Below are positions 1 to 64,000 of a stretch of DNA of 64,000 nucleotides, piece by piece. Source of the DNA: Vicinamibacterales bacterium (GTDB lineage: Bacteria; Acidobacteriota; Vicinamibacteria; Vicinamibacterales; SCN-69-37); the NCBI GenBank assembly GCA_030827135.1, contig JAURFE010000001.1:276569-340568 (forward strand), in the 5' to 3' direction. The notes under the pieces were generated by a model, which saw only the letters and a program-made list of their open reading frames with translations, had not been told where the DNA came from and searched no databases. Position 1 is the stretch's first letter; the number at the start of each line of letters is the position of its first letter. Made by a program: the position numbers and the translations under genes.

Positions 1-65
1 GTCACCACAATGCGGAAAAACGGCCGGTTCTTCGAACCCGCGCGCCGCATACGAATCACTACCAT
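1..65 (-). CDS. rpsP: 30S ribosomal protein S16, 5' part only
   Basis: Reading leftward from an ATG at 65, the first 21 codons give MVVIRMRRAGSKNRPFFRIV and then V, the N-terminal signature of ribosomal protein S16 (basic first strand, then K-x-RPFxRIVV). The window edge cuts off the rest. A purine-rich ribosome binding site (AGGGAG) lies just upstream. S16 is a small-subunit assembly protein, and ffh-rpsP is a common bacterial gene order, usually followed by rimM, trmD and rplS. The start of ffh's downstream partner is therefore seen directly; the rest of that operon is inference. Confidence 0.85.
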   Translation of the reverse strand, partial: MVVIRMRRAGSKNRPFFRIVV

Positions 66-80
66 GTCTGTCTCTCCCTG

Positions 81-1433
81 CTATCTGCCACGCATCATCT
101 GCATCATGCGCTGCTGGCCTTTGCGGCCACCACCTGCGCCACTCATCGTCTTGAGCATCTTGCGCATCTCGACGAACTGCTTGAGCAGCCGATTCACGTC
201 TTCCACCGTCGTGCCGCTGCCGCGCGCGATGCGCTTGCGGCGGCTGCCGTTGAGCAGCTGGTGATCGGCCCGCTCTTCCAGCGTCATCGAGCTGATGATC
301 GCCTGCACGCGGGCCAACTGCTTCTCATCCACCTGGGCGCCGGCTTTCGCCGCCTGCTTCATCGCCCCCAGGCCCGGAATCATCCCGAGCACCTGTTCGA
401 GCGGCCCCATCTTCTTCAACGTCTTCAACTGGTCCGCAAAATCCTCCAGCGTGAAGTCATCGAGCCGCGTCTTCTTCTCGAGCTTCTCGCGGGTGTCGTC
501 ATCAAGCGCCGCTTCCGCACGCTCAATGAGCGTGAGGACGTCGCCCATCCCCAACATCCGCGAGACGAGCCGGTCCGCGTGGAACGGCTCCAAATCCTGC
601 GGGCGCTCGCCGACGCCCACAAAGGCAATCGGCACGCCCACGACACCCACCACCGACAACGCCGCGCCACCGCGCTGGTCGCCGTCGAGCTTCGTCAGCA
701 CGACGCCGGTGACGCCCGTGCGCGCGTTGAACTCGCCCGCGCTCCGGATCGCGTCCTGCCCGGTCATCGCATCAGCGACGTAGAGGCGGTCGGTCGGGTC
801 CACCGCTTTCGCGATCGCATCCAACTCCGCCATCAACTCGTCGTCGATGTGCAGACGGCCCGCGGTATCGACAATCAACGTGTCGAACCCGAGCTGCTTC
901 GTCATCGCGAGCGCACCCGCCGCGCGCGCGACCGGATCCATCTCCCCCACGGGATCGTGGACCCGCACGCCGACCTGCTTCGCCAGCACCGAGAGTTGCT
1001 GGATGGCCGCCGGCCGCCGCACGTCGGTGGACACCACCAGGGGATGTTTTCCCTGCTGCGTCAGCCAGCGTGCCAACTTCGCCGTCGTGGTCGTCTTGCC
1101 CGACCCCTGCAGGCCCAGCATCAACACCACGCGCGGTTTACGTGCGGTCTCCGTCAGCCCGCCGGTGACGTCGCCAAACAGGGCGAGCAGTTCGTCGCGC
1201 ACAATGCGCACGACCTGCTGGTCCGGCGTCAGGCTCCGCAACACCTCGTCGCCAATCGCCTTCGCCCGCACGCGGTCGATGAACGCCTTGACGACGCGGA
1301 AGTTGACGTCGGCCTCGAGCAGCGCCAGGCGGATTTCCCGCAGGGCCGCATCCACCGACGCTTCGGTCAGGCGCGATTCGCCCCGAAGCGTCTTGAAGAC
1401 GTCCTGCAGCCTGGTACTTAACGAGTACAACAT
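81..1433 (-). CDS. ffh: Signal recognition particle GTPase Ffh (SRP54)
   Basis: This is the protein part of the signal recognition particle, which binds signal sequences on ribosomes and docks with FtsY at the membrane. The 450-residue protein starts at ATG 1433 (MLYSLSTRLQDVFKTLRG). An open frame continues 14 codons further upstream, but those residues do not look like Ffh. It has an N domain (about 1-85), a P-loop GLQGSGKTTT near 107, DTAGR near 189, TKLDGDQRGG, and a methionine-rich M domain ending KGQQRMMQMMRGR. Length is normal for the family. rpsP follows 15 bases downstream. The receptor gene ftsY lies about 7 kb upstream on the same strand. The identification is secure. Confidence 0.97.
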   Translation of the reverse strand: MLYSLSTRLQDVFKTLRGESRLTEASVDAALREIRLALLEADVNFRVVKAFIDRVRAKAIGDEVLRSLTPDQQVVRIVRDELLALFGDVTGGLTETARKPRVVLMLGLQGSGKTTTTAKLARWLTQQGKHPLVVSTDVRRPAAIQQLSVLAKQVGVRVHDPVGEMDPVARAAGALAMTKQLGFDTLIVDTAGRLHIDDELMAELDAIAKAVDPTDRLYVADAMTGQDAIRSAGEFNARTGVTGVVLTKLDGDQRGGAALSVVGVVGVPIAFVGVGERPQDLEPFHADRLVSRMLGMGDVLTLIERAEAALDDDTREKLEKKTRLDDFTLEDFADQLKTLKKMGPLEQVLGMIPGLGAMKQAAKAGAQVDEKQLARVQAIISSMTLEERADHQLLNGSRRKRIARGSGTTVEDVNRLLKQFVEMRKMLKTMSGAGGGRKGQQRMMQMMRGR

Positions 1434-1492
1434 AACAGCGCACATGCACTCCGGGCACACTTCGCCCGGACGCAAACCGCTATCTTACAACA

Positions 1493-1521
1493 GGTTCATG
1501 GTTCATCGGTTCATGGTTCAG
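1493..1521. repeat. 29-base repeat shared with 23056-23084
   Basis: The 29 bases from 1493 (GGTTCATGGTTCATCGGTTC, then ATGGTTCAG) recur exactly at 23056-23084. In both places a GGT-GC-GTTCCGGGTTC-type tract follows. The copy here lies between ffh and the BNR gene and covers that gene's stop codon (TCA at 1511-1513 on the plus strand). A short GC hairpin (GCCCCGG, AGAT, CCGGGGC at 1542-1559) follows inside the coding end. Confidence 0.85.
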
Positions 1522-4249
1522 GGTGCTGGTTCCGGGTTCCCGCCCCGGAGATCCGGGGCAGGGATACGGCTGGTTTGACCGTGGCCGGCTGGGTCTGGGT
1601 CTGTCCGCCCGCTTCCAGGGTCACCCGGTAGGTGCCCGCCTGGACCAGCGCCCCGCCGCCGCCCCGGCCGCCCCGGCCGCCACCACCGACGCCACCTGAA
1701 GACCTGAGATTCCAGAGCACCCGCCGAATCCCTGTCCCGGCGGCCACCTGCTGGGTAAACACGGGCTGACCGTCGGCCCCCAACACCCGGACCGTGACGG
1801 GGCCGGTCGAGGCATCCCGCTGCCAGAACACGATCGACATCCCATTTGGCTCGTTCGGCGTCTCCAGCACATCGTCACCATAGAGCCGGTAGTTGCCCCA
1901 GTCGGATTCAAGGCGGAAGCCCTTGGGTTCGGGCGCGAACAGGTGGATCGGCTTGGCCAGTACGTCGGCCGACAGTTGCTGCAGCGGGGTGATGTCGGTC
2001 ACCCAGGTGCCGCGGCCATGGGTGCCGACGATGAGGTCGTTTTCGCGCGGGTGAATGACGAGGTCGCGCACCGGCACGATGGGCATGTTCGACTGGAACG
2101 GGACCCAGGTCGCGCCTGCGTCCAGGCTGGCGAAGAGCCCGCGGTCGGTCCCCAGGAACACGAGCGCGCGGTTGGTGTGATCCTCGACGATCACGTTGGC
2201 GGATGCGGCGGCCGGCAGCGTGGCGGTGATGGCGCGCCACGTCATGCCGAAGTCATCCGTGCGATACACAAACGGCCGGAAATCGTCGCGATGGAATCCG
2301 GTGATCGTGGCGTACGCCGTACCGGCCGCATGACGCGACGGTGTGACACGTGTGAACCAGTAGTCACGCGGCGCGCCGGCGGCCTGAATGGCTGACGTCA
2401 CGTTGGACCACGCGGCCCCGTCATCCCGCGTCACATGGATCCGGCCGTCGTCGGTGGCCGCCCAGATCACGCCTTTCGTGTGTGCCGACTCCGCAAGGGT
2501 GGTGATGGTGCAGTACCAGACATTGCCATCGCCGACCCGCGTAATCGTGCACGGACTGCCGGGGATCTCGGCGGCTGCCCCTTCGGCACTCGACAAGTCC
2601 CCGCTGATTGTCGTCCACGAGTTGCCCTGATCGGTCGAGCGGAACACCTTCTGCCCGCCGGCCAGCAACGTCTTCGGATCGTGCGGCGACAACACCAGCG
2701 GTGCGACCCACGTGTAGCGGTTGCGGGCCTGCCCCGCGGGGGCCGGCGGCGGCGCGATGCTGGTCCGCTCCCCCGTCCGCACGTTCTGCCGGAAGTGCAA
2801 TCCGAACTGCTGCGTGTTGTAGACCCACGCACTGTCGGTCGGATCGACGGCGTTGTACATCCCGTCACCCATGCCGACGGTGACCCACTGCTCCGTGCTG
2901 ACACGTCCGGCGAAGCCGTTAATCGGCGCGCGCCACGACTCGTGATCCTGGAGGCCGGCATGCACGTGATACGGGTCATCCATGTCCACCGCCAATGCAT
3001 AGATCTCACCCAGCGGCAGATTGGCGTAGTGCTTCACCGTCCGCCCCGCGTCGAGTGTCTGGTACACGCCGCCATCGGAGCCCACAAGCAGACGCTCGGG
3101 ATCCTCCGGGTCCACCCAGACCGCGCGGATGTCACCGAACATGTTCGTGAATCTCGACCTGTTGTTCTCCAGGTCGTTCCACGTCTTCCCGCCATCAGTG
3201 GTGTGCGCCACCCACACACTCGTGACCCATACCCGCTGGTCATCCCTGGGATCGATCTTCAGCCAGTTGAACGAATACGGCGCCTTGCCGCCGACGTTGA
3301 TCGCCCGATCGTGCGTCAATCGCCACGTTCGCCCCGCATCCTCCGACCGATACACCTCCCCGATGCCGCCGCCAACGGCGTTCGGTTGCGGCAGACCCGC
3401 CGGTCGCGGATTGATGTTCTCGACGAGCGCATAGAGGATGTTCGAGTTGCCGCGGAACACGTCGAGACCGATGCGGCCGATGTTGCCGGTCGGCAGGCCG
3501 CCTTCAAGACGCGTCCACGTCGCGCCACCGTCGGTGGTCTTGTGAATGCCGCTGCCTGGGCCGCCCTGTCGCAGCCGCCACGCCACGCGCTCCTTGTCGT
3601 AGGTCGCGGCGTAGAGGACGTCGGGGTTCGACGGATCCATCACCATCTCGATGACGCCGATCTCGTCGTTCACAAACAACACCTTGTCCCATGTCAGGCC
3701 GCCATCACGCGTGCGATACACGCCGCGATCCGGCGACCTGGTATGCAGCGGCCCCATCGACGCGACATACACCACGTTGGGGTTCGTCGGATGAATCAGG
3801 ATGCGCGAGATGTGCTGGGTCGGGCGCAGCCCCATGTGTTGCCACGTTGCGCCGGCATCATTGGACTTGTAGACGCCGTCGCCGGGATACGAATACCGGA
3901 CCACAAACGACTCGCCCGTGCCGACCCACACAACCTGTTCGTCGGAGGGCGCGACCGCGACGGCCCCGATCGACTGTTGTCCGACCGCATCAAAGATGGG
4001 CGCAAACGTCGCCCCGTTGTTCGTCGTCTTCCACACGCCACCGTTGCGCGTGCCGACATAAAACGTGTAGCGGTGGGAGCGCTCAGGGGTCGCCGGCACC
4101 GCGAAGTCCGTGATCCACGCGCCGGCCCGGAACGGCCCCATGTTCCTGAACTCAAAGCTGTTCAACAGGTCGGGCGTCACCCGCGGCTGCGCGAACATCG
4201 ACACCGTCGCCGCCATCACCACTGCCACTGCAAGAATCCGACGCGCCAT
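1511..4249 (-). CDS. Exported BNR/sortilin-type beta-propeller protein
   Basis: This is a 912-residue protein with an N-terminal signal peptide (MARRILAVAVVMAATVSMFA). It is filled with Asp-box/BNR repeats such as KTTNNGATF, KSNDAGATW, RTRDGGLTW, KTTDGGATW and RSEDAGRTW, as found in sortilin/Vps10 propellers and related exported glycosidase-like proteins. A Gly/Arg-rich linker (GGGGRGGRGGGG) comes before a C-terminal beta-sandwich-like tail. The start is ATG 4249, with AGGGGG upstream. The frame stays open to 4498, but that extension is only the translation of a DNA repeat. The last codons run through the repeat at 1493-1521, so the natural C-terminus may have been altered. No enzymatic residues can be assigned, so the function is unknown. 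Two paralogues lie at 35370 and 45736. Confidence 0.85.
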   Translation of the reverse strand: MARRILAVAVVMAATVSMFAQPRVTPDLLNSFEFRNMGPFRAGAWITDFAVPATPERSHRYTFYVGTRNGGVWKTTNNGATFAPIFDAVGQQSIGAVAVAPSDEQVVWVGTGESFVVRYSYPGDGVYKSNDAGATWQHMGLRPTQHISRILIHPTNPNVVYVASMGPLHTRSPDRGVYRTRDGGLTWDKVLFVNDEIGVIEMVMDPSNPDVLYAATYDKERVAWRLRQGGPGSGIHKTTDGGATWTRLEGGLPTGNIGRIGLDVFRGNSNILYALVENINPRPAGLPQPNAVGGGIGEVYRSEDAGRTWRLTHDRAINVGGKAPYSFNWLKIDPRDDQRVWVTSVWVAHTTDGGKTWNDLENNRSRFTNMFGDIRAVWVDPEDPERLLVGSDGGVYQTLDAGRTVKHYANLPLGEIYALAVDMDDPYHVHAGLQDHESWRAPINGFAGRVSTEQWVTVGMGDGMYNAVDPTDSAWVYNTQQFGLHFRQNVRTGERTSIAPPPAPAGQARNRYTWVAPLVLSPHDPKTLLAGGQKVFRSTDQGNSWTTISGDLSSAEGAAAEIPGSPCTITRVGDGNVWYCTITTLAESAHTKGVIWAATDDGRIHVTRDDGAAWSNVTSAIQAAGAPRDYWFTRVTPSRHAAGTAYATITGFHRDDFRPFVYRTDDFGMTWRAITATLPAAASANVIVEDHTNRALVFLGTDRGLFASLDAGATWVPFQSNMPIVPVRDLVIHPRENDLIVGTHGRGTWVTDITPLQQLSADVLAKPIHLFAPEPKGFRLESDWGNYRLYGDDVLETPNEPNGMSIVFWQRDASTGPVTVRVLGADGQPVFTQQVAAGTGIRRVLWNLRSSGGVGGGGRGGRGGGGALVQAGTYRVTLEAGGQTQTQPATVKPAVSLPRISGAGTRNQHPEP

Positions 4250-4261
4250 TTGTTTCCCCCT

Positions 4262-4360
4262 GGCAGCCTCAAACCCAGGCTGTCCTACGTGTCCGGCAGC
4301 CTCAAACCCAGGCTGCCCTGCGTGTCCGGCAGCCTCAAACCCAGGCTGCCCTACGTACCC
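4262..4360. repeat. Three tandem 33-base hairpin repeats
   Basis: There are three consecutive 33-base units (4262-4294, 4295-4327, 4328-4360). Each holds a perfect 8-bp stem with a 7-base loop: GGCAGCCT, CAAACCC, AGGCTGCC (first copy ends GCTGTCC). The array lies in the leader of the BNR gene at 4249 and just downstream of the gene ending at 4375. Read on the minus strand, the units begin with a TACGTAGGGCAGCC-type head, which links them to the elements at 10172, 14739 and 58669. Confidence 0.9.
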
Positions 4361-4374
4361 ATCCGCCCGGCAGC

Positions 4375-5229
4375 TCACTTCTTGATGATCGTGTCCACCG
4401 TGACGTTGAACCGTCTGAAGTTCTGGTAAATCGCGCGGCCGGTGATGATGGGCTGGCGGGGCGTCGAATAACGCTCGCTCATCAACACGGGCAACCACAT
4501 CCTGAGGTCGTCCTGGAGCGCGTAGGAGACGCCAATCACCACGGTGGTCGACCCCGTGGCAATGCGCATCTCGGTGCGATGGACACGGCCGGTGGCTTCA
4601 TCAATCCAGAACGTGCCCTGCGCCGCGGCATTGTCGACCGTCTGAATCATGCGCGGCGTGGCGCGTTCCGTGAACCGGAGCTCGCGCACCGCATGCTCCC
4701 CGACTTTCGTCTTTGCACCCCGCCGGAACTGCGACCGTGCCTGTTCGCCGCGTTTCGCAAACTGCAGCACCATTGTCGGCACATTCACGGTGCGCCGCAC
4801 CCAGCCCAGATTGTGCTTGGCGCTTTCTTCGACGATGCGATGGACCTGAGTGAGGGAATCGCCGGTGGGTTTGAGGAAGAGCTGAATCAGGCGATCGCTG
4901 CGATCCTGCACCGGTGTACCGTCGACTTCGAAGACATCGCGGAACGCCACCCACCCGGAATCGCCGTCCGCCGGCGACGACACGCGGGTCAGCAGGAATT
5001 CCGACTTGAGCGTGCGCATGCCGGGCCACAGGCTGGACTGGCCCGTCACCTCCTGCACGTAGTGTTCTTCGGAGACCACGGCCGCCAGGTCGCGTTCGTA
5101 CGCGTCGATGTAGTCCGCAAGACGCGCCTGGAGCGTCTCAAGCGGCACGTCCTGCGGCGCCGCCAGCAGGAGCGACGACGCAACAAGGACGCCGACCGTC
5201 AGGAGCCCAAGGGCTTTAGCTCTCCCCAT
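4375..5229 (-). CDS. Secreted protein of unknown function in the rib operon
   Basis: This is a 284-residue protein with a signal peptide (about residues 1-24, cleavage near LLAAPQDVP). The remainder has no transmembrane segment and looks like a mixed alpha/beta periplasmic protein, with an early charged stretch (YIDAYERDLAAVVSEEHYVQ) and a C-terminal half of alternating beta strands. Its ATG overlaps the ribBA stop by one base (TGATG on the minus strand), so it is almost certainly co-translated with the riboflavin genes. That position is where ribH often sits, but the sequence does not resemble lumazine synthase. I do not recognise the family. Confidence 0.75.
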   Translation of the reverse strand: MGRAKALGLLTVGVLVASSLLLAAPQDVPLETLQARLADYIDAYERDLAAVVSEEHYVQEVTGQSSLWPGMRTLKSEFLLTRVSSPADGDSGWVAFRDVFEVDGTPVQDRSDRLIQLFLKPTGDSLTQVHRIVEESAKHNLGWVRRTVNVPTMVLQFAKRGEQARSQFRRGAKTKVGEHAVRELRFTERATPRMIQTVDNAAAQGTFWIDEATGRVHRTEMRIATGSTTVVIGVSYALQDDLRMWLPVLMSERYSTPRQPIITGRAIYQNFRRFNVTVDTIIKK

Positions 5230-6473
5230 CAGACAGACGACAGTGTATGTCCGAGCTTGTCCTTCTTGGTCTTCATGTATTTCCGCGTGTCGTTGGTCGC
5301 CGCGATTTCGATCGGAACCGACTCCACGACGGACAGCCCGTACCCTTCGAGGCCGACAAACTTGCGCGGGTTGTTGGTCAGCAGGCGCATCGACCGGATC
5401 CCCAGGTCGCGCAGAATCTGCGCACCGATGCCGTAGTCGCGCTGGTCGGCCTTGAACCCAAGACGCTCGTTCGCCTCAACCGTATCGAGGCCTTGGTCCT
5501 GCAGCTCATACGCTTTGATCTTGTTGCCCAGGCCAATCCCGCGGCCCTCCTGATGCAGGTACAACAACACGCCCTGGCCTTCCTGCGCGATGCGCTGCAT
5601 CGCGGTGTCCAGCTGCGGGCCGCAGTCACAGCGCAGCGAGTGGAACACATCCCCGGTCAGGCACTTCGAGTGCACGCGCGCCAGGATGCGCTCTCCCGAG
5701 CTGATGTCCCCTTTCACGAGGGCCACGTGTGTCTCTCCGTCGATACCCGACTGATACGCAAAAATCTCGAACGGGCCATGCGGCGTGGGGAGCGAGGCCC
5801 GCGCCACGCGCGTCACCATGCTCTCCGTCCGCATGCGGTACCGGATGAGATCCGCGATGGTGATGATGGGCAGCTTGTGCTTCTTCGCGAACCTCACCAG
5901 GTGCGGCACCCGCGCCATCGTGCCGTCGTCATTCAGAATTTCGCAGATCACGCCGGCTGGTGGCAGGCCCGCGATGCGGGAGAGATCCACAGCCGCTTCG
6001 GTGTGGCCGGACCGCACCAGCACGCCCCCCGGCCGCGCGCGCAGCGGGAAGATGTGCCCCGGCCGTGAGAGATCACGGGGTCCGGAGTCCCGGCCAATCG
6101 CGACCTTGATTGTCTTGGCGCGGTCGGCGGCCGAGATGCCTGTGGTCGTGCCCTTCTTGGCGTCGATTGAGACGCAGAACGCGGTCTCGCGACGCGCCGT
6201 GTGGTCGCTGGCTTCGAGTGGAATGTCGAGGTGATCGAGCCGTTCCGGCGTCATGGCGAGACACACCAGGCCGCGCCCGTGTTTCACCATGAAGTTGATG
6301 GCCTCGGGCGTCACCTTCGAGGCCGCCATGGTCAGGTCGCCTTCGTTCTCGCGATCCTCGTCGTCGACCACCACAATCATCCGCCCCGCCTTCAACGCCG
6401 CCACGGCATCTTCAATGTCCGCAAACGGCGTTGAACGACGTCCTTTCGCCAAACGCAACGGCGCCTTCTTCAC
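5229..6473 (-). CDS. ribBA: Bifunctional DHBP synthase / GTP cyclohydrolase II
   Basis: This 414-residue enzyme makes both riboflavin precursors: 3,4-dihydroxy-2-butanone 4-phosphate from ribulose 5-phosphate (N-terminal half) and diaminohydroxyribosylaminopyrimidine phosphate from GTP (C-terminal half). The N-terminal domain shows [15 protein letters not shown] (about 37-51). The C-terminal domain shows zinc-binding cysteines in [14 protein letters not shown] (271, 282, 284), then [11 protein letters not shown] and [15 protein letters not shown]. The start is GTG 6473, overlapping the ribE stop as GTGA. Both halves are full length with key motifs present. It belongs to the ribD-ribE-ribBA string. 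Confidence 0.96.
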
Positions 6474-7066
6474 GACAGCCTCCCGGATTCCACCAACCGC
6501 GCCACGTGTTTGCCGAGCACGTCCGCTTCAAGATTCACCACGTCGCCCACCCGCAGATCCGACAACGTGGTGGCAGACCACGTGTGCGGAATAATCTGCA
6601 CCGCGAACCGACCGGCCTGCAGATCGGCCACCGTGAGACTGATGCCGTCCACGGCGATCGATCCTTTCGGGATGACCAGCGGCGCCAGTTCCGCGGGCAG
6701 GGAAAACTCGAGCCAGTAACTGCCTGACTCGGCACGCAGCGCCTGCAATACCGCGACACCGTCAACATGCCCCAGCACAAAATGGCCGCCCAGCCGCGCA
6801 TCCGCCCGCAGCGGACGCTCGAGGTTCACCCGGCGGCCCGCCTGCCAACGTCCGGCCGTCGTCACGCGCACGGTCTGCGGCGATACATCCGCCTCAAACG
6901 CCCCCGCCCCCGCGACCACGGCCGTCAGGCAGACGCCGTTGACCGCGATGCTGTCGCCCACGACGAGGTCCGTGCCGAGAGGCGTTTCGATGGTCACCCG
7001 CCCACCGTCGGCCCCCTGGACACCGGTAATCAGCCGGCCGGTCGCTTCAATCAAGCCGGTAAACAC
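6470..7066 (-). CDS. ribE: Riboflavin synthase, alpha subunit
   Basis: Riboflavin synthase converts two 6,7-dimethyl-8-ribityllumazine molecules to riboflavin plus a pyrimidine. The protein is 198 residues, normal for the family, and consists of two lumazine-binding repeats. It opens with [12 protein letters not shown], the typical N-terminus, so GTG 7066 is chosen as start. The frame runs upstream to 7405, but only over ribD in another frame. [13 protein letters not shown] marks repeat 1 and [13 protein letters not shown] repeat 2. One base separates it from the ribD stop, and its stop overlaps ribBA's GTG start. Confidence 0.95.
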
Positions 7067-7067
7067 G

Positions 7068-8168
7068 TCAGCACCACGTTCCTTCCCACGCCCCGTCAAT
7101 GACGCTGTCGGGCCCCGACTGGCGGGTCGGCGTCCGTGCCGCGATCCACCGCGCGAGCGCCGGCGCCACGGGAACGCCGCCACCGAGGACCGCGGAGGTC
7201 TGCACGCACTGCACCGCATCCACCAACCCCGCCTCGATCCACGCCTGCTGGAGCGTCGGTCCGCCTTCCACCAGCAGCGACTGCACGTTCCGATCCGCCA
7301 GAAATTCGGCGACTGCGGCCAGATGGCGCGACTCAAACAATTCGACGTCCACACCTCGGGCGCGAAGCGCCGCACGGTGGGCCGCCGGGACCGTATCCAA
7401 CCCAACCATTATGACGGGGCCGGCCGACTGGGTCGAATACACCGCCGCGGTCGATGGCACACGCCCCCGCCAGTCCACAATCACTCGCGTCAGCGGCCTG
7501 GGCCTCCACGCCCCGCGAGCCGTCAGCAGCGGGTCATCCGCAAGCACGGTGTCTGCCCCTACCGCAATGGCATCTATCCACGCGCGCTGCCGATGCATCC
7601 ACCGATCGGTGATTGGAGACGTCAATCTGAAGGAGCCCATGGGCTGACGCCCCTGGCCCCCGTGGCGTCCGACGTATCCATCCGCCGACACCGCCGTCTT
7701 CACCACCGTCCACGGCCGGTCGTGCGTGATCCACGTCAGGAATGGCGCATTCTGCCGGGCCGCGTCCTCCTCCAGCACGCCCGTGATGACTTCGATCCCG
7801 GCTCCACGAAGCTGCAAGTGGCCGCCGCCTGACACGCGTGGATTGGGATCCTCGATCGCCGTCACGACCCGTCTGATGCCGGCAGCGATGATGCGTTCCG
7901 TACACGGCCCTGTGCGGCCGATGTGGCAGCACGGCTCAAGCGTGCAATACAGGGTGGCCCCACGCGCCGCCTCGCCGGCATCGCGCAGGGCATGCACTTC
8001 GGCGTGCGGCCCCCCCGCCACCAGATGCGCACCCTGGCCGACGACGACGCCGCGGGGAGAGACCACGACAGCCCCCACCAGCGGATTGGGATTGGTGCGG
8101 CCGCGACCACGCTCCGCCACAAACAGCGCCCGGGTCATCCACGCCGCGTGATCGGCGGTCGTCATCAT
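7068..8168 (-). CDS. ribD: Riboflavin deaminase/reductase RibD
   Basis: RibD is bifunctional: it deaminates the pyrimidine intermediate and reduces its ribosyl side chain in riboflavin synthesis. The 366-residue protein has an N-terminal CMP/dCMP deaminase-type domain with zinc ligands His55 (GGPHAEVHAL), Cys80 and Cys89 (CTLEPCCHIGRTGPC). The C-terminal reductase domain contains KTAVSADGYVGR, IDAIAVGADTVLADDPLLT and VEGGPTLQQAW. The start is ATG 8168, with another ATG one codon later. It lies 8 bases after ftsY and is followed directly by ribE. No FMN riboswitch fold was recognised upstream, and there is no room for one. Confidence 0.96.
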   Translation of the reverse strand: MMTTADHAAWMTRALFVAERGRGRTNPNPLVGAVVVSPRGVVVGQGAHLVAGGPHAEVHALRDAGEAARGATLYCTLEPCCHIGRTGPCTERIIAAGIRRVVTAIEDPNPRVSGGGHLQLRGAGIEVITGVLEEDAARQNAPFLTWITHDRPWTVVKTAVSADGYVGRHGGQGRQPMGSFRLTSPITDRWMHRQRAWIDAIAVGADTVLADDPLLTARGAWRPRPLTRVIVDWRGRVPSTAAVYSTQSAGPVIMVGLDTVPAAHRAALRARGVDVELFESRHLAAVAEFLADRNVQSLLVEGGPTLQQAWIEAGLVDAVQCVQTSAVLGGGVPVAPALARWIAARTPTRQSGPDSVIDGAWEGTWC

Positions 8169-8176
8169 GCGCCCCG

Positions 8177-9112
8177 CTACGCGGTGAAGATCGCCTCGAC
8201 GTAGGCGTCGGCGTCGAACGGCAGGAAGTCGTCGATGCCCTCCCCCACCCCTACAAAACGAATCGGCAACTTCAGGTCATGCGCGATCGCCACGGCCACG
8301 CCGCCCTTGGCCGTACCGTCGAGTTTGGTGAGCACAATGCCGTTGGCGCCGCTGGCCTGCTGGAACTCGCGGGCCTGCACCAGCCCGTTCTGCCCGACGG
8401 TAGCATCCAGCACCAGCAGCACTTCATGCGGAGCCCCGGGCACTTCGCGCGACACGATGCGCCGGATCTTGTCGAGCTCCGCCATCAGGTTGGCGCGGGT
8501 GTGCAGCCGGCCCGCTGTGTCGACGATCACGATCTCGCGATGTCTCGCCTTGGCCGCAGTCACCGCGTCAAACGTCACCGCCGCCGGATCCGATCCCGAC
8601 TGCGCACGCACAAGATCCACGCCCGCGCGCTCGGTCCACACCGCCAGCTGCTCCACCGCCGCCGCGCGAAACGTATCGGCCGCACACACCAGCACCGACT
8701 TGCCCGACTGTTTGTAGAGATTCGCGAGCTTGCCCACCGTCGTCGTCTTGCCGGTGCCATTCACCCCGACCACGAGGATCACATGCGGCACGGTGGTGAT
8801 CGCCGGCACGGGTGCCGCTTCCCCGAGAATCCTGCGCACTTCCCGGCCGACCCGCGCGCCGAGTGTGCCCTGCCGATCGTGCCGCACGGCGGCGACAATG
8901 CGTTCGGTCGCCGGCAGGCCGACATCCGCCGCGATGAGCGCATCTTCGACGGCTTCGAATGTGTCGAGGTCGAGGGCCGCGCGACCGGCGCCGGTCGGGC
9001 GTCCGCCCCCGGCCGAGGCCACCGTATCCGTGGCAGCCGCGTCTGCAAACCGTTCGCGGATCTGCCGGGCGGTCCTGGCCAGCCCGGCCTTGAATCGATC
9101 AAACAACGCCAT
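8177..9112 (-). CDS. ftsY: Signal recognition particle receptor FtsY
   Basis: FtsY is the membrane-associated GTPase that receives Ffh-ribosome complexes and delivers them to the translocon. The 311-residue protein has the N domain followed by the G domain: VVGVNGTGKTTTVGKLA, DTAGRLHTRANLMAELDKI and TKLDGTAKGGVAVAI. It lacks the long acidic A domain of enterobacterial FtsY and starts almost at the NG core (MALFDRFKAGLARTARQI), as in many other phyla. The ATG at 9112 directly abuts the gpsA stop. ffh lies downstream in the same direction, so both SRP partners are close together. Confidence 0.96.
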   Translation of the reverse strand: MALFDRFKAGLARTARQIRERFADAAATDTVASAGGGRPTGAGRAALDLDTFEAVEDALIAADVGLPATERIVAAVRHDRQGTLGARVGREVRRILGEAAPVPAITTVPHVILVVGVNGTGKTTTVGKLANLYKQSGKSVLVCAADTFRAAAVEQLAVWTERAGVDLVRAQSGSDPAAVTFDAVTAAKARHREIVIVDTAGRLHTRANLMAELDKIRRIVSREVPGAPHEVLLVLDATVGQNGLVQAREFQQASGANGIVLTKLDGTAKGGVAVAIAHDLKLPIRFVGVGEGIDDFLPFDADAYVEAIFTA

Positions 9113-10147
9113 CTATCGAGCCCCGTAATCCCGTTCGCCGCGCTGCGGCCGCAACATCAGATCTCCCACCGCCGCCCGGGGGCTCTTGCGCCCTTCAAGC
9201 ACGTCCGCGATCTGGCTCGCAATCGGCAGCTCAACGCCGAACTTCGCGCCAAGAGCCAGCGCCGCCGATGTCGTGCGCACGCCCTCGGCCACCATGCGCA
9301 TGCCTGCAAGCACATCCGCCAGCGGCCGGCCGCGCCCCAGTTCGATCCCCACGTGTCGATTGCGACTCAGGGAGCCCGTGCAGGTCAGCACCAGATCGCC
9401 GAGGCCGCTCAGCCCGGCAGGCGTCTCACGCTGTCCGCCCATCGCACACGACAGACGGGCAATCTCGGCCAGGCCACGGGTGATGAGCGCGGACATCGCG
9501 TTGTGTCCCAACCCGAGGGACTCCACGACACCGGCCGCAATCGCGATGATGTTCTTCAGCGCGCCGCTGATTTCGACGCCCACGACATCGGTCGATCCAT
9601 ACAGGCGGAACTGCGGACCGCGAAACTGATCCTGCACCGCCACCATCGCCGCATCGTCGTGCGACGCCGCCACGAGTGCGGTGGGCAGGCGTTGCGCGAC
9701 CTCCGCTGCAAAACTCGGCCCGGACAGCACCACGACCGGGTACTGTCCGCCGGTCTCCTCGACAATCACTTCCGACATGCGCGTGAGCGTGTCGGCTTCG
9801 ATCCCTTTGGTCGCACTCACAAAGATGGTGCCCGGCTCCACGAGCGGCGCGGCCTGCCGCACCACCGCGCGCAACCCGTGCGAGGGCACCGCCACGATCA
9901 CGTACCGTGCGCCCGCCAACGCGCCGGCGAGCGACGACGTGGCGCGCACCTGCGCCGGAAACGTCACATCAGGGAGATAGGTCGGATTCGCGCGGCGTTC
10001 GGCCATCGCGGCCAGCAACGCGGCGTCCCGGCCCCAGAGCGCGACCTGGTGCCCGACACTTCCAAGCTGAATGGCGAGCGCCGTGCCCCAGCTGCCCGCG
10101 CCGAGGACGGCCGCACGATGGGCGTCCTGCGAAATTCCATCCGACAT
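9113..10147 (-). CDS. gpsA: NAD(P)-dependent glycerol-3-phosphate dehydrogenase
   Basis: GpsA reduces dihydroxyacetone phosphate to sn-glycerol 3-phosphate, the backbone of phospholipids. The 344-residue protein begins at ATG 10147 (MSDGISQDAHRAAVLGAG). The NAD-binding GAGSWGTALAIQL is at the N-terminus, catalytic lysine lies in GALKNIIAIAAG, and the C-terminal domain contains GLGDLVLTCTG. Its stop is immediately followed by the ftsY start. Upstream, a 60-base double-hairpin element separates it from cinA, so it may be partly uncoupled from that gene. With pgpA nearby, the string has a phospholipid-synthesis theme. Confidence 0.96.
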   Translation of the reverse strand: MSDGISQDAHRAAVLGAGSWGTALAIQLGSVGHQVALWGRDAALLAAMAERRANPTYLPDVTFPAQVRATSSLAGALAGARYVIVAVPSHGLRAVVRQAAPLVEPGTIFVSATKGIEADTLTRMSEVIVEETGGQYPVVVLSGPSFAAEVAQRLPTALVAASHDDAAMVAVQDQFRGPQFRLYGSTDVVGVEISGALKNIIAIAAGVVESLGLGHNAMSALITRGLAEIARLSCAMGGQRETPAGLSGLGDLVLTCTGSLSRNRHVGIELGRGRPLADVLAGMRMVAEGVRTTSAALALGAKFGVELPIASQIADVLEGRKSPRAAVGDLMLRPQRGERDYGAR

Positions 10148-10171
10148 CTGGACAATTCTAGGGCCAAACGT

Positions 10172-10231
10172 GGGGCGCGCCGGGTTGCAGCGCGCCAACA
10201 CGACGCACTACAACCCGGTGCACCCTACGTA
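10172..10231. repeat. Intergenic double-hairpin element (cinA/gpsA)
   Basis: On the minus strand this reads TACGTAGGGTGCACC, an imperfect hairpin whose right arm is AGTGCGTC, then GTGTT, then a GGCGCGC/GCGCGCC hairpin. The 14 bases CGTGTTGGCGCGCT are identical to the element at 58669. The cinA stop codon TAG (10225-10227) is part of the element's GTAGGG head. There is no T-run, so it is not a classical terminator. It resembles a REP/BIME-type interspersed palindrome. Confidence 0.8.
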
Positions 10232-11544
10232 CAGCCCTCCGCGCACGCGCGCCGCAGAAGATCGAGCGCGGTCTGCACGGACATCTGCCGCACCATCACC
10301 CGATCGCCGGGGAACCGAACCGTCCGGACCACATGGCGGCCATCCGGACCATCCACCGCAATCACCACCGTGCCCACCGGCTTCGCCTCGCTACCGCCCG
10401 TCGGCCCGGCGATCCCGGTTATACCCACGCCGACACTGGTCTGCAGGCGTGTCCGCACGCCGACGGCCATCGCGGACGCCACGGGTTCACTGACCGCACC
10501 GTGCGCCGCCAGCAACGACTCGGGCACACCGAGGTCGCGCACCTTCACCGCGTTGTCGTAGGCCACCACGCCGCCGGTGACCCACGCCGAACTGCCTGAC
10601 ACGTTGGTCAGCCGGCCGAGCACCAGGCCTCCGGTGCAGGATTCCGCCACCGCGACGGTGCCGCCGCGCGCCCGCAGCAGATCCCCCACCACCTCTTCGA
10701 GTTCCCGGCCATCCACGCTGAACACGGGCAGACCGATCGCGTCCGCCAGTGCCGCGACGGCCTGCTCGAGTGCGCGGTCGAGCGCGTCCCCATCGTGCCC
10801 CTTCGCCGACAAGTGCAGTTCGACCTGCCCGGGTGACGCCAGGATCGACGTGTCGATCGCAGGCGAAGCCGCGCGAAGCGGCCCGTAGATCGGCGCGGCA
10901 ATTTCATCGACGTGCGACTCGCCGCGCCCCGCAATCTTCAGCGTGCGGCGCCGCAGGTGCTGCTGACCGAATCGGGCGAGCAGCCGCGGCGCCACATGGG
11001 TATCCCACATCGGTTTCAACTCCCGCGGCGGACCCGGCAGCGCGACGATCACGCTCCGCCCCACGGCCAGCCAGAGACCCGGCGCCGTGCCATTCGGATT
11101 GTCGAGCACCGTGGCTCCCTCGGGCACCAGTGCCTGGCGCCGATTGATCGCCGGCATCGGCATCTTCCGGCGGGCAAACCGATCTGCGATCGCCGCCAGC
11201 ACCGCGGCCTCCTCGCGGAACGGCACCCCGGCGACCGCGGCCAGCGCGTCGCGCGTGAGGTCATCATCCGTCGGGCCGAGGCCACCCGTTGTGACCACCA
11301 CGTCGGCGCGGCCCACCGCCTGACGCAGAGCATCCACAAGCGCCTGGGGCCGATCACCCACCACAGCTTTGCCGAGCAGTTCGAGCCCGTGGTCGTTGAG
11401 TCGGCTCGTGAGGAAGAGCGAATTGGTATCGACGCGGAACGGCGTGAGCAATTCCGACCCGATGGCCAGAATTTCAGCGGTTGGAGAAGAAGAATCGGTC
11501 AGAGGCCCGGCCACCACCACAGGATACCGGTGACCACGACCCAT
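10225..11544 (-). CDS. cinA: CinA family protein (nicotinamide-nucleotide amidase type)
   Basis: This 439-residue protein has the two-domain CinA layout: an N-terminal molybdopterin-binding-like domain (ILAIGSELL, TTGGLGPTDDDLTRDALA) and a C-terminal CinA/PncC domain (AVAESCTGGLVLGRLTNVSG, VGITGIAGPTGGSEAKPVGT). In other bacteria such proteins salvage NMN by deamidation or hydrolyse ADP-ribose. The start is uncertain. ATG 11544 overlaps pgpA by 46 bases, and GTG codons at 11520, 11517 and 11514 or CTG at 11502 are alternatives, the last giving a CTGA overlap with the pgpA stop. Family homology begins near residue 20 of the longest form. Confidence 0.9.
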   Translation of the reverse strand: MGRGHRYPVVVAGPLTDSSSPTAEILAIGSELLTPFRVDTNSLFLTSRLNDHGLELLGKAVVGDRPQALVDALRQAVGRADVVVTTGGLGPTDDDLTRDALAAVAGVPFREEAAVLAAIADRFARRKMPMPAINRRQALVPEGATVLDNPNGTAPGLWLAVGRSVIVALPGPPRELKPMWDTHVAPRLLARFGQQHLRRRTLKIAGRGESHVDEIAAPIYGPLRAASPAIDTSILASPGQVELHLSAKGHDGDALDRALEQAVAALADAIGLPVFSVDGRELEEVVGDLLRARGGTVAVAESCTGGLVLGRLTNVSGSSAWVTGGVVAYDNAVKVRDLGVPESLLAAHGAVSEPVASAMAVGVRTRLQTSVGVGITGIAGPTGGSEAKPVGTVVIAVDGPDGRHVVRTVRFPGDRVMVRQMSVQTALDLLRRACAEGCT

Positions 11545-11954
11545 CCGTACACCCCGGCCATCACATCGTCAGCGACGATGCCGACGCCACCGGGCAGGTC
11601 TTCGAGCTGCCGGGCCGGCCAGGGTTTGATGATGTCGAAGATGCGGAAGACGAAGAAACCGATGATGGCACCGGTCGGGCCGACGCCGGTCAGGAAGAGT
11701 GTGACCAGCTGGCCCGCGACTTCGTCGATGACCACCGGGCCCGGGTCTTCGCGGTTGAGGGCTGCGGCCGTGACGCCCGACGCCCAGACACCGATCAGGA
11801 TAATCGCGGCAAGCAGCCCGAGCTGCCAGGCCCAGAGCCAGTGACGCGTCAGCAGATACACGCCGACGCCGACTGCGGACCCGACTGTGCCTGGCGCGAT
11901 GGGGAAAAACCCCGCGCCACCCACCGTGGCGAGGATCACGCCGAGTCGGGTCAC
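11499..11954 (-). CDS. pgpA: Phosphatidylglycerophosphatase A
   Basis: PgpA dephosphorylates phosphatidylglycerophosphate at the inner membrane. The 151-residue protein begins with VTRLGVILATVGGAGFFPIA, so the start is GTG 11954, which overlaps the upstream RDD gene stop as GTGA. Family motifs are GFFPIAPGTVGSAVG, VIDEVAGQLVTL and FRIFDIIKPWPARQLEDLPG, then GIVADDVMAGVYG. There are about four hydrophobic segments. The open frame extends upstream to 12413, but those residues are the RDD gene read in the wrong frame. It forms a phospholipid theme with gpsA two genes downstream. Confidence 0.93.
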   Translation of the reverse strand: MTRLGVILATVGGAGFFPIAPGTVGSAVGVGVYLLTRHWLWAWQLGLLAAIILIGVWASGVTAAALNREDPGPVVIDEVAGQLVTLFLTGVGPTGAIIGFFVFRIFDIIKPWPARQLEDLPGGVGIVADDVMAGVYGWVVVTGILWWWPGL

Positions 11955-12985
11955 ACCCGCACCACGCGCGTGTGGGCCACCCGATCGTGCACGGCAAGGC
12001 CGTGGCCGACAAACGCGGCCACCAGTCCGGCGCCCAGCGGCAGCATCGACAGGGCGCGCACACACGCCTGACGGACCGACACGCGGGCGACCTCGCCGTG
12101 CGGCACAACAGGCACCACACGGAGGCCCATCACCATCTTCCCGATGGTCTGACCGCTGGCCGCGGTGAACATCAGTTCGTAGCCCACGCCAATCAGCGCG
12201 AAAAACGCCACCATCGGAATCAGCGGCAACTCCACGACACCGGCGAGGGGCAGCTCGGCAAAATGCAGGGTGAACACGACGGTGGCCAGAGCGATGCCCC
12301 CCAGGACACCGGCATCGATCGCGGCGGCCGCGGCGCGCGGCCCAGCGGCCATCGGCATCGTCAGCGGGGTGGGCACCGCCGCGGCGGGCTCGACAGAAGG
12401 CTCGTACTGCCACAACACGGGCTCGGTGTGCTGCGGGGTCGGCCGAACCGGGGCCTCCACCGCATCCCCCATCGAATCCAGGAGCGTCGGAGCCTGTGAC
12501 GTCGCGTACTTGGCACGCAGTTTCGCAGGGTCCGGGGTGGTCCGACGCACCGCAAGGGGCGCACGCGGACGCTGCGGCACCTTCACCATCGGCTCCAGAT
12601 CTTCGTCGGTCTCCGCCATGTCGCGCACAAACAACGGCAATTCGGCGGTCATCGGCACCGCCGCGACCGGCGCAGGCGCAGGAGCGGGAGCGGGAGCGGG
12701 GGCAACGCGCACCACAGGCTTTGCGATCGCGGGCGGCGTCATGGTGGCGACGCCACCGGTTTCTTCCCTGGACATCATCGATCGATGGATTGAGACAGGC
12801 GCCGGGTCCGGCTCCTGGGGCCGGTCAAGATGCAGGTCAAACTCGTCGAGGGGATCGCCGCCAGAGGCCGTATCCCGCAGCGGCATGTCGCCGAGCGTCA
12901 GATCGTCAATCGACAGATCGTGCCCGCAGTTCCGGCAGCGCGGTTCCGGTTCAAAACTCAAATAGCTGCACTTGGTGCATCTCAT
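11951..12985 (-). CDS. Zinc-ribbon RDD-family membrane protein
   Basis: The 344-residue protein has three parts. An N-terminal zinc ribbon comes first (CTKCSYLSF, then CRNCGHDLS, residues 3-24). A long, poorly conserved linker follows, with an alternating Pro-Ala tract near 95-110. The C-terminal RDD domain (about 215-344) has three hydrophobic segments and the usual GQTIGKMVMGLRVV motif. RDD proteins are small membrane proteins of mostly unclear role; some act in ion exchange. The start is ATG 12985, in an ATGA overlap with the gene upstream, and its stop overlaps pgpA's GTG. The exact function is unknown. Confidence 0.8.
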   Translation of the reverse strand: MRCTKCSYLSFEPEPRCRNCGHDLSIDDLTLGDMPLRDTASGGDPLDEFDLHLDRPQEPDPAPVSIHRSMMSREETGGVATMTPPAIAKPVVRVAPAPAPAPAPAPVAAVPMTAELPLFVRDMAETDEDLEPMVKVPQRPRAPLAVRRTTPDPAKLRAKYATSQAPTLLDSMGDAVEAPVRPTPQHTEPVLWQYEPSVEPAAAVPTPLTMPMAAGPRAAAAAIDAGVLGGIALATVVFTLHFAELPLAGVVELPLIPMVAFFALIGVGYELMFTAASGQTIGKMVMGLRVVPVVPHGEVARVSVRQACVRALSMLPLGAGLVAAFVGHGLAVHDRVAHTRVVRV

Positions 12986-13764
12986 CGTCGTCCCTCCACA
13001 CCCGCCAGCAACACCCGTTGAATCTCCACCCGCAACCTATCGGCATCAGCCCGTTCGGCCTGTTCAGGATTCACGCGCTCCAGAGCACCGAGTGCCTCGG
13101 CCAGGCGTCCGCGGGCGTACAACGCACGCGCCCGGATCAGCGCCACTTCTGCCGTTGTCGGCACCGGCACGACCACCACGGCGGGGGCCTGGACGGGAGC
13201 GTCCGGAACCGAGGCGACGCCGAGCCAGTTCCGGACCGCCGGACTGGCCCCGAGGACAAACAGGCACAACACCGCAGCAGCCGTCACGGCATACCGCAGC
13301 CGGATGCGGTAGTTCGCCAGGGCCAGCCCATGCCGCCACCAGGCCGGGGGCTCCGTCGGGGCCGCATGAATCCGCTGGGAGCCGCCGTTCGCCCGTTCAA
13401 ACCGTTCCAGCCGCAACCGAAGCGCGGCCGTGCGCTCGTCGTCACCGGTCGCGGCAATGACGGCGGTCAACCGGACCCGCGCTTCAACCGCCAGACCTTC
13501 GTCGAGCAGCCGCGCGGCAGCCTGCAGGGACTCATCCGCCCGGCGCTGGCGTTCCGCAATCGCGCCCCGAGCCCGCTCGATGTAGGCCCGTGCGCTGACG
13601 TGATGGCGGTCAAGAAACAACACGCGCGTCCAGAGGTGGATCGCGTGTTCGAACTGCCCGTCAAAGTAGTGCTCCAACCCCTCAATCAGCAGCGCGTCGA
13701 CGCGCGGATCCCCCCCGGATGGTCCATCCGGCGTCAGGTCAGCGCGGCGCGTGGGATCAGTCAT
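12982..13764 (-). CDS. Membrane protein with TPR-like helical repeats
   Basis: This 260-residue protein starts at ATG 13764 (MTDPTRRADLTPDG); the frame is open 15 codons further but without a convincing start. It has a helical repeat region in the N-terminal half (LIEGLEHYFDGQFEHAIHLW looks like a tetratricopeptide helix pair), one transmembrane segment near 160-180 (AVTAAAVLCLFVLGA), and a further TPR-like pair at the C-terminus (ARALYARGRLAEALGALERV). This suggests an anchored scaffold with helical repeats on both sides of the membrane. It is the first gene of the minus-strand string, coupled by ATGA to the RDD gene. No enzyme signature was seen. Confidence 0.7.
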   Translation of the reverse strand: MTDPTRRADLTPDGPSGGDPRVDALLIEGLEHYFDGQFEHAIHLWTRVLFLDRHHVSARAYIERARGAIAERQRRADESLQAAARLLDEGLAVEARVRLTAVIAATGDDERTAALRLRLERFERANGGSQRIHAAPTEPPAWWRHGLALANYRIRLRYAVTAAAVLCLFVLGASPAVRNWLGVASVPDAPVQAPAVVVVPVPTTAEVALIRARALYARGRLAEALGALERVNPEQAERADADRLRVEIQRVLLAGVEGRR

Positions 13765-13844
13765 GGTCAGTACGGCGCGGAGTGTACCAACTCGCGATCG
13801 GAAGTACAAGCCCAGAATGAAGGCCAGCGTAGAATGTCCGGGTC

Positions 13845-14741
13845 ATGGCCATCATCGAGTGCATTCCAAACATCAGCGAAGGGCGCCGGCGGGAAGTGCT
13901 GGACGCGTGTGCGGCGGCGATTCAGGGTGCGGGAGCCAGGTTGCTCGACGTGAAGCCTGATGCGACCCACCACCGGACGGTGTTCAGCTACGCCGGCTCG
14001 GCCGCCGAGGTGAAAGCCGCGACGTTGGCGCTCTTCGATCAGGCCCTCGCGACGATCGACCTCCGGGAGCACAGCGGCGAACATCCGCGGCTCGGGGCCG
14101 TCGACGTGGTGCCGTTTGTGCCGATTGAGGGCGCGACGATGGCCGACTGCGTGGCTCTGGCGACGGAAGTCGCCGCCGAAGTCGCGGCGCGACACGGCCT
14201 GCCGATCTATCTGTACGAAGAGGCGGCGTCCTCCCCCGCTCGTCGCAACCTCGAGGACATCCGCCGGGGCGAGTTCGAAGGCCTGGCGGCAAAGATCGCC
14301 ACACCCGGATGGGCACCTGACTTCGGCCCGGCCACGGCCCACGTCTCGGCCGGGGCCTCGGTCGTCGGCGCGCGCATGCCGCTGATCGCCTACAACATCA
14401 ACCTGGCCACCGACCGCCTCGACGTGGCAAAGAAGATCGCCAACGCCGTGCGCCACAGTTCCGGTGGCTTCCGCTACGTGAAGGCCATGGGCCTGGCCCT
14501 CGAAGACCGCGGTATCGTGCAGGTGTCGATGAACCTGACCAACTACGAAAAGACCCCGATTTTCCGCGTCTTCGAAACCGTCAAACGCGAAGCCGCGCGT
14601 TACGGCGTGTCGGTGCTGGAGAGTGAAATCATCGGCCTCGTTCCGTCAGCAGCACTGACCCGGTCGGCCGCCTGGTTCCTGCAGGTCTCGGATTTCACGG
14701 ACGCGCAGGTGCTCGAGAACGCGTTGCGCAATTCGCAGTAG
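13845..14741 (+). CDS. ftcD: Glutamate formimidoyltransferase
   Basis: The enzyme transfers the formimino group of formimino-L-glutamate to tetrahydrofolate in histidine breakdown. The 298-residue protein covers the formiminotransferase N and C subdomains: MAIIECIPNISEGRR at the start, REHSGEHPRLGAVDVVPFVP near 67-86, and NINLATDRLDVAKKIANAVR in the second half. The cyclodeaminase domain of the vertebrate enzyme is absent, as in many bacteria. No hut genes are close by. It is divergent from 13764 with 80 bases between, and its TAG stop is the first codon of a double-hairpin element. Confidence 0.92.
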   Translation: MAIIECIPNISEGRRREVLDACAAAIQGAGARLLDVKPDATHHRTVFSYAGSAAEVKAATLALFDQALATIDLREHSGEHPRLGAVDVVPFVPIEGATMADCVALATEVAAEVAARHGLPIYLYEEAASSPARRNLEDIRRGEFEGLAAKIATPGWAPDFGPATAHVSAGASVVGARMPLIAYNINLATDRLDVAKKIANAVRHSSGGFRYVKAMGLALEDRGIVQVSMNLTNYEKTPIFRVFETVKREAARYGVSVLESEIIGLVPSAALTRSAAWFLQVSDFTDAQVLENALRNSQ

Positions 14742-14796
14742 GGCGCGCCGAACTTGAGCGCGCCGCCACGGCGCCCTTACCCCCAGGGCGCCCTAC
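14739..14796. repeat. Intergenic double-hairpin element between convergent stops
   Basis: This reads GTAGGGCGCGCC-gaacttga-GCGCGCC, then GCCAC, then GGCGCCCT-tacccccc-type loop-AGGGCGCCCTAC. That is two stable GC hairpins joined by 5 bases. It exactly fills the space between two convergent genes: the TAG of ftcD (14739-14741) and the TAG of the response regulator (CTA at 14793-14795) are the two ends of the element. It has the same hairpin-5-hairpin layout as the elements at 10172 and 58669. It might serve as a two-way transcription or RNA-decay barrier, but there is no T-run. Confidence 0.85.
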
Positions 14797-16166
14797 ATAC
14801 GGGTGGGCTCCAGCCCCAGCCCTTTCATCTTCCGATAGAGATTCGACCGCTCGACGCCGAGCACATCGGCCGTGCGCGAGATATTGCCGTCGCAGGCAGC
14901 GAGCGCCGCGCGGATGTATTCGCGCTCCCAGTCGTCGCGGGCGCTGTAGAGCGGCAGCAGGGTCTCGGAAATGGCGGGCGCCACGACACCTCGCAGATGG
15001 GAAGGCGACGTCACGCCGAGGAACGCCAGGTCCGCGCCTGAAATCTGCTCGCCGCGCACCATGATCATCACGCGCTCGATCACGTTGCGCAGTTCGCGCA
15101 CGTTGCCGGGCCAGCGAAACGCCCGCAGCACGCCCTCCGCCTCCGGTGTCAGCTGCTTCAACCGCCGCCCGTACTCGCGCGCGATCTCGGTGACAAAATG
15201 TCGCGCCAGCAACACCACGTCGTCGCCCCGCTCACGCAGCGGCGGCACATGAATCGGAATGACGTTCAGACGGAAGAACAGGTCCTCGCGGAAGCGGCCC
15301 CCACGAATCTCATCGAGCAAATCCTTGTTGGTGGCGGCGATGATGCGCACGTCGACACGCACACTATGTTGCCCGCCAACCGGCTCGATCACCTGCTCCT
15401 GCAATGCGCGCAGCACCTTGGCCTGCGTCTTGAGACTCATGTCCCCGATCTCGTCGAGGAACAACGTGCCGCTGTGCGCCAGCTCGAACTTGCCGCGCCG
15501 ATCGGCCACCGCACCGGTGAACGCCCCACGGGTGTGCCCGAACAGTTCCGATTCGATCAGTTCTTCGGGAATCGCCGCACAGTTCACCTCGATGAACGGC
15601 TTCTCCTGCCGCTGACTCAACAGGTGGATGTGTCGCGCCACCAGTTCCTTGCCCGTGCCGTTTTCGCCCGAGATGAGCACACGGCCATTGGTCGGCGCCG
15701 CCATCGCAATCTGTTCCCGCAGCCTTCCAATCACGGAACTTCCGCCGATGATGACGAAGCGGCGGTCGACGCGGGCCCGCAGCGCCCGGTTCTCAGCCTC
15801 GAGTTGGTGCTGCCGGATGGCGTTCCGCACGACGAGCACGGTCTTCTCGAGCGAGAGGGGCTTTTCGATGAAGTCGAACGCGCCCAGTTTGGTGGCGCGC
15901 ACCGCGTTTTCGATGTTGCCGTGGCCGGAGATCATGATGACCTCGGCTTCAAGGCCCCGTGCGCGCAACTGCTCCAGTGTGTCCAGTCCGTCGAGACCAG
16001 GCAGCCAGATGTCGAGCAGCAACACGTCGTACGCCTTGCGACGGACCTGGTCGAGGCATGCCTCGCCGCTGTCCACGGTATCCACCTGATACCCCTCGTC
16101 CCGAAGGACGCCGGCCAGCGACGACCGCACTCCAGCTTCGTCGTCAACGATGAGAATGACAGCCAT
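14793..16166 (-). CDS. ntrX: Sigma-54-dependent response regulator, NtrX-like
   Basis: This 457-residue NtrC-family regulator has three parts. The receiver domain (about 3-120) has acidic residues in LIVDDEAG, the phosphoacceptor Asp in VLLLDIWLPG and Lys in FIEKPLS. The AAA+ domain has GENGTGKE, the sigma-54 contact loop GAFTGA, GTLFLDEIGDM and FREDLFFRLNVIPI. The C-terminal Fis-type helix-turn-helix is GNISRTADVLGVERSNLYRK. It should activate sigma-54 promoters when phosphorylated by the kinase encoded just upstream (6 bases between genes). The NtrX assignment rests on the neighbouring NtrY-type kinase and DUF4390 gene; the target genes are unknown. Confidence 0.93.
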   Translation of the reverse strand: MAVILIVDDEAGVRSSLAGVLRDEGYQVDTVDSGEACLDQVRRKAYDVLLLDIWLPGLDGLDTLEQLRARGLEAEVIMISGHGNIENAVRATKLGAFDFIEKPLSLEKTVLVVRNAIRQHQLEAENRALRARVDRRFVIIGGSSVIGRLREQIAMAAPTNGRVLISGENGTGKELVARHIHLLSQRQEKPFIEVNCAAIPEELIESELFGHTRGAFTGAVADRRGKFELAHSGTLFLDEIGDMSLKTQAKVLRALQEQVIEPVGGQHSVRVDVRIIAATNKDLLDEIRGGRFREDLFFRLNVIPIHVPPLRERGDDVVLLARHFVTEIAREYGRRLKQLTPEAEGVLRAFRWPGNVRELRNVIERVMIMVRGEQISGADLAFLGVTSPSHLRGVVAPAISETLLPLYSARDDWEREYIRAALAACDGNISRTADVLGVERSNLYRKMKGLGLEPTRM

Positions 16167-16172
16167 GCCCGA

Positions 16173-18482
16173 TTACTCTGCCGGCAACACGACCGTCACC
16201 ACGGTCCCGGCGGGCGCGGCATCGCCCACCTCGATCCGGCCGCCATGCTCCGCGATGATCCGCTGCACGATGGCCAGGCCCAGGCCGCTCCCGCGGCCCT
16301 TTGTTGAATAGTACGGCATGAAGAGTTTGTCGCGATCGGCCGCCGGCACCCCGGGGCCGTTGTCGGTCACCGTCAACACCACCCCGGACGCGGCCGGATC
16401 CAGGGCACTCGCGATCACAATGCGGGGCGCGGCGCCATCGGGGCGGGCCGGACCCGACGGCCCTCCCAGCGCCTCCATCGCATTGTCGATCAGGTTGATG
16501 ATGACCTGACGCATCTGCTCGACATCGACGCGGATCAGCGGCAGCCCCGGGGCGAGTCGCGGCTCCACCTGCAGGGTGCCCTCCTGCAGCACCCCCGTGT
16601 ATAACGAGAGCGTTTCGGCAATGATCGCGTTCAGGTCGGCGGGCGCCATGCGCGGTCCCCGCAACCGCGCGAACTGCGCAAACTCATCCACCAGCCCCTT
16701 GAGCGCATCCACCTCGGTGATGATGGCCCCCGTGCACTCGTTCACCAGGGCACGCGCATTCGGAGGCGCACTCGCAAAATTGCGGCGGAGCCGTTCCGCG
16801 CTCAGCTGAATCGGCGTGAGGGGATTCTTGATTTCGTGCGCCAGCCGCCGGGCCACATCGCGCCAGGCCGCGACACGCTGCGTCCGGATCAGTGGTGTCA
16901 CGTCGTCGAGCACCAGCACCATCCCTTCGGGTGTGCCGCCGGCGCCGACCAGGGTCGTGGCGGCCGCCGCCAGGTGGAGTTCCCCCTCCGGGCCGCTGAT
17001 CGTGATCTCCTCAATGCCTCCCGCCGCGGACTTCGCCCCTGGCGCGGCCGACGGCTGGCGCAGCAGCGCGTGCAGCGCCTGGAGATCGTCACGCGACAAC
17101 ACGGACGCGGCGGGCGTGCCGATCACCGACGCGTCGAGCCCCAGCAACCGCATCGCGGCGCCGTTGATGGTCGACACCCGGCCGGCCGCATCCACCGAGA
17201 TGACGCCCGTCGCGACGCGTTCGAGGACCGTCTCGATGTACCGGCGGCGTGTCTCGATTTCGACGTTTTTTTCGGTCAGGGCCAGCCGCGACTGCTCCAG
17301 CCGCTCCTGACTCGTGCCCAGTTCGGCCGCCATCGTGTTGAAGGCCTCCACCAGCGAGCCCAGTTCGTCGCCGGTTTCGGGCTCCAGCCGCAGGTCCAGC
17401 CGGCCTGCCCCGATCGCCCGCGCGCCTTCCGCGAGCATCTGCACCGGCCGCGTGATGCGTTTCGCGATGTAGAACCCGAGCCACGTCGCACTGATCAGAA
17501 TCAGCAGCGTGATCATGACGAACACGCCGAGATACACCCCGCGGAGGGGCCCGCTCATCACCCGCAGCTGGCGCCACTGCGCGTAGGCATTCGTCGCGCG
17601 ACGCGCTTCCGCGCTCAGGGCCTCGGTCACATGCAGCGACACGACGACGACGCCGCTGACGACGCCGTCGGCGTTCCTCACCGGCGCCCCCGATCGAATC
17701 AGGACGCCCCCGCTCGGCACGGCATCGTCGGCCGTGGCCGGCGTGCCGGTGGCGGCCACGCGGGCGGCCAGACGGTCGGCCGACGCGCGGACGGCATCCG
17801 GGGGGGGCGCGCCCGTCTGCTGCGCGAGCAGGAACACGGCATCGCGCTCCCCCGTGGCCGTCGGCACGGTCTGATAGACCTCGACGAGCCCGTCACGCAT
17901 GGTTGACAGTTCACCCCGCACGAGGCCCGTGATCGCCGGCACGTCGCCGGCCTCGATCAACGGCGGCGGCAGAATGTCGGTGAGCCGCGCCGCACGAAGC
18001 GTGACGGCTTCCTGGCGCTCGCGGTAATACTGCGCGGCGATCGTGGCCGCGGAATCCAGCGCCTCGTCGACGGGCACGCTGAACCAGCGATCCGCGCTGC
18101 TCCGGAGAAACTCGTTGCCGATGATCAACACCAGTGACGCCGGCACGATCGTCAGCCCGATCATCGCGAGGACGAGCTTGGTTCGGAAGCGCGCAAAGGG
18201 TGTGCCCGCCTTCCGCTCGACAAACACCTTGATGATGTTGCGGACGAGCACGAACAACAACGCCAGCAGCATCGCGACGTCCACGGCTGCGACGGCGTAC
18301 AGCACGACTTCGCTGATGAGGGATTCTTCGAGCCGATTGATGCGCGCGGGCACCCACATCACGCCGACCAGAATGGCGGCGAGCACCAGGACCAGCGTCA
18401 GCAGTACCCGGGGATTGTCGAGCGCGCGCCGGCGCGCGGTGGGCGCGGGCGGCGGCGCAGGCGGCGGCGCGTCGAGCAGCAT
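16173..18482 (-). CDS. ntrY: NtrY-like membrane sensor histidine kinase
   Basis: The 769-residue kinase opens with a proline-rich tail and several transmembrane segments (about 25-45, 60-85 and 105-125). An extracytoplasmic region and a last membrane segment near 315-335 follow, then a HAMP domain (AKRITRPVQMLAEGARAIGA) and a PAS domain (about 410-515). The dimerisation domain carries phosphoaccepting His549 in RRLAHEIKNPLT. The ATPase domain has the N box near Asn663 (INLIDNAMEAL), then DNGPGVP and GRGSGLGLAIV. All catalytic boxes are intact. Its ATG overlaps the DUF4390 gene stop, and ntrX follows after 6 bases. The signal is unknown. Confidence 0.93.
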   Translation of the reverse strand: MLLDAPPPAPPPAPTARRRALDNPRVLLTLVLVLAAILVGVMWVPARINRLEESLISEVVLYAVAAVDVAMLLALLFVLVRNIIKVFVERKAGTPFARFRTKLVLAMIGLTIVPASLVLIIGNEFLRSSADRWFSVPVDEALDSAATIAAQYYRERQEAVTLRAARLTDILPPPLIEAGDVPAITGLVRGELSTMRDGLVEVYQTVPTATGERDAVFLLAQQTGAPPPDAVRASADRLAARVAATGTPATADDAVPSGGVLIRSGAPVRNADGVVSGVVVVSLHVTEALSAEARRATNAYAQWRQLRVMSGPLRGVYLGVFVMITLLILISATWLGFYIAKRITRPVQMLAEGARAIGAGRLDLRLEPETGDELGSLVEAFNTMAAELGTSQERLEQSRLALTEKNVEIETRRRYIETVLERVATGVISVDAAGRVSTINGAAMRLLGLDASVIGTPAASVLSRDDLQALHALLRQPSAAPGAKSAAGGIEEITISGPEGELHLAAAATTLVGAGGTPEGMVLVLDDVTPLIRTQRVAAWRDVARRLAHEIKNPLTPIQLSAERLRRNFASAPPNARALVNECTGAIITEVDALKGLVDEFAQFARLRGPRMAPADLNAIIAETLSLYTGVLQEGTLQVEPRLAPGLPLIRVDVEQMRQVIINLIDNAMEALGGPSGPARPDGAAPRIVIASALDPAASGVVLTVTDNGPGVPAADRDKLFMPYYSTKGRGSGLGLAIVQRIIAEHGGRIEVGDAAPAGTVVTVVLPAE

Positions 18483-19018
18483 CAGCGCCCCGGGGACAAC
18501 TCAACGCGGCCAGACACGGCATCGCGCCCGAACGGCCACAGCGAAAACCCGCGCGGCAGGTTGTCGCGGGCCCGCACCCGGATGTAGTACTCGCTGCCGC
18601 CGTTGAGCAACGTCGCGTCGTCGAGCATCACCCGTTCAAACTCGGTCATCCACAGCCGCATTTCGTCTTCCTTCTGCGTCTGCTGGGACCAGTGCACGGT
18701 GTCACCACGCAGTTTGGACACCTGATAGATGCCCGTCAACATGTCGAACTTGACGGTCGATGATACGTCCGCCGACGCAATCGTCTTGTCGAACCACAAC
18801 GTCGTGGTGCGGCGGAGTTCGGCGGTGAACATGAACGTCACCGACAGGCCGCTCAACACCGCGTCGCGCACCTCGGACGTGAACACCGACGGCGCGGCAA
18901 ACGTCGCCATCACCTTGTCTTCCGCCAGCACGGGCGTAATCCGGATGGCCGACGCGACAAGGCAGGCCGACGCCAGCATTACGGCGACGAGCATCCACGG
19001 CGCAGGGGAATGACGCAT
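18482..19018 (-). CDS. DUF4390 secreted protein
   Basis: This is a 178-residue protein with a signal peptide or N-terminal anchor (PWMLVAVMLASACLVASA) and a predicted beta-rich remainder. The layout and key stretches (AVLSGLSVTFMFTAELRR, LTGIYQVSKLRGD, YYIRVRARDNLPRGFSLWPF) match DUF4390, a family often encoded next to NtrY/NtrX pairs in other bacteria. ATG 19018 overlaps the nrdR stop (TGATG); a GTG one codon earlier is possible. Its stop overlaps the kinase start. A periplasmic partner of the kinase is a reasonable guess, but the sequence does not prove it. Confidence 0.82.
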   Translation of the reverse strand: MRHSPAPWMLVAVMLASACLVASAIRITPVLAEDKVMATFAAPSVFTSEVRDAVLSGLSVTFMFTAELRRTTTLWFDKTIASADVSSTVKFDMLTGIYQVSKLRGDTVHWSQQTQKEDEMRLWMTEFERVMLDDATLLNGGSEYYIRVRARDNLPRGFSLWPFGRDAVSGRVELSPGR

Positions 19019-19470
19019 CACGACTTGAACAAATCGTTGAGTTCGCTCTTGAATTCATCGATGTCGCGGAAATTGCGATACACCGAGGCGAACCGGACAT
19101 AGGCGACTTTGTCGAGATGCCGCAACGCGTCCATCACCCGCGCGCCGATCTCCTCCGTCGACATCTCACGTTCGGGTTTGTCCTGCAGGGCTGACTCCAC
19201 CTCATCCGCCACGTCGTCGAGCGCCGACACGCGCACGGGACGCTTCTCGCACGCCTTGAGCAGCCCGGCTACCAGCTTCTGCCGCTCGAACCGCTCGCGC
19301 CGGCCATCCTTCTTGACGACCATGTACGGGATTTCGTCGATGCGCTCGTAGGACGTGAACCGGCGGCCACACTCCAGACACTCGCGACGACGACGAATGA
19401 CGTCGCCTTCCTTGCTTTCGCGCGAATCCACGACCTTGTCGCCCAGATGGGTGCAATAGGGACACTTCAC
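19018..19470 (-). CDS. nrdR: Ribonucleotide reductase transcriptional repressor NrdR
   Basis: NrdR represses ribonucleotide reductase genes in response to ATP/dATP bound by its ATP-cone. The 150-residue protein begins VKCPYCTHLGDKVVDSR with a zinc ribbon completed by CLECGRRFTSYERI. The ATP-cone follows (VVKKDGRRERFERQKLVAGL). The length is typical. The start is GTG 19470, inside a GTGA overlap with the upstream UPF0104 gene; a longer open frame to 19812 is an artefact. No NrdR boxes or nrd genes were seen in the window, so its targets are elsewhere. Confidence 0.96.
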   Translation of the reverse strand: MKCPYCTHLGDKVVDSRESKEGDVIRRRRECLECGRRFTSYERIDEIPYMVVKKDGRRERFERQKLVAGLLKACEKRPVRVSALDDVADEVESALQDKPEREMSTEEIGARVMDALRHLDKVAYVRFASVYRNFRDIDEFKSELNDLFKS

Positions 19471-20474
19471 GGCTGGCCTGTCTCTTCTGTATTCATGCGC
19501 TTCAGGCTTCCCAAGGTCAACCCCGCCCGCCACATGAAGACAAACCCGAGGACGGATACGGGGACAAACGACACCAGATGCAGCACGATCGCCGCCGCGG
19601 CCGCCGTGTCGGCGCCGGCGCCGAAGTACGTCATCACCGCAAACTGATAGGCGAGGTGAAACGCCCCGAACCCCCCGGGCGTGGGCGCCGCGACGCCTAC
19701 CACCAGATACATCACCACAATGAACGACCCGACGAACGGCATCGTCAAACCAAACGCGTGCGTCACCAGCCAGATCCCCAGACAAATCGACGCCCAGAGG
19801 GCCAGTGACCAACCGAAGGTCCGGACCAACGCGGCAGGGTCACGCATGACCCCGAGACCCTCAGCAAACTTCCTCGCAAACCGGCCGATCGCCGCCGCGA
19901 CACGGGCCGGCAGCCACCCGGTCAACCGGTCCACCAGCCGCCCCAGCCGCTCCGGGTGGCCCGCGCAGGCAAAGAGTACGCCCAGGGCCACGATGGCCGC
20001 AACCGCCGCCCCGGCTCCGGCGACCGTGGTTTCCGGACCGACATCCACGCTCTGGAACGGAAGCGCACACGCAAACAGCAACAGCACCGTGGTCAAATCG
20101 ATCGCCCGCTCGACGATGACCGTGGCGAAGGTGGCCGAGACGCTCAGTCGCGCCTCTTTCGCCAGCAGATACGGGCGCAGGACCTCGCCAACCCTGGCGG
20201 GAAGCACAAACAGGGCCGTAAATCCGATGACCGTCGCCCGAAACGTCGGACCAAAAGCGACAGGCCCGATCGGACCGAGCAGGGTCTGCCAGCGCCAGGT
20301 CCGCAGCAGGTATGTCTGGAGCGTCACCAGAACCGCCCCCCCCACCAACCAGGGGTTGGCGGCCGCGAAGGCGCGCCCCATCTCCGCCCAGTCAAGATCC
20401 TTGACGAACCACCACAACAGCGCGGCGGTCAGCGCGGTGACCACAACGCCGGACCAGGGGAACTTCGACGACAA
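19467..20474 (-). CDS. UPF0104 / LPG-synthase-type integral membrane protein
   Basis: This 335-residue protein has about eight hydrophobic segments and the pattern of the lysylphosphatidylglycerol-synthase transmembrane family (PF03706). It includes the positively charged TWRWQTLLGP loop, ALFVLPARVGEVLRPYLLAK and GVAAPTPGGFGAFHLAYQF. Family members flip or transfer lipids; the catalytic aminoacyl domain of MprF is absent here. The apparent start is TTG 20474 (MSSKFPWSG); no in-frame ATG fits. It lies 34 bases from the divergent gene at 20509 and overlaps nrdR. The substrate is unknown. Confidence 0.83.
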   Translation of the reverse strand: MSSKFPWSGVVVTALTAALLWWFVKDLDWAEMGRAFAAANPWLVGGAVLVTLQTYLLRTWRWQTLLGPIGPVAFGPTFRATVIGFTALFVLPARVGEVLRPYLLAKEARLSVSATFATVIVERAIDLTTVLLLFACALPFQSVDVGPETTVAGAGAAVAAIVALGVLFACAGHPERLGRLVDRLTGWLPARVAAAIGRFARKFAEGLGVMRDPAALVRTFGWSLALWASICLGIWLVTHAFGLTMPFVGSFIVVMYLVVGVAAPTPGGFGAFHLAYQFAVMTYFGAGADTAAAAAIVLHLVSFVPVSVLGFVFMWRAGLTLGSLKRMNTEETGQP

Positions 20475-20508
20475 AGCCCCGGTATTCTATATGCGGAAGT
20501 AGCAGAAC

Positions 20509-21606
20509 ATGGGAAAACGAGAATTCGCCATCATCGCGGTCTTTGTGGTTGTGGGCGCCGTCATCTATCAGTTCACGGCCCCGCCCGCGACCGGCGGATC
20601 GGGGTTTTCGTTCGCGAACATCTTTGACGAGGCCCGACGCGAGATGCGCGGCAACCCCGGCCGCGCAGAAGTCACGCACACCACCACCATGCCCGTGCCG
20701 TCAGGCCTTCGCGAACTGCGCATCGTCGGCGTGGGCCGTGGCGGGGTGACGGTCATCGGCGAACGCCGCTCCGACATCGAGCACGCCCTCACCGTCAGTT
20801 CCACCGGGCCCGACGATGAAACGGCGAAGACGTATGCCAATCGCACCGTGTTCGTTCCGGATCAGGTGGCCGACACCCTCATCTTGCGGGCCGATTTCCC
20901 TGAAGAAGCGTCCCAGACGGCGTCGGCCACCATCAAGGTCCCCATGGGACTGGAGGTGCGGGTCGAAACCGCGACCGGTGTGATCATCAGCGAGGTGGCG
21001 GCCGCGCACGTGGAATCCGCGCGGGGCGCGATCAGAATCTCGAACGTCTCCGGCGCCGTGGGTGGCATCCACGTGGACGGCGCGGTGACGGTCACGGGCG
21101 CCGGGTCGGTCCGGATGCGGCTGTCTCGGCTCCGCAGTCAGTTTGAGAACGTCACCGGCGGCCTGAGTCTGGATGTGCGCGACGGCGAATGCACAGTGAC
21201 GAATTCGGCCGGGCCGGTGGACATTGAAACGGCGCGGGCGGACATCTCGGTGGTGGGACAGAAGGGCCCGGTGGTCGTGCGTGGCGCGGATGGCCGCGTC
21301 GCGGTGGATAGTGCCGGCGGGGACAGTCGTATCGACGTTCGCCGCGCGGAAGTGGAAGTGACCGTTGCCGGGGCCGCGCCAATGACTGTTGTCACGACCG
21401 ACCAGACGGCGCGTGTGATTGTGAAGCCGGACGCGTTTTTTGACCTGGATGCCATGAGCACCGAGGGCAAAATTCAGGCCAGCGACGTCAATCTGACGCC
21501 GGTCGTTTCCGGCAGCGACCAGAAATTAGTGCATACGTTCGGAAAGGCCGGCGGCGCGCGCGTGACAATCCGCAATACACGCGGCGATATTGTTGTGCGC
21601 AAGTAG
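20509..21606 (+). CDS. Membrane-anchored DUF4097-like repeat protein
   Basis: The 365-residue protein has one N-terminal membrane segment (FAIIAVFVVVGAVIYQFTA) followed by an extracytoplasmic region made of short, regular beta-strand repeats rich in Val, Gly and Asp (for example GAIRISNVSGAVGGIHVDGA, GPVDIETARADISVVGQKGP). This resembles the right-handed beta-solenoid of DUF4097/adhesin-like proteins. No catalytic motif was seen. It starts a plus-strand run, 34 bases from the divergent UPF0104 gene, and is followed 32 bases later by purC. The family name is tentative. Confidence 0.75.
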   Translation: MGKREFAIIAVFVVVGAVIYQFTAPPATGGSGFSFANIFDEARREMRGNPGRAEVTHTTTMPVPSGLRELRIVGVGRGGVTVIGERRSDIEHALTVSSTGPDDETAKTYANRTVFVPDQVADTLILRADFPEEASQTASATIKVPMGLEVRVETATGVIISEVAAAHVESARGAIRISNVSGAVGGIHVDGAVTVTGAGSVRMRLSRLRSQFENVTGGLSLDVRDGECTVTNSAGPVDIETARADISVVGQKGPVVVRGADGRVAVDSAGGDSRIDVRRAEVEVTVAGAAPMTVVTTDQTARVIVKPDAFFDLDAMSTEGKIQASDVNLTPVVSGSDQKLVHTFGKAGGARVTIRNTRGDIVVRK

Positions 21607-21638
21607 ATTTTGATCTAGGCTTCCCTTTCCTCCACGTC

Positions 21639-22544
21639 ATGTCTTCACTCGTACTTGAAACACACCTGTCCGGTCTCACGCTGCAACGTCGCGGCAAAGT
21701 CCGTGACGTCTACGAGCTCGGCGACACGCTGCTGATCGTGGCGACCGACCGCATCTCGGCCTTTGACTACGTGCTGGGCTCGGGGATTCCCGACAAGGGC
21801 AAAGTCCTGACACAGTTGTCGGCGTTCTGGTTCTCGAAGATGGCCGACCTGGTGCCGCATCACCTGATCTCGGTCAACGTGGACGACTTCCCCGCTGCAG
21901 CGCGCGCGCACGCGGACGTGTTGCGTGGCCGGGCGATGCTCGTGCGCAAGACCACTCCCCTGCAGGTCGAGTGTGTGGCGCGTGGATTCCTGTCGGGTTC
22001 GGGCCTCAAGGACTACAACAAGACCGGTGCGGTGTGCGGCATCCCGCTGCCGCCGGGCCTGCGCGACTCGGCTCGGCTGCCCGAGCCCATCTTCACGCCG
22101 GCGACCAAGGCGGAATCGGGCCACGACGAAAACATCAGCGAGGCCGAGGCCGGCAAGATCGTCGGCGAAGCGCTGATTCAGCGTCTCAAGGCGCTGACGC
22201 TCGAAATTTATTCGCGCGGTGTCGCGCACGCCGAAACCTGCGGCGTGATCATCGCGGATACCAAGTTTGAATTCGGCATCGACGAGACCAGGAACAACGA
22301 GCTGGTGCTCATCGACGAGGTGCTGACGCCCGACTCGTCGCGGTTCTGGCCCAGGGACCAGTACGCGCCCGGCCGCAGCCAGCCCAGCTTCGACAAACAG
22401 TTCGTGCGGGATTACCTGGAAGAGATCGGCTGGAACAAACAGCCGCCGGTCCCCTCCCTGCCTGGCGAAGTCGTCGCGAAGACGCGCGCCAAGTACCTCG
22501 AGGCCTACCGGGTCATCACCGGGCACAACCTGGACGTCGCGTGA
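21639..22544 (+). CDS. purC: SAICAR synthase
   Basis: PurC joins aspartate to CAIR using ATP in purine synthesis. The 301-residue protein is of the longer bacterial/yeast-like type and starts MSSLVLETHLSGLTLQRRGKV. Family motifs are RGKVRDVYELGD, VATDRISAFDYVLGSGIPDKG, ECVARGFLSGSG and LIDEVLTPDSSRFW. The gene overlaps the following Fis-type gene by GTGA, an unusual partner. No other pur genes are present. A small AGAT/ATCT hairpin lies in the 32-base gap upstream. Confidence 0.96.
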   Translation: MSSLVLETHLSGLTLQRRGKVRDVYELGDTLLIVATDRISAFDYVLGSGIPDKGKVLTQLSAFWFSKMADLVPHHLISVNVDDFPAAARAHADVLRGRAMLVRKTTPLQVECVARGFLSGSGLKDYNKTGAVCGIPLPPGLRDSARLPEPIFTPATKAESGHDENISEAEAGKIVGEALIQRLKALTLEIYSRGVAHAETCGVIIADTKFEFGIDETRNNELVLIDEVLTPDSSRFWPRDQYAPGRSQPSFDKQFVRDYLEEIGWNKQPPVPSLPGEVVAKTRAKYLEAYRVITGHNLDVA

Positions 22545-22753
22545 TCAAGGACGACCTCGACACCCTCGTGCAGCACCTGCTCGACCGCGGCGTCTACTTC
22601 GAAGACGCCCAGCGCGAGTTCGAACGCCTGTTCATCGCCCGCGCCCTGGCCAAAACCAACGGCAACGTCTGCAAAGCCGCCAAGATCACCGGCCTGCATC
22701 GCAACACCCTCTCGCGCAAGATTTCGGCGTATCGCATCAAACGCGCGGGCTGA
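22541..22753 (+). CDS. Small Fis-type helix-turn-helix protein
   Basis: This is a 70-residue protein made almost entirely of a Fis/NtrC C-terminal-type DNA-binding domain. A helical dimerisation-like segment (FERLFIARALAKTNGNVCKA) leads into the helix-turn-helix AAKITGLHRNTLSRKISAYR. The start is GTG 22541, overlapping the purC stop as GTGA. It is close in layout to the last 45 residues of NtrC regulators such as the one at 14793, but has no receiver or AAA+ part. It could be a nucleoid-associated protein or local regulator. The function is inferred from the fold only. Confidence 0.78.
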   Translation: MIKDDLDTLVQHLLDRGVYFEDAQREFERLFIARALAKTNGNVCKAAKITGLHRNTLSRKISAYRIKRAG

Positions 22754-22764
22754 ATCACGCCGAA

Positions 22765-22966
22765 CCGACGGCGGATGGGCAGATTCCAGTGCTGCCCTCC
22801 GGCTCGATGACGCGGAAAAAGCGACGCTCCCTGGCGACGTCCCGTCGTCCAGCGCGTGGGGGCCCCAATCCCCACGCGGTGTCACCCCAGTCCGCGTCGC
22901 TTTTTGGACTTCGCCCTCGCGTCACTCGCAGTCGGGCACCACTGGAATCCGCCCATCCGCCGTCGG
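22765..22966. repeat. 202-base nested inverted repeat (very long hairpin)
   Basis: Outer arms of 33 bases (22765-22797 and 22934-22966) pair with only two mismatches; both carry a GACGGCGGATGGGC-type core. Inside are further pairs: TGACGCG (22808-22814) with CGCGTCA (22918-22924), AAAAAGCGACGC (22816-22827) with GCGTCGCTTTTT (22894-22905), and CGCGTGGGG (22853-22861) with CCCCACGCG (22870-22878). The whole region can fold into one long rod. No protein-coding frame is convincing. It could be a MITE-like element or a structured RNA; nothing decides between these. Confidence 0.85.
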
Positions 22967-23055
22967 CCCCGTCCGCACGGGCCTGTCGCTGAGACACGGC
23001 GCGTCGTGGTCACAGGTGTGGCCTCCGCGCCGGCCCGGGTTCATGGCTCAGGGCG

Positions 23056-23213
23056 GGTTCATGGTTCATCGGTTCATGGTTCAGCGGTGCCGTTCCGGGT
23101 TCTTGGGTGCGGGGTTCTAGGTTCCAGGTGCGGGGAACCCAGCACCGACCCTGCACCCGGAACCCGATACCCGGAACCCGGGTTCCAGGAACGGCACCAT
23201 GAACCGATGAACC
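23056..23213. repeat. Second intergenic inverted repeat with GGTTCATGG motifs
   Basis: The left arm 23063-23096 (GGTTCATCGGTTCATGG..TGCCGTTCC) pairs with the right arm 23188-23213, except for an 8-base insertion in the left arm. An inner pair is 23120-23135 with 23149-23164 (14 of 16). The left part contains the 29 bases also found at 1493-1521. The tract between is simple-sequence-like, made of GGTTCC/GGAACC variants. It is noncoding and lies between the first long hairpin and the groESL promoter. Confidence 0.8.
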
Positions 23214-23226
23214 ACAGGGCGAGCCC

Positions 23227-23255
23227 TTGACCGGCAGCAGGGGCTCGCCTACAAT
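23227..23255 (+). promoter_or_regulatory. groESL sigma-70 promoter
   Basis: TTGACC (23227-23232) and TACAAT (23250-23255) are separated by exactly 17 bases, close to the sigma-70 consensus. The -35 box sits in the loop of a 9-bp inverted repeat, GGCGAGCCC (23218-23226) with GGGCTCGCC (23241-23249). The first CIRCE operator begins at the last base of the -10 box, so a bound HrcA repressor would block the start site. Confidence 0.85.
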
Positions 23256-23281
23256 TAGCAGTCGGTCACGCGGAGTGCTAA
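23255..23281. promoter_or_regulatory. CIRCE operator 1 (HrcA site)
   Basis: TTAGCAGTC, nine bases, GAGTGCTAA. This matches the CIRCE consensus TTAGCACTC-N9-GAGTGCTAA at 17 of 18 arm positions with the exact spacer. It should bind the HrcA heat-shock repressor. hrcA itself is not in the window. Confidence 0.9.
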
Positions 23282-23304
23282 CACTCAGGGAACCTGAGTG
23301 CCAG
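23278..23304. promoter_or_regulatory. Degenerate second CIRCE-like operator
   Basis: CTAACACTC, nine bases (AGGGAACCT), GAGTGCCAG: 14 of 18 arm matches to CIRCE with the correct N9 spacing, sharing four bases with operator 1. It contains a 7-bp hairpin, ACTCAGG-GAA-CCTGAGT. It could be a weaker HrcA site or an mRNA 5' stem-loop. Confidence 0.65.
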
Positions 23305-23353
23305 CATTACCGCCCAATTGGACCGAATCAAACAGTCCACGGAGCATACACAC

Positions 23354-25307
<1,954 letters not shown>

Positions 25308-25360
25308 CTGGCGCACGTCGGTTCAGGGGTCCGGGAGTCCAGGGGCCGAACCGTCAGTAG

Positions 25361-25384
25361 CGCGGCCTAGGTTTGAAGGCCGCG
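25361..25384. repeat. Single hairpin related to the intergenic element family
   Basis: CGCGGCCT, AGGTTTGA, AGGCCGCG: a perfect 8-bp stem with an 8-base loop, preceded by GTAG. The sequence GCCTAGGTTTGAAGGC closely parallels GCCTGGGTTTGAGGC in the tandem array at 4262 (minus strand). It lies between groEL and its terminator. Confidence 0.65.
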
Positions 25385-25402
25385 ATGATCGGAAAGACCA
25401 AG

Positions 25403-25435
25403 GGCCCGGTGGCGAAAGCTGCCGGGCCTTTTTTT
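25403..25435 (+). terminator. Rho-independent terminator of groESL
   Basis: GGCCCGGTGGC, GAAA, GCTGCCGGGCC form an 11-bp stem (two G-U pairs) with a GNRA tetraloop, followed by seven T residues and TTCTTC-like bases. It is a strong intrinsic terminator. Nearly the same hairpin recurs at 28272-28296 without a T-run. Confidence 0.93.
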
Positions 25436-25626
25436 CTTCTATACTCGCCCCGTGCGGTCCCATCAATGGATCGGGGCCACCAATGCTTATGTCAGGCTCC
25501 ATCGGGCCCGACGGCTCCCGGGGGAGTGGCTCCGGGCGATTTGCCGTTCCTGTGCCGACAATGCCTGCTCGCACTGCCGGTGTAAGGGTTCGGAGCCCAC
25601 TGCGTGATCGAGGGTAGGAGGACACA
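25436..25626 (+). other. Leader region of the copper ATPase gene
   Basis: These 191 bases precede the copper ATPase gene. TATACT at 25439-25444 could be a -10 box but has no good -35 partner. AGGAGG at 25616-25621, five bases before the GTG start, is a strong ribosome binding site. I see no clear CueR or CsoR operator and no gene. Confidence 0.5.
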
Positions 25627-28191
25627 GTGACCAAGCCCGCCCAGACCCCGCCCGCCGGCTCCGCCGCGCCACACGTGGACCCCGTGTGCAGCATGACGGT
25701 TGACCCGGCGAAAGCCAAAGGGGGCTCTGCGGACTTCAATGGCCGGACCTATTGGTTCTGCAGCCCGGGCTGCAAGGCCAAGTTCGAGGCCGATCCAGCC
25801 GGGGTGCTCGAAAAGCGCCGGCAGAAGGACCAGCTCGCCCAGGCCTCCAAGCCGGCCAAGCCGGCCATGGCGCTGACACCGGCCGAGCCGGCCGGCCACA
25901 GCTGCTGCCGTACGCAGTCGCAGTGCCACAGCGACAAGACGTCGGCGGCCACGGCGGCGTCCGGTGCCGGAGCGGCTGCCGCCCCAGGCGCGACCGTCTG
26001 GATCTGCCCGATGGACCCCGAGGTGCGTGAATCGAAGCCTGGTGACTGCCCCATCTGCGGCATGGCGCTCGAACCGGAGTTGTCGGCGGTGCCGGCCCCG
26101 ACCGTCGAGTGGACCTGTCCGATGCACCCCGAGGTCGTGCAGTCGGAACCCGGGTCGTGCCCGATCTGCGGCATGGCCCTCGAACCCAGAACCGTGACGC
26201 CCGAAGAGCCGGTCAACCATGAGTTGATCGACATGACGCGGCGCTTCTGGGCGTCGCTGGCGCTTGCCGTGCCGACCATGGGGGTCGCGATGGGCGAGAT
26301 GTTCGGGTGGCTCCCGGTCTCGATGCGGACGGCTGGATGGATTCAGATGGCCCTGGCGACGCCGGTGGCGACCTGGGCGGCCTGGCCGTTCTACGTCCGC
26401 GCCGTCAACTCGGTCCGCAACCGCAGCCTGAACATGTTCACGCTCATCGGGCTCGGCGTGAGCGTCGCCTATCTCTACAGCCTCGTCGCCCAGATCGTGC
26501 CCGGCGTGTTCCCGCACCAGTTCAGCCACGGCGGGGCGGTGGCCGTCTACTTCGAGGCCGCGGCAGTCATCGTCACTCTCATCCTGCTGGGACAGGTGCT
26601 GGAACTGCGCGCCCGCAGCGAGACGAGCGCGGCCATTCGCAAGTTGCTCAAGCTCGCGCCGGCGACCGCCCGCGTGATCGGCGACGACGGCGCCGAGCGT
26701 GAAGTGCCGCTGCCGCACGTGGTGGTGGGTAATCGGCTTCGCGTGCGGCCGGGCGAAAAGGTGCCGGTCGACGGCGTGGTGCTCGAGGGCGAGAGCCGGG
26801 TTGATGAATCCATGGTCTCCGGCGAGCCGGTGCCCGTGCATAAGACCGCCGGCGACCGTGTCGTCGGCGCCACGATCAACGGAACCGGCGCCTTCGTCAT
26901 GCGGGCCGAGCGGGTCGGCAGCGAAACATTGCTTGCGCGCATCGTCGCGATGGTCGCGGAAGCCCAGCGGAGCCGGGCGCCGATTCAGCGCCTGGCCGAC
27001 AAGGTATCGGCGATCTTCGTGCCGGTCGTGATCCTTGTGGCGGTCCTGACGTTCATCGGCTGGAGTGTGTGGGGCCCGGAGCCGCGCATGGCGCACGGCC
27101 TGATCAACGCCGTGGCAGTGCTCATCATCGCGTGTCCCTGTGCGCTCGGGCTCGCGACGCCCATGTCGATCATGGTCGCAACCGGTCGCGGCGCCTCGCT
27201 CGGGGTGCTCTTCCGCAACGCCGAGGCCATCGAAACCCTGCGCACCGTCGACACTCTGGTGTTTGACAAGACCGGCACGCTGACCGAGGGCAAGCCCTCG
27301 CTGGTGTCGGTCGAGCCGGTTCCGGGCGCCCCGGAGCACTGGCTAGCGCTCGCCGCGTCCGTCGAACTGGGGAGTGAACACCCGCTGGCGTCCGCGATCG
27401 TCAAGGGCGCCGAGTCGCGCGGCACCCTGCCGGCGCCGGTGGAGAGTTTCGAATCCGTGACCGGGTTCGGGGTGCGAGGCCTCGTGTCCGGCCGGTCCGT
27501 CCTGGTCGGCAGTCCGGAGTTCCTGGTGCGTGAGGGGATTGCCGTCGACCGACTCGGCGCCCAGTGCGAGACGCTGCGCGGCCAGGGCCAGACCGTGATG
27601 CTCGTGGCGGTCGACGGCCGGCTGGCCGGACTGCTGGGCGTGGCCGATCCCATCAAGGCGAGCACGCCGGAGGCCCTGGCCGCTCTCAGGCGCGACGGCT
27701 TGCGCCTGGTGATGCTCACCGGTGACAACGAGACGACCGCCAGGACGGTTGCCGCGCAGCTCGGCATCGATGACGTGCGCGCCGGGGTGAAACCCGACGG
27801 CAAGGCGGACGTCATCAAGGCGTTGCAGGCCGAGGGGCGGGTGGTGGCGATGGCGGGCGACGGCATCAACGACGCTCCGGCGCTGGCGCAGGCGGAGGTC
27901 GGCATTGCCATGGGCACGGGCACTGACGTCGCCATGGAGAGCGCCGGCGTGACCCTCGTCAAGGGTGATCTGCGCGGCGTCATCCGCGCGCGCGAACTGT
28001 CGGTGCGCACGATGGCCAACATCCGCCAGAACCTGTTTTTTGCGTTCGTCTACAACACACTCGGCGTGCCGGTGGCCGCGGGCGTGCTCTACCCGGTCTT
28101 CGGCCTGCTGCTCAGCCCGATGCTGGCCGCCGGGGCGATGAGCCTCAGCTCGGTGTCGGTCATCGGTAACGCCCTGCAATTGCGGAAGTAG
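25627..28191 (+). CDS. copA: Copper-type P1B-ATPase with YHS and two HMBD domains
   Basis: This 854-residue pump probably exports Cu+ or Ag+ across the inner membrane. The N-terminus carries a YHS domain (about 17-55, [16 protein letters not shown]) and a Cys/His-rich linker ([15 protein letters not shown]). Two heavy-metal-binding modules follow, [18 protein letters not shown] and [18 protein letters not shown]. The ATPase core has the TGE-type loop ([10 protein letters not shown]), the ion-pathway motif C503-P-C505, phosphorylated Asp547 in [10 protein letters not shown], and [14 protein letters not shown]. Eight membrane helices are expected. The start is GTG 25627 behind AGGAGG. Classical GMxCxxC HMA domains are absent. 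Specificity is inferred from CPC. Confidence 0.93.
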
Positions 28192-28271
28192 AAGTACCTC
28201 CGGCGACGGCGGCCTGGTGTCTGCGTGGCAGGCGCCAGGCCGTTCGATGAAGGACTGACCGTCACGCGAAA

Positions 28272-28296
28272 GGCCCGGTGGCGAAAGCTGCCGGGG
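28272..28296 (+). repeat. T-less copy of the groEL terminator hairpin
   Basis: GGCCCGGTGGCGAAAGCTGC, then CGGGG. This repeats 24 consecutive bases of the groEL terminator at 25403 but is followed by GTGCAGGC instead of T residues. It lies between the copper ATPase gene and the lipoprotein gene, so the two hairpins bracket the ATPase gene. It may be a weak or decayed terminator. Confidence 0.8.
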
Positions 28297-28330
28297 TGCA
28301 GGCTATTACAATGACCAGCGACCGAGGGAG

Positions 28331-28999
28331 ATGCCCGTGACACGACGACACCCATTGCTCTTCACACTCGTCGCTACATCGCTGGCTGTGGTCGCCTGCA
28401 GCGCAAGCCTCCCGACGAAACCAGAAGCGGCCGCGGCGTTGTCCACGGCCATCGAGTCCACGCTCACCAGGACGCTGCCGGCGGCGACGTATTGCTCGAC
28501 GACGACTCCGGACTTTTCCTTCGCGAACATGAGCCAGATCGATTTCGTGGAGATGTTGCAGAACCTGAAAGACAAAGCGCCGCTGTACGACGCGACGACG
28601 GCCGGCGTCGTCCGGGTCGAGCTCAAGGAGTTTCCATTCAATCCAGCCGGGCGCTCGCCCGATCCGTCGTGTGACGCGGTACACGCACAGTCCAAGCAGG
28701 CCGGCTACTTGAGCACTCAGGTGCGCCTCGCCATGGTGCGCACCACGCTGACGCCAAAAGGCACGGCCGCGGGCATCGAATTCGACAAGCCGATCGACGT
28801 CGCGACGCGTGAGGTGGTGGACGTGACCGACGTTCGGACCGAACGCGGCGGGATCGTGGCTGTGGCATACACCTGGCAATGGAAAGCCACGACGATGGCC
28901 GAAGTGATTGGCTACACGCCCGCAGCGCCGAAGGAGGCCGTCGCACGCCTCCGCCGGTCAGACGACGGCTGGGTCGTCAGTGACGCGGGAGTGAAGTAG
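28331..28999 (+). CDS. Putative lipoprotein, function unknown
   Basis: This 222-residue protein has a lipoprotein signal peptide ending in the lipobox VVAC (Cys near residue 23). The mature part looks like one alpha/beta domain, with a segment STTTPDFSFANMSQIDFVEM and a C-terminal beta-rich region. The internal cysteines near 56 and 116 could form a disulphide. GGGAG lies upstream of the ATG. I do not recognise a family. It stands alone between the copper pump and the peptidase gene. Confidence 0.75.
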   Translation: MPVTRRHPLLFTLVATSLAVVACSASLPTKPEAAAALSTAIESTLTRTLPAATYCSTTTPDFSFANMSQIDFVEMLQNLKDKAPLYDATTAGVVRVELKEFPFNPAGRSPDPSCDAVHAQSKQAGYLSTQVRLAMVRTTLTPKGTAAGIEFDKPIDVATREVVDVTDVRTERGGIVAVAYTWQWKATTMAEVIGYTPAAPKEAVARLRRSDDGWVVSDAGVK

Positions 29000-29140
29000 A
29001 TTTGCGAGTGAAAGTGAAACCCAACGCCCATGCCTCGTCACTGACACTGGAGCCTGACGAGTCATCAAGAGCGGCGCGTCTGCCCGCCTCAAGGTACTGA
29101 CAATCGCCGGACAATGACCTCCCGGTCTAATATCTCCACC

Positions 29141-30628
29141 ATGCCGAAACATACCTCGTTCCTGTCCCGCACACTGCTTGTCGTCGTTGCAGGCCTGGCG
29201 CTGGCCCCTCTAGCCGTACTGGCCCGGCAAGACAGCGCCGATGCCACGCTGGCGAAGATCCGCGCCGAAGGCATGGAGCGCTCGACGGCCATGTCGCTGT
29301 TTCTGACCCTGACCGACGGCTTCGGTGGGCGCCTGACGGGAGCGCCCTCGCACGTCCGGTCCGCGAACTGGGCCCGTGACCGCTTCGCGGAATGGGGCCT
29401 CACGAATGCGAGGCTGGAACCCTTCGAGTTCGGGGCTGGGTGGGAACTGCTCCATGTATCGGCGGCCATGACAGAGCCGCGGTATTTTCCGCTGATCGCC
29501 TATCCCGAAGCGTGGACATCATCGACCGCAGGCCCACTCAACGGCCGCGTCGTCTACCTCGGCGACAAAACGGCCGCGCAGGTCACGGCCATGGGCGAGT
29601 CGCTGAAAGGTGCGACCGTCCTCACCCACCCGCCGGTCACCACGTTCATTGATCGCGATCGCCCGCAGCCGGGCCTCGTGGACGCGCCAACCGCAACGGG
29701 CAACCCGTCGCTCCCGCAGGCGCGCTCACCGATCCCGGGGGCCACACTCGCGTCACTGCTCAAGCAGTTCGGTGCCGGCGTGGCGATTCGGCCAAGCGCC
29801 TACACTGACGGCACCGTCGGTGTGCTCGGCAACCGGAACACGCCTCGCGATGCCGTGCCGACGATCGTCATCGGCACCGAGCAATACAACATGATGGCGC
29901 GCCTTGCCGCGGCTGGGCAGCCGGTGTCGATGGCCGTTGAATCGCGCGTACGCCATCACGACACCGACCGCAACAGCTACAACGTCATTGCCGAGATCGC
30001 CGGCACCGACCCGGCCGTGCGCGACGAATACGTGCTCATCGGTGCGCACCTCGATTCCTGGCACTCGGCCAACGGCGCCACCGACAACGCTGACGGCGTG
30101 GCAGCCGTGATGGAGGCGATGCGCATTCTCCGCGCGATCGGCGCGGCGCCGCGACGGACGATCCGCGTGGCGCTGTGGAGCGGCGAAGAACAGGGGCTGC
30201 TTGGCGCCCGCGCCTACATCGCGCAGCACCTCGCCACGCCGGAACTGCAGGCGAAGCTGCAGGTGTATCTGAACGACGATCCAGGCAGCGGGCGCACACT
30301 GGGCTTCTACATGGAGAAAAACGAAGCGGCGAAGATGTTCTTCGACCGCTGGCTCACTCCCCTGCGCGATCTGGGCATGACGATGAACGTCATGGAAGGG
30401 ATCGGATCGACCGACCACGTGCCGTTTGTGCAGGCGGGCATGCCGGCATTTAACGCCATCAAGGATTTTGACGCCTACGACGTGCGCACACGCCACACCA
30501 ACGCGGATTTCCCGGAGCGCATGAGTGAAGCCGAGCTGAAACAGCAGGCCGTGGTGATGGCGACCTTCGCGTGGCAGGCCGCGATGATGAAGGAGCGTAT
30601 GCCCCGATTGCCGCAGGTGCCTCGATGA
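29141..30628 (+). CDS. Exported M28-family zinc peptidase
   Basis: The 495-residue protein starts at MPKHTSFLSRTLLVVVAG, a signal peptide; nine more codons are open upstream. A PA-like inserted region comes before the peptidase domain. The zinc-ligand series of family M28 is visible: His near 303 (GAHLDSW), Asp (ATDNADGVAA), catalytic and ligand Glu pair (SGEEQGLLGA), Asp (LNDDPGSGR) and His (STDHVPF). It probably acts as an extracytoplasmic aminopeptidase or carboxypeptidase. Its stop overlaps the next small gene as ATGA. Confidence 0.92.
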   Translation: MPKHTSFLSRTLLVVVAGLALAPLAVLARQDSADATLAKIRAEGMERSTAMSLFLTLTDGFGGRLTGAPSHVRSANWARDRFAEWGLTNARLEPFEFGAGWELLHVSAAMTEPRYFPLIAYPEAWTSSTAGPLNGRVVYLGDKTAAQVTAMGESLKGATVLTHPPVTTFIDRDRPQPGLVDAPTATGNPSLPQARSPIPGATLASLLKQFGAGVAIRPSAYTDGTVGVLGNRNTPRDAVPTIVIGTEQYNMMARLAAAGQPVSMAVESRVRHHDTDRNSYNVIAEIAGTDPAVRDEYVLIGAHLDSWHSANGATDNADGVAAVMEAMRILRAIGAAPRRTIRVALWSGEEQGLLGARAYIAQHLATPELQAKLQVYLNDDPGSGRTLGFYMEKNEAAKMFFDRWLTPLRDLGMTMNVMEGIGSTDHVPFVQAGMPAFNAIKDFDAYDVRTRHTNADFPERMSEAELKQQAVVMATFAWQAAMMKERMPRLPQVPR

Positions 30629-30819
30629 AGAATCCGTTGACTCCGGGCAAGTCCGCTCCCGTCAGGACGTGGACCGACTTTGCCCTGCTCGCGCGGGATG
30701 CGCGGCACTTCGAGACCACCGTGATCGAGGTCGAGTCGTCGGCCCACCACGCGGCGGTCCTCAAGGCGCTCAACGATGCCACCCGGCCGTATGCCGTCTG
30801 CATCCTGAAGCCGAAGTAA
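30625..30819 (+). CDS. Small protein coupled to the M28 peptidase
   Basis: This 64-residue protein starts at ATG 30625, in an ATGA overlap with the peptidase stop. It is soluble and begins MKNPLTPGKSAPVRTWTDFA; the rest fits a small alpha/beta fold (HFETTVIEVESSAHHAAVLK). No family was recognised. The coupling and the 4-base gap to the SelO gene downstream support it as real and part of a three-gene operon. Confidence 0.65.
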   Translation: MKNPLTPGKSAPVRTWTDFALLARDARHFETTVIEVESSAHHAAVLKALNDATRPYAVCILKPK

Positions 30820-30823
30820 CGAC

Positions 30824-32263
30824 GTGCCAGGCTGGCGTCTCGAACACACGTACGCGGCGCTGCCGCCGCTGTTCTTTTCCGACATTCGCCCGACGCCGGT
30901 GGCGGGCCCGACGATGGTCGCGTTCAACGCGCCACTCGCGGTGGAACTGGGCCTCGATCCTGACGTGCTGAACGGCCGTGAGGGCGCAGACATTTTCGCC
31001 GGCAACGCCCTGCCTCCAGGCGCGCGTCCCATCGCGCAGGCGTATGCGGGTCACCAGTTCGGCCACTTCACCGCGCTCGGAGATGGCCGGGCGATTCTGC
31101 TGGGTGAGCAGGTCACGCCGTCCGGACATCGCCTCGATATCCAGTTGAAGGGCTCAGGCCCGACGCCATACGCGCGACGCGGAGACGGCCGTGCCGCGCT
31201 TGGACCGATGCTGCGGGAGTACATCATCAGCGAAGCCATGCACGCGCTCGGTATTCCGACGACGCGCAGCCTGGCCGTCGTGACGACGGGCGAAGCGGTC
31301 TATCGCGACTCGACACTGGATGGCGCCATCCTCACGCGTGTGGCCTCGAGCCACATTCGAGTAGGGACGATGCAGTGGGCGGCGGCGCACAGGGATCCGT
31401 CGGCGCTCGAAGCCCTGTCGAACTACACACGGAGGCGGCACTACCCCTCCATCCCTGACGGCGACGAGTCGCACCTGATGCTTCTTGACGCGATCGTCGA
31501 ACGACAGGCGGCCCTCATTGCCCGCTGGCAGCTCGTGGGCTTTATCCACGGTGTGATGAACACCGACAACATGGCGCTTTCGGGCGAGACCATCGACTAC
31601 GGGCCGTGTGCGTTCATGGACGCGTACGCCCCTGAGACGGTGTTCAGTTCCATCGACGCTGACGGCAGGTATGCGTACGGCAATCAGCCCCCGATCGCGT
31701 TGTGGAATCTGGCGCGGCTCGCCGAGGCGATGCTGCCCCTGTGCGGTCCCGACCGCGAGCGGGCCGTGACACGCGCGACCGCGTCGCTGGACCGCTTCGA
31801 GACACTCTTCGCCCGCCACTGGCTGGACGGGATGCGGGCGAAGCTCGGACTCTTCACGCAGGAACCCGAGGATCTTCAGCTCGTTGAGGACCTGCTGACG
31901 TGGATGCACCAGCAATCCGCCGACTTCACCAATACCTTCCGGGCGCTGACGGCCGGCCACCTGCCCGATCGCGCAGATTCAGGCTTCGACGAGTGGCACT
32001 TGCGGGTGACGGCGAGACGGACACGTCAGCCGCAGTCGCAGGCCGAGGTACACGCGTTGATGCGGGGTGCCAACCCGGCCGTCATTCCACGCAATCATCT
32101 GGTGGAGGCTTCGCTTCACGCGGCCACGACCCTCGGCGACCTGTCGGTGATGACCGGCCTGCTCGACGCGCTCGGGACGCCCTACGATCACGACCGCGAC
32201 GTGACCGCGTTCACGGCGCCGGCAGATACGGGTCGCCCCTATCAGACGTTTTGCGGCACCTGA
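30824..32263 (+). CDS. selO: Protein adenylyltransferase SelO (YdiU/UPF0061)
   Basis: SelO is a pseudokinase-fold enzyme that transfers AMP to Ser, Thr or Tyr of target proteins, with a role in redox stress in E. coli. The 479-residue length equals the bacterial family norm. Motifs include AYAGHQFGHFTALGDGRA, LDIQLKGSGPTPYARRGDG, the catalytic-loop region GVMNTDNMALSGETIDYGPC, and the terminal YQTFCGT with its cysteine, the usual regulatory position. The start is GTG 30824. It is probably cotranscribed with the M28 peptidase and the 64-residue protein. Confidence 0.95.
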   Translation: MPGWRLEHTYAALPPLFFSDIRPTPVAGPTMVAFNAPLAVELGLDPDVLNGREGADIFAGNALPPGARPIAQAYAGHQFGHFTALGDGRAILLGEQVTPSGHRLDIQLKGSGPTPYARRGDGRAALGPMLREYIISEAMHALGIPTTRSLAVVTTGEAVYRDSTLDGAILTRVASSHIRVGTMQWAAAHRDPSALEALSNYTRRRHYPSIPDGDESHLMLLDAIVERQAALIARWQLVGFIHGVMNTDNMALSGETIDYGPCAFMDAYAPETVFSSIDADGRYAYGNQPPIALWNLARLAEAMLPLCGPDRERAVTRATASLDRFETLFARHWLDGMRAKLGLFTQEPEDLQLVEDLLTWMHQQSADFTNTFRALTAGHLPDRADSGFDEWHLRVTARRTRQPQSQAEVHALMRGANPAVIPRNHLVEASLHAATTLGDLSVMTGLLDALGTPYDHDRDVTAFTAPADTGRPYQTFCGT

Positions 32264-32321
32264 GAGACTGCGCCAGAAACGCGCTGTTGAGGGAAGCCGA
32301 TCCGGCCTCCGGCGCCCACGC

Positions 32322-34316
32322 TCACTTCAGATACCTGGCGATCCACTCGACCCACCTGCGGTCCACGTCCTTCTGATGGACCGGATCGGACGGGCTGTGC
32401 CCAGGCAGCGGGTACCCGATGAACTCGACCGTCACGCCGTTGTCGCGAAGCGCGTGGTAGTAGCGATACGACTGCGTGATCGGCACGCGGTAGTCGCCGG
32501 TGTTCGACATCAGCAGCGTCGGCGCCTTGACCTTCGTGGCGTACGCGATCGGCGACTGTTCGATGGCCGCCTGCATACGTTTGGGATCGGTATACGGCGA
32601 TCCACCGAGCGCGTACCCACGACGCACATTGGCATCGCCGAGGTCGTACTGATCCATGTTGCTCGTCACCGCCGCGCCGGCCACACCGGCCTTCCACTGG
32701 TCCGGATAATTGCCCAGCAGCCACGTCGTCATGTACCCGCCGTATGACCAACCGGACACCGCCATCCGCGTCTCGTCGACGATGCCGCGGCGCTTGAGGT
32801 AGTCGACACCCGACATCACATCACGCCCTGGTCCTGCCCCTGCGTCGTTCCAAATCGCAGACATGAACCTGTTGCCGAGGTTGTCGCTGCCCCGGTAGTT
32901 GGGTTCAAAGACGAGCCAGCCCTGCGCGGCGAGCAGTTGCGAGCGCGCCGAGAACGAGACCTTGGATGACGCGCGCGGACCACCATGGATGTACAGCACG
33001 AGCGGGTACTTCCGTCCCTGCTCAAATCCGGGCGGGTACGTCACAACCCCATCCATCCGGAAGCCATCTGCACCATCCCACTCGATGGCCTCGGCCTTCC
33101 CGAGGTCCATGGCCGCGATGTGAGCGTTGAAGTCGGTAAGCCGCTCGGGCGCGGCGGTCTCCGAAGCGCGCCAGTAGAGCTCGCTCGGTCGATCGGCGGT
33201 GCTCGCGATAAACGCCATGCGGCCGTCGCGGCTCGTGCTGACCGACAAGCTGCCGAAGCCCGAGGCGACGACCAGAGGGCCAAAGTCGAGCTTGCGCGCG
33301 GCACCGTCGATCGGCTGCACCCACACGCCGGTCTTCGTGCCATCCGAGGCGCCGAGGAGCAGGGACTGACCGTCGCGCGTCCATGACGCGGTGAGGATGT
33401 GTCGATCGAGCATCGACGTCGCACTGCGCCCCTCGCCTCCGCTTGCCGGCGCAACGACGACCTCGTTGTTATTGCGCGTCTCGCCGCCCTTCGGGAACCA
33501 GTACAGGATCCGGGTGCCGTCTGGTGAAAACTGCGGCTGGGCTTCGTGATGAGTGCGGCTGGTGAGTGGGCGCATCCGGCCCGACTCGACATCAACGACG
33601 TGGATGGTGTTCTGATCGAAGTCACCGGAGTACGCGTTGGGCCGTCGCTCGATCGCAATCGTCCGGCCGTCAGGCGACCAGGATGGCGGCGGCGGCGGCG
33701 CGCCAGGCGCGTAGGTGATGGGCAGGGACCAGGAGCCGGACGTCACGCGGCGAGCCGTGCCTGTGTCGAGCGGCACGACCCACAGGTGCGAAGGCACTGG
33801 CGCCTCAAGCTGGAGAAAGCTGTTGTGCTGAATCTCGAAGGCGCGGTTGAACCGGTCCTCCCCTTCCTTTTTTGCCGGCTCGTCGAGTGCCGCGTAGGCA
33901 AACCCGCGACCGTCGGGCCGCCAGGAGTACGTCTGCACGCCCGTTGGTGAGAACGTGACCTGCCGGGCCTCGCCGCCCGACATCGGCAGCACGAAGACCT
34001 GTGCGCGGCCCTCGACGCTGGCCAGAAACGCGAGCGCCGATCCGTCCGGCGACCAGATCGGCATAGTCACCCCGCGGCGGCTGCTCAGCACGCGTTGCGT
34101 CTTCGTCGCAATCTCCACGAGTACCAGCTCCGCATCGGAACGGTTCTCCGCCATGTTCGTCCGGCTGACAACGATGACCGCAGTCCTGCCGTCGGGCGCG
34201 ATGGCTGGGTCACCCACGCGGACGACCGTGCGCGGCGTGTCGAGGTTGAAGCGGGCGGCGGGTTGCGCGGCAACAAGCAGCGCTGCAGCGACAAACAAAT
34301 GGTGCACGGCTGGCAT
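32322..34316 (-). CDS. Exported S9 prolyl-oligopeptidase-family peptidase
   Basis: This 664-residue protein has a signal peptide (MPAVHHLFVAAALLVAAQPA), a WD40/TolB-like beta-propeller (about 30-400, with repeated SPDG motifs such as IWSPDGSALAF and QFSPDGTRILY), and a C-terminal alpha/beta-hydrolase domain. The catalytic triad is visible as Ser524 (GWSYGG), Asp608 (NTGDYRV) and His640 (PGHSPSD). This is the layout of acylaminoacyl peptidase/DPP-type enzymes that trim short peptides. It is convergent with selO, 58 bases apart. The exact specificity cannot be read. Confidence 0.93.
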   Translation of the reverse strand: MPAVHHLFVAAALLVAAQPAARFNLDTPRTVVRVGDPAIAPDGRTAVIVVSRTNMAENRSDAELVLVEIATKTQRVLSSRRGVTMPIWSPDGSALAFLASVEGRAQVFVLPMSGGEARQVTFSPTGVQTYSWRPDGRGFAYAALDEPAKKEGEDRFNRAFEIQHNSFLQLEAPVPSHLWVVPLDTGTARRVTSGSWSLPITYAPGAPPPPPSWSPDGRTIAIERRPNAYSGDFDQNTIHVVDVESGRMRPLTSRTHHEAQPQFSPDGTRILYWFPKGGETRNNNEVVVAPASGGEGRSATSMLDRHILTASWTRDGQSLLLGASDGTKTGVWVQPIDGAARKLDFGPLVVASGFGSLSVSTSRDGRMAFIASTADRPSELYWRASETAAPERLTDFNAHIAAMDLGKAEAIEWDGADGFRMDGVVTYPPGFEQGRKYPLVLYIHGGPRASSKVSFSARSQLLAAQGWLVFEPNYRGSDNLGNRFMSAIWNDAGAGPGRDVMSGVDYLKRRGIVDETRMAVSGWSYGGYMTTWLLGNYPDQWKAGVAGAAVTSNMDQYDLGDANVRRGYALGGSPYTDPKRMQAAIEQSPIAYATKVKAPTLLMSNTGDYRVPITQSYRYYHALRDNGVTVEFIGYPLPGHSPSDPVHQKDVDRRWVEWIARYLK

Positions 34317-34456
34317 GGAGAGCCTCCTTCAGAGGGCACGAGAACTCCCGCGCAGTGTAGCCGAGGCGGGGACACGGGCAAAGCGCCGTCTGAAAGCACA
34401 CCCAGCCGTGCGCGCGCAGATTCTCAAGGCGATTCAGCCGGTGGGCGGCTTCGGGC

Positions 34457-35305
34457 TCATGGTGCGACAAAACGATTCAGCAGACGATTCTTCACCACGT
34501 GCCACAACGCGGGGCCGGGAGGCCCTTCGACAAACTCGCCCAGAAAGAACGTCACGTCGTCGTGCACGAGGGCCTCGGCGTCTGCGTGGGTGTGCAGGGC
34601 GGCCAGCAGGCGACCGGCCACTTCCTCGCAGGTGCCGCCGCCGGCCTCAAGCAGGCGGTCGATGCCGTGACGATCAAACTGGTTGTCCTCAGGACAGGTG
34701 GTCTCAAGCACGCCGTCGGTAATGAGCAGAAGGCGATCCCCGGGGCCCACCGTGAAGCGGTGCCGCGTGAATTCGGGTGTGAAGCCGACCCCAATCGGAA
34801 TGTCGATAAAGGCTGGGCGGCTCATCGGCACTGCGGCCTCTGATTGGAGCGCTCCCCACTGGCCCGTCCCGGCGCGATACAGCCAGCCCACCGGATGTCC
34901 CGCGTAACAGACCGTCAGGCGGCGCCGTGGCGGGTAGTAGGTGGCGAGCACGACGGTGGTCATCGCGCGCACGTCCTCCGCATTCAGGCGCGCGTTGAAC
35001 CGCGCCAGCACCTTGCGTTCGTCGATCACGTCGACGCTGCGGCGCAGATGATCGTGGATGCCGCGCCCGATCGCCGACACGGCTTCGCCGTGGCCCGCGA
35101 CATCAGCCAGGCACACGCGCGACATCAGCCCGGATCCACACTTCGACAGGTAGTGGATGTCGCCGCCGTGTGCGCCCTCGCACGGCCGGGAGTACATCAC
35201 CCCGCGCAGGCCGGGCAGTTCGACGATGTGATGCGTGACGCCGTTGCCCCCGCGCACTTCCCCGCAGGTAAATCCTTGGCCAGGCTGCAGCGCTTCGTCC
35301 GCCAT
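34457..35305 (-). CDS. SpoIIE/PP2C-type serine phosphatase
   Basis: The 282-residue protein starts at ATG 35305 (MADEALQPGQGF); the frame is open to 35665 but runs antisense through the neighbouring gene start. It is a stand-alone PPM-fold phosphatase with metal-binding aspartates in CLADVAGHGEAV, LLLITDGVLET and HDDVTFFLGEF. No sensor domain is attached. Such enzymes often act in partner-switching circuits with anti-sigma factors, but no partner gene is nearby. It is divergent from the BNR gene at 35370 with 64 bases between. The 140 bases downstream (34317-34456) hold nothing I can identify. Confidence 0.87.
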   Translation of the reverse strand: MADEALQPGQGFTCGEVRGGNGVTHHIVELPGLRGVMYSRPCEGAHGGDIHYLSKCGSGLMSRVCLADVAGHGEAVSAIGRGIHDHLRRSVDVIDERKVLARFNARLNAEDVRAMTTVVLATYYPPRRRLTVCYAGHPVGWLYRAGTGQWGALQSEAAVPMSRPAFIDIPIGVGFTPEFTRHRFTVGPGDRLLLITDGVLETTCPEDNQFDRHGIDRLLEAGGGTCEEVAGRLLAALHTHADAEALVHDDVTFFLGEFVEGPPGPALWHVVKNRLLNRFVAP

Positions 35306-35369
35306 GCCTGTCCACGATATCCCACGCGCCGCGACGAATCCGCTATGCTCCTGTGCGTTGGAGGCATAC

Positions 35370-38300
35370 ATGACTCTCGGTCTCGGTCGTTCCCGTTCAG
35401 TGGTTGCCGGCGTGGCGCTGGCTCTGGTCTTTGCTGGTGTCTGGTCCTGGCCTGTGGCGGCAGGCCGCTCGGGTGACACGCAGGCGGCCACGGGCCTACC
35501 CCCGTACATGAATCTGTTCCAGTGGCGAAGCCTCGGCCCTGATCGTGGCGGGCGCTCGCTGGCCGTCTCCGGCGTGATTGGGCGGCCGGATGAGGCGTAT
35601 TTCGGCGCCGTCGGCGGCGGGCTCTGGAAGACCTTCGACCGTGGTGAGACCTGGGCTCCGATCACCGACGGTCAGATCGGCAGTGCGTCGGTCGGCGCGA
35701 TCGCCGTCTCCGAGACCAATCCCGACATCGTGTTCATCGGCATGGGCGAGACGTGCATCCGCGGGAACATCCAATCGGGTGACGGCGTGTACAAGTCCAC
35801 CGACGCCGGCAAGACCTGGACCCACATCGGTTTCAGGGACGCAAAGAACATCTCCAAGATCCGCATCCACCCGAAGAACCCGGACATCGTCTACGTGGCG
35901 GCGTTCGGGCATCACGCCGCGCCGAATGAGGAGCGCGGGGTGTTCAAGAGTACCGACGGCGGCCGCACCTGGCGCCGCACCCTCTTCCGCGATGCCAAGA
36001 CAGCGGCGATCGATCTGTCAATTGATCCCACCAACCCGGATGTCATCTACGCCGGGATGTGGGAGGCCTACCGGCTCGAGTATCAGATGTCGAGCGGCGG
36101 GCCCGGCAGCGGCCTGTTCAAGTCCACAGACGCCGGAGAGACCTGGACGGAGCTCACGCGTCGGCCCGGTCTGCCCTCCGGCATGATCGGTCGCGTCGGC
36201 GTCTCCGTGTCGCCCGCCAACTCCAACCGCGTGTACGCCATCATCGAAAACGACAACGGCGGGCTGTTCAGTTCGGACGATGCGGGCGCCACGTGGACGC
36301 TGGTCAACAGCGGCCGCAACATCCGTCAGCGCGCGTTCTACTACACACACGTGACGGCGGATCCGGTCGACGCCAACACCGTGTATGTGCTCAATGTCGG
36401 CACGTTCAAGTCGACCGATGGCGGCAGGACGCTCGCGAGCTTTACCGGCGGCGACTCGCATGATCTGTGGATCGACTCCAACGATCCGAAGCACATCGTC
36501 CACGCGAGCGACACCGGCGGTGCGGTGACCTACACCGGGGGCAACCCGTTCACCGCGCGCGATATCCCGACGCCGCAGTATTACCACGTGGTCACCACCA
36601 AACACGTGCCGTATCACGTCTGCGGGGCGCAGCAGGACGGCAACACGGTCTGCCTCGACAACGAAACGGCGGGTCGCGGTACCGGAGCGGGGGCGATGTA
36701 CAACCCCGGCGGCTTCGAGCCTGGCTACATCGCGCCGGACCCGAAGGACGTCGACGTGTTCTTTGCGGGCGCGGTCAACGGCGGCTGGCTCGAGTACACG
36801 AATCGGCGCACCGGCCAGTCGCGCGAAGTACATCCGTACCCGCGCATGTTCTCGGGCGAACCCTCGAGCGCGCTGGTCGAGCGCATCCAGTGGACGTTCC
36901 CGATCATCTTTTCGCCGGTCGACACGCGCGTGCTCTACACCGCGACGCAGCATGTGTGGCGGACCACGAACAACGGCCAGAGCTGGGATCGGATCAGCGG
37001 CGATCTGACGCGCCACGACCCCAAGACAATGGGTCACTCGGGCGGGCCGATCACCGGCGACATGAACGGCCCTGAGGTGTACGCGACGGTCTTTGCGCTG
37101 GCGCCCGGCAAAACGGACGCCAACGTCCTGTGGGCCGGGTCTGACGATGGACTCATCCATGTAACCCGCGACGGCGGCAAGACGTGGACGAACATCACGC
37201 CCCCCGACATGCCGGACTTCGGCCGCGTCAGCCTGATCGATGCCTCGTCGTTCGATGCCGCCACCGCGTATGTCGCCGTCAAGCGGCCGCTGCTCGACGA
37301 CTTCTCCCCGTACATCTTCCGGACGCACGACTTCGGGCGCACATGGACGAAGATCGTCAACGGCTTCGATGCCGATGAATACGTCCATGCCGTGCGCGAG
37401 GATCCCAAACGCCGGGGGCTGCTCTACGCCGGCACGCAGGAAAGCGTGCGCATCTCGTACGACGATGGCGCCACGTGGTTGCCGCTGTCGCTCAACCTGC
37501 CAAACACGCAGGTGTCGGATCTGATCGTGGAAGACCGCGACCTCGTGATCTCGACGCATGGCCGGGGCTTCTACGTCCTCGATGACATCGCGCCGATTCG
37601 GCAGTTTTCGCCTGCCGTGGCCGCGGCGACGCCGGCCTACCTGTTTGCGCCCGATACGGCCTATCGATCCACGACGGGTGCGAGCCTCCGGTACCTCGTG
37701 AACGGACCGGTGCAGAGCCTGACGATTGAGGTGCTCGACGCCACGGGCACGGTCGTGCAGACGTTTACCGGCGCTGCCGGTGGTCGCGGTGCGGCACCTG
37801 CGGCCGGACGCGCGGGCGGTGGACGCGGAGGGCGCGGGGGCGGCGGCACCACCGCCTCGATGGCAGAAGGCATGCAGACGGTGACGTGGAACCTGCGGTA
37901 CCCGCCGGCGACCAGTTTCCCCGGGATGATTCTCTGGGGCGGAAACGTGCAGGGACCGTTCGCGCCTCCCGGGACGTATCAGGTGCGCATGACCGTGAAC
38001 GGAGTCGCGCAGACACAGCCCGTCGAGGTGCGGAAACATCCGCTGCATACCGATGTGAGCAACGCGGACTTGCAGGAGCAGTTCGATCTGGTCATTCGCA
38101 TCCGTGACAAGACGAGCGAAGCCAATCAAGCGGTGATCGACATCCGGCGCATCAAGGCGGACGTGGCGGAACGGCTGTCGAAGTCTGCTGATGGCCGTCT
38201 CAAGGCGGCGGGCGACCGTCTGGTCGGCGCACTGAGTGAAGTCGAGGGCGAGATCTATCAGGTGAAGAACCAGAGCGGTCAGGACCCCCTGAACTTCCCC

Positions 38301-38510
38301 ATCAAGGTGAACAACCGGCTGGCGTCGCTGATGTCGATGATCAACAGCGGCGACGGCAAGCCCATCGGCAACGCGGAAGCCATTTTCACCGCGTTGTCCG
38401 GTGAGCTCAAGCTGTTGACCGACAACCTCGATCGCATCCTGGCCAGGGAACTCGCCGGCTTCAACACCGAAGCCGCCAGGCTCAAGCTGGACGCGGTCCG
38501 GGGGCGCTAG
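35370..38510 (+). CDS. Exported BNR/sortilin-type propeller protein, longest copy
   Basis: This 1046-residue protein starts at ATG 35370 with GGAGG upstream and has a signal peptide (SVVAGVALALVFAGVWS). Its two propeller halves contain many Asp-box repeats: KTFDRGETW, KSTDAGKTW, KSTDGGRTW, KSTDAGETW, RTTNNGQSW and VTRDGGKTW. A Gly/Arg-rich stretch (GGGRGGRGGGG) precedes a beta-sandwich segment and a helical C-terminus (about 890-1046) that the paralogue at 1511 lacks. No active site can be assigned; sortilin-like ligand binding or glycan processing are both possible. It is a paralogue of 1511 and 45736. Confidence 0.87.
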   Translation: MTLGLGRSRSVVAGVALALVFAGVWSWPVAAGRSGDTQAATGLPPYMNLFQWRSLGPDRGGRSLAVSGVIGRPDEAYFGAVGGGLWKTFDRGETWAPITDGQIGSASVGAIAVSETNPDIVFIGMGETCIRGNIQSGDGVYKSTDAGKTWTHIGFRDAKNISKIRIHPKNPDIVYVAAFGHHAAPNEERGVFKSTDGGRTWRRTLFRDAKTAAIDLSIDPTNPDVIYAGMWEAYRLEYQMSSGGPGSGLFKSTDAGETWTELTRRPGLPSGMIGRVGVSVSPANSNRVYAIIENDNGGLFSSDDAGATWTLVNSGRNIRQRAFYYTHVTADPVDANTVYVLNVGTFKSTDGGRTLASFTGGDSHDLWIDSNDPKHIVHASDTGGAVTYTGGNPFTARDIPTPQYYHVVTTKHVPYHVCGAQQDGNTVCLDNETAGRGTGAGAMYNPGGFEPGYIAPDPKDVDVFFAGAVNGGWLEYTNRRTGQSREVHPYPRMFSGEPSSALVERIQWTFPIIFSPVDTRVLYTATQHVWRTTNNGQSWDRISGDLTRHDPKTMGHSGGPITGDMNGPEVYATVFALAPGKTDANVLWAGSDDGLIHVTRDGGKTWTNITPPDMPDFGRVSLIDASSFDAATAYVAVKRPLLDDFSPYIFRTHDFGRTWTKIVNGFDADEYVHAVREDPKRRGLLYAGTQESVRISYDDGATWLPLSLNLPNTQVSDLIVEDRDLVISTHGRGFYVLDDIAPIRQFSPAVAAATPAYLFAPDTAYRSTTGASLRYLVNGPVQSLTIEVLDATGTVVQTFTGAAGGRGAAPAAGRAGGGRGGRGGGGTTASMAEGMQTVTWNLRYPPATSFPGMILWGGNVQGPFAPPGTYQVRMTVNGVAQTQPVEVRKHPLHTDVSNADLQEQFDLVIRIRDKTSEANQAVIDIRRIKADVAERLSKSADGRLKAAGDRLVGALSEVEGEIYQVKNQSGQDPLNFPIKVNNRLASLMSMINSGDGKPIGNAEAIFTALSGELKLLTDNLDRILARELAGFNTEAARLKLDAVRGR

Positions 38511-38520
38511 CCGGCGTCGG

Positions 38521-39891
38521 TTACAGTGGCGCAAACCCCGCCGTGAAGTGGCGCAACGCGGCGGGGGCTGTGACGATGCGGTAACCGCGAAGGGTGTCGC
38601 AGCGGGCGGCGACGGCGGCGACGACTTCACCGACGTAGTCGATGTGTGACTGCGTATAGACGCGGCGCGGAATGGCGAGCCGCACAAGATCCATCGCGCC
38701 CGGGTGTTCGGTGCCGTCCGGATGCAGGCCGAACATCACGGTCCCGATTTCCACGCCGCGTACGCCGCCTTCGAGGTACAGCGCGTTCACCAGCGCGATG
38801 CCCGGATACTCGAGCGGCGGAATCTGGGGCAGCATCGCGCGCGCGTCGATGTAGATCGCATGGCCGCCGGGCGGCTGGATGATCGGCACGCCGGCCGCGA
38901 CCAGACGATCGCCCAGGTAGGCCGTGGACCGGATGCGATAGTGCAGGTACGACTCCTCGGTCACTTCCTCAAGGCCACGCGCGACCGCTTCGAGGTCATA
39001 CCCGGCCAGGCCACCGTAGGTGGGAAACCCTTCTGTCAGAATCAACGCGTTCCGGCAGGCGTCGGCCCACTCCGGATTGTTCATCGCGAGAAAACCGCCG
39101 ATGTTGGCCAGGCCGTCCTTCTTTGCCGACATCGTGCACCCGTCGGCCAGCGAAAACATCTCCTGCGCGATTTCCTTCGGCGTGCGGTCTGCCTGTCCTG
39201 CTTCGCGTGTCTTGATGAACCACGCGTTTTCGGCAAAGCGGCACGCATCGAGAAACAACGGCTTCCTGTAGCGATCACACAGCGCCCGCACACCGCGCAG
39301 ATTCTCGAGCGACACCGGTTGCCCGCCGCCCGAGTTGTTCGTCACGGTGACCATCACGAGCGGCACGTGGGCACCGCGCGTGGCCAGCACCTGTTCGAGA
39401 GCCGCAAGATCCACATTCCCCTTGAACGGATGAAGCGTCGCCGGCTGTCGGCCTTCAGCGATCACCAGGTCAAGCGCCTCGGCGCCTTCGACTTCGATAT
39501 TCGCGCGCGTCGTGTCGAAGTGGCTGTTGTTGGGGATCACGTCGCCGGCGTGCAGAATGGCGTGAAACAGAATGCGCTCCGCGGCGCGCCCCTGATGCGT
39601 CGGAATGATGTGTGCAAACCCCGTGAGGTCGGCCACCACGTCCCTGAACCGGTAGAAGGACCGGCTGCCCGCGTACGACTCATCCCCCTGGATCATCGCA
39701 GCCCACTGCGACGAGGACATCGCGCCGGTGCCGGAGTCGGTCAACAAATCGATCAGCACATCGTCTGCGTGCAGCTGGAAGACGTTGAAGCCGGCCTCGG
39801 CCAGCCGGGCCTTCCGTTCGTCGCGCGTGGTGAACTTCAGGGCTTCAACGGACTTGATGCGGAAGGGTTCGATCGTGGTGCGGAAGGGCAC
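38521..39891 (-). CDS. tnaA: Tryptophanase
   Basis: This PLP enzyme probably cleaves L-tryptophan to indole, pyruvate and ammonia. The 456-residue protein has the PLP-lysine motif MSAKKDGLANIGGF (Lys258) and PNNSHFDTTRANIE. Tryptophanase and tyrosine phenol-lyase look alike, but two positions separate them. The phenol-lyase MERG arginine is Ile382 here (VEIG), and its C-terminal RFFTA phenylalanine is His448 (RHFTA), both as in tryptophanase. The start is GTG 39891. No tnaB permease or leader peptide is next to it. The 10-base gap to the BNR gene means the two transcripts converge closely. Confidence 0.9.
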   Translation of the reverse strand: MPFRTTIEPFRIKSVEALKFTTRDERKARLAEAGFNVFQLHADDVLIDLLTDSGTGAMSSSQWAAMIQGDESYAGSRSFYRFRDVVADLTGFAHIIPTHQGRAAERILFHAILHAGDVIPNNSHFDTTRANIEVEGAEALDLVIAEGRQPATLHPFKGNVDLAALEQVLATRGAHVPLVMVTVTNNSGGGQPVSLENLRGVRALCDRYRKPLFLDACRFAENAWFIKTREAGQADRTPKEIAQEMFSLADGCTMSAKKDGLANIGGFLAMNNPEWADACRNALILTEGFPTYGGLAGYDLEAVARGLEEVTEESYLHYRIRSTAYLGDRLVAAGVPIIQPPGGHAIYIDARAMLPQIPPLEYPGIALVNALYLEGGVRGVEIGTVMFGLHPDGTEHPGAMDLVRLAIPRRVYTQSHIDYVGEVVAAVAARCDTLRGYRIVTAPAALRHFTAGFAPL

Positions 39892-39985
39892 GGTCCCTAT
39901 TGTACGCCTGCAGGTCTATACTCACCCCAGTGGAGGCCCGCACCACCGCGACCCACGAATGGCGTGATGGACGGGGTGGTTTCCG

Positions 39986-40399
39986 ATGACCCGATGGCTT
40001 CTGATCGCCCATGCGGCGGCCACGCTTTACATGACGGGCCTTATCTGGTTCGTGCAGATCGTGCACTACCCGCTGTTTGCCCGCGTCGGCCAGCCCGGAT
40101 TCGCTGAGTACGAACGCGAGCACGTGCGACGAACCGGGTGGGTCGTCGCCGGTCCGATGCTGGTCGAGCTGGCGTGCGCTGCGGCGATCGTGTGGGTGGT
40201 CGGAGGCCCGCTCGCCTGGACCGGCCTGATCCTGGCCGGCCTCATCTGGACGAGTACGTGGCTCTGGCAGGTGCCGGCGCATCGCCGGCTCGAAGCGGGA
40301 TTTGATGCAGCCGTGCACGCACGGTTGACGCGCACGAACTGGGTGCGGACGGCGGCGTGGACGGCCCGGAGCGTCATTGCGCTCGCGCTGATCGCCTGA
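39986..40399 (+). CDS. Four-helix membrane protein, function unknown
   Basis: This 137-residue protein has about four hydrophobic segments (near 5-25, 50-70, 75-95 and 120-137). The first helix ends in FVQIVHYPLFARVG and the third in WQVPAHRRLEAGFD, then RTNWVRTAAWTARS. The conserved-looking histidines and QVP motif recall small DUF1772-like membrane proteins, but I cannot confirm that. It stands alone, divergent from tnaA by 94 bases, and converges with the hydrolase gene 10 bases away. Confidence 0.65.
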   Translation: MTRWLLIAHAAATLYMTGLIWFVQIVHYPLFARVGQPGFAEYEREHVRRTGWVVAGPMLVELACAAAIVWVVGGPLAWTGLILAGLIWTSTWLWQVPAHRRLEAGFDAAVHARLTRTNWVRTAAWTARSVIALALIA

Positions 40400-40409
40400 C
40401 CTGACCGGC

Positions 40410-42500
40410 TTACCGCACCGGCGCCGCCAGGAAGGCCGGATCGGTCGGTGTGGAGAGCCCGACGTGCTCAAGCACAATCGTGCCGGCCTCGGTCCGATCG
40501 AAGACAAGACGGATGGCGGCGATTTGGCGCGGATCAAACGTGGATGAGGTGCGCGCGAAGTCCTCCACCGGCATCACAAACGTCTGCGGTATGAGTTCGT
40601 AAATGGCGCTGAACCGCTGGGTGTCCCGACCGGCGCGCCGATAAATTCTCGAATCGAGCGGCCGACGCGCGATACCAAACCGGCTCAGCGGAAGACGGGC
40701 GACATGCCCGGCCGTGTCCACCAACTCGACCGTCAGGTCGATCGGCGTCTGGTCCGGTTCCTCCCTGGGGCGTTTCGGCTCCTTCGGTTTCGGCGGCGTC
40801 TTCACAGCCGGCTTCTTTGGCTCGGGCTTTTTCGTTTCGTCCTCGACCTTGTCATCCTTCGCGTTCGGATCCTTCGGCCGCGCCCTCGGACCGGGCTTGG
40901 TATTGGTCGCCGCCAGCGAGAGATACACCGCACTGCGATCGCTGACACCCCAGGTGCTTCGCACACTGTCGGGCACCGACACCGAGAAGGACGCCGGTGG
41001 CGCAGGTTCCCCTTTGGCCTCGGTCCACGTCACCGGCGTCTTGGTCCTGCGCGATTCGGCCACCGCACGGATGTTGGCGAGGACGGCGGCGTCCTTCGTC
41101 TTTTCGTCTGCAGGGAAACGATTGTGCCACCCCAGCGTGACGGCATTGTGATTCTGGTTGTCGCCGCCGCGCCCGCGAAACGGCAGCGCCTCTTCCTTCC
41201 ACGCCGACAGATGTTCGCCGGTCAGGACCACCCCTGGAACGGAACCGGTCGTCAGGTCCACATCCCGATCGAACGAGGCCAGGGATTTGAAGCCGTTCTC
41301 CTGGAACTTCGTCGTGTAGAGCGTTTTTGGCAGCCAGGCGCCGACGGTGCGATGGTCGCGGAACATCGGCACGTACTCGCGCTTCTGGTGCAGCGTGGCC
41401 TCGAGGAAGCCCGAGATGAACACCTTCCCCATCTGCCGCTGCGCCTCGCCATCAATGAGCGTCCGCAGATCGAGGGAGCGTCCGCTGCGTGGTCCGTTGT
41501 CCTTGTTCTGCCACACGGTGTTCCATTGCCCATGGTTCGCTCGGTACATGAACACCATCGACTTGAACCAGGGCTGGCCGTCGGTGAACTGCAGGCGCTC
41601 GTATTGCCGCGCGCCGACCGCGGTGGACACGTCCCCATCGTGGGACCCGTGAATGATGAGGTAGTTCACGTTCTCGAGCGGCGTGAACACACTGGACGGT
41701 TTGTACTGCCCGTCCACCGGCGCAATGGCCACGACGGCCCTGATGCCGAAGTTGAAGGCAAACTCCTGCTTGAAGTCGTCCGGGTAGTACTTGAGGCGAT
41801 TAAACGCCGCGGCTGTCGCCGCCGCTTCCCCGCCCCGCGAGTGCCCCATCAGCGCGATGTTGGACATGTCCACACGACCGAAGAACGGACCGTCGGCAGT
41901 CGCGTTGAAGGTCTTCCACGTCTCGAGATGTTTGAGCAACAGCCACGCGCGGCCGTCGTTCTCGGCACTCAGTCCATTGATGAAATTTTCGTCCACCGAC
42001 ACCGTGATGATGCCGCGCGAGGCCAGCAGGTCTCCGAGGTACTCATAGCCAGGATCCGAGAACTCCCGATAGTTGTGATTGCCGTGGACAATCAGCGCGA
42101 GCGGAAACGGGCCTGGCCCCTCGGGATACCAGACGCGGCCGTTGAGCGGCGCCTTCTTCAAATCAAAGCCCCAGAAGTCCTTGCGTTGTTTGACGGCATC
42201 GCCGGTGATGCTGACAAACGGTGACACGTCGACGGTCTTCGTCGTGATCGTGACGCCGGTCCGGAATTCGACCCGCTGTTTGTCGGTGCCCGAGCCGTAG
42301 AACAACGTTTTGACCGTGTGGGGGCCGCGCTCGGCCGGATTCGGTGCGGTGATCGTCTGCCTCGACAGCACCTCGGCCGAGTCATCCTTCATGAACTTGA
42401 GGGCCTGGGAACACCCGGAAGCGGCGACGCCGGCGGCCAACACCACGACCGCAAGCGCGTACCCGCCGTGGCGCGCGGCACGAAGAGGGATCATCGCCAT
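40410..42500 (-). CDS. Lipoprotein alpha/beta-hydrolase
   Basis: The 696-residue protein has a lipoprotein signal ending ASGC (Cys near 30), so it is membrane-anchored. An alpha/beta-hydrolase domain (about 110-370) includes ALIVHGNHNY, nucleophile Ser in MGHSRGGEAA, and a likely acid in IIHGSHDGDV. Next come a beta-rich segment, a Lys/Pro/Glu-rich linker (about 565-610) and a C-terminal beta-sandwich-like domain. It probably hydrolyses a lipid or ester. ATG 42500 is used; ATG 42494 would give an ATGA overlap with the barrel gene upstream. The two genes are clearly coupled. Confidence 0.82.
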   Translation of the reverse strand: MAMIPLRAARHGGYALAVVVLAAGVAASGCSQALKFMKDDSAEVLSRQTITAPNPAERGPHTVKTLFYGSGTDKQRVEFRTGVTITTKTVDVSPFVSITGDAVKQRKDFWGFDLKKAPLNGRVWYPEGPGPFPLALIVHGNHNYREFSDPGYEYLGDLLASRGIITVSVDENFINGLSAENDGRAWLLLKHLETWKTFNATADGPFFGRVDMSNIALMGHSRGGEAAATAAAFNRLKYYPDDFKQEFAFNFGIRAVVAIAPVDGQYKPSSVFTPLENVNYLIIHGSHDGDVSTAVGARQYERLQFTDGQPWFKSMVFMYRANHGQWNTVWQNKDNGPRSGRSLDLRTLIDGEAQRQMGKVFISGFLEATLHQKREYVPMFRDHRTVGAWLPKTLYTTKFQENGFKSLASFDRDVDLTTGSVPGVVLTGEHLSAWKEEALPFRGRGGDNQNHNAVTLGWHNRFPADEKTKDAAVLANIRAVAESRRTKTPVTWTEAKGEPAPPASFSVSVPDSVRSTWGVSDRSAVYLSLAATNTKPGPRARPKDPNAKDDKVEDETKKPEPKKPAVKTPPKPKEPKRPREEPDQTPIDLTVELVDTAGHVARLPLSRFGIARRPLDSRIYRRAGRDTQRFSAIYELIPQTFVMPVEDFARTSSTFDPRQIAAIRLVFDRTEAGTIVLEHVGLSTPTDPAFLAAPVR

Positions 42501-43441
42501 CGCAGGGTCACTCCACTGGCGGATCGGCCGCCATCAAACAGTCGCAGCGCATATTCCACCGTCAATCGATCCGCGGTCAGCGCCGCTCCCAGGGCAACCG
42601 GCTTTTCAGCGTGTGTCTCAGGCCGTCTGACACCTGCGCGCAGGGTCACCGTGTAGCCTTCAATCCAGCTGTAGCCGGCCTCGATGCCGGCCGCCGGTGC
42701 CATCCAGTCCCTGCGCGCGGTGACCTGCGTAAACACCGCAAGGTCCAGCGGCCCGGCCACCTTCGTGGTGGACCACCCGAGGGCGACTTGCCTGGGCACA
42801 CGCAGCAGCACCCCCGCATCGCGTGAGTCTCGCCCGAGGTTCTGGAAGGCAATGGCCGCAGCGCCTCCAAACAGATTGCGCGCGACGCCGACATCGGCGA
42901 GCAGGAGGTGCTGATTGACACGGACCGGGAGCAGCACGGCGGGCGCGGTCGAGGCCATGTCGGACACGTACTTCACAGCGGCCCCCACGCGGAATTTCTT
43001 GAAGACCATCGCCGCGCCGGCAGTGAGCAAGGCGCTCGTCCCACTGCGTGAGCCTGACGCCAGGGTCACGTCAGGCGAAAAGGGATACCGGGCGGCGTCC
43101 GCGTTGACACCGACCATCTGGGCACCCCATCCCAGCGTTAACGACCACTTGCCGGCTGCATAAATCGACCCGGCCGACAGCATCGTGGAGGCCGGGCCGA
43201 GCCGGGCCACCGACAGGTCAATCGTCGACCGCGTGCCGATGATCTGCGCCGGGTTGTGAAAGATCACATCCAGATCACGACCGGCGACCCAGGCATTGCC
43301 CAGTGCCGCCGTGCGCGCACTGGTCGGAATGTGCAGCACCAGCGGCCCGGTCGGCGGCGCCTGCGCAAATGCCGGCGACGTCGTCAGCGGCCACCAGCCG
43401 ATCGCGGCGAACAGAACGAGGGCAACACGTAAACCACGCAT
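42491..43441 (-). CDS. Outer-membrane beta-barrel protein (PorV/UPF0164-like)
   Basis: This 316-residue protein has a signal peptide (MRGLRVALVLFAAIGWWPLT, cleavage after AFAQ). It is followed by alternating amphipathic strands ending in an outer-membrane-type C-terminus (VEYALRLFDGGRSASGVTLRWR). The N-terminal mature part (SARTAALGNAWVAGRDLDVIFHNPAQI) is the typical PorV/PorQ/UPF0164 opening. It is coupled to the lipoprotein hydrolase gene by overlap, suggesting a shared outer-membrane role. The substrate is unknown. Confidence 0.78.
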   Translation of the reverse strand: MRGLRVALVLFAAIGWWPLTTSPAFAQAPPTGPLVLHIPTSARTAALGNAWVAGRDLDVIFHNPAQIIGTRSTIDLSVARLGPASTMLSAGSIYAAGKWSLTLGWGAQMVGVNADAARYPFSPDVTLASGSRSGTSALLTAGAAMVFKKFRVGAAVKYVSDMASTAPAVLLPVRVNQHLLLADVGVARNLFGGAAAIAFQNLGRDSRDAGVLLRVPRQVALGWSTTKVAGPLDLAVFTQVTARRDWMAPAAGIEAGYSWIEGYTVTLRAGVRRPETHAEKPVALGAALTADRLTVEYALRLFDGGRSASGVTLRWR

Positions 43442-43477
43442 GACGCCGGAGTCTATCGCGACTTGCGTGTCCGGACG

Positions 43478-45730
43478 TCAGCAAATGATGTCGAAGGGCC
43501 GCGAGTACTTGATCACGAGTTGGCGCTGACGGGGGCCTGCGGCGCGCCCGGTCGTGGTGAGGCTTCCGGTGTGGCGGGTGTCGTTATACACGACGAACAG
43601 TCCGGAGCCGGCGGAATTGAACCAGCCCAGCCGCAGGTTGGTCGCGACGTCTTCCGCGTCGTCGTTGTACTGCACATTGGTCTCAAGAAACAGGCGAGGG
43701 CTGAACGCGTAGGAGGCGCGCACGCGAAGGACCGCCGTGTTGAACCGGCCTTCAGGCAGCCGCACACGGAACCAGTTGGCCGTGGCCGACGCCGTGAGGC
43801 GATCCCCGTGACGATACGCGACGGTGACGGTGGGACCGAATCGCGTGCCGGAGTAAAGTCCGCCCAGATTCCAGCCTCCGGAAACCGACAGCGGTTCGCT
43901 GCGATTGCTGTTCGCGCGGAACTCCCAATCGTGATTGTGATACATGCCGGCCGGGATCACGATGCCCCGGCGGATTTCAAACGGGCGGACGAGGCGTTCT
44001 CCCGTGAAGTTGAAGCCGGGCAGCTGGAAAAACGCTCCGTTGGCGAACGCAAAGTGGTTATCGACATGCACCAGGTACGATTCGGTCAGGCCGTCGAGCG
44101 ACCAGTGCTGGCTCCAGGACACGTGCGGCCGGAATTCGCGGAACCACCCCACCGTCGGCGTCCTGATGTGCCGCAGCAGGCGCGCGTTGCCGTGGCGGTA
44201 TCCGACACGGTCGACAAACCCGATTTCCGGATTAAACGCCGTCCCCACCTGCCGATAGCCCGCACTGACTTCCCAGTCCCGGTCGATGAATCGCCCACCC
44301 ACGGCACCGGCGATCGCCGATCCCGCGCGGTGATCCGGCGTGCGCGTCGCGCCCACCCAGCCATCGACGGTGACGGTCTCCCCGAGACCAAGACTGCCGT
44401 CCACACCGTAGGCCAGGTTGTAGTTGCCTGTGTTGGTCGTGTCCAGCCGGCCGGCAAACATCGCACCGACGCGCGACCGGTTCGGAAATTCCTGATACGC
44501 ACGTAAGACACCGAAATTGTTCGGATTCGCGAGACGCACCGCCACGCCCGTGACCGGATCCTCGCTGTCGAGGGCGCCGGTCTGAATGCTGAGCAGCCCT
44601 AACTGAACATTGCCCACCTTGCCGGTCAGACGGGCACCGGCGCGAATCGGGACCTGCCGCCCCTGCACAAGACCGATGCGGCGGCTGAAGAACAACTCGG
44701 TGGCGCGACTGGTACCCAGCGCGAACGTGCCTGCATTCTCGAGAAAGAATGCGCGTTTCTCCGGATAGAACAGCGGAAACCGCGTGAGGTTGACCTGCTG
44801 ATCGTCGACCTCGGCCTGCGCGAAGTCCGTGTTGACCGTCACGTCGAGCGACAGGTTCTGCCGGAGGGTCAACTTGGCATCGGCGCCCACACGCGGGGAC
44901 ACATCAGTGCCGGTGCGGACCGCGTTGTAGTCCCGGGACACGTCGGCCAGCACATACGGTGTCACCGAGATGGATCGCCTGACCGGCGCGTCCAGCCTGA
45001 GCCCGCCGGCCATCGAGAGCCGGTAGAGGTCGAACTGCCGTGGCAGGGCCGCCCAGGTCGCCTGTTCGTTGTTGCGCCGGATGCGACGTTCAATATTCAA
45101 CCCCCAGGTCTGCGGACCGCTCCGCGGATACCGCAAGGTTGAAAACGGGATCCGCATTTCGACGTACCACCCTTCGGCGTCCCTCGTGGTGGCCACCTGC
45201 CACCGCCCATCCCAGTTCACGTTGAACCCGGCCCCCGAGGTCGCCTGCTGGCGCTGACCGCCGGCACCGCCGCCCTGGCCTTCGTTGGACACCTGCCCAT
45301 CAAACTCGATGCCCGCCGGTGACGTGCCAAAGACAAACCCATTGACCGAATCGCGATAGGTGTCGAGCACCAGGATGAACGCGTCGGCGTCACCCAGACT
45401 GGCATCACGCAGCGTCTGTCCGGTCACGAGGCCTTCCGGCCGCCGATCAAAAAGCCAGGCCCCGACATACAGGGCATCGCCATCGTGAACAAACCGCACC
45501 TCAGTGCGCTCGGAGACCGCCGCGCCTTCCACGGGTTCCCGTTGCGTGAATCCGCTCAACGCCGTCGCCGACGCCCACACGGCATCACCCAGCCGGCCAT
45601 CGATGACCGGCGGCGTCTCTATTCGAGCGGCGGCAGCCACCGGCCGCTCCTGCGCGGTCGCGGTTTCGTAGGAGAAGCACACGACGAGTGCCAATGAGAT
45701 CGGAAGCACGAGCGGAGCCAGGCGACGCAC
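43478..45730 (-). CDS. CBM9-like/DUF5916 outer-membrane protein
   Basis: This is a protein of about 750 residues. After the signal peptide (VRRLAPLVLPISLALVVCFS) comes a carbohydrate-binding-family-9-like domain (about 35-220, IETPPVIDGRLGDAVWASAT and GWYVEMRIPFSTLRYP). A long DUF5916 region follows, whose C-terminal half is a beta-barrel (NTDFAQAEVDDQQVNLTRFP near its start, then repeated barrel strands). GTG 45730 gives the best signal peptide and starts five bases after the upstream stop; ATG 45775 would overlap that gene by 40 bases. The role may be polymer binding at the outer membrane. It is transcribed with the FKBP-BNR gene. Confidence 0.85.
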   Translation of the reverse strand: MRRLAPLVLPISLALVVCFSYETATAQERPVAAAARIETPPVIDGRLGDAVWASATALSGFTQREPVEGAAVSERTEVRFVHDGDALYVGAWLFDRRPEGLVTGQTLRDASLGDADAFILVLDTYRDSVNGFVFGTSPAGIEFDGQVSNEGQGGGAGGQRQQATSGAGFNVNWDGRWQVATTRDAEGWYVEMRIPFSTLRYPRSGPQTWGLNIERRIRRNNEQATWAALPRQFDLYRLSMAGGLRLDAPVRRSISVTPYVLADVSRDYNAVRTGTDVSPRVGADAKLTLRQNLSLDVTVNTDFAQAEVDDQQVNLTRFPLFYPEKRAFFLENAGTFALGTSRATELFFSRRIGLVQGRQVPIRAGARLTGKVGNVQLGLLSIQTGALDSEDPVTGVAVRLANPNNFGVLRAYQEFPNRSRVGAMFAGRLDTTNTGNYNLAYGVDGSLGLGETVTVDGWVGATRTPDHRAGSAIAGAVGGRFIDRDWEVSAGYRQVGTAFNPEIGFVDRVGYRHGNARLLRHIRTPTVGWFREFRPHVSWSQHWSLDGLTESYLVHVDNHFAFANGAFFQLPGFNFTGERLVRPFEIRRGIVIPAGMYHNHDWEFRANSNRSEPLSVSGGWNLGGLYSGTRFGPTVTVAYRHGDRLTASATANWFRVRLPEGRFNTAVLRVRASYAFSPRLFLETNVQYNDDAEDVATNLRLGWFNSAGSGLFVVYNDTRHTGSLTTTGRAAGPRQRQLVIKYSRPFDIIC

Positions 45731-45735
45731 GGTAG

Positions 45736-48471
45736 CTATCTTACCGATCGGACTCGTCGGGCGTTCATCACCCACATGCCGCGGCCGTAGGTGGAAATCA
45801 CAATGAGGTGCTCGCGCGGGTGTACCTGCAGATCCGACACCTGCACCGAGGGCAGATTGCCGCCCAGCACCTGCCAGGTGGTCCCGCCATTTCTGGAGAC
45901 GTACACCCCGAAGTCGTTGGCCGCATAAAGCAACCCCTTGATCACCGGATCCTCCCGGATCAAGTTAATGGACCCCGCAGGGATATTCCCCACCACACTG
46001 GTCCAGGTCGCGCCGAAATCGGTGGACCGCCACAGATAGGGCGCAAAGTCATCGTCTTCGCGGCCGCGCTGCGCGACATAGACCGTCCCGGCGTCGTACT
46101 TCGACGGCACGATGCGCGAGATCCACTTCTTGAGCGCCATCGGCAGATTCGAGCCGATGGGCGTCCACGTCTGCCCGTCATCACGTGTGACGTGCAGATT
46201 GCCATCGTCAGTGCCCGCGTAGATCACGCCCTTCACCAGTGGCGACTCCGCGATGTGGGTCAGCGTCTGGTAGGGTACGGCCGAGGGGTTGATACCCATC
46301 TGCCGCGGATTGTTGTCGGTGAGATCGCCACTGATGCGGTCCCACGTGGTGCCGCGATCGCGTGAGCGATAGACGACCTGATACCCCGCGTAGACGATGT
46401 TGGCATCGTGTGGTGACAGGACGATGGGCGCCATCCACTGCGCCCGTTGCGGCGGTTCGCCGGGATTCGAGGGCGGGCGGATGTCCGTGCTGACCCGCGC
46501 AACCGGCGACACGTCGGTGCGCGTGAAGTTGCCGTAAAAGCCGTGCGAGTACACAAGATTGGGGTTGGACGGGTCGATCGCGTGCTGACTGCCCTCGCCG
46601 CCCGGCGCGCGGCGGTCCCAGGCGCGAGGCGGATACACGCCGGCGGTAGCCCCTGACGTCACTGCCACTCTGAAACTGCCGGCGTCCTGCACTGACCCAT
46701 ACGCGCGGAACGGCCTCGCCATGTCGAGTTCGACGTTGTAGAACTGCGTGGCTCGAATGCCCGTGGCCTCGCGCTTTGTGCGGCCTCCGTCGTGCGTCAT
46801 GGTGAAGCCCTGATCGTGCGCGGTGTACACAATGCGTGGATTGACGGGATCGATCCACATGCGGTGGTTGTCGCCGCCGCCGGCCGCAAACGGTTTGAAG
46901 GTGGCACCGGCATCGTCTGACACCGAGACACTGAGCGCCAGCACGTAGACCTTGTTTTCGTTCCTGGTGTCCACACGAATCTGCGTAAATACCCAGTTGT
47001 AGGTGTTGCCCAGATCCATCATCTGTGCCGCCGTCTCTGGTGTCTGGCCGCTGGTGCGACGCCACGTCACTCCACGATCATCACTCCGGTAGACCTCCAT
47101 ACCTTTGATGATGTTGCTGTTGGCGGGGAGTGGCCGGCCGTAGGCGTCGTTTTCGCCCGGCCGAGCGGGCCGGCCGGTGTCGTAGTTGTCGATGACCGCG
47201 TACACCACATTCGGGTTGGAGCGCGCGATATCGAGTCCGATGCGCCCGCGGAATCGCGGCTCAGGCAACCCGGTGTTTGCCGGTGTCCATGTGGCGCCAC
47301 CATCGGTGGTCTTCCACACACCGCCCTCGGTGTAGTTGGGTTCGACCCTCGGATCACTCCACTTGCGTCGTACACGTTGCCACATACCGGCGTAGAGCGT
47401 GTCGGGGTCTGCCGGGTCCATCACCAAATCAACGGCCCCCGTATTCGGGCTGCGGTACAGCACTTTGGTCCACGACTTTCCACCGTCGGTGGTCTTGAAC
47501 ACGCCACGCATCTCGTTGGGCGTCCACTCGTGGCCGGAGGCGGCGACATACACGACGTTGGGCCGGGTCGGATGCACGATGACGCGGCCGATGGTCCCGG
47601 TGTCGGTGAGGCCCATGTGTTGCCACGTCCGGCCGGCATTGATCGACTTGTAGACGCCGGTGCCCGACATACTCGCGCGGAAGAGGTTGGACTCGCCCGT
47701 ACCCACCCAGACGATCGTGGGGTTGGATGGCGCAACAGCCACGTCCCCAATGCTGGCCGTGGCCTCCCGTTCGAAGATCGGCCGCCAGGTGACGCCGCGA
47801 TTCAGCGACTTCCACACGCCGCCGGTCGCTGTGCCCACATAGATGTGGCGCTGCCCCTGCACATCGGCCACCGCCACCGACGTGGTGCGCCCGGTGTGAT
47901 TGGAGGGACCGATCGACTGCCACGGGATCAGGCGGTAGGGTGACGCCGCCGTCATGGTTTTGTGTGTGCCGTACGCCGCGAGGTGTGAGGCCACATCGGC
48001 GGGCGTCGTGATGGCAAAGAGTTCGACGTCAAACACCAACATGCCGCGCGGCGCGCCCGGTCGCGGATTGTCACCGTAGGCGAGGGCGGCCGGAATCCAG
48101 AACCGGCGCTTTTCCCCTGTGACCATCATCTGGACCCCCTCGGTCCAGCCCCGAATCACCCGGCTCACGCCAAACGATGAGGGCTCTCCGCGGAGCACCG
48201 AGCTGTCGAACATAAGACCGTCGGTGGTCCAGCCCGAATAATGCACCTTCACCGTGGAGGCGATGGTCGGCCGGGTGGTGCCCGTGCCTGGTGTCAGCAC
48301 CTTGGAGGCCAGCCCCGAGGCCGTCACGACGGCATCAGGCGGCGGGGCGGCCACGTCGGCGGGCGGCGGCAACTGCGGGGGCTGTGGGGGCTGTGCCGCA
48401 ACGGTGACCAGCGTGGCGGTCGCGATCAGCAGGCCCATCACGAGAACTCTGGCGCGCAATGACATGCGCAA
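45736..48471 (-). CDS. FKBP prolyl isomerase fused to a BNR/sortilin-type propeller
   Basis: This 911-residue exported protein has a signal peptide (ARVLVMGLLIATATLVTVAA) and a Pro-rich spacer. A complete FKBP domain follows (about 48-154): VKVHYSGWTTDGLMFDSS, VIRGWTEGVQMMVTGEKRR and ALAYGDNPRPGAPRGMLVFD. A long BNR propeller then runs to the end (KSLNRGVTW, KSINAGRTW, KTTDGGKSW, KTTDGGATW). Active-site aromatic residues of FKBP are kept, so the isomerase is likely active outside the cytoplasm. The propeller resembles those at 1511 and 35370, which lack FKBP. The gene is divergent from a cyclophilin gene by 62 bases. Confidence 0.9.
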   Translation of the reverse strand: MRMSLRARVLVMGLLIATATLVTVAAQPPQPPQLPPPADVAAPPPDAVVTASGLASKVLTPGTGTTRPTIASTVKVHYSGWTTDGLMFDSSVLRGEPSSFGVSRVIRGWTEGVQMMVTGEKRRFWIPAALAYGDNPRPGAPRGMLVFDVELFAITTPADVASHLAAYGTHKTMTAASPYRLIPWQSIGPSNHTGRTTSVAVADVQGQRHIYVGTATGGVWKSLNRGVTWRPIFEREATASIGDVAVAPSNPTIVWVGTGESNLFRASMSGTGVYKSINAGRTWQHMGLTDTGTIGRVIVHPTRPNVVYVAASGHEWTPNEMRGVFKTTDGGKSWTKVLYRSPNTGAVDLVMDPADPDTLYAGMWQRVRRKWSDPRVEPNYTEGGVWKTTDGGATWTPANTGLPEPRFRGRIGLDIARSNPNVVYAVIDNYDTGRPARPGENDAYGRPLPANSNIIKGMEVYRSDDRGVTWRRTSGQTPETAAQMMDLGNTYNWVFTQIRVDTRNENKVYVLALSVSVSDDAGATFKPFAAGGGDNHRMWIDPVNPRIVYTAHDQGFTMTHDGGRTKREATGIRATQFYNVELDMARPFRAYGSVQDAGSFRVAVTSGATAGVYPPRAWDRRAPGGEGSQHAIDPSNPNLVYSHGFYGNFTRTDVSPVARVSTDIRPPSNPGEPPQRAQWMAPIVLSPHDANIVYAGYQVVYRSRDRGTTWDRISGDLTDNNPRQMGINPSAVPYQTLTHIAESPLVKGVIYAGTDDGNLHVTRDDGQTWTPIGSNLPMALKKWISRIVPSKYDAGTVYVAQRGREDDDFAPYLWRSTDFGATWTSVVGNIPAGSINLIREDPVIKGLLYAANDFGVYVSRNGGTTWQVLGGNLPSVQVSDLQVHPREHLIVISTYGRGMWVMNARRVRSVR

Positions 48472-48533
48472 GAGTATGCCTTGATCGAGCCAGTCCGCCC
48501 GTTTGGATCTACACTGGTGCGTCGGAGGTGACT

Positions 48534-49082
48534 ATGCGTCGGCTTCTGGTTCCAGCCTGCCTTGTCTCGGTGCTTCTCCTGTCCACCTACCTGCCCGTCC
48601 ACACCCAGTCCACCGCGCCGGTCGTCGTGGTGGAGACTCTCAAGGGAATGATTGAAATCACCACCGTGCCCGACGAAGCGCCCAGGTCGGTCGCGCACTT
48701 TGTCGCGTTGGCGAAGCGCGGGTTCTATCGCGGCCACCGGTTTCACTGGGTGCAACCTGGGGTGGTGCAGGCCGGCGACCCGCTGTCGCGAGACCTGACC
48801 AAACAGAAGGACTGGGGGACCGGCGGCAGCGGCCCCAGGCTCTCATCGAAGGGGCTGGGATTTTTTGAACCACCAAAGCGGACCTTTGACCGCGGTATCG
48901 TGGGCCTGGCCTACCGGCCGAACTACAAACCGGAGTCGGCCGACAGCATGTTCTTCATCCTCACCGCACCAAACCCGGCACTCAACGGCAAGTACGTCGT
49001 GCTGGGACGCGTCACCAAGGGCATGAACGTGGTCGACAAGATCGCCATTCAGGATTTGATCAAGAACGTGACGGTGCGCTGA
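48534..49082 (+). CDS. Exported cyclophilin-type prolyl isomerase
   Basis: This 182-residue protein starts at ATG 48534 (MRRLLVPACLVSVLLLSTYL, a signal peptide), with GGAGG upstream. The cyclophilin domain follows: VVVETLKGMIEITTVPDEAP, VAHFVALAKRGFYRGHRFHW, GDPLSRDLTKQKDWGTGGSG, SADSMFFILTAPNPALNGKY and VLGRVTKGMNVVDKI. It should catalyse cis-trans proline isomerisation in the periplasm. The usual FHR arginine is replaced (RFHWV) and QFFI is MFFI, so activity may be reduced. It is head to head with the FKBP-BNR gene. Confidence 0.9.
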   Translation: MRRLLVPACLVSVLLLSTYLPVHTQSTAPVVVVETLKGMIEITTVPDEAPRSVAHFVALAKRGFYRGHRFHWVQPGVVQAGDPLSRDLTKQKDWGTGGSGPRLSSKGLGFFEPPKRTFDRGIVGLAYRPNYKPESADSMFFILTAPNPALNGKYVVLGRVTKGMNVVDKIAIQDLIKNVTVR

Positions 49083-49298
49083 GCCAGTCATCATGTCGCA
49101 CCTCGAACGGCTGTCGAATGCGGTTCCCCATTCCCGCCTGTGACTGCGAACGCTGTCTGACACAGTCGTGTCAAACGGACCTCGCGCGGCTCGACCCCGA
49201 ACGCTTTGCCTCAGGTGTCGCCGCGGGTCTGCCCTGGCAGACGCACCACGTCTCCGTCTGACGCACCCGCCGAGCCGCACCTGGGATAGGCTGGCTGT
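49083..49298. other. Gap with two small hairpins, no gene
   Basis: Two short inverted repeats are visible, TGACAC-AGTC-GTGTCA and GTCTGCC-CT-GGCAGAC. No T-run, promoter consensus or coding frame stands out. Confidence 0.4.
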
Positions 49299-49817
49299 AT
49301 GCTCGGCCGTCTGCTCCTCTCGATGTGTCTCCTCGCGGCGGCGCAAGCTCCTGGTCCTCCTCCGACGTCCGACCCCCAGCTGATTCGTGTGCACGTGCGG
49401 ACCGACGACGGCGGTATTGCGGAGGAACTCGCGGCGCGTCGTGAGTCGGCGGGCCATCTCTCGGCAGCCATCGCCGGCCAGAAGAAGGGCAAGGCCTTTG
49501 TCATCGTCGCCGACGACGACACCGCCGATGTGATCATCTCGGTGATGCACCGGGGCCTGACGGTGCCGAGCGTGGCCATCGGCCTTGGCACCATGACCAC
49601 ACGGCCGGGTGTCCGCGCACCGGTGGCGCCGACGCGACAGGCGGAGCTGTACGTGACGATGACCGCGCCGGGAGCAGCAGACCCCGTGGAAGTCACCAAC
49701 AAGAACCGTGCGGCAGACTCCGATCGCGGATGGAAATCAGCGGCGGAAGATATCGCGAAACAAGCCGAGAAGTGGATCACCGGACATCGCGCGGCCATTC
49801 TCAAGGCGCGCCGCTAG
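49299..49817 (+). CDS. Small secreted protein of unknown function
   Basis: This 172-residue protein has a signal peptide (MLGRLLLSMCLLAAAQAPGP). The mature part is predicted alpha/beta, with a segment AFVIVADDDTADVIISVMHR and a basic helical C-terminus (AAEDIAKQAEKWITGHRAAI). I recognise no family. It is followed two bases later by the RNase D gene, so the two are probably cotranscribed, although one is exported and the other cytoplasmic. Confidence 0.68.
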   Translation: MLGRLLLSMCLLAAAQAPGPPPTSDPQLIRVHVRTDDGGIAEELAARRESAGHLSAAIAGQKKGKAFVIVADDDTADVIISVMHRGLTVPSVAIGLGTMTTRPGVRAPVAPTRQAELYVTMTAPGAADPVEVTNKNRAADSDRGWKSAAEDIAKQAEKWITGHRAAILKARR

Positions 49818-49819
49818 TC

Positions 49820-50953
49820 ATGTCATCGCTCGCCCCGCCACTCCTTGTCGCTGATGCAGCGACACTCTCGACCCTGGTGACCGACCTGGCGACCTGTACC
49901 ACAGTCGCCGTGGACACCGAATCCAACAGCCTCCACGCCTATCGCGAGCGGGTGTGTCTGATTCAGTTCTCCACGGCCACCGCCGACTACATCGTTGATC
50001 CCATCAGGCTTCCGGACCTGACGGCACTCGCCCCGTTTTTTGCGAGCCCTGCCCACGAGAAGATCTTTCACGCGGCCGAGGGAGACCTGCTGGGTCTGGG
50101 GCGTGACTTCCACTTCACGTTCGTGAACATCTTCGACACGATGTCCGCCGCGCGCACGCTCGGGTGGCCGCACGTGGGTCTGGCGGCGGTGCTCAAGGCC
50201 GAGTTCAACGTCACGATGAGCAAGACCCATCAGCGGGCCGACTGGGGACGACGGCCGCTCAGGGCCGAGATGCTCGACTACGCGCGGCTGGATACACACT
50301 ACCTGCCGGCACTCCGTGACCGGTTGTTCGTCGCGCTGACCGAGAGCGGCCGGTGGCCTGAAGCGCAGGAAGACTTCGAGCGCCTCGCCAGAACGTCGCC
50401 GCCCGCGGTGAGCCGGACGCCCGACCCGCAGGCGTTCTGGCGCGTGAAAGGCGCGCGCGATCTGACGCCTCGCCAGGCGGCCGTCCTCCGGGCAGTGTTC
50501 GTGTACCGCGACACCGAATCGGCGCGCGCCAACCTGCCGCCCTTCAAAGTGATCGGTGAGCCGACCTTGCTCGACCTCGCCAGGCGCTCCCCCCACACGC
50601 TCGATGATCTCAAGGGCATCGTCGCCATGACGCCCGGCCAGGTCCATCGGCATGGTCAGGCCCTGCTCCGCGCCGTTGAGGACGGGCTTCGTGCAGAGCC
50701 CCCGTCTCCACCCGTGGCGGAGCGCGATCCCGACGACGTGCGGGATCGCTACGATCGGCTGCACCAGTGGCGCAAGACCCGGGCGCAGGCGCGCGGCGTG
50801 GAATCGGATGTCATCCTCCCGCGCACGGCCCTGTGGGATCTCGCACGGCGCCCGCCGCGCACACTCGCCGATTTGACCGACATCGTGGACTTCGGGCCCA
50901 CACGGCGCGCCATGTACGGGCAGGAAGTCGTCGCGGTGATCGGCGGCCGCTAG
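49820..50953 (+). CDS. rnd: Ribonuclease D
   Basis: RNase D trims 3' ends of tRNA and other small RNAs. The 377-residue protein starts at ATG 49820 (MSSLAPPLLVADAATL). The DEDDy exonuclease domain shows VAVDTESNS (Asp and Glu), KIFHAAEGDLLGL (Asp) and DYARLDTHYLPAL (Tyr/Asp). Two HRDC-type helical domains follow, as in the E. coli enzyme (DLTPRQAAVLRAVFVYRD; LQWRKT-type RLHQWRKTRAQARG). All catalytic residues appear intact. Confidence 0.94.
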   Translation: MSSLAPPLLVADAATLSTLVTDLATCTTVAVDTESNSLHAYRERVCLIQFSTATADYIVDPIRLPDLTALAPFFASPAHEKIFHAAEGDLLGLGRDFHFTFVNIFDTMSAARTLGWPHVGLAAVLKAEFNVTMSKTHQRADWGRRPLRAEMLDYARLDTHYLPALRDRLFVALTESGRWPEAQEDFERLARTSPPAVSRTPDPQAFWRVKGARDLTPRQAAVLRAVFVYRDTESARANLPPFKVIGEPTLLDLARRSPHTLDDLKGIVAMTPGQVHRHGQALLRAVEDGLRAEPPSPPVAERDPDDVRDRYDRLHQWRKTRAQARGVESDVILPRTALWDLARRPPRTLADLTDIVDFGPTRRAMYGQEVVAVIGGR

Positions 50954-51006
50954 GGCGAGGCGGGAGCCGACATCCGTTCCACTGATCGACACGTAGGCTC
51001 TTCACG

Positions 51007-51696
51007 ATGAGGATGATGACGCGACTCGGGGCGGCAGGTGCGGGCTTCGCCATCGTGGCCGCGGTGGCCGGCGCCTGGGCGGCACAGGAGCGGCACCCGG
51101 TCAGCGGGCGGGTCATTGCGCCGACGATGAGTGTGCTGGGGGCCCCGTGGCTGGATCGGCCGGAACGGGAGGCCGAAGAGCAGCCCACACGCGCCGTGGA
51201 GGCCCTGCGGCTGCGACGGGGCATGGTGGTGGCCGACGTCGGCGCCGGGTCCGGGTACTACACGGTGCGGCTGAGCCGTGCGGTAGGCCGTGATGGACGC
51301 GTGGTCGCCACCGACGTGCAGCCCGGCATGCTCGACCTGATTCGTCGCAAACTCCAGCGCGAGAAATTGACCAATGTCTCACTGGTGCAGGGCTCAGTAG
51401 ACGATCCCAACCTGCCCGCCGCCACGTTCGACATGATCCTGATGGTGGACGTGTACCACGAACTCGCCACACCGCAGGCGTTTGTGCGGAAGCTTCGAAC
51501 TGCGCTCAAGCCCGACGGCCGTCTGGTACTCATCGAGTTCCGCGGTGAGGATCCAGCGGTGCCGATCCAGCCCCTGCACAAGATGACGGTCGCGCAGGTC
51601 CGGCAGGAGCTTGATGCCGACGGCTTCACGATTGAACGGGTCATCGACGTCCTGCCCTGGCAGCACATCATCGTCTTGAAGCAGCGCGCGGACTGA
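51007..51696 (+). CDS. SAM methyltransferase with an apparent signal peptide
   Basis: This 229-residue protein has a class I methyltransferase fold with motif I VVADVGAGSGYYTVRLSRAV, then VVATDVQPGMLDLI and MILMVDVYHEL, and a C-terminal strand VLPWQHIIVLKQ. The N-terminus (MRMMTRLGAAGAGFAIVAAVAGAWA) is a clear hydrophobic signal or anchor, which is odd because SAM is cytoplasmic. It may be a membrane-tethered enzyme facing inward, or the SAM site may be used differently. The substrate is unknown. It is 31 bases upstream of the acetamidase-family gene. Confidence 0.85.
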   Translation: MRMMTRLGAAGAGFAIVAAVAGAWAAQERHPVSGRVIAPTMSVLGAPWLDRPEREAEEQPTRAVEALRLRRGMVVADVGAGSGYYTVRLSRAVGRDGRVVATDVQPGMLDLIRRKLQREKLTNVSLVQGSVDDPNLPAATFDMILMVDVYHELATPQAFVRKLRTALKPDGRLVLIEFRGEDPAVPIQPLHKMTVAQVRQELDADGFTIERVIDVLPWQHIIVLKQRAD

Positions 51697-51727
51697 GGCG
51701 TGCCGGCGCACGTATAACTGTCATACT

Positions 51728-52777
51728 GTGATTCGAATGACGCCACCCACGCCACTGACGCGGACAACGCTGGCTTTGCTGCTCACGACCGTCGCTGTAA
51801 CGGCAGTGGTGGGCCAGACACCCACCACCCATCGGTTGCTTGCGACACCGGAGACGGTCGCGTACGGCTACTACTGGTCCGAGGCCACGCCCGCGCTGCG
51901 CATCAAGTCGGGCGACATCATCGATGTCGATACGCTGCTGACGAACTCCCCTATCGGGCTCACCCGACTGGGTGTGCCGGAAGATCAGGTGCAACCCTCA
52001 CTCCGTGCGATCGTGCAGGGCGTGACCGGAGACCGCCGCGGCCCCGGCGGCCACATCCTGACCGGGCCCGTTTATGTCGAAGGTGCGATGCCCGGCGATG
52101 CGCTCGAGGTGAAGATCCTGTCGGTGGACCTCGCGCTCGACTACGGCTACAACGGGTGCTCGGGCTACGTGCGCGACAATTGCGATCGACAAGCCGGTCC
52201 CAGTCTGATTCCCATCGATCGGAAGACGATGACCTCGCAGTTTCTGCCCGGCATCGTGATTCCGCTGAAGCCCTTCTTTGGCAGCATGGGTGTGGCTCCT
52301 GCACCGGAGCTCGGCCGCGTCAGCAGCAATCCGCCGGGCCGCCATGCGGGCAATCTGGACAATCGTGAACTGGTGGCCGGTTCCACCCTGCTTATCCCGG
52401 TATTTGTGCCCGGTGCGTTGTTTCAGGTGGGCGATGGCCACGCCGCGCAGGGTGATGGTGAAGTGGATCAGACGGGGATCGAGACGTCACTGCGGGGTCG
52501 CTTGCAGTTGACCGTGCGCAAGGGCATGACGCTGGCATGGCCGCGCGCGGAAACCGCGACCGACTACATCGCGATGGCGACCGATCCCGATTTGACCGTC
52601 GCCACGAAGCTCGCCATCCAGGAAATGATCAATTTTCTCGTCGAAACCCGGGGCCTGACCAAACATCAGGCCTACCAACTGACAAGCATCGCCGGCCACG
52701 TGAGCATCACGCAGTTGGTGGACCTGCCCAATCTCGGCGTGCACGTCAAGATGTCGAAACAGATCTTTCAGAAGTAG
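51728..52777 (+). CDS. Exported acetamidase/formamidase-family protein
   Basis: The 349-residue protein belongs to the FmdA/AmdA family: VAYGYYWSEATPALRIKSGD, HILTGPVYVEGAMPGDALEV, FFGSMGVAPA, GRHAGNLDNRELVAGSTLLI and DGHAAQGDGEVDQTGIET. These hydrolyse formamide or small amides. Unlike the cytoplasmic enzymes it has an N-terminal signal peptide (TTLALLLTTVAVTAVVGQ). The start is GTG 51728 or ATG 51737; no strong ribosome site favours either. A 30-bp palindromic terminator follows 24 bases after the stop. Confidence 0.88.
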   Translation: MIRMTPPTPLTRTTLALLLTTVAVTAVVGQTPTTHRLLATPETVAYGYYWSEATPALRIKSGDIIDVDTLLTNSPIGLTRLGVPEDQVQPSLRAIVQGVTGDRRGPGGHILTGPVYVEGAMPGDALEVKILSVDLALDYGYNGCSGYVRDNCDRQAGPSLIPIDRKTMTSQFLPGIVIPLKPFFGSMGVAPAPELGRVSSNPPGRHAGNLDNRELVAGSTLLIPVFVPGALFQVGDGHAAQGDGEVDQTGIETSLRGRLQLTVRKGMTLAWPRAETATDYIAMATDPDLTVATKLAIQEMINFLVETRGLTKHQAYQLTSIAGHVSITQLVDLPNLGVHVKMSKQIFQK

Positions 52778-52801
52778 TCGCAAAGGCCCAAGCGACGCAA
52801 G

Positions 52802-52836
52802 AATCGTGCTCGGTCCGGACCGAGCACGATTTTTGC
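52802..52836 (+). terminator. 30-bp perfect palindrome with a T-run
   Basis: AATCGTGCTCGGTCC is followed directly by its exact reverse complement, GGACCGAGCACGATT (52802-52831), then three more T residues. It is a strong intrinsic terminator for the acetamidase-family gene. Because the palindrome is symmetric and the next gene (52927) points toward it, it could stop transcription from both sides, though the T-run on the other strand is shorter. Confidence 0.85.
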
Positions 52837-52926
52837 GCGCGGTCAGATAGCGCTCTTCTCGAACCCATAGATGCCCCGAGACGGGAGCCGGAGGGGAGCG
52901 GCATCAGGAGCGGTCACAGTATACGT

Positions 52927-54180
52927 TCACCGCCAGCGATACGCGCTGATCCCGGCGCCGTCGCGCACAAACAGGTCGCTGTCAGCCACCGCCAGGTGGG
53001 CCCAGGCTTCCCCCTCGCCCACCACCGTCTCGTCGATGAGCTCAAAAGCCTTCGGCGTCGCACGAATCAGCCGCAGGTGGCCGGTCTCGTCGAGCGCCAG
53101 GAGCCGATCGCCCTGCGCAACCAGGCTCCAGTACTTCCCGAACGGCGTGGTGGTCCACATCCGCTGGCCGGTGCGCAGATCGATACACGCCAGACGCTGA
53201 TTGGCCAGATGCAGATAGGCATACCCGTCGATCACCACGGGTGTGGACATATACCCCTGGGCGTTCATCGCCCAGCCTTCGGTCACCGACCACGTCGCGC
53301 CCTCGCGGCTCACACGATAGAGCCAGGAGCCGTTCTGGTAGCTGGACGTGAACACCGCATCACCCACCACCACCGGCGTCAGGATGTTCATGCCGCGAAA
53401 CGACGGCACCGGCTGCGACCAGAGCACCCGGCCGGTCGAGAGATCCACGCCGTTGATCGTCTCGCGGGTCTGCACGACAAGCTGCCGCACGCCGGCCAGC
53501 GTCGCCACGACGGGCGACGAAAAGGCGCCGCTCTCAAACACCGTCGCGCCGCCCTCAAGCGTGCGCCACACCACAGCACCGGTGCGGGCGTCGAGTTTCA
53601 TCACGCTGTTGGCCGCCTGCACGTAGACAGCGCCACGATCAACCAGCGGCGACGAGATAAACCCGAATTCGGGCACGGTCGCCTTGAACTTCTCGACAAA
53701 ATCTACGCGCCAGCGCTCGGCCCCGGTCGCGGCATTGAGGGCCACGAGCACGTCGCGCATACCGGCCACATAGAGGGTGCCGTTGTCGAGTGCCGGCGTC
53801 GAGCGGATCCAGTCACCGCGCGACTTCGCATAAAACGGCACACTGATCGCACCCGGCCACTCGACCGTCCAGCGCACCGCCCCGGTTGAACGGTCAAGCG
53901 CGCGAACAACTTCCGTGGACTTGTTCTTCGTCTCCGTGACGTAGACCAGGTCGGCGGACACGATGGGCCCGGAGTAACTTGGCGCAAGCCCCAGGGACCA
54001 CTGCGCGGTCACCGCCGTCTTCAGCGTTGCCGGCCACGCCGGCCCCGCCACCGTGCCGTCGCGGTCCGGCCCGCGCCACTGGGGCCATGTCGATCGCTCA
54101 GTCGGCGCCCCGAGCAGAGTGACGCTGATCATCAGCCCCGCCAGCCATCCACACACAACCGCCAGAAGCACCTGTCGCAC
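52927..54180 (-). CDS. Exported PQQ-type beta-propeller protein
   Basis: This is a protein of about 417 residues starting at GTG 54180 (VRQVLLAVVCGWLAGLMI, a signal peptide) with GGGGGT upstream; the frame is open to ATG 54231. It is an eight-bladed propeller of PQQ/WD-like repeats: WPQWRGPDRDG at the front, ALDRSTGAVRWTVEW, ALNAATGAERWRVDF, LDARTGAVVWRTL, GVDLSTGRVLWSQ and CIDLRTGQRMWTT. Dehydrogenase-type PQQ and metal ligands are not evident, so it is probably an outer-membrane or periplasmic scaffold. An AT-rich inverted repeat upstream may control it. Confidence 0.85.
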   Translation of the reverse strand: MRQVLLAVVCGWLAGLMISVTLLGAPTERSTWPQWRGPDRDGTVAGPAWPATLKTAVTAQWSLGLAPSYSGPIVSADLVYVTETKNKSTEVVRALDRSTGAVRWTVEWPGAISVPFYAKSRGDWIRSTPALDNGTLYVAGMRDVLVALNAATGAERWRVDFVEKFKATVPEFGFISSPLVDRGAVYVQAANSVMKLDARTGAVVWRTLEGGATVFESGAFSSPVVATLAGVRQLVVQTRETINGVDLSTGRVLWSQPVPSFRGMNILTPVVVGDAVFTSSYQNGSWLYRVSREGATWSVTEGWAMNAQGYMSTPVVIDGYAYLHLANQRLACIDLRTGQRMWTTTPFGKYWSLVAQGDRLLALDETGHLRLIRATPKAFELIDETVVGEGEAWAHLAVADSDLFVRDGAGISAYRWR

Positions 54181-54233
54181 GTTTGACCCCCACGGAGAGG
54201 ATCGCACGATTTTTCTTGTTGCGATAATCAAAT

Positions 54234-54268
54234 TTCATTTTGAGCAAATATTGTTTGCTCGAAATGAA
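54234..54268. promoter_or_regulatory. AT-rich 35-bp inverted repeat, possible operator
   Basis: TTCATTTTGAGCAAA, TATTG, TTTGCTCGAAATGAA: 15-base arms with one mismatch. It stands in the only markedly AT-rich stretch of the window, between the aminotransferase stop and the PQQ-propeller start. The core GAGCAAA-N5-TTTGCTC looks like a dimeric repressor site. No matching regulator is encoded nearby. Confidence 0.6.
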
Positions 54269-54303
54269 CAGTAGCTCGCGTGTTTTGAACGTGGAGAACG
54301 ACG

Positions 54304-55548
54304 TCAGCAGGGGACCGTCTGGTCGAGCGCCGCGACGAGCCGGTCGGCATCGGCGACCGTGTTGTAGTGCGCACAGGATGCGCGCACGACGCCCTTCCCC
54401 GCCGCGAGGCCCAGGTCTTCAATCAACCGCCGCGAATAGAAGTCACCGAAGCGGATGCCGATGCGCAGCGGGTCGATGGCGCGGACGATGCGCTCTGAGT
54501 CGCAACCATCAACGACAAAGCTGATGGTCGGCACACGAACCAGCGGGTCAGAGGATGCGGGGCCGATAATGCGCACACCGCGGCGTGCACGCAACCACGC
54601 GAGCACACGGTCGGCGAGCACCGCCTCGTGCGCCGCAATCGCGTCAAACGCCACGGCCATACATGCACGACGTGACGCGCCCGCCGGAGCCCCTGACCGC
54701 TTCCCCAGCGTCACCAGATACTCGGGGATCGCCGTGGCACCGTACGACAACTCGTAATTGGGGTTGCCCGGCTGGAGTTTGCCGGGGATCTTGTCCATCG
54801 GCACGAAGTGATGTGACAGGTTCGCGAGTGCGAGCAGGCGCTCGTATTTCCCGTACAACACCGCATGATGCGGGCCGAATACCTTGTAGAGGCTGAAGAC
54901 GTAGAAGTCCACGCCCCACGCGCGCACATCCACAAGGCGATGCGGCGCAAACGCGACGCCATCGATGCACACCGCCGCCCCGTGCCGGTGGGCGCAGGCG
55001 GTAATGGGCTCGACGGGAATCAGTTGGCCGAAGATATTCGAGGTCTGTGTGCAGACCACCAGCCGCGTGCGCGCGGTCATCAGTGACTCAAGGTCAGACA
55101 CCTCAAGTGACATCGACTCACGATTCATTTCCCAGCGGCGGACGATGATGCCGCGCGCTTCGAGCGCGAGCCACGGACCGATATTGGCCTCGTGGTCGAT
55201 CATCGAGACCACCACTTCATCGCCAGGCGCCATCGTCGGCGCGATGGCCCGCGCCAGCGTCTGGATCATCACGGTGGACGACGGGCCGAAGACGACTTCT
55301 TCCGGTCTGGCTGCGTTGATGAGTTCGGCAATCGCCGACTGGCCGGCGTAAAGCCGTTCGGCCGCCAGGGTGGAGACGCCGTAGCTGGCGCCGAGTTGGA
55401 CGCTCGACGTCAGCAGGTAGTCGTGGATTCGGTCCGCAACCGCCCCAAGCACTTGCGACCCGCCCGCGTTATCGAGATAGGTCCAGGCGTCGTCAGCGTC
55501 AGAAAGCGCAGGAAACTGTGAGCGTGCGAAAGAGAGGTTGAGCGACAT
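54304..55548 (-). CDS. Class V aminotransferase, cysteine-desulfurase-like
   Basis: This 414-residue PLP protein starts MSLNLSFARSQFPALSDADD and continues with YLDNAGGSQVLGAVADRI. Cofactor-binding motifs are VVVSMIDHEANIGPWLAL (His/Asn), VCIDGVAFAPHRLVDV (Asp) and the PLP lysine in YVFSLYKVFGPHHAVLYG. The end VRASCAHYNTVADADRLVAAL is typical of the VC1184-type subgroup. The mobile catalytic cysteine of SufS/IscS is not in its usual place, so it may not be a true desulfurase. It stands alone, 42 bases after the GH127 gene. Confidence 0.87.
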   Translation of the reverse strand: MSLNLSFARSQFPALSDADDAWTYLDNAGGSQVLGAVADRIHDYLLTSSVQLGASYGVSTLAAERLYAGQSAIAELINAARPEEVVFGPSSTVMIQTLARAIAPTMAPGDEVVVSMIDHEANIGPWLALEARGIIVRRWEMNRESMSLEVSDLESLMTARTRLVVCTQTSNIFGQLIPVEPITACAHRHGAAVCIDGVAFAPHRLVDVRAWGVDFYVFSLYKVFGPHHAVLYGKYERLLALANLSHHFVPMDKIPGKLQPGNPNYELSYGATAIPEYLVTLGKRSGAPAGASRRACMAVAFDAIAAHEAVLADRVLAWLRARRGVRIIGPASSDPLVRVPTISFVVDGCDSERIVRAIDPLRIGIRFGDFYSRRLIEDLGLAAGKGVVRASCAHYNTVADADRLVAALDQTVPC

Positions 55549-55590
55549 CGAGACCAGTATTGTAGGCGGCCCCGATGCCCCCCTAATGAC

Positions 55591-58500
55591 CTACCTGAAC
55601 GTCACGTGCAGGTAGACGGAGTGCCGGCCGTAGGTCTCGTAGAACGGCTTGAAGGGCACGCTGTCGACGGAGAACCTGAGGGTCGCCGGATCGCCCGTCA
55701 CGGACCGCCCAATGTCGCTGACGTTGAACACCACCTGACGCCAGTCGGTGCGGGCGGCGGGTTCCTCGGCGGCCAGGAGCACCGGACCCCAGAGGAGGCT
55801 GGCGACATTGGGCTGATCGGCCACGTGGTCGAGATGGAACTTGAGCGGCATCCGCAATTCGATGGTGTCGTTGTCATTCCACGCGCGCGACAGCGTCACG
55901 TAACTGCCGGGCGTCGCAGTGACCGGCTCCTGACGACCATTGATCGTCACAAAGAATCCGCGCGTGGCCCAGCCGGGGACGCGCACCTTGATGTCGAACC
56001 GTCCGCTGCCCTTCACCACCAGGCGCGTCGTGTCGGCGCTCGGGAAGTCCGTGATCTGCTGCACCGACACTTTGCGCTCGGTCCAGTTCACCGTCGACGG
56101 CACAAACAGGTTGACGTAGAGCGCCGAGTGGTCCGCGCTGTGGAAGTAGATCGTGTCCTGCAGTTTCGTGTGGCTCTCGAGCGCGGTGCCGTTGCAGCAC
56201 GTGAAGCCGTTCATGTTCGCGTTGCCGAACCGTTTCTGGGCGCCGGGATTGAGCGGCACGTGATAGGTGTTGCCGGCGTCGGACTCCGCCACGGACGCCA
56301 GGATGTGGTTGTACATCGCGCGCTCGTAGTGGTCCATGTACTTGGCGGTCTGGTCGTACATGAAGAGCTGCCGATCGAGTTTCAGCAGGTTGTAGGTGGC
56401 ACACGTTTCGTTCTGGCCACCCTGCGCAAAGCCGTTCTCCCACAGCGTGTTCGGCTGCACGGTGAAACACTCGGCGTTGTTCGGATTCCGCGCCCCGGCC
56501 ACGCCGCCGATGCTGTACATGTAGCCGCCGTTCACGATCTCCCAGAAGTTCGAGGCGATCATGTAGTACGGCATTTCCTTCGTGTTCCGGAACGTCTCGA
56601 GCGCACCGGTAATCTGCGGAATGTGCTGATTGGCGTGTTTGCCGCGCACGGTATCCACGCCTTTGGCTAGGCCGTGATCGTGGGCGGCGTTGCCGAAGAA
56701 GAAGTTGGTGTTGTCAAACAACTTCGCGGTCTCAAGGAAACGACGCTCGCCGGTCAGCCGAAACAGCCGCGCCATCGCCTCATTCATGCCCCCGTACTCA
56801 CCCGCAATGTAGCGGTTCCACATGCTGATGCGCGTCTCGGGGGGCAGCGCGCTCAGGCGTGACTGCACCCACGCCCCCATGCCGCGCGCGATCTCGAGCG
56901 CCTTCTTGTTGCCCGCGACCTCATACGTGTCGAGCAGGCCGGCAAGAATTTTGTGCAGCGTGTAATACGGCGCCCAGATCTGGCTGTCCTGCGTGCCGTA
57001 GGTGGCGCCGCGTTCGAGCATGATGAACTGGTCCGGCGGATACGCGCTGATGAACCCCGTGCCCCAGTTCCAATAGTCCGTGCGAATCGCGCCGGTCCGC
57101 AGGTTCGAGTCGTAGCTCTGGCGGCCGGGGCCCACAGGCACTGCGCGAGGGTCCGCCACCGCCGGGCCTCCCGCCTGTGCAGGCTTCCCGGACCGCTGCG
57201 ACAGATCGTGGAGCGTGTCCACGAGGTAGTTCATCTTCTGGAGGAACATCGCCTGGAGCGCCGGGTCGTACCCCGTGCTGGCATAGGCCTGCGCGATCGC
57301 CGTCAGGTAGTGCCCGCTCGCATGACCACGAAGCCGCGTGGTCTGGTTGTCCCAGCCCTGCAGCGCCTGCGCGCCTGCCGGTTGCGGCACGCCGAACGTG
57401 TCGCGGAAGTTGTAGAGAAAACTGTCGACGTTGGTGGCCGCCAGCCCGCGCAGAAACTTGTCACGATTCTTGATGAACGCCGTGTCGCGCCCCTGGGCAT
57501 CACGGTTGAGCACCACACGGTCGAGGGCAAACGGTTCGACCAGGCGGTCAGGCGGCGTACGGACGCCGACCGGGGTCTTCACGATCACCGTCGCCTTCGG
57601 CTGAAACCGCGTGCCGGGCACCATACCCGAGACCGCATAGGTACCCGGCTGCCGCACCGCCTCGTTGTCGGTAGGCGACGGCCAGATCGCCCGGGTCGTG
57701 CCGGCCACACCGCCGGCATAGGTGGCGGGAATGTGCGCCGGCAGCATCGGCAACATTCCCACGACGGTCTCCACGGTAATGTCTGGCACGGTCACCAGTC
57801 GCGCGGCAAACGGTGATTCACGCGGAATGTTCGCGGTCGAGATCTCGGCAGGCGCCCCGCCCCGACCGCGTCCCTGCGCCGTTTGTGTCGCAGCGATCGC
57901 GTTGCGACGAATCGTTGCGATCGGTTCATCCCCCAAGGCGATTCTGTAGAGGCGCACGTCGCGGAACCGTCCATGAAGCGTGGGCGCGGCGTCGTCCTGC
58001 GTCCGGCCGATGAACAAACGGTTCGTGGAGAGCGACGGCGGCACCAATTGATCGGGCGTCACCGCGACATCTGTGGCCTGCGCGGCGCGAACACCATCGA
58101 TGTACGTCGTGAGCACACGGCTGGCCGGATCCAGCACCACGGCAAAGTGTGTCCACTGGTTCTCGACCACCACTTTCGGCGTGGTGGTGCCCTTGACCTG
58201 CCCGTCCACGACTGCAGTGGCCCTGAAACCCTGCGCATCCACGACGGCGAACAACCGGGACGCCGTGTTCTGCCCGAAGTCAAACACCGGTCCCGACGCG
58301 CGCGTCGGCAGATACAGCCAGCCAACAACCGCGAACGCGTCTTCGCCATCAAGTGCCTCAGCCGGCAGTTGCACGTAACTGCCGTCACCGGTCAGCAGCA
58401 GGACCCGGCGCGTGCCGTCCTCGACAAACACGGGACTGGTGCCCCGCAGCGTCGCATGCAACTGATTCCTGGAGGAATCCTCGGCGCTGCCATTAAACAC

Positions 58501-58638
58501 ATACCGTGCGATGAGGCCGGTCTCCCCGATGCCATCGAGGAACTGGTCACCACCCTGCGCGGGGTTCTGCGCGTTCTGCGCGACAGCGACGACGATGGTC
58601 GACACGACCAGCGAGAGGGCAATCAGAATGCGGTGCAT
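55591..58638 (-). CDS. GH127 beta-L-arabinofuranosidase with LamG and Ig-like domains
   Basis: This 1015-residue secreted protein starts at ATG 58638 (MHRILIALSLVVSTIVVAVA). A LamG/concanavalin-type domain (about 35-245: LIARYVFNGSAEDSSRNQLH, WTHFAVVLDPASRVLTTYID) is followed by an Ig-like insert (about 285-345) and a GH127/DUF1680 (alpha/alpha)6-barrel. The zinc-thiolate active site of the family is readable: Glu744 and Cys746 in QNETCATYN, and Cys814-Cys815 in GFTCCNGTALE, the latter pair including the nucleophile. It likely removes beta-L-arabinofuranosyl units from plant glycans. It is downstream of the DUF5695 gene. Confidence 0.9.
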   Translation of the reverse strand: MHRILIALSLVVSTIVVAVAQNAQNPAQGGDQFLDGIGETGLIARYVFNGSAEDSSRNQLHATLRGTSPVFVEDGTRRVLLLTGDGSYVQLPAEALDGEDAFAVVGWLYLPTRASGPVFDFGQNTASRLFAVVDAQGFRATAVVDGQVKGTTTPKVVVENQWTHFAVVLDPASRVLTTYIDGVRAAQATDVAVTPDQLVPPSLSTNRLFIGRTQDDAAPTLHGRFRDVRLYRIALGDEPIATIRRNAIAATQTAQGRGRGGAPAEISTANIPRESPFAARLVTVPDITVETVVGMLPMLPAHIPATYAGGVAGTTRAIWPSPTDNEAVRQPGTYAVSGMVPGTRFQPKATVIVKTPVGVRTPPDRLVEPFALDRVVLNRDAQGRDTAFIKNRDKFLRGLAATNVDSFLYNFRDTFGVPQPAGAQALQGWDNQTTRLRGHASGHYLTAIAQAYASTGYDPALQAMFLQKMNYLVDTLHDLSQRSGKPAQAGGPAVADPRAVPVGPGRQSYDSNLRTGAIRTDYWNWGTGFISAYPPDQFIMLERGATYGTQDSQIWAPYYTLHKILAGLLDTYEVAGNKKALEIARGMGAWVQSRLSALPPETRISMWNRYIAGEYGGMNEAMARLFRLTGERRFLETAKLFDNTNFFFGNAAHDHGLAKGVDTVRGKHANQHIPQITGALETFRNTKEMPYYMIASNFWEIVNGGYMYSIGGVAGARNPNNAECFTVQPNTLWENGFAQGGQNETCATYNLLKLDRQLFMYDQTAKYMDHYERAMYNHILASVAESDAGNTYHVPLNPGAQKRFGNANMNGFTCCNGTALESHTKLQDTIYFHSADHSALYVNLFVPSTVNWTERKVSVQQITDFPSADTTRLVVKGSGRFDIKVRVPGWATRGFFVTINGRQEPVTATPGSYVTLSRAWNDNDTIELRMPLKFHLDHVADQPNVASLLWGPVLLAAEEPAARTDWRQVVFNVSDIGRSVTGDPATLRFSVDSVPFKPFYETYGRHSVYLHVTFR

Positions 58639-58668
58639 AGGTCTCTCTCCCAAACGGATTGTTCCGAG

Positions 58669-58726
58669 TACGTAGGGCGCACTGAACTATAGTGCGCCGT
58701 GTTGGCGCGCTCACAATCAGCGCGCC
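58669..58726. repeat. Intergenic double-hairpin element (DUF5695/GH127)
   Basis: TACGTAGG, then GGCGCACT-GAACTAT-AGTGCGCC, then GTGTT, then GGCGCGCT-CACAATC-AGCGCGCC. Both stems are perfect 8-bp with 7-base loops. This is the clearest member of the family seen also at 4262, 10172 and 14739. It lies in the 95-base gap between the two minus-strand genes, upstream of the GH127 ribosome binding site. Confidence 0.88.
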
Positions 58727-58733
58727 TCCATCA

Positions 58734-61613
58734 TCAGCGAATTTCAATCGTGCGCGACGACGATGAGAGCGGCACCGTGTAGGCACCGCGTTCGAGTGCG
58801 AATCCACCAGGCACGGTCCACGTGCGCCTGGCCACGGTCTTGCCCGTCTGCTCCACCCGCAGGCGCGCCTGCTTCACATGCGCCGTCGAGGGCGCGAGGG
58901 TCACCCGCACCCGACCGGTGGCCGCGTCGAATTCCACCTGGTCGAACTGTCCGGCCTCCAGCGTGAGATACAGCCCCACCGGCGCCAGATAGATGCGCTG
59001 GCGGAAGGAATCGGCGACCTTCACGGTGACCCGCGACCCGCTCACCGTGGCATTGCCGCCGAACGCCTGCCAGCCAAACTCCGGATGGTTGATGAGGTAC
59101 ATCCCCGTGTTGAGCGCGTGGCCCAGGAAGTTCGGGCCGTAGTCGCCGCTGTACGCGTCCCAATGGAGCTTCTCAGGAAACGCATGGAACGCCACCGAGG
59201 CAAAACCCTCCTGATCGATGTTGGTCAGTGCGCCCATCGTGCCGGCGTATCCAATGCGCAGCAGGTGCAGGTCTGTCGGGTCGTCGCGGAATCGCGTCAG
59301 CGCAGGAATGGCATTCAGGCCCGATCCGTAATGATGCAGCTGCCGCTCGTACCCGGACCCGGGCGCCCCCGCATAGATGAAGTCCCAGTAGCGGCGCGCC
59401 GCGCCGTTGTAGCCCCAGTGCGGCACCAGCGGCATGTAGCCGACGACCGAACTCAGCGCGGTGGTGGCCTGCGTGTCGTAGCCGAAATACCGCATCCACG
59501 CGAAGACCTCCTCCTGCCCCGTCGAGTCCCACGCCATTTCGCTGCCGTAGGGATAACTCTGGCCCGCCCACCGATCCGCGCGCGTCTTCATGCGCGCCTC
59601 AAGGGCGGCCGACTTCTCCGTCCACCCCTCGCGCTTCATGTCGTCGAGCACCATCGCAAACGTGGTGGCCCCCATCAGGCCGACGTTGACGTAGCCGACG
59701 CGGTTGGCCGGGTTCGTCATGTACATCATCGTTTCGTGCGCCTGATTCAGATACCAGTCCCACGGATGGGTCGTCACCAACCCTTCCGTGTTGCGCGCGA
59801 TGCGATACATCGACCAGTAGGCCGCCACGACATGCGCGTAGTTGTAGGCACGGTTCTGGGTCTCGGCGCCGGCCCGGTTCCAGCTCGCCCAGGTGGTCCA
59901 GTTCTTCGACGGGTCGTAGGTATAGCCCGGAAAGTCCTCCGGCACGTACATGAAGAGGCTCTTGCGCACGCCGTGCTTCCGTTCGCCCTCCGAGTACTGA
60001 ATGCGCCCCCACAGCACCTCGTTGACGAAGCGTTCGTACTTCTCCAGTTCGGCGCGTGACGGCTGCCCGAACTGTTTCATCGCCGCGGCGAGCCACGATC
60101 CGGCGCCGCCTTCATCCGAGAGGCCCGCGATCCACGCGCGGTGATCCTGTTCGACGATGGCGTTTTTGGACCGGTCGTAGCTCATCACCGAGGGACTCCG
60201 CTTGAACGGGTCGTCCGGCTTCTCGAACCATTGTTTCGTGAAGAGGAAGTTGCCGAGATCAGCCACCACCTGCGAGGCCGGTTTCGTGACGTAGTAGTTG
60301 ATGGCCTGCACGGCGCCGTCATCCCACGTGAGGGTCAGGCGCGCCCTGCCCCACTGGCGGCCGCGCACGGTGAACTCCCGCCAGCCATTGGTGGTGCGAC
60401 GCCCGGTCGAGACGTCGAGGGCACCGGCCGGCGATACCGACACCTTCGCCGCACGGGTACCGTAGCGTGCGAACAGGCGGAGGTCCTGGTCCATCGGCGC
60501 CACATAGCCGGGGAATCCTGCCGCCACGGGACGGCCGGCCTTGAGCAGTGTGTCTTCAATCGCGCGAATCTCCGGGGCCACATGGAACTCGAGACCATAG
60601 GTCCGGGTCTGCCCTGGTGCGAGCGTGGCGTGTGTGGGCACCTGCCACGGCTGCGCGTTCTTCCATTCGTGCTCGGCGTACGCCTTCGTGTGGGCCATCC
60701 ATTCGAAGATGGCTTCCGAGGTCTGGGTGCGCGGCGTGCGGTCGTCTACCGGCCGCCATCCCTCGAGGGGTGTACGGCCATGCGGCACGACCACAAGCGC
60801 CGGGCCTTTGCCCGAGAGCCGCGTGACCTGCACAAAGCCGGCATCCTGCGCGATGGCCGGGTCAAAAAACGACGTGATCTCGTGCGCCTGTTCGAGGTTG
60901 CGCCCGGTGATCAGGTTGTTGAACACGACCGGAATGCCGAGCGCACCAATTTCGACAGGGGCCTGCGTCCGGTTGGTCACGTCGAAGCGCAGCACGACCT
61001 TGCCGTTCACAAGCGCCCAGTGCCGGGTCACACGGAGCGGGACGTCGGCGGGCAGCGTCGCGGCGAGGTCGGACGATGCGAGGGCGCCGGCCGCAGCCGG
61101 TACCACGGCCACGGGTTTGCGATCCCGCGCCGTGTCGTAGTCCTTCCACTCTGTCGCGCCGGCCTGGCGCACCCTGAAGGTCAGGTCGCCGAGGTGGTGA
61201 TAGCCGTTCGCGGCGCGCTGGGCGAGCCGGTCGGCGGGGGTGAAGTCGAAGGTCAGCGGCCCCGTGGGTTGCGGTGGGGGCGGCGGGGCCGCCTGGGCAC
61301 CGGCCGCACCAGCGCCCCGGCCACGCTGGGGCGTGGGCGTCGGCGTGTACGTCGGCACCCCCTTGGGCTCGAGTGCAGCGATCGTCTGCGAGGCCTTGAC
61401 CAGCTTGAGCGTGAAGTCCGGCGTGTCGAAGTCGAGGGTGCCCTCCTCGAGCCCCAGCGTCGGTGGTGGTGGCGGCGTCTGGCTTCCCCGCCCTCCGCCC
61501 TGCGCCTGGCCCTGCACGTGTGGCGCAAGCCACAGCGCGGCACACAATCCAACGCCGGCAGCGGCCAGCCGGCTCACAGTCAATAGACGCGTCGTCACAG
61601 CGGACTCCTTCAT
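58734..61613 (-). CDS. Exported DUF5695 protein, probable glycan-active enzyme
   Basis: This 959-residue protein has a signal peptide (RLAAAGVGLCAALWLAPHVQ) and low-complexity Gly/Pro stretches (near 38-52 and 95-115). A beta-sandwich-like N-terminal half follows, then a helical half suggestive of an (alpha/alpha)6-barrel: SGYERQLHHYGSGLNAIPAL, YGYDTQ-like FGYDTQATTALSSV, HWDAYSGDYGPNFLGHALNT. It fits DUF5695, seen in polysaccharide-degrading bacteria. Acidic residues such as Glu in WDSTGQEEVFAW could be catalytic but are unproved. It lies upstream of GH127 and divergent from the isomerase, so an arabinoglycan role is inferred. Confidence 0.8.
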   Translation of the reverse strand: MKESAVTTRLLTVSRLAAAGVGLCAALWLAPHVQGQAQGGGRGSQTPPPPPTLGLEEGTLDFDTPDFTLKLVKASQTIAALEPKGVPTYTPTPTPQRGRGAGAAGAQAAPPPPPQPTGPLTFDFTPADRLAQRAANGYHHLGDLTFRVRQAGATEWKDYDTARDRKPVAVVPAAAGALASSDLAATLPADVPLRVTRHWALVNGKVVLRFDVTNRTQAPVEIGALGIPVVFNNLITGRNLEQAHEITSFFDPAIAQDAGFVQVTRLSGKGPALVVVPHGRTPLEGWRPVDDRTPRTQTSEAIFEWMAHTKAYAEHEWKNAQPWQVPTHATLAPGQTRTYGLEFHVAPEIRAIEDTLLKAGRPVAAGFPGYVAPMDQDLRLFARYGTRAAKVSVSPAGALDVSTGRRTTNGWREFTVRGRQWGRARLTLTWDDGAVQAINYYVTKPASQVVADLGNFLFTKQWFEKPDDPFKRSPSVMSYDRSKNAIVEQDHRAWIAGLSDEGGAGSWLAAAMKQFGQPSRAELEKYERFVNEVLWGRIQYSEGERKHGVRKSLFMYVPEDFPGYTYDPSKNWTTWASWNRAGAETQNRAYNYAHVVAAYWSMYRIARNTEGLVTTHPWDWYLNQAHETMMYMTNPANRVGYVNVGLMGATTFAMVLDDMKREGWTEKSAALEARMKTRADRWAGQSYPYGSEMAWDSTGQEEVFAWMRYFGYDTQATTALSSVVGYMPLVPHWGYNGAARRYWDFIYAGAPGSGYERQLHHYGSGLNAIPALTRFRDDPTDLHLLRIGYAGTMGALTNIDQEGFASVAFHAFPEKLHWDAYSGDYGPNFLGHALNTGMYLINHPEFGWQAFGGNATVSGSRVTVKVADSFRQRIYLAPVGLYLTLEAGQFDQVEFDAATGRVRVTLAPSTAHVKQARLRVEQTGKTVARRTWTVPGGFALERGAYTVPLSSSSRTIEIR

Positions 61614-61636
61614 GGGGAAAGTGTCCGGAAATATTA

Positions 61637-61647
61637 CTACGTGGTAG
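61637..61647. promoter_or_regulatory. Small palindrome in the shared divergent promoter region
   Basis: CTAC-GTG-GTAG lies within the 46 bases between the divergent DUF5695 and isomerase genes, after an AATATTA tract. The short gap implies overlapping promoters, so a single regulator could control both arms of the locus. No regulator gene is present in the window. Confidence 0.3.
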
Positions 61648-61659
61648 GCTGGCGCCCGT

Positions 61660-62802
61660 ATGGAACGTTTCTCACGATTCAGCGCTGATCAACTGGCATT
61701 CGCCCGCACAAAAACCGCATACATGGGACGCGGGGAGTCGATTGAATTCCTCCGCGTGATGGACATCAAACACAGTGTCGGCCACTGGTCGGCCGGCGAT
61801 TTCTGCGACCGGTTTGCGCCGCCGGGGTATCACTCCGACGATCCCGCGTTCCGGAACGACTTCGAAGGCCAGTGCCGTCGCACAAAGGCCGCCGGCGTGT
61901 CGGCCATCGAGATTCACCAGAGCGTGTTCGAGAAGACGCTGAATGGTGATCTCGACCCCGCCGCCATCACCAGGGCGCAGCAGGGCTTTCTGGCCGAGCT
62001 GGGCATGTCGGTGACGGCCTGCAATATCAACACCTGGACCAACCCGAAGTTCCGCCTCGGCGGTCCGTGTAATCCCGATCCGGCGATTCGCAAGGCCGCC
62101 CTCGAGGAAGTGCTCAAAGGCGTCGAGATCTGCAGGTTGATGAACATTCCCGTGTTGAGCGTGTGGCCGGGGTCTGACGGCGCCGATTATCACTTCCAGA
62201 TCGACTACAAGGAGTCGATCGAATGGTTCACGGAGGCTCTGGCGACGGTGAACAAGGCGTGCCTCAGCCACGGCATCAAACTCGCCATCGAACCGAAACC
62301 GTACGAGCCCCGCGAGCTCTACATGATCATTCCGACCGCGGCCTCGGCGATTCTCGTCGCGCAGCAGGTGAACAAGGCGACCGGCGGCAACAACTGCGGC
62401 TTGACGATCGATTACGGCCATCAGAAGATGGAAGCGACGACGGCGTCGACGGCCTGCGACCTCGCGGAATACGCCGGGGTGCCTGTCCACAAGTTCGACG
62501 TGAACGATGCGCGACAGGGCCGCAACGACCAGGACTGCATGTTCGGCACGCTCTCGATTCCCGAGTCGGTCGAATACCTCTACACCACGTTCGTGCGGAA
62601 CTACCGCGGCTATTACAGCCAGGACCAGTTCACATACCGCGAAGATCCGACGCGCGCGATCGAACGGAGCATGATCAACTTCGCGAACCTGTCGCTGAAG
62701 GCCGTCCGCTTGTACGAGCGTCAGGCCGACATCGCGACGGCGCGCACGGCGGGCACCGGGCCGGACATCCTCGATATCGTCTCGCCGGTGCTCGTGGGCT
62801 GA
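61660..62802 (+). CDS. Xylose-isomerase-like sugar isomerase (TIM barrel)
   Basis: This 380-residue protein carries the metal and substrate motifs of class I xylose isomerase in order: His86 (AIEIHQSV), Glu211 and Lys213 ([10 protein letters not shown]), Asp251 and His254 ([10 protein letters not shown]), Asp280 (KFDVNDA), and Asp290/Asp292 (NDQDCMFGT). Compared with Streptomyces-type XylA, the acidic residues after the catalytic His (HDDD) are replaced by HQSV and one metal Glu is Asp, so the substrate probably differs. It is followed six bases later by araB, hence L-arabinose to L-ribulose is a reasonable guess. ATG 61660 is chosen; ATGs at codons 22 and 34 are possible. Confidence 0.82.
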
Positions 62803-62808
62803 CGTCGC

Positions 62809-64000
62809 ATGGCTTTCACGATCGGGATTGACTACGGCACCAACTCCGTCCGCGCCGTGGTCGTGGACTGTGCGGATGGACGGACGGTCGGCACGTCGGT
62901 GTTCACCTATCCGAGTGGCGACCACGGGGTCCTGCTGCATCCGAAGGATCCGCACCTCGCCCGACAGCATCCCGGCGACTACATCAAGGGGCTCGAAGCC
63001 AGCGTCATCGGCGCCTTGAAACAGGCCGCCGCTGTTGACGGATTCTCGGCGGCGAACGTCATCGGCATCGGCGTGGACACCACGGGCTCAACGCCGCTGC
63101 CGGTGGACGCGCAGGCGCGTCCCCTCGCGCTTGATCCGGCATGGGAAGGCCATCTCGCGGCTCATGCCTGGCTGTGGAAGGACCATACCTCAGCGGAGGA
63201 AGCCGAGGCCATCACCGCGACCGCGCGCGTGCATGCGCCGCACCTGCTCGCGCCGATCGGCGGCACCTATTCCTCCGAGTGGTGGTGGTCGAAGATCTGG
63301 CGCTGCCTGAAGGTCGCGCCGGACGTGTTCGACGCCGCCGCAAGCTGGGTCGAGCTCGCCGACTTCGTGCCGGCCGTGCTGGCGGGCGTCACCGACTCCA
63401 CGAAGATTGTCCGCGGCATGTGCGCGGCCGGACACAAAGCGATGTACTCCGACGTGTGGGGCGGCCTGCCGGACAAGGCATTCCTGGCGCGCCTCGACCC
63501 GAGGCTGGCGACACTGCGCGACCGGCTCTACGACAGGGCGCTGCCGACCGGGACACCAGCCGGACATCTCTGCGCGGACTGGGCCACGCGCCTCGGGTTA
63601 CGGGAAGGCATTCCGATCGCGATGGGCGCCTTCGATGCGCACTACGCCGCGATTGGCGCCGGCGTCACCACGGGCACCTGGGTGAAGATCATCGGCACCT
63701 CGACGTGTGACTGCGCCGTGGCGCCGGCCACGACGCCCATCGCCGACATCCCCGGCATCTGCGGCATTGTGAATGGCTCGATCCTGCCCGGGTACTACGG
63801 GATTGAGGCCGGCCAGTCCGCGGTGGGTGACATTCTCCGCTGGTGGGTGGAGGAAGTCTGCAAGGGTGATGATCTGGAGCACACCCATCTCTCGGTGGAA
63901 GCCTCGCGATTGCGACCGGCTGAATCCGGATTATTGGCGCTCGACTGGAACAACGGCAACCGCACCATTCTTGTCGACCCGCGCCTCACAGGCGTGATCC
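62809..64000 (+). CDS. araB: Ribulokinase AraB, 3' end beyond the window
   Basis: AraB phosphorylates L-ribulose to L-ribulose 5-phosphate. The reading frame from ATG 62809 stays open to the window edge, giving 397 residues of a family usually about 550 long. FGGY-kinase motifs are IGIDYGTNSVRAVVVD at the N-terminus, GVDTTGSTPLPVD, GAFDAHYAAIGAG, IIGTSTCDCAVAP and GIEAGQSAVGDI; the end LDWNNGNRTILVDPRLTG is typical of AraB. It is cotranscribed with the xylose-isomerase-like gene six bases upstream. No AraA or AraD is seen before the edge. Confidence 0.94.
   Translation, partial: MAFTIGIDYGTNSVRAVVVDCADGRTVGTSVFTYPSGDHGVLLHPKDPHLARQHPGDYIKGLEASVIGALKQAAAVDGFSAANVIGIGVDTTGSTPLPVDAQARPLALDPAWEGHLAAHAWLWKDHTSAEEAEAITATARVHAPHLLAPIGGTYSSEWWWSKIWRCLKVAPDVFDAAASWVELADFVPAVLAGVTDSTKIVRGMCAAGHKAMYSDVWGGLPDKAFLARLDPRLATLRDRLYDRALPTGTPAGHLCADWATRLGLREGIPIAMGAFDAHYAAIGAGVTTGTWVKIIGTSTCDCAVAPATTPIADIPGICGIVNGSILPGYYGIEAGQSAVGDILRWWVEEVCKGDDLEHTHLSVEASRLRPAESGLLALDWNNGNRTILVDPRLTGVI

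Follow-up and report, generated by a model that had tools for sequence, protein, structure and literature searches.

A dispersed, rod-forming inverted repeat of soil Acidobacteria with a strand-specific fold

Dispersed palindromes of bacterial genomes are known in several forms. The GTAG/CGTC-tagged REP palindromes of the RAYT/TIRYT systems (PMC3733652) are extragenic and scattered, and in the Acidobacteria tyrosine transposases flanked by TIRs have been reported, some of these TIRs belonging to repeat families (PMC3733652). The element described here is likewise dispersed, extragenic and palindromic; however, REPs comprise 20-40 bp and a tetranucleotide tag, whereas in our element, a rod of ~200 nt, the core is conserved and the arms drift; it lies away from transposase ends. 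MITEs, among them ~235-bp palindromes with AGCCYGGATTATTCAYGAA ends in genome G014, resemble the rod in size, dispersal and nested inverted-repeat organisation, and the same type of terminal repeat encloses the rod in G014 and G030. In contrast to MITEs, the ends of the rod are not common to its copies in most lineages, and its fold is strand-specific. Integron attC sites (PMC2727003) share with it a low sequence conservation, a conserved structure and the use of one folded strand, but the rod is conserved in its apex and core and variable in its outer arms. Finally, Acido-1 and Acido-Lenti-1 (PMC2864571; Rfam RF01686, RF01687) are covarying intergenic RNA candidates of the same phylum, from which the rod differs in being multi-copy (up to 17 per genome), rod-shaped and without an Rfam match. 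The locus is one copy of a scattered family of hairpin elements, apparently undescribed and limited to one order of soil Acidobacteria. It joins structured RNA with a topic which is usually kept separate from it, the dispersed palindromes of bacteria, often written off as debris of MITEs.

Position and architecture of the rod element

The window, i.e. the whole stretch of 64,000 nucleotides analysed, contains the rod element at positions 22765-22966, on the minus strand, which we infer to be the folding one. The locus is intergenic: it begins 11 nt past the stop codon of a gene for a 70-residue Fis-family HTH protein (HTH_8; 22541-22753, plus strand), which itself follows purC, and its far end is 387 nt away from groES. 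The spurious ORFs spanning the element gave no Pfam match, in agreement with the initial annotation, which had seen no gene inside. Its description of a 202-base inverted repeat with 33-base, near-perfect arms and colinear inner arms making up one long rod was confirmed as well. The outer arms (22765-22797 and 22934-22966) match at 31 of 33 positions (94% complementary), and two further pairs, 22816-22834/22887-22905 and 22850-22861/22870-22881, are colinear with them. The sequence of the closing arms is specific to this copy. Between them lies the conserved core (22796-22937, minus strand), which was matched by the covariance model R1 (G000:C11:299364-299505). It contains a 12-bp helix formed by AAAAAGCGACGC (22816-22827) and GCGTCGCTTTTT (22894-22905), a one-sided bulge beside a T tract (22906-22917), which is found family-wide with varying length, and the apical hairpin GCGTGGGG-GCCCCAAT-CCCCACGC (22854-22877), where conservation across the family is highest. 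In this copy, AAAAA/TTTTT border the inner stem. Folded as RNA, the plus strand reaches -134 kcal/mol, compared to a mean of -80.9 (sd 4.2, z -12.7) for dinucleotide shuffles, none of which (0/200) was as good. The minus strand of this copy, with flanks, folds even more strongly (-146 kcal/mol).

The initial annotation had also considered a cruciform-prone site before the heat-shock operon. A link to this operon is not supported: the closest relative (G004) has no rod at the orthologous fis-groES site, its groES promoter region being almost identical, and the other copies adjoin unrelated genes. The rod is therefore not a part of the heat-shock operon. As a separate observation, window positions 23230-23310 contain a promoter of groES that resembles TTGACC/TACAAT, together with an inverted repeat similar to CIRCE (AACACTC-N9-GAGTGCCA), both nearly identical in G004.

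Family, covariation and closing arms

According to the initial annotation, a single-copy sequence without covariation and without a transcript would have spoken against both an RNA and a mobile element; the rod turned out to be multi-copy, and its helices covary strongly. A DNA search found more copies in the own genome and in relatives, and with a covariance model of the core, the own genome yielded four copies and 46 of the order's 162 genomes proved to be carriers, with a maximum of 17 copies per genome. Among 396 genomes across the phylum, the model had matches in the order's own genomes only and none in other orders. Rfam gave no match to any family at the rod element, neither at the gathering cut-off nor at E values up to 2. 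The copies, which stem mostly from draft assemblies, have in common a core of ~140 nt with the nearly invariant apex GCGTGGGGGCCCCCATCCCCACGC. A DNA scan of the whole collection with the exact apex pattern matched only two MAG assemblies, the pattern being too strict for this purpose. Carriage by phages or plasmids was considered and rejected, since the phage and plasmid records contained no rod match and the viral contigs no exact apex match. In the window's genus, a group of copies (L154, L156, L157, L158, L175) has no apical hairpin and a core of 79-95 nt; most of these keep well-paired closing arms.

When 52 copies were aligned by their minus strands, 97.3% of the cells in core helices were paired, and 23 of the 27 core pairs showed double changes, i.e. 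changes on both sides, a number as high as this occurring in 0/500 shuffles. The covariation score was 0.462, compared to 0.147 for shuffles, which do not preserve the relatedness of the sequences, and at most 0.071 with the partner slid, a control which preserves relatedness but is lowered because the structure was derived from the same alignment. Compensatory helix changes beyond chance, as demanded of a structured RNA, are thus present.

The closing arms behave differently from the core. In 86 copies with flanks, they are mostly 20-33 bp long; the median complementarity score is 15 within a copy versus 7 between copies, and 87% of the copies lie above the 95th percentile of the control. For the own genome, the corresponding values are 21.5 and 6.0. 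One locus follows an ABC-transporter gene. Here, a rod occurs at the same place and in the same orientation in G000, G003, G004 and G006, and, cut short, in G001. The upstream flanks of G000 and G004 are 88% identical, those of the other pairs 73-77%. Across at least four species, the arm sequences have diverged yet are still paired. This computation shows that the rod has been maintained vertically at one locus.

Strand asymmetry of the fold

The mismatches between the arms allow one to tell the two strands apart. Were the palindrome relevant at the DNA level only, G.U-type and A.C-type differences between arms should be equally frequent. In window orientation, 95 A.C stand against 33 G.U mismatches (p 4e-8; because the copies are related, this and all p-values below are approximate), and no family shows the opposite direction. 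As an A.C on one strand is a G.U on the other, it is the minus strand which carries the arm mismatches as wobbles. When the copies are split by the direction of neighbouring genes, the ratio G.U:A.C (window orientation) is 12:34 for +/+ and 3:28 for -/-. The bias is unchanged by gene direction and therefore belongs to the element, not to read-through; selection on read-through mRNA was rejected, as the asymmetry does not flip when gene direction changes. Of 86 copies, 76 are more stable when the minus strand is folded; the mean advantage is 9.3 kcal/mol (p 6e-13), compared to -0.7 for flanks, and DNA energy parameters give the same preference.

A second asymmetry concerns the 3x3 internal loops. 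Of the 105 such loops on the minus strand, 91 are of the type GNA/GNA (e.g. CGGAG/CGGAG or CGCAG/CGGAG), and in the copies listed these recur at similar positions. The 3x3 loops of the plus strand are rich in pyrimidines and include no GNA/GNA loop. Tandem sheared G.A pairs of the GNA/GNA type are a stable motif in folded RNA, and also in DNA. Strand-specific wobbles and conserved non-canonical loops, both expected of a structured RNA, were therefore found, but single-stranded DNA is also compatible with them.

That the folded minus strand is under selection is well supported by these results; formally, a mutation bias that is strand-specific and linked to the element could also explain the asymmetry. 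Because one strand is kept able to fold, the element probably acts as structured RNA or as a hairpin of single-stranded DNA, and is more than a palindrome. Note that the comparison of G.U and A.C between the arms, combined with the GNA/GNA loops, shows whether a folded strand is selected or the DNA is merely palindromic, and is applicable to any orphan palindromic repeat.

Nature of the folded molecule

We favour, at about even chances of being right, a rod-shaped structured RNA located on a MITE-like repeat. The minus strand of this dispersed repeat would be kept able to form a rod of ~200 nt, in which a copy-specific closing stem is followed by helices parted by 3x3 GNA/GNA purine loops, a one-sided bulge measures ~7-14 nt, and a GCGUGGGG-loop-CCCCACGC hairpin forms the apex. 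The folded molecule would be an RNA transcribed opposite to purC-fis-groESL, and may bind protein through its loops and apex. Probably, DNA-level palindrome processes (inversion, arm correction) also act on the rod, and the rapid, concerted drift of its arms is probably due in part to arm correction. This structured-RNA reading, which the initial annotation had listed among others, agrees with helix covariation and strand-specific wobbles, and it is favoured by the vertical maintenance at a fixed locus and by the purine loops. It is weakened in two respects. At the minus-strand 5' end of the copies, neither a sigma70-like promoter nor an AT peak was found, so that the search for an own promoter of the rod yielded no candidate. 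In addition, the copies have no preferred orientation to neighbouring genes; consequently, read-through cannot usually supply the RNA. According to gene calls made with a simple codon-usage script, nearly all copies are intergenic, namely 29 in +/+, 21 in -/-, 19 in convergent and 7-9 in divergent contexts. The family may equally well be, or not be, a new class: a rod-shaped RNA (or single-stranded DNA) element that spreads among Acidobacteria within palindromic shells which change, while its core, with the loops, is conserved and its closing stem drifts as long as it pairs on one strand. If it is RNA, it would represent a large RNA family, so far uncharacterised, of a soil lineage that is abundant but little cultured.

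The main rival, which we regard as possible but rather doubtful, is a single-stranded DNA hairpin. Here, the minus strand would fold during replication or transfer and be recognised by a hairpin-specific mobility enzyme, similar to REP/IS200-type or attC systems. Selection of one strand would explain the wobble asymmetry, and mobility the dispersal. The independence of the asymmetry from gene direction and the missing promoter are consistent with this proposal, as are the strand preference under DNA energies and the fact that G.T wobbles and GNA/GNA loops are favourable in single-stranded DNA too. It also accords with the occurrence of the copies, which are multiple, dispersed, non-coding and variably present. 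To this extent the MITE-like element suggested by the initial annotation stands; terminal repeats common to an autonomous element did not turn up, the arms being copy-specific. Also consistent with the proposal, copies in G014 and G030 lie within terminal repeats (AGCCYGGATTATTCAYGAA), family-specific ends which they share, and in G014 the same repeats also bound the ~235-bp MITE-like family, which has no rod. Against the DNA-hairpin proposal, no enzyme partner was found among the transposases. For the copies sharing the G014/G030 ends, no transposase partner was found; none of the 28 Y1_Tnp loci contained a rod copy, as a REP/RAYT pair would; and no Y1 transposases were found in the carriers G010 and G015. 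Mobilisation by Y1 transposases through shared ends was rejected, as other palindromes flank these enzymes, and a retro-element was rejected because RVT_1 is missing in half of the 12 carriers tested. Furthermore, a fixed insertion should decay, yet the rod after the ABC-transporter gene is still paired across species.

At the site corresponding to the fourth copy of the own genome, G004 has no rod, but a deletion is possible, as adjoining bases are missing too. In the two empty G004 sites, divergence or partial deletion obscures any target-site duplication. A target inverted duplication, in which the arms are copied from the insertion site, was also rejected: neither arm is present in the empty G004 sites, one of which is possibly a deletion.

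We consider it improbable that the rod is a plain MITE-like DNA palindrome, in which template switching or gene conversion within the palindrome maintains the likeness of the arms and the folded strand is functionless. Such processes fit the rapid joint drift of the arms at one locus, the arm pairing that persists in apex-less copies and the inversions observed between G000 and G004, which affect copy L003 and the interior of a neighbouring palindrome. They predict neither the 95:33 mismatch asymmetry nor the greater stability of the minus strand nor conserved, mismatched GNA/GNA loops, which arm correction would erase. Equally unlikely is a bidirectional intrinsic terminator at gene ends: the A5/T5 tracts around the inner stem, the start of this copy so close to a stop codon and the excess of convergent over divergent contexts (19 vs 7-9, p 0.03-0.09) are in its favour, but a U tract of at least 4-5 is not common to all copies (TTTTT in 25 and TTTT in 57 of 86 cores), 30-bp arms and conserved loops are unnecessary for termination, and G004 lacks the rod at the orthologous site. 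Bidirectional termination may occur as a by-product where a copy has A5/T5, but long T tracts are not conserved.

Several other palindromes were noted in these genomes. A further long palindrome, unlike the rod and with GGTTCATGGTTC repeats, occupies window positions 23062-23214, between the rod and groES; its interior is the one inverted between G000 and G004, and stretches like it have 45 matches in G000 and 52 in G004, both strands counted. The ~235-bp MITE-like palindromes with AGCCYGGATTATTCAYGAA ends (L246, L252, L262, L263, G014) have 51 pattern matches in the genome. In the window's genus, Y1 transposases (L092, L086, L087) lie between inverted copies of another hairpin of ~50 bp, AAAAAGACGTCGGGTGTCTTTT... 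A GTAG-type, REP-like hairpin, TACGTAGGGCCCGCTGATTTGTAGCGGGCC (flank of L156; L106), recurs in G000 and G004, and in G004 it also flanks a Y1 transposase locus.
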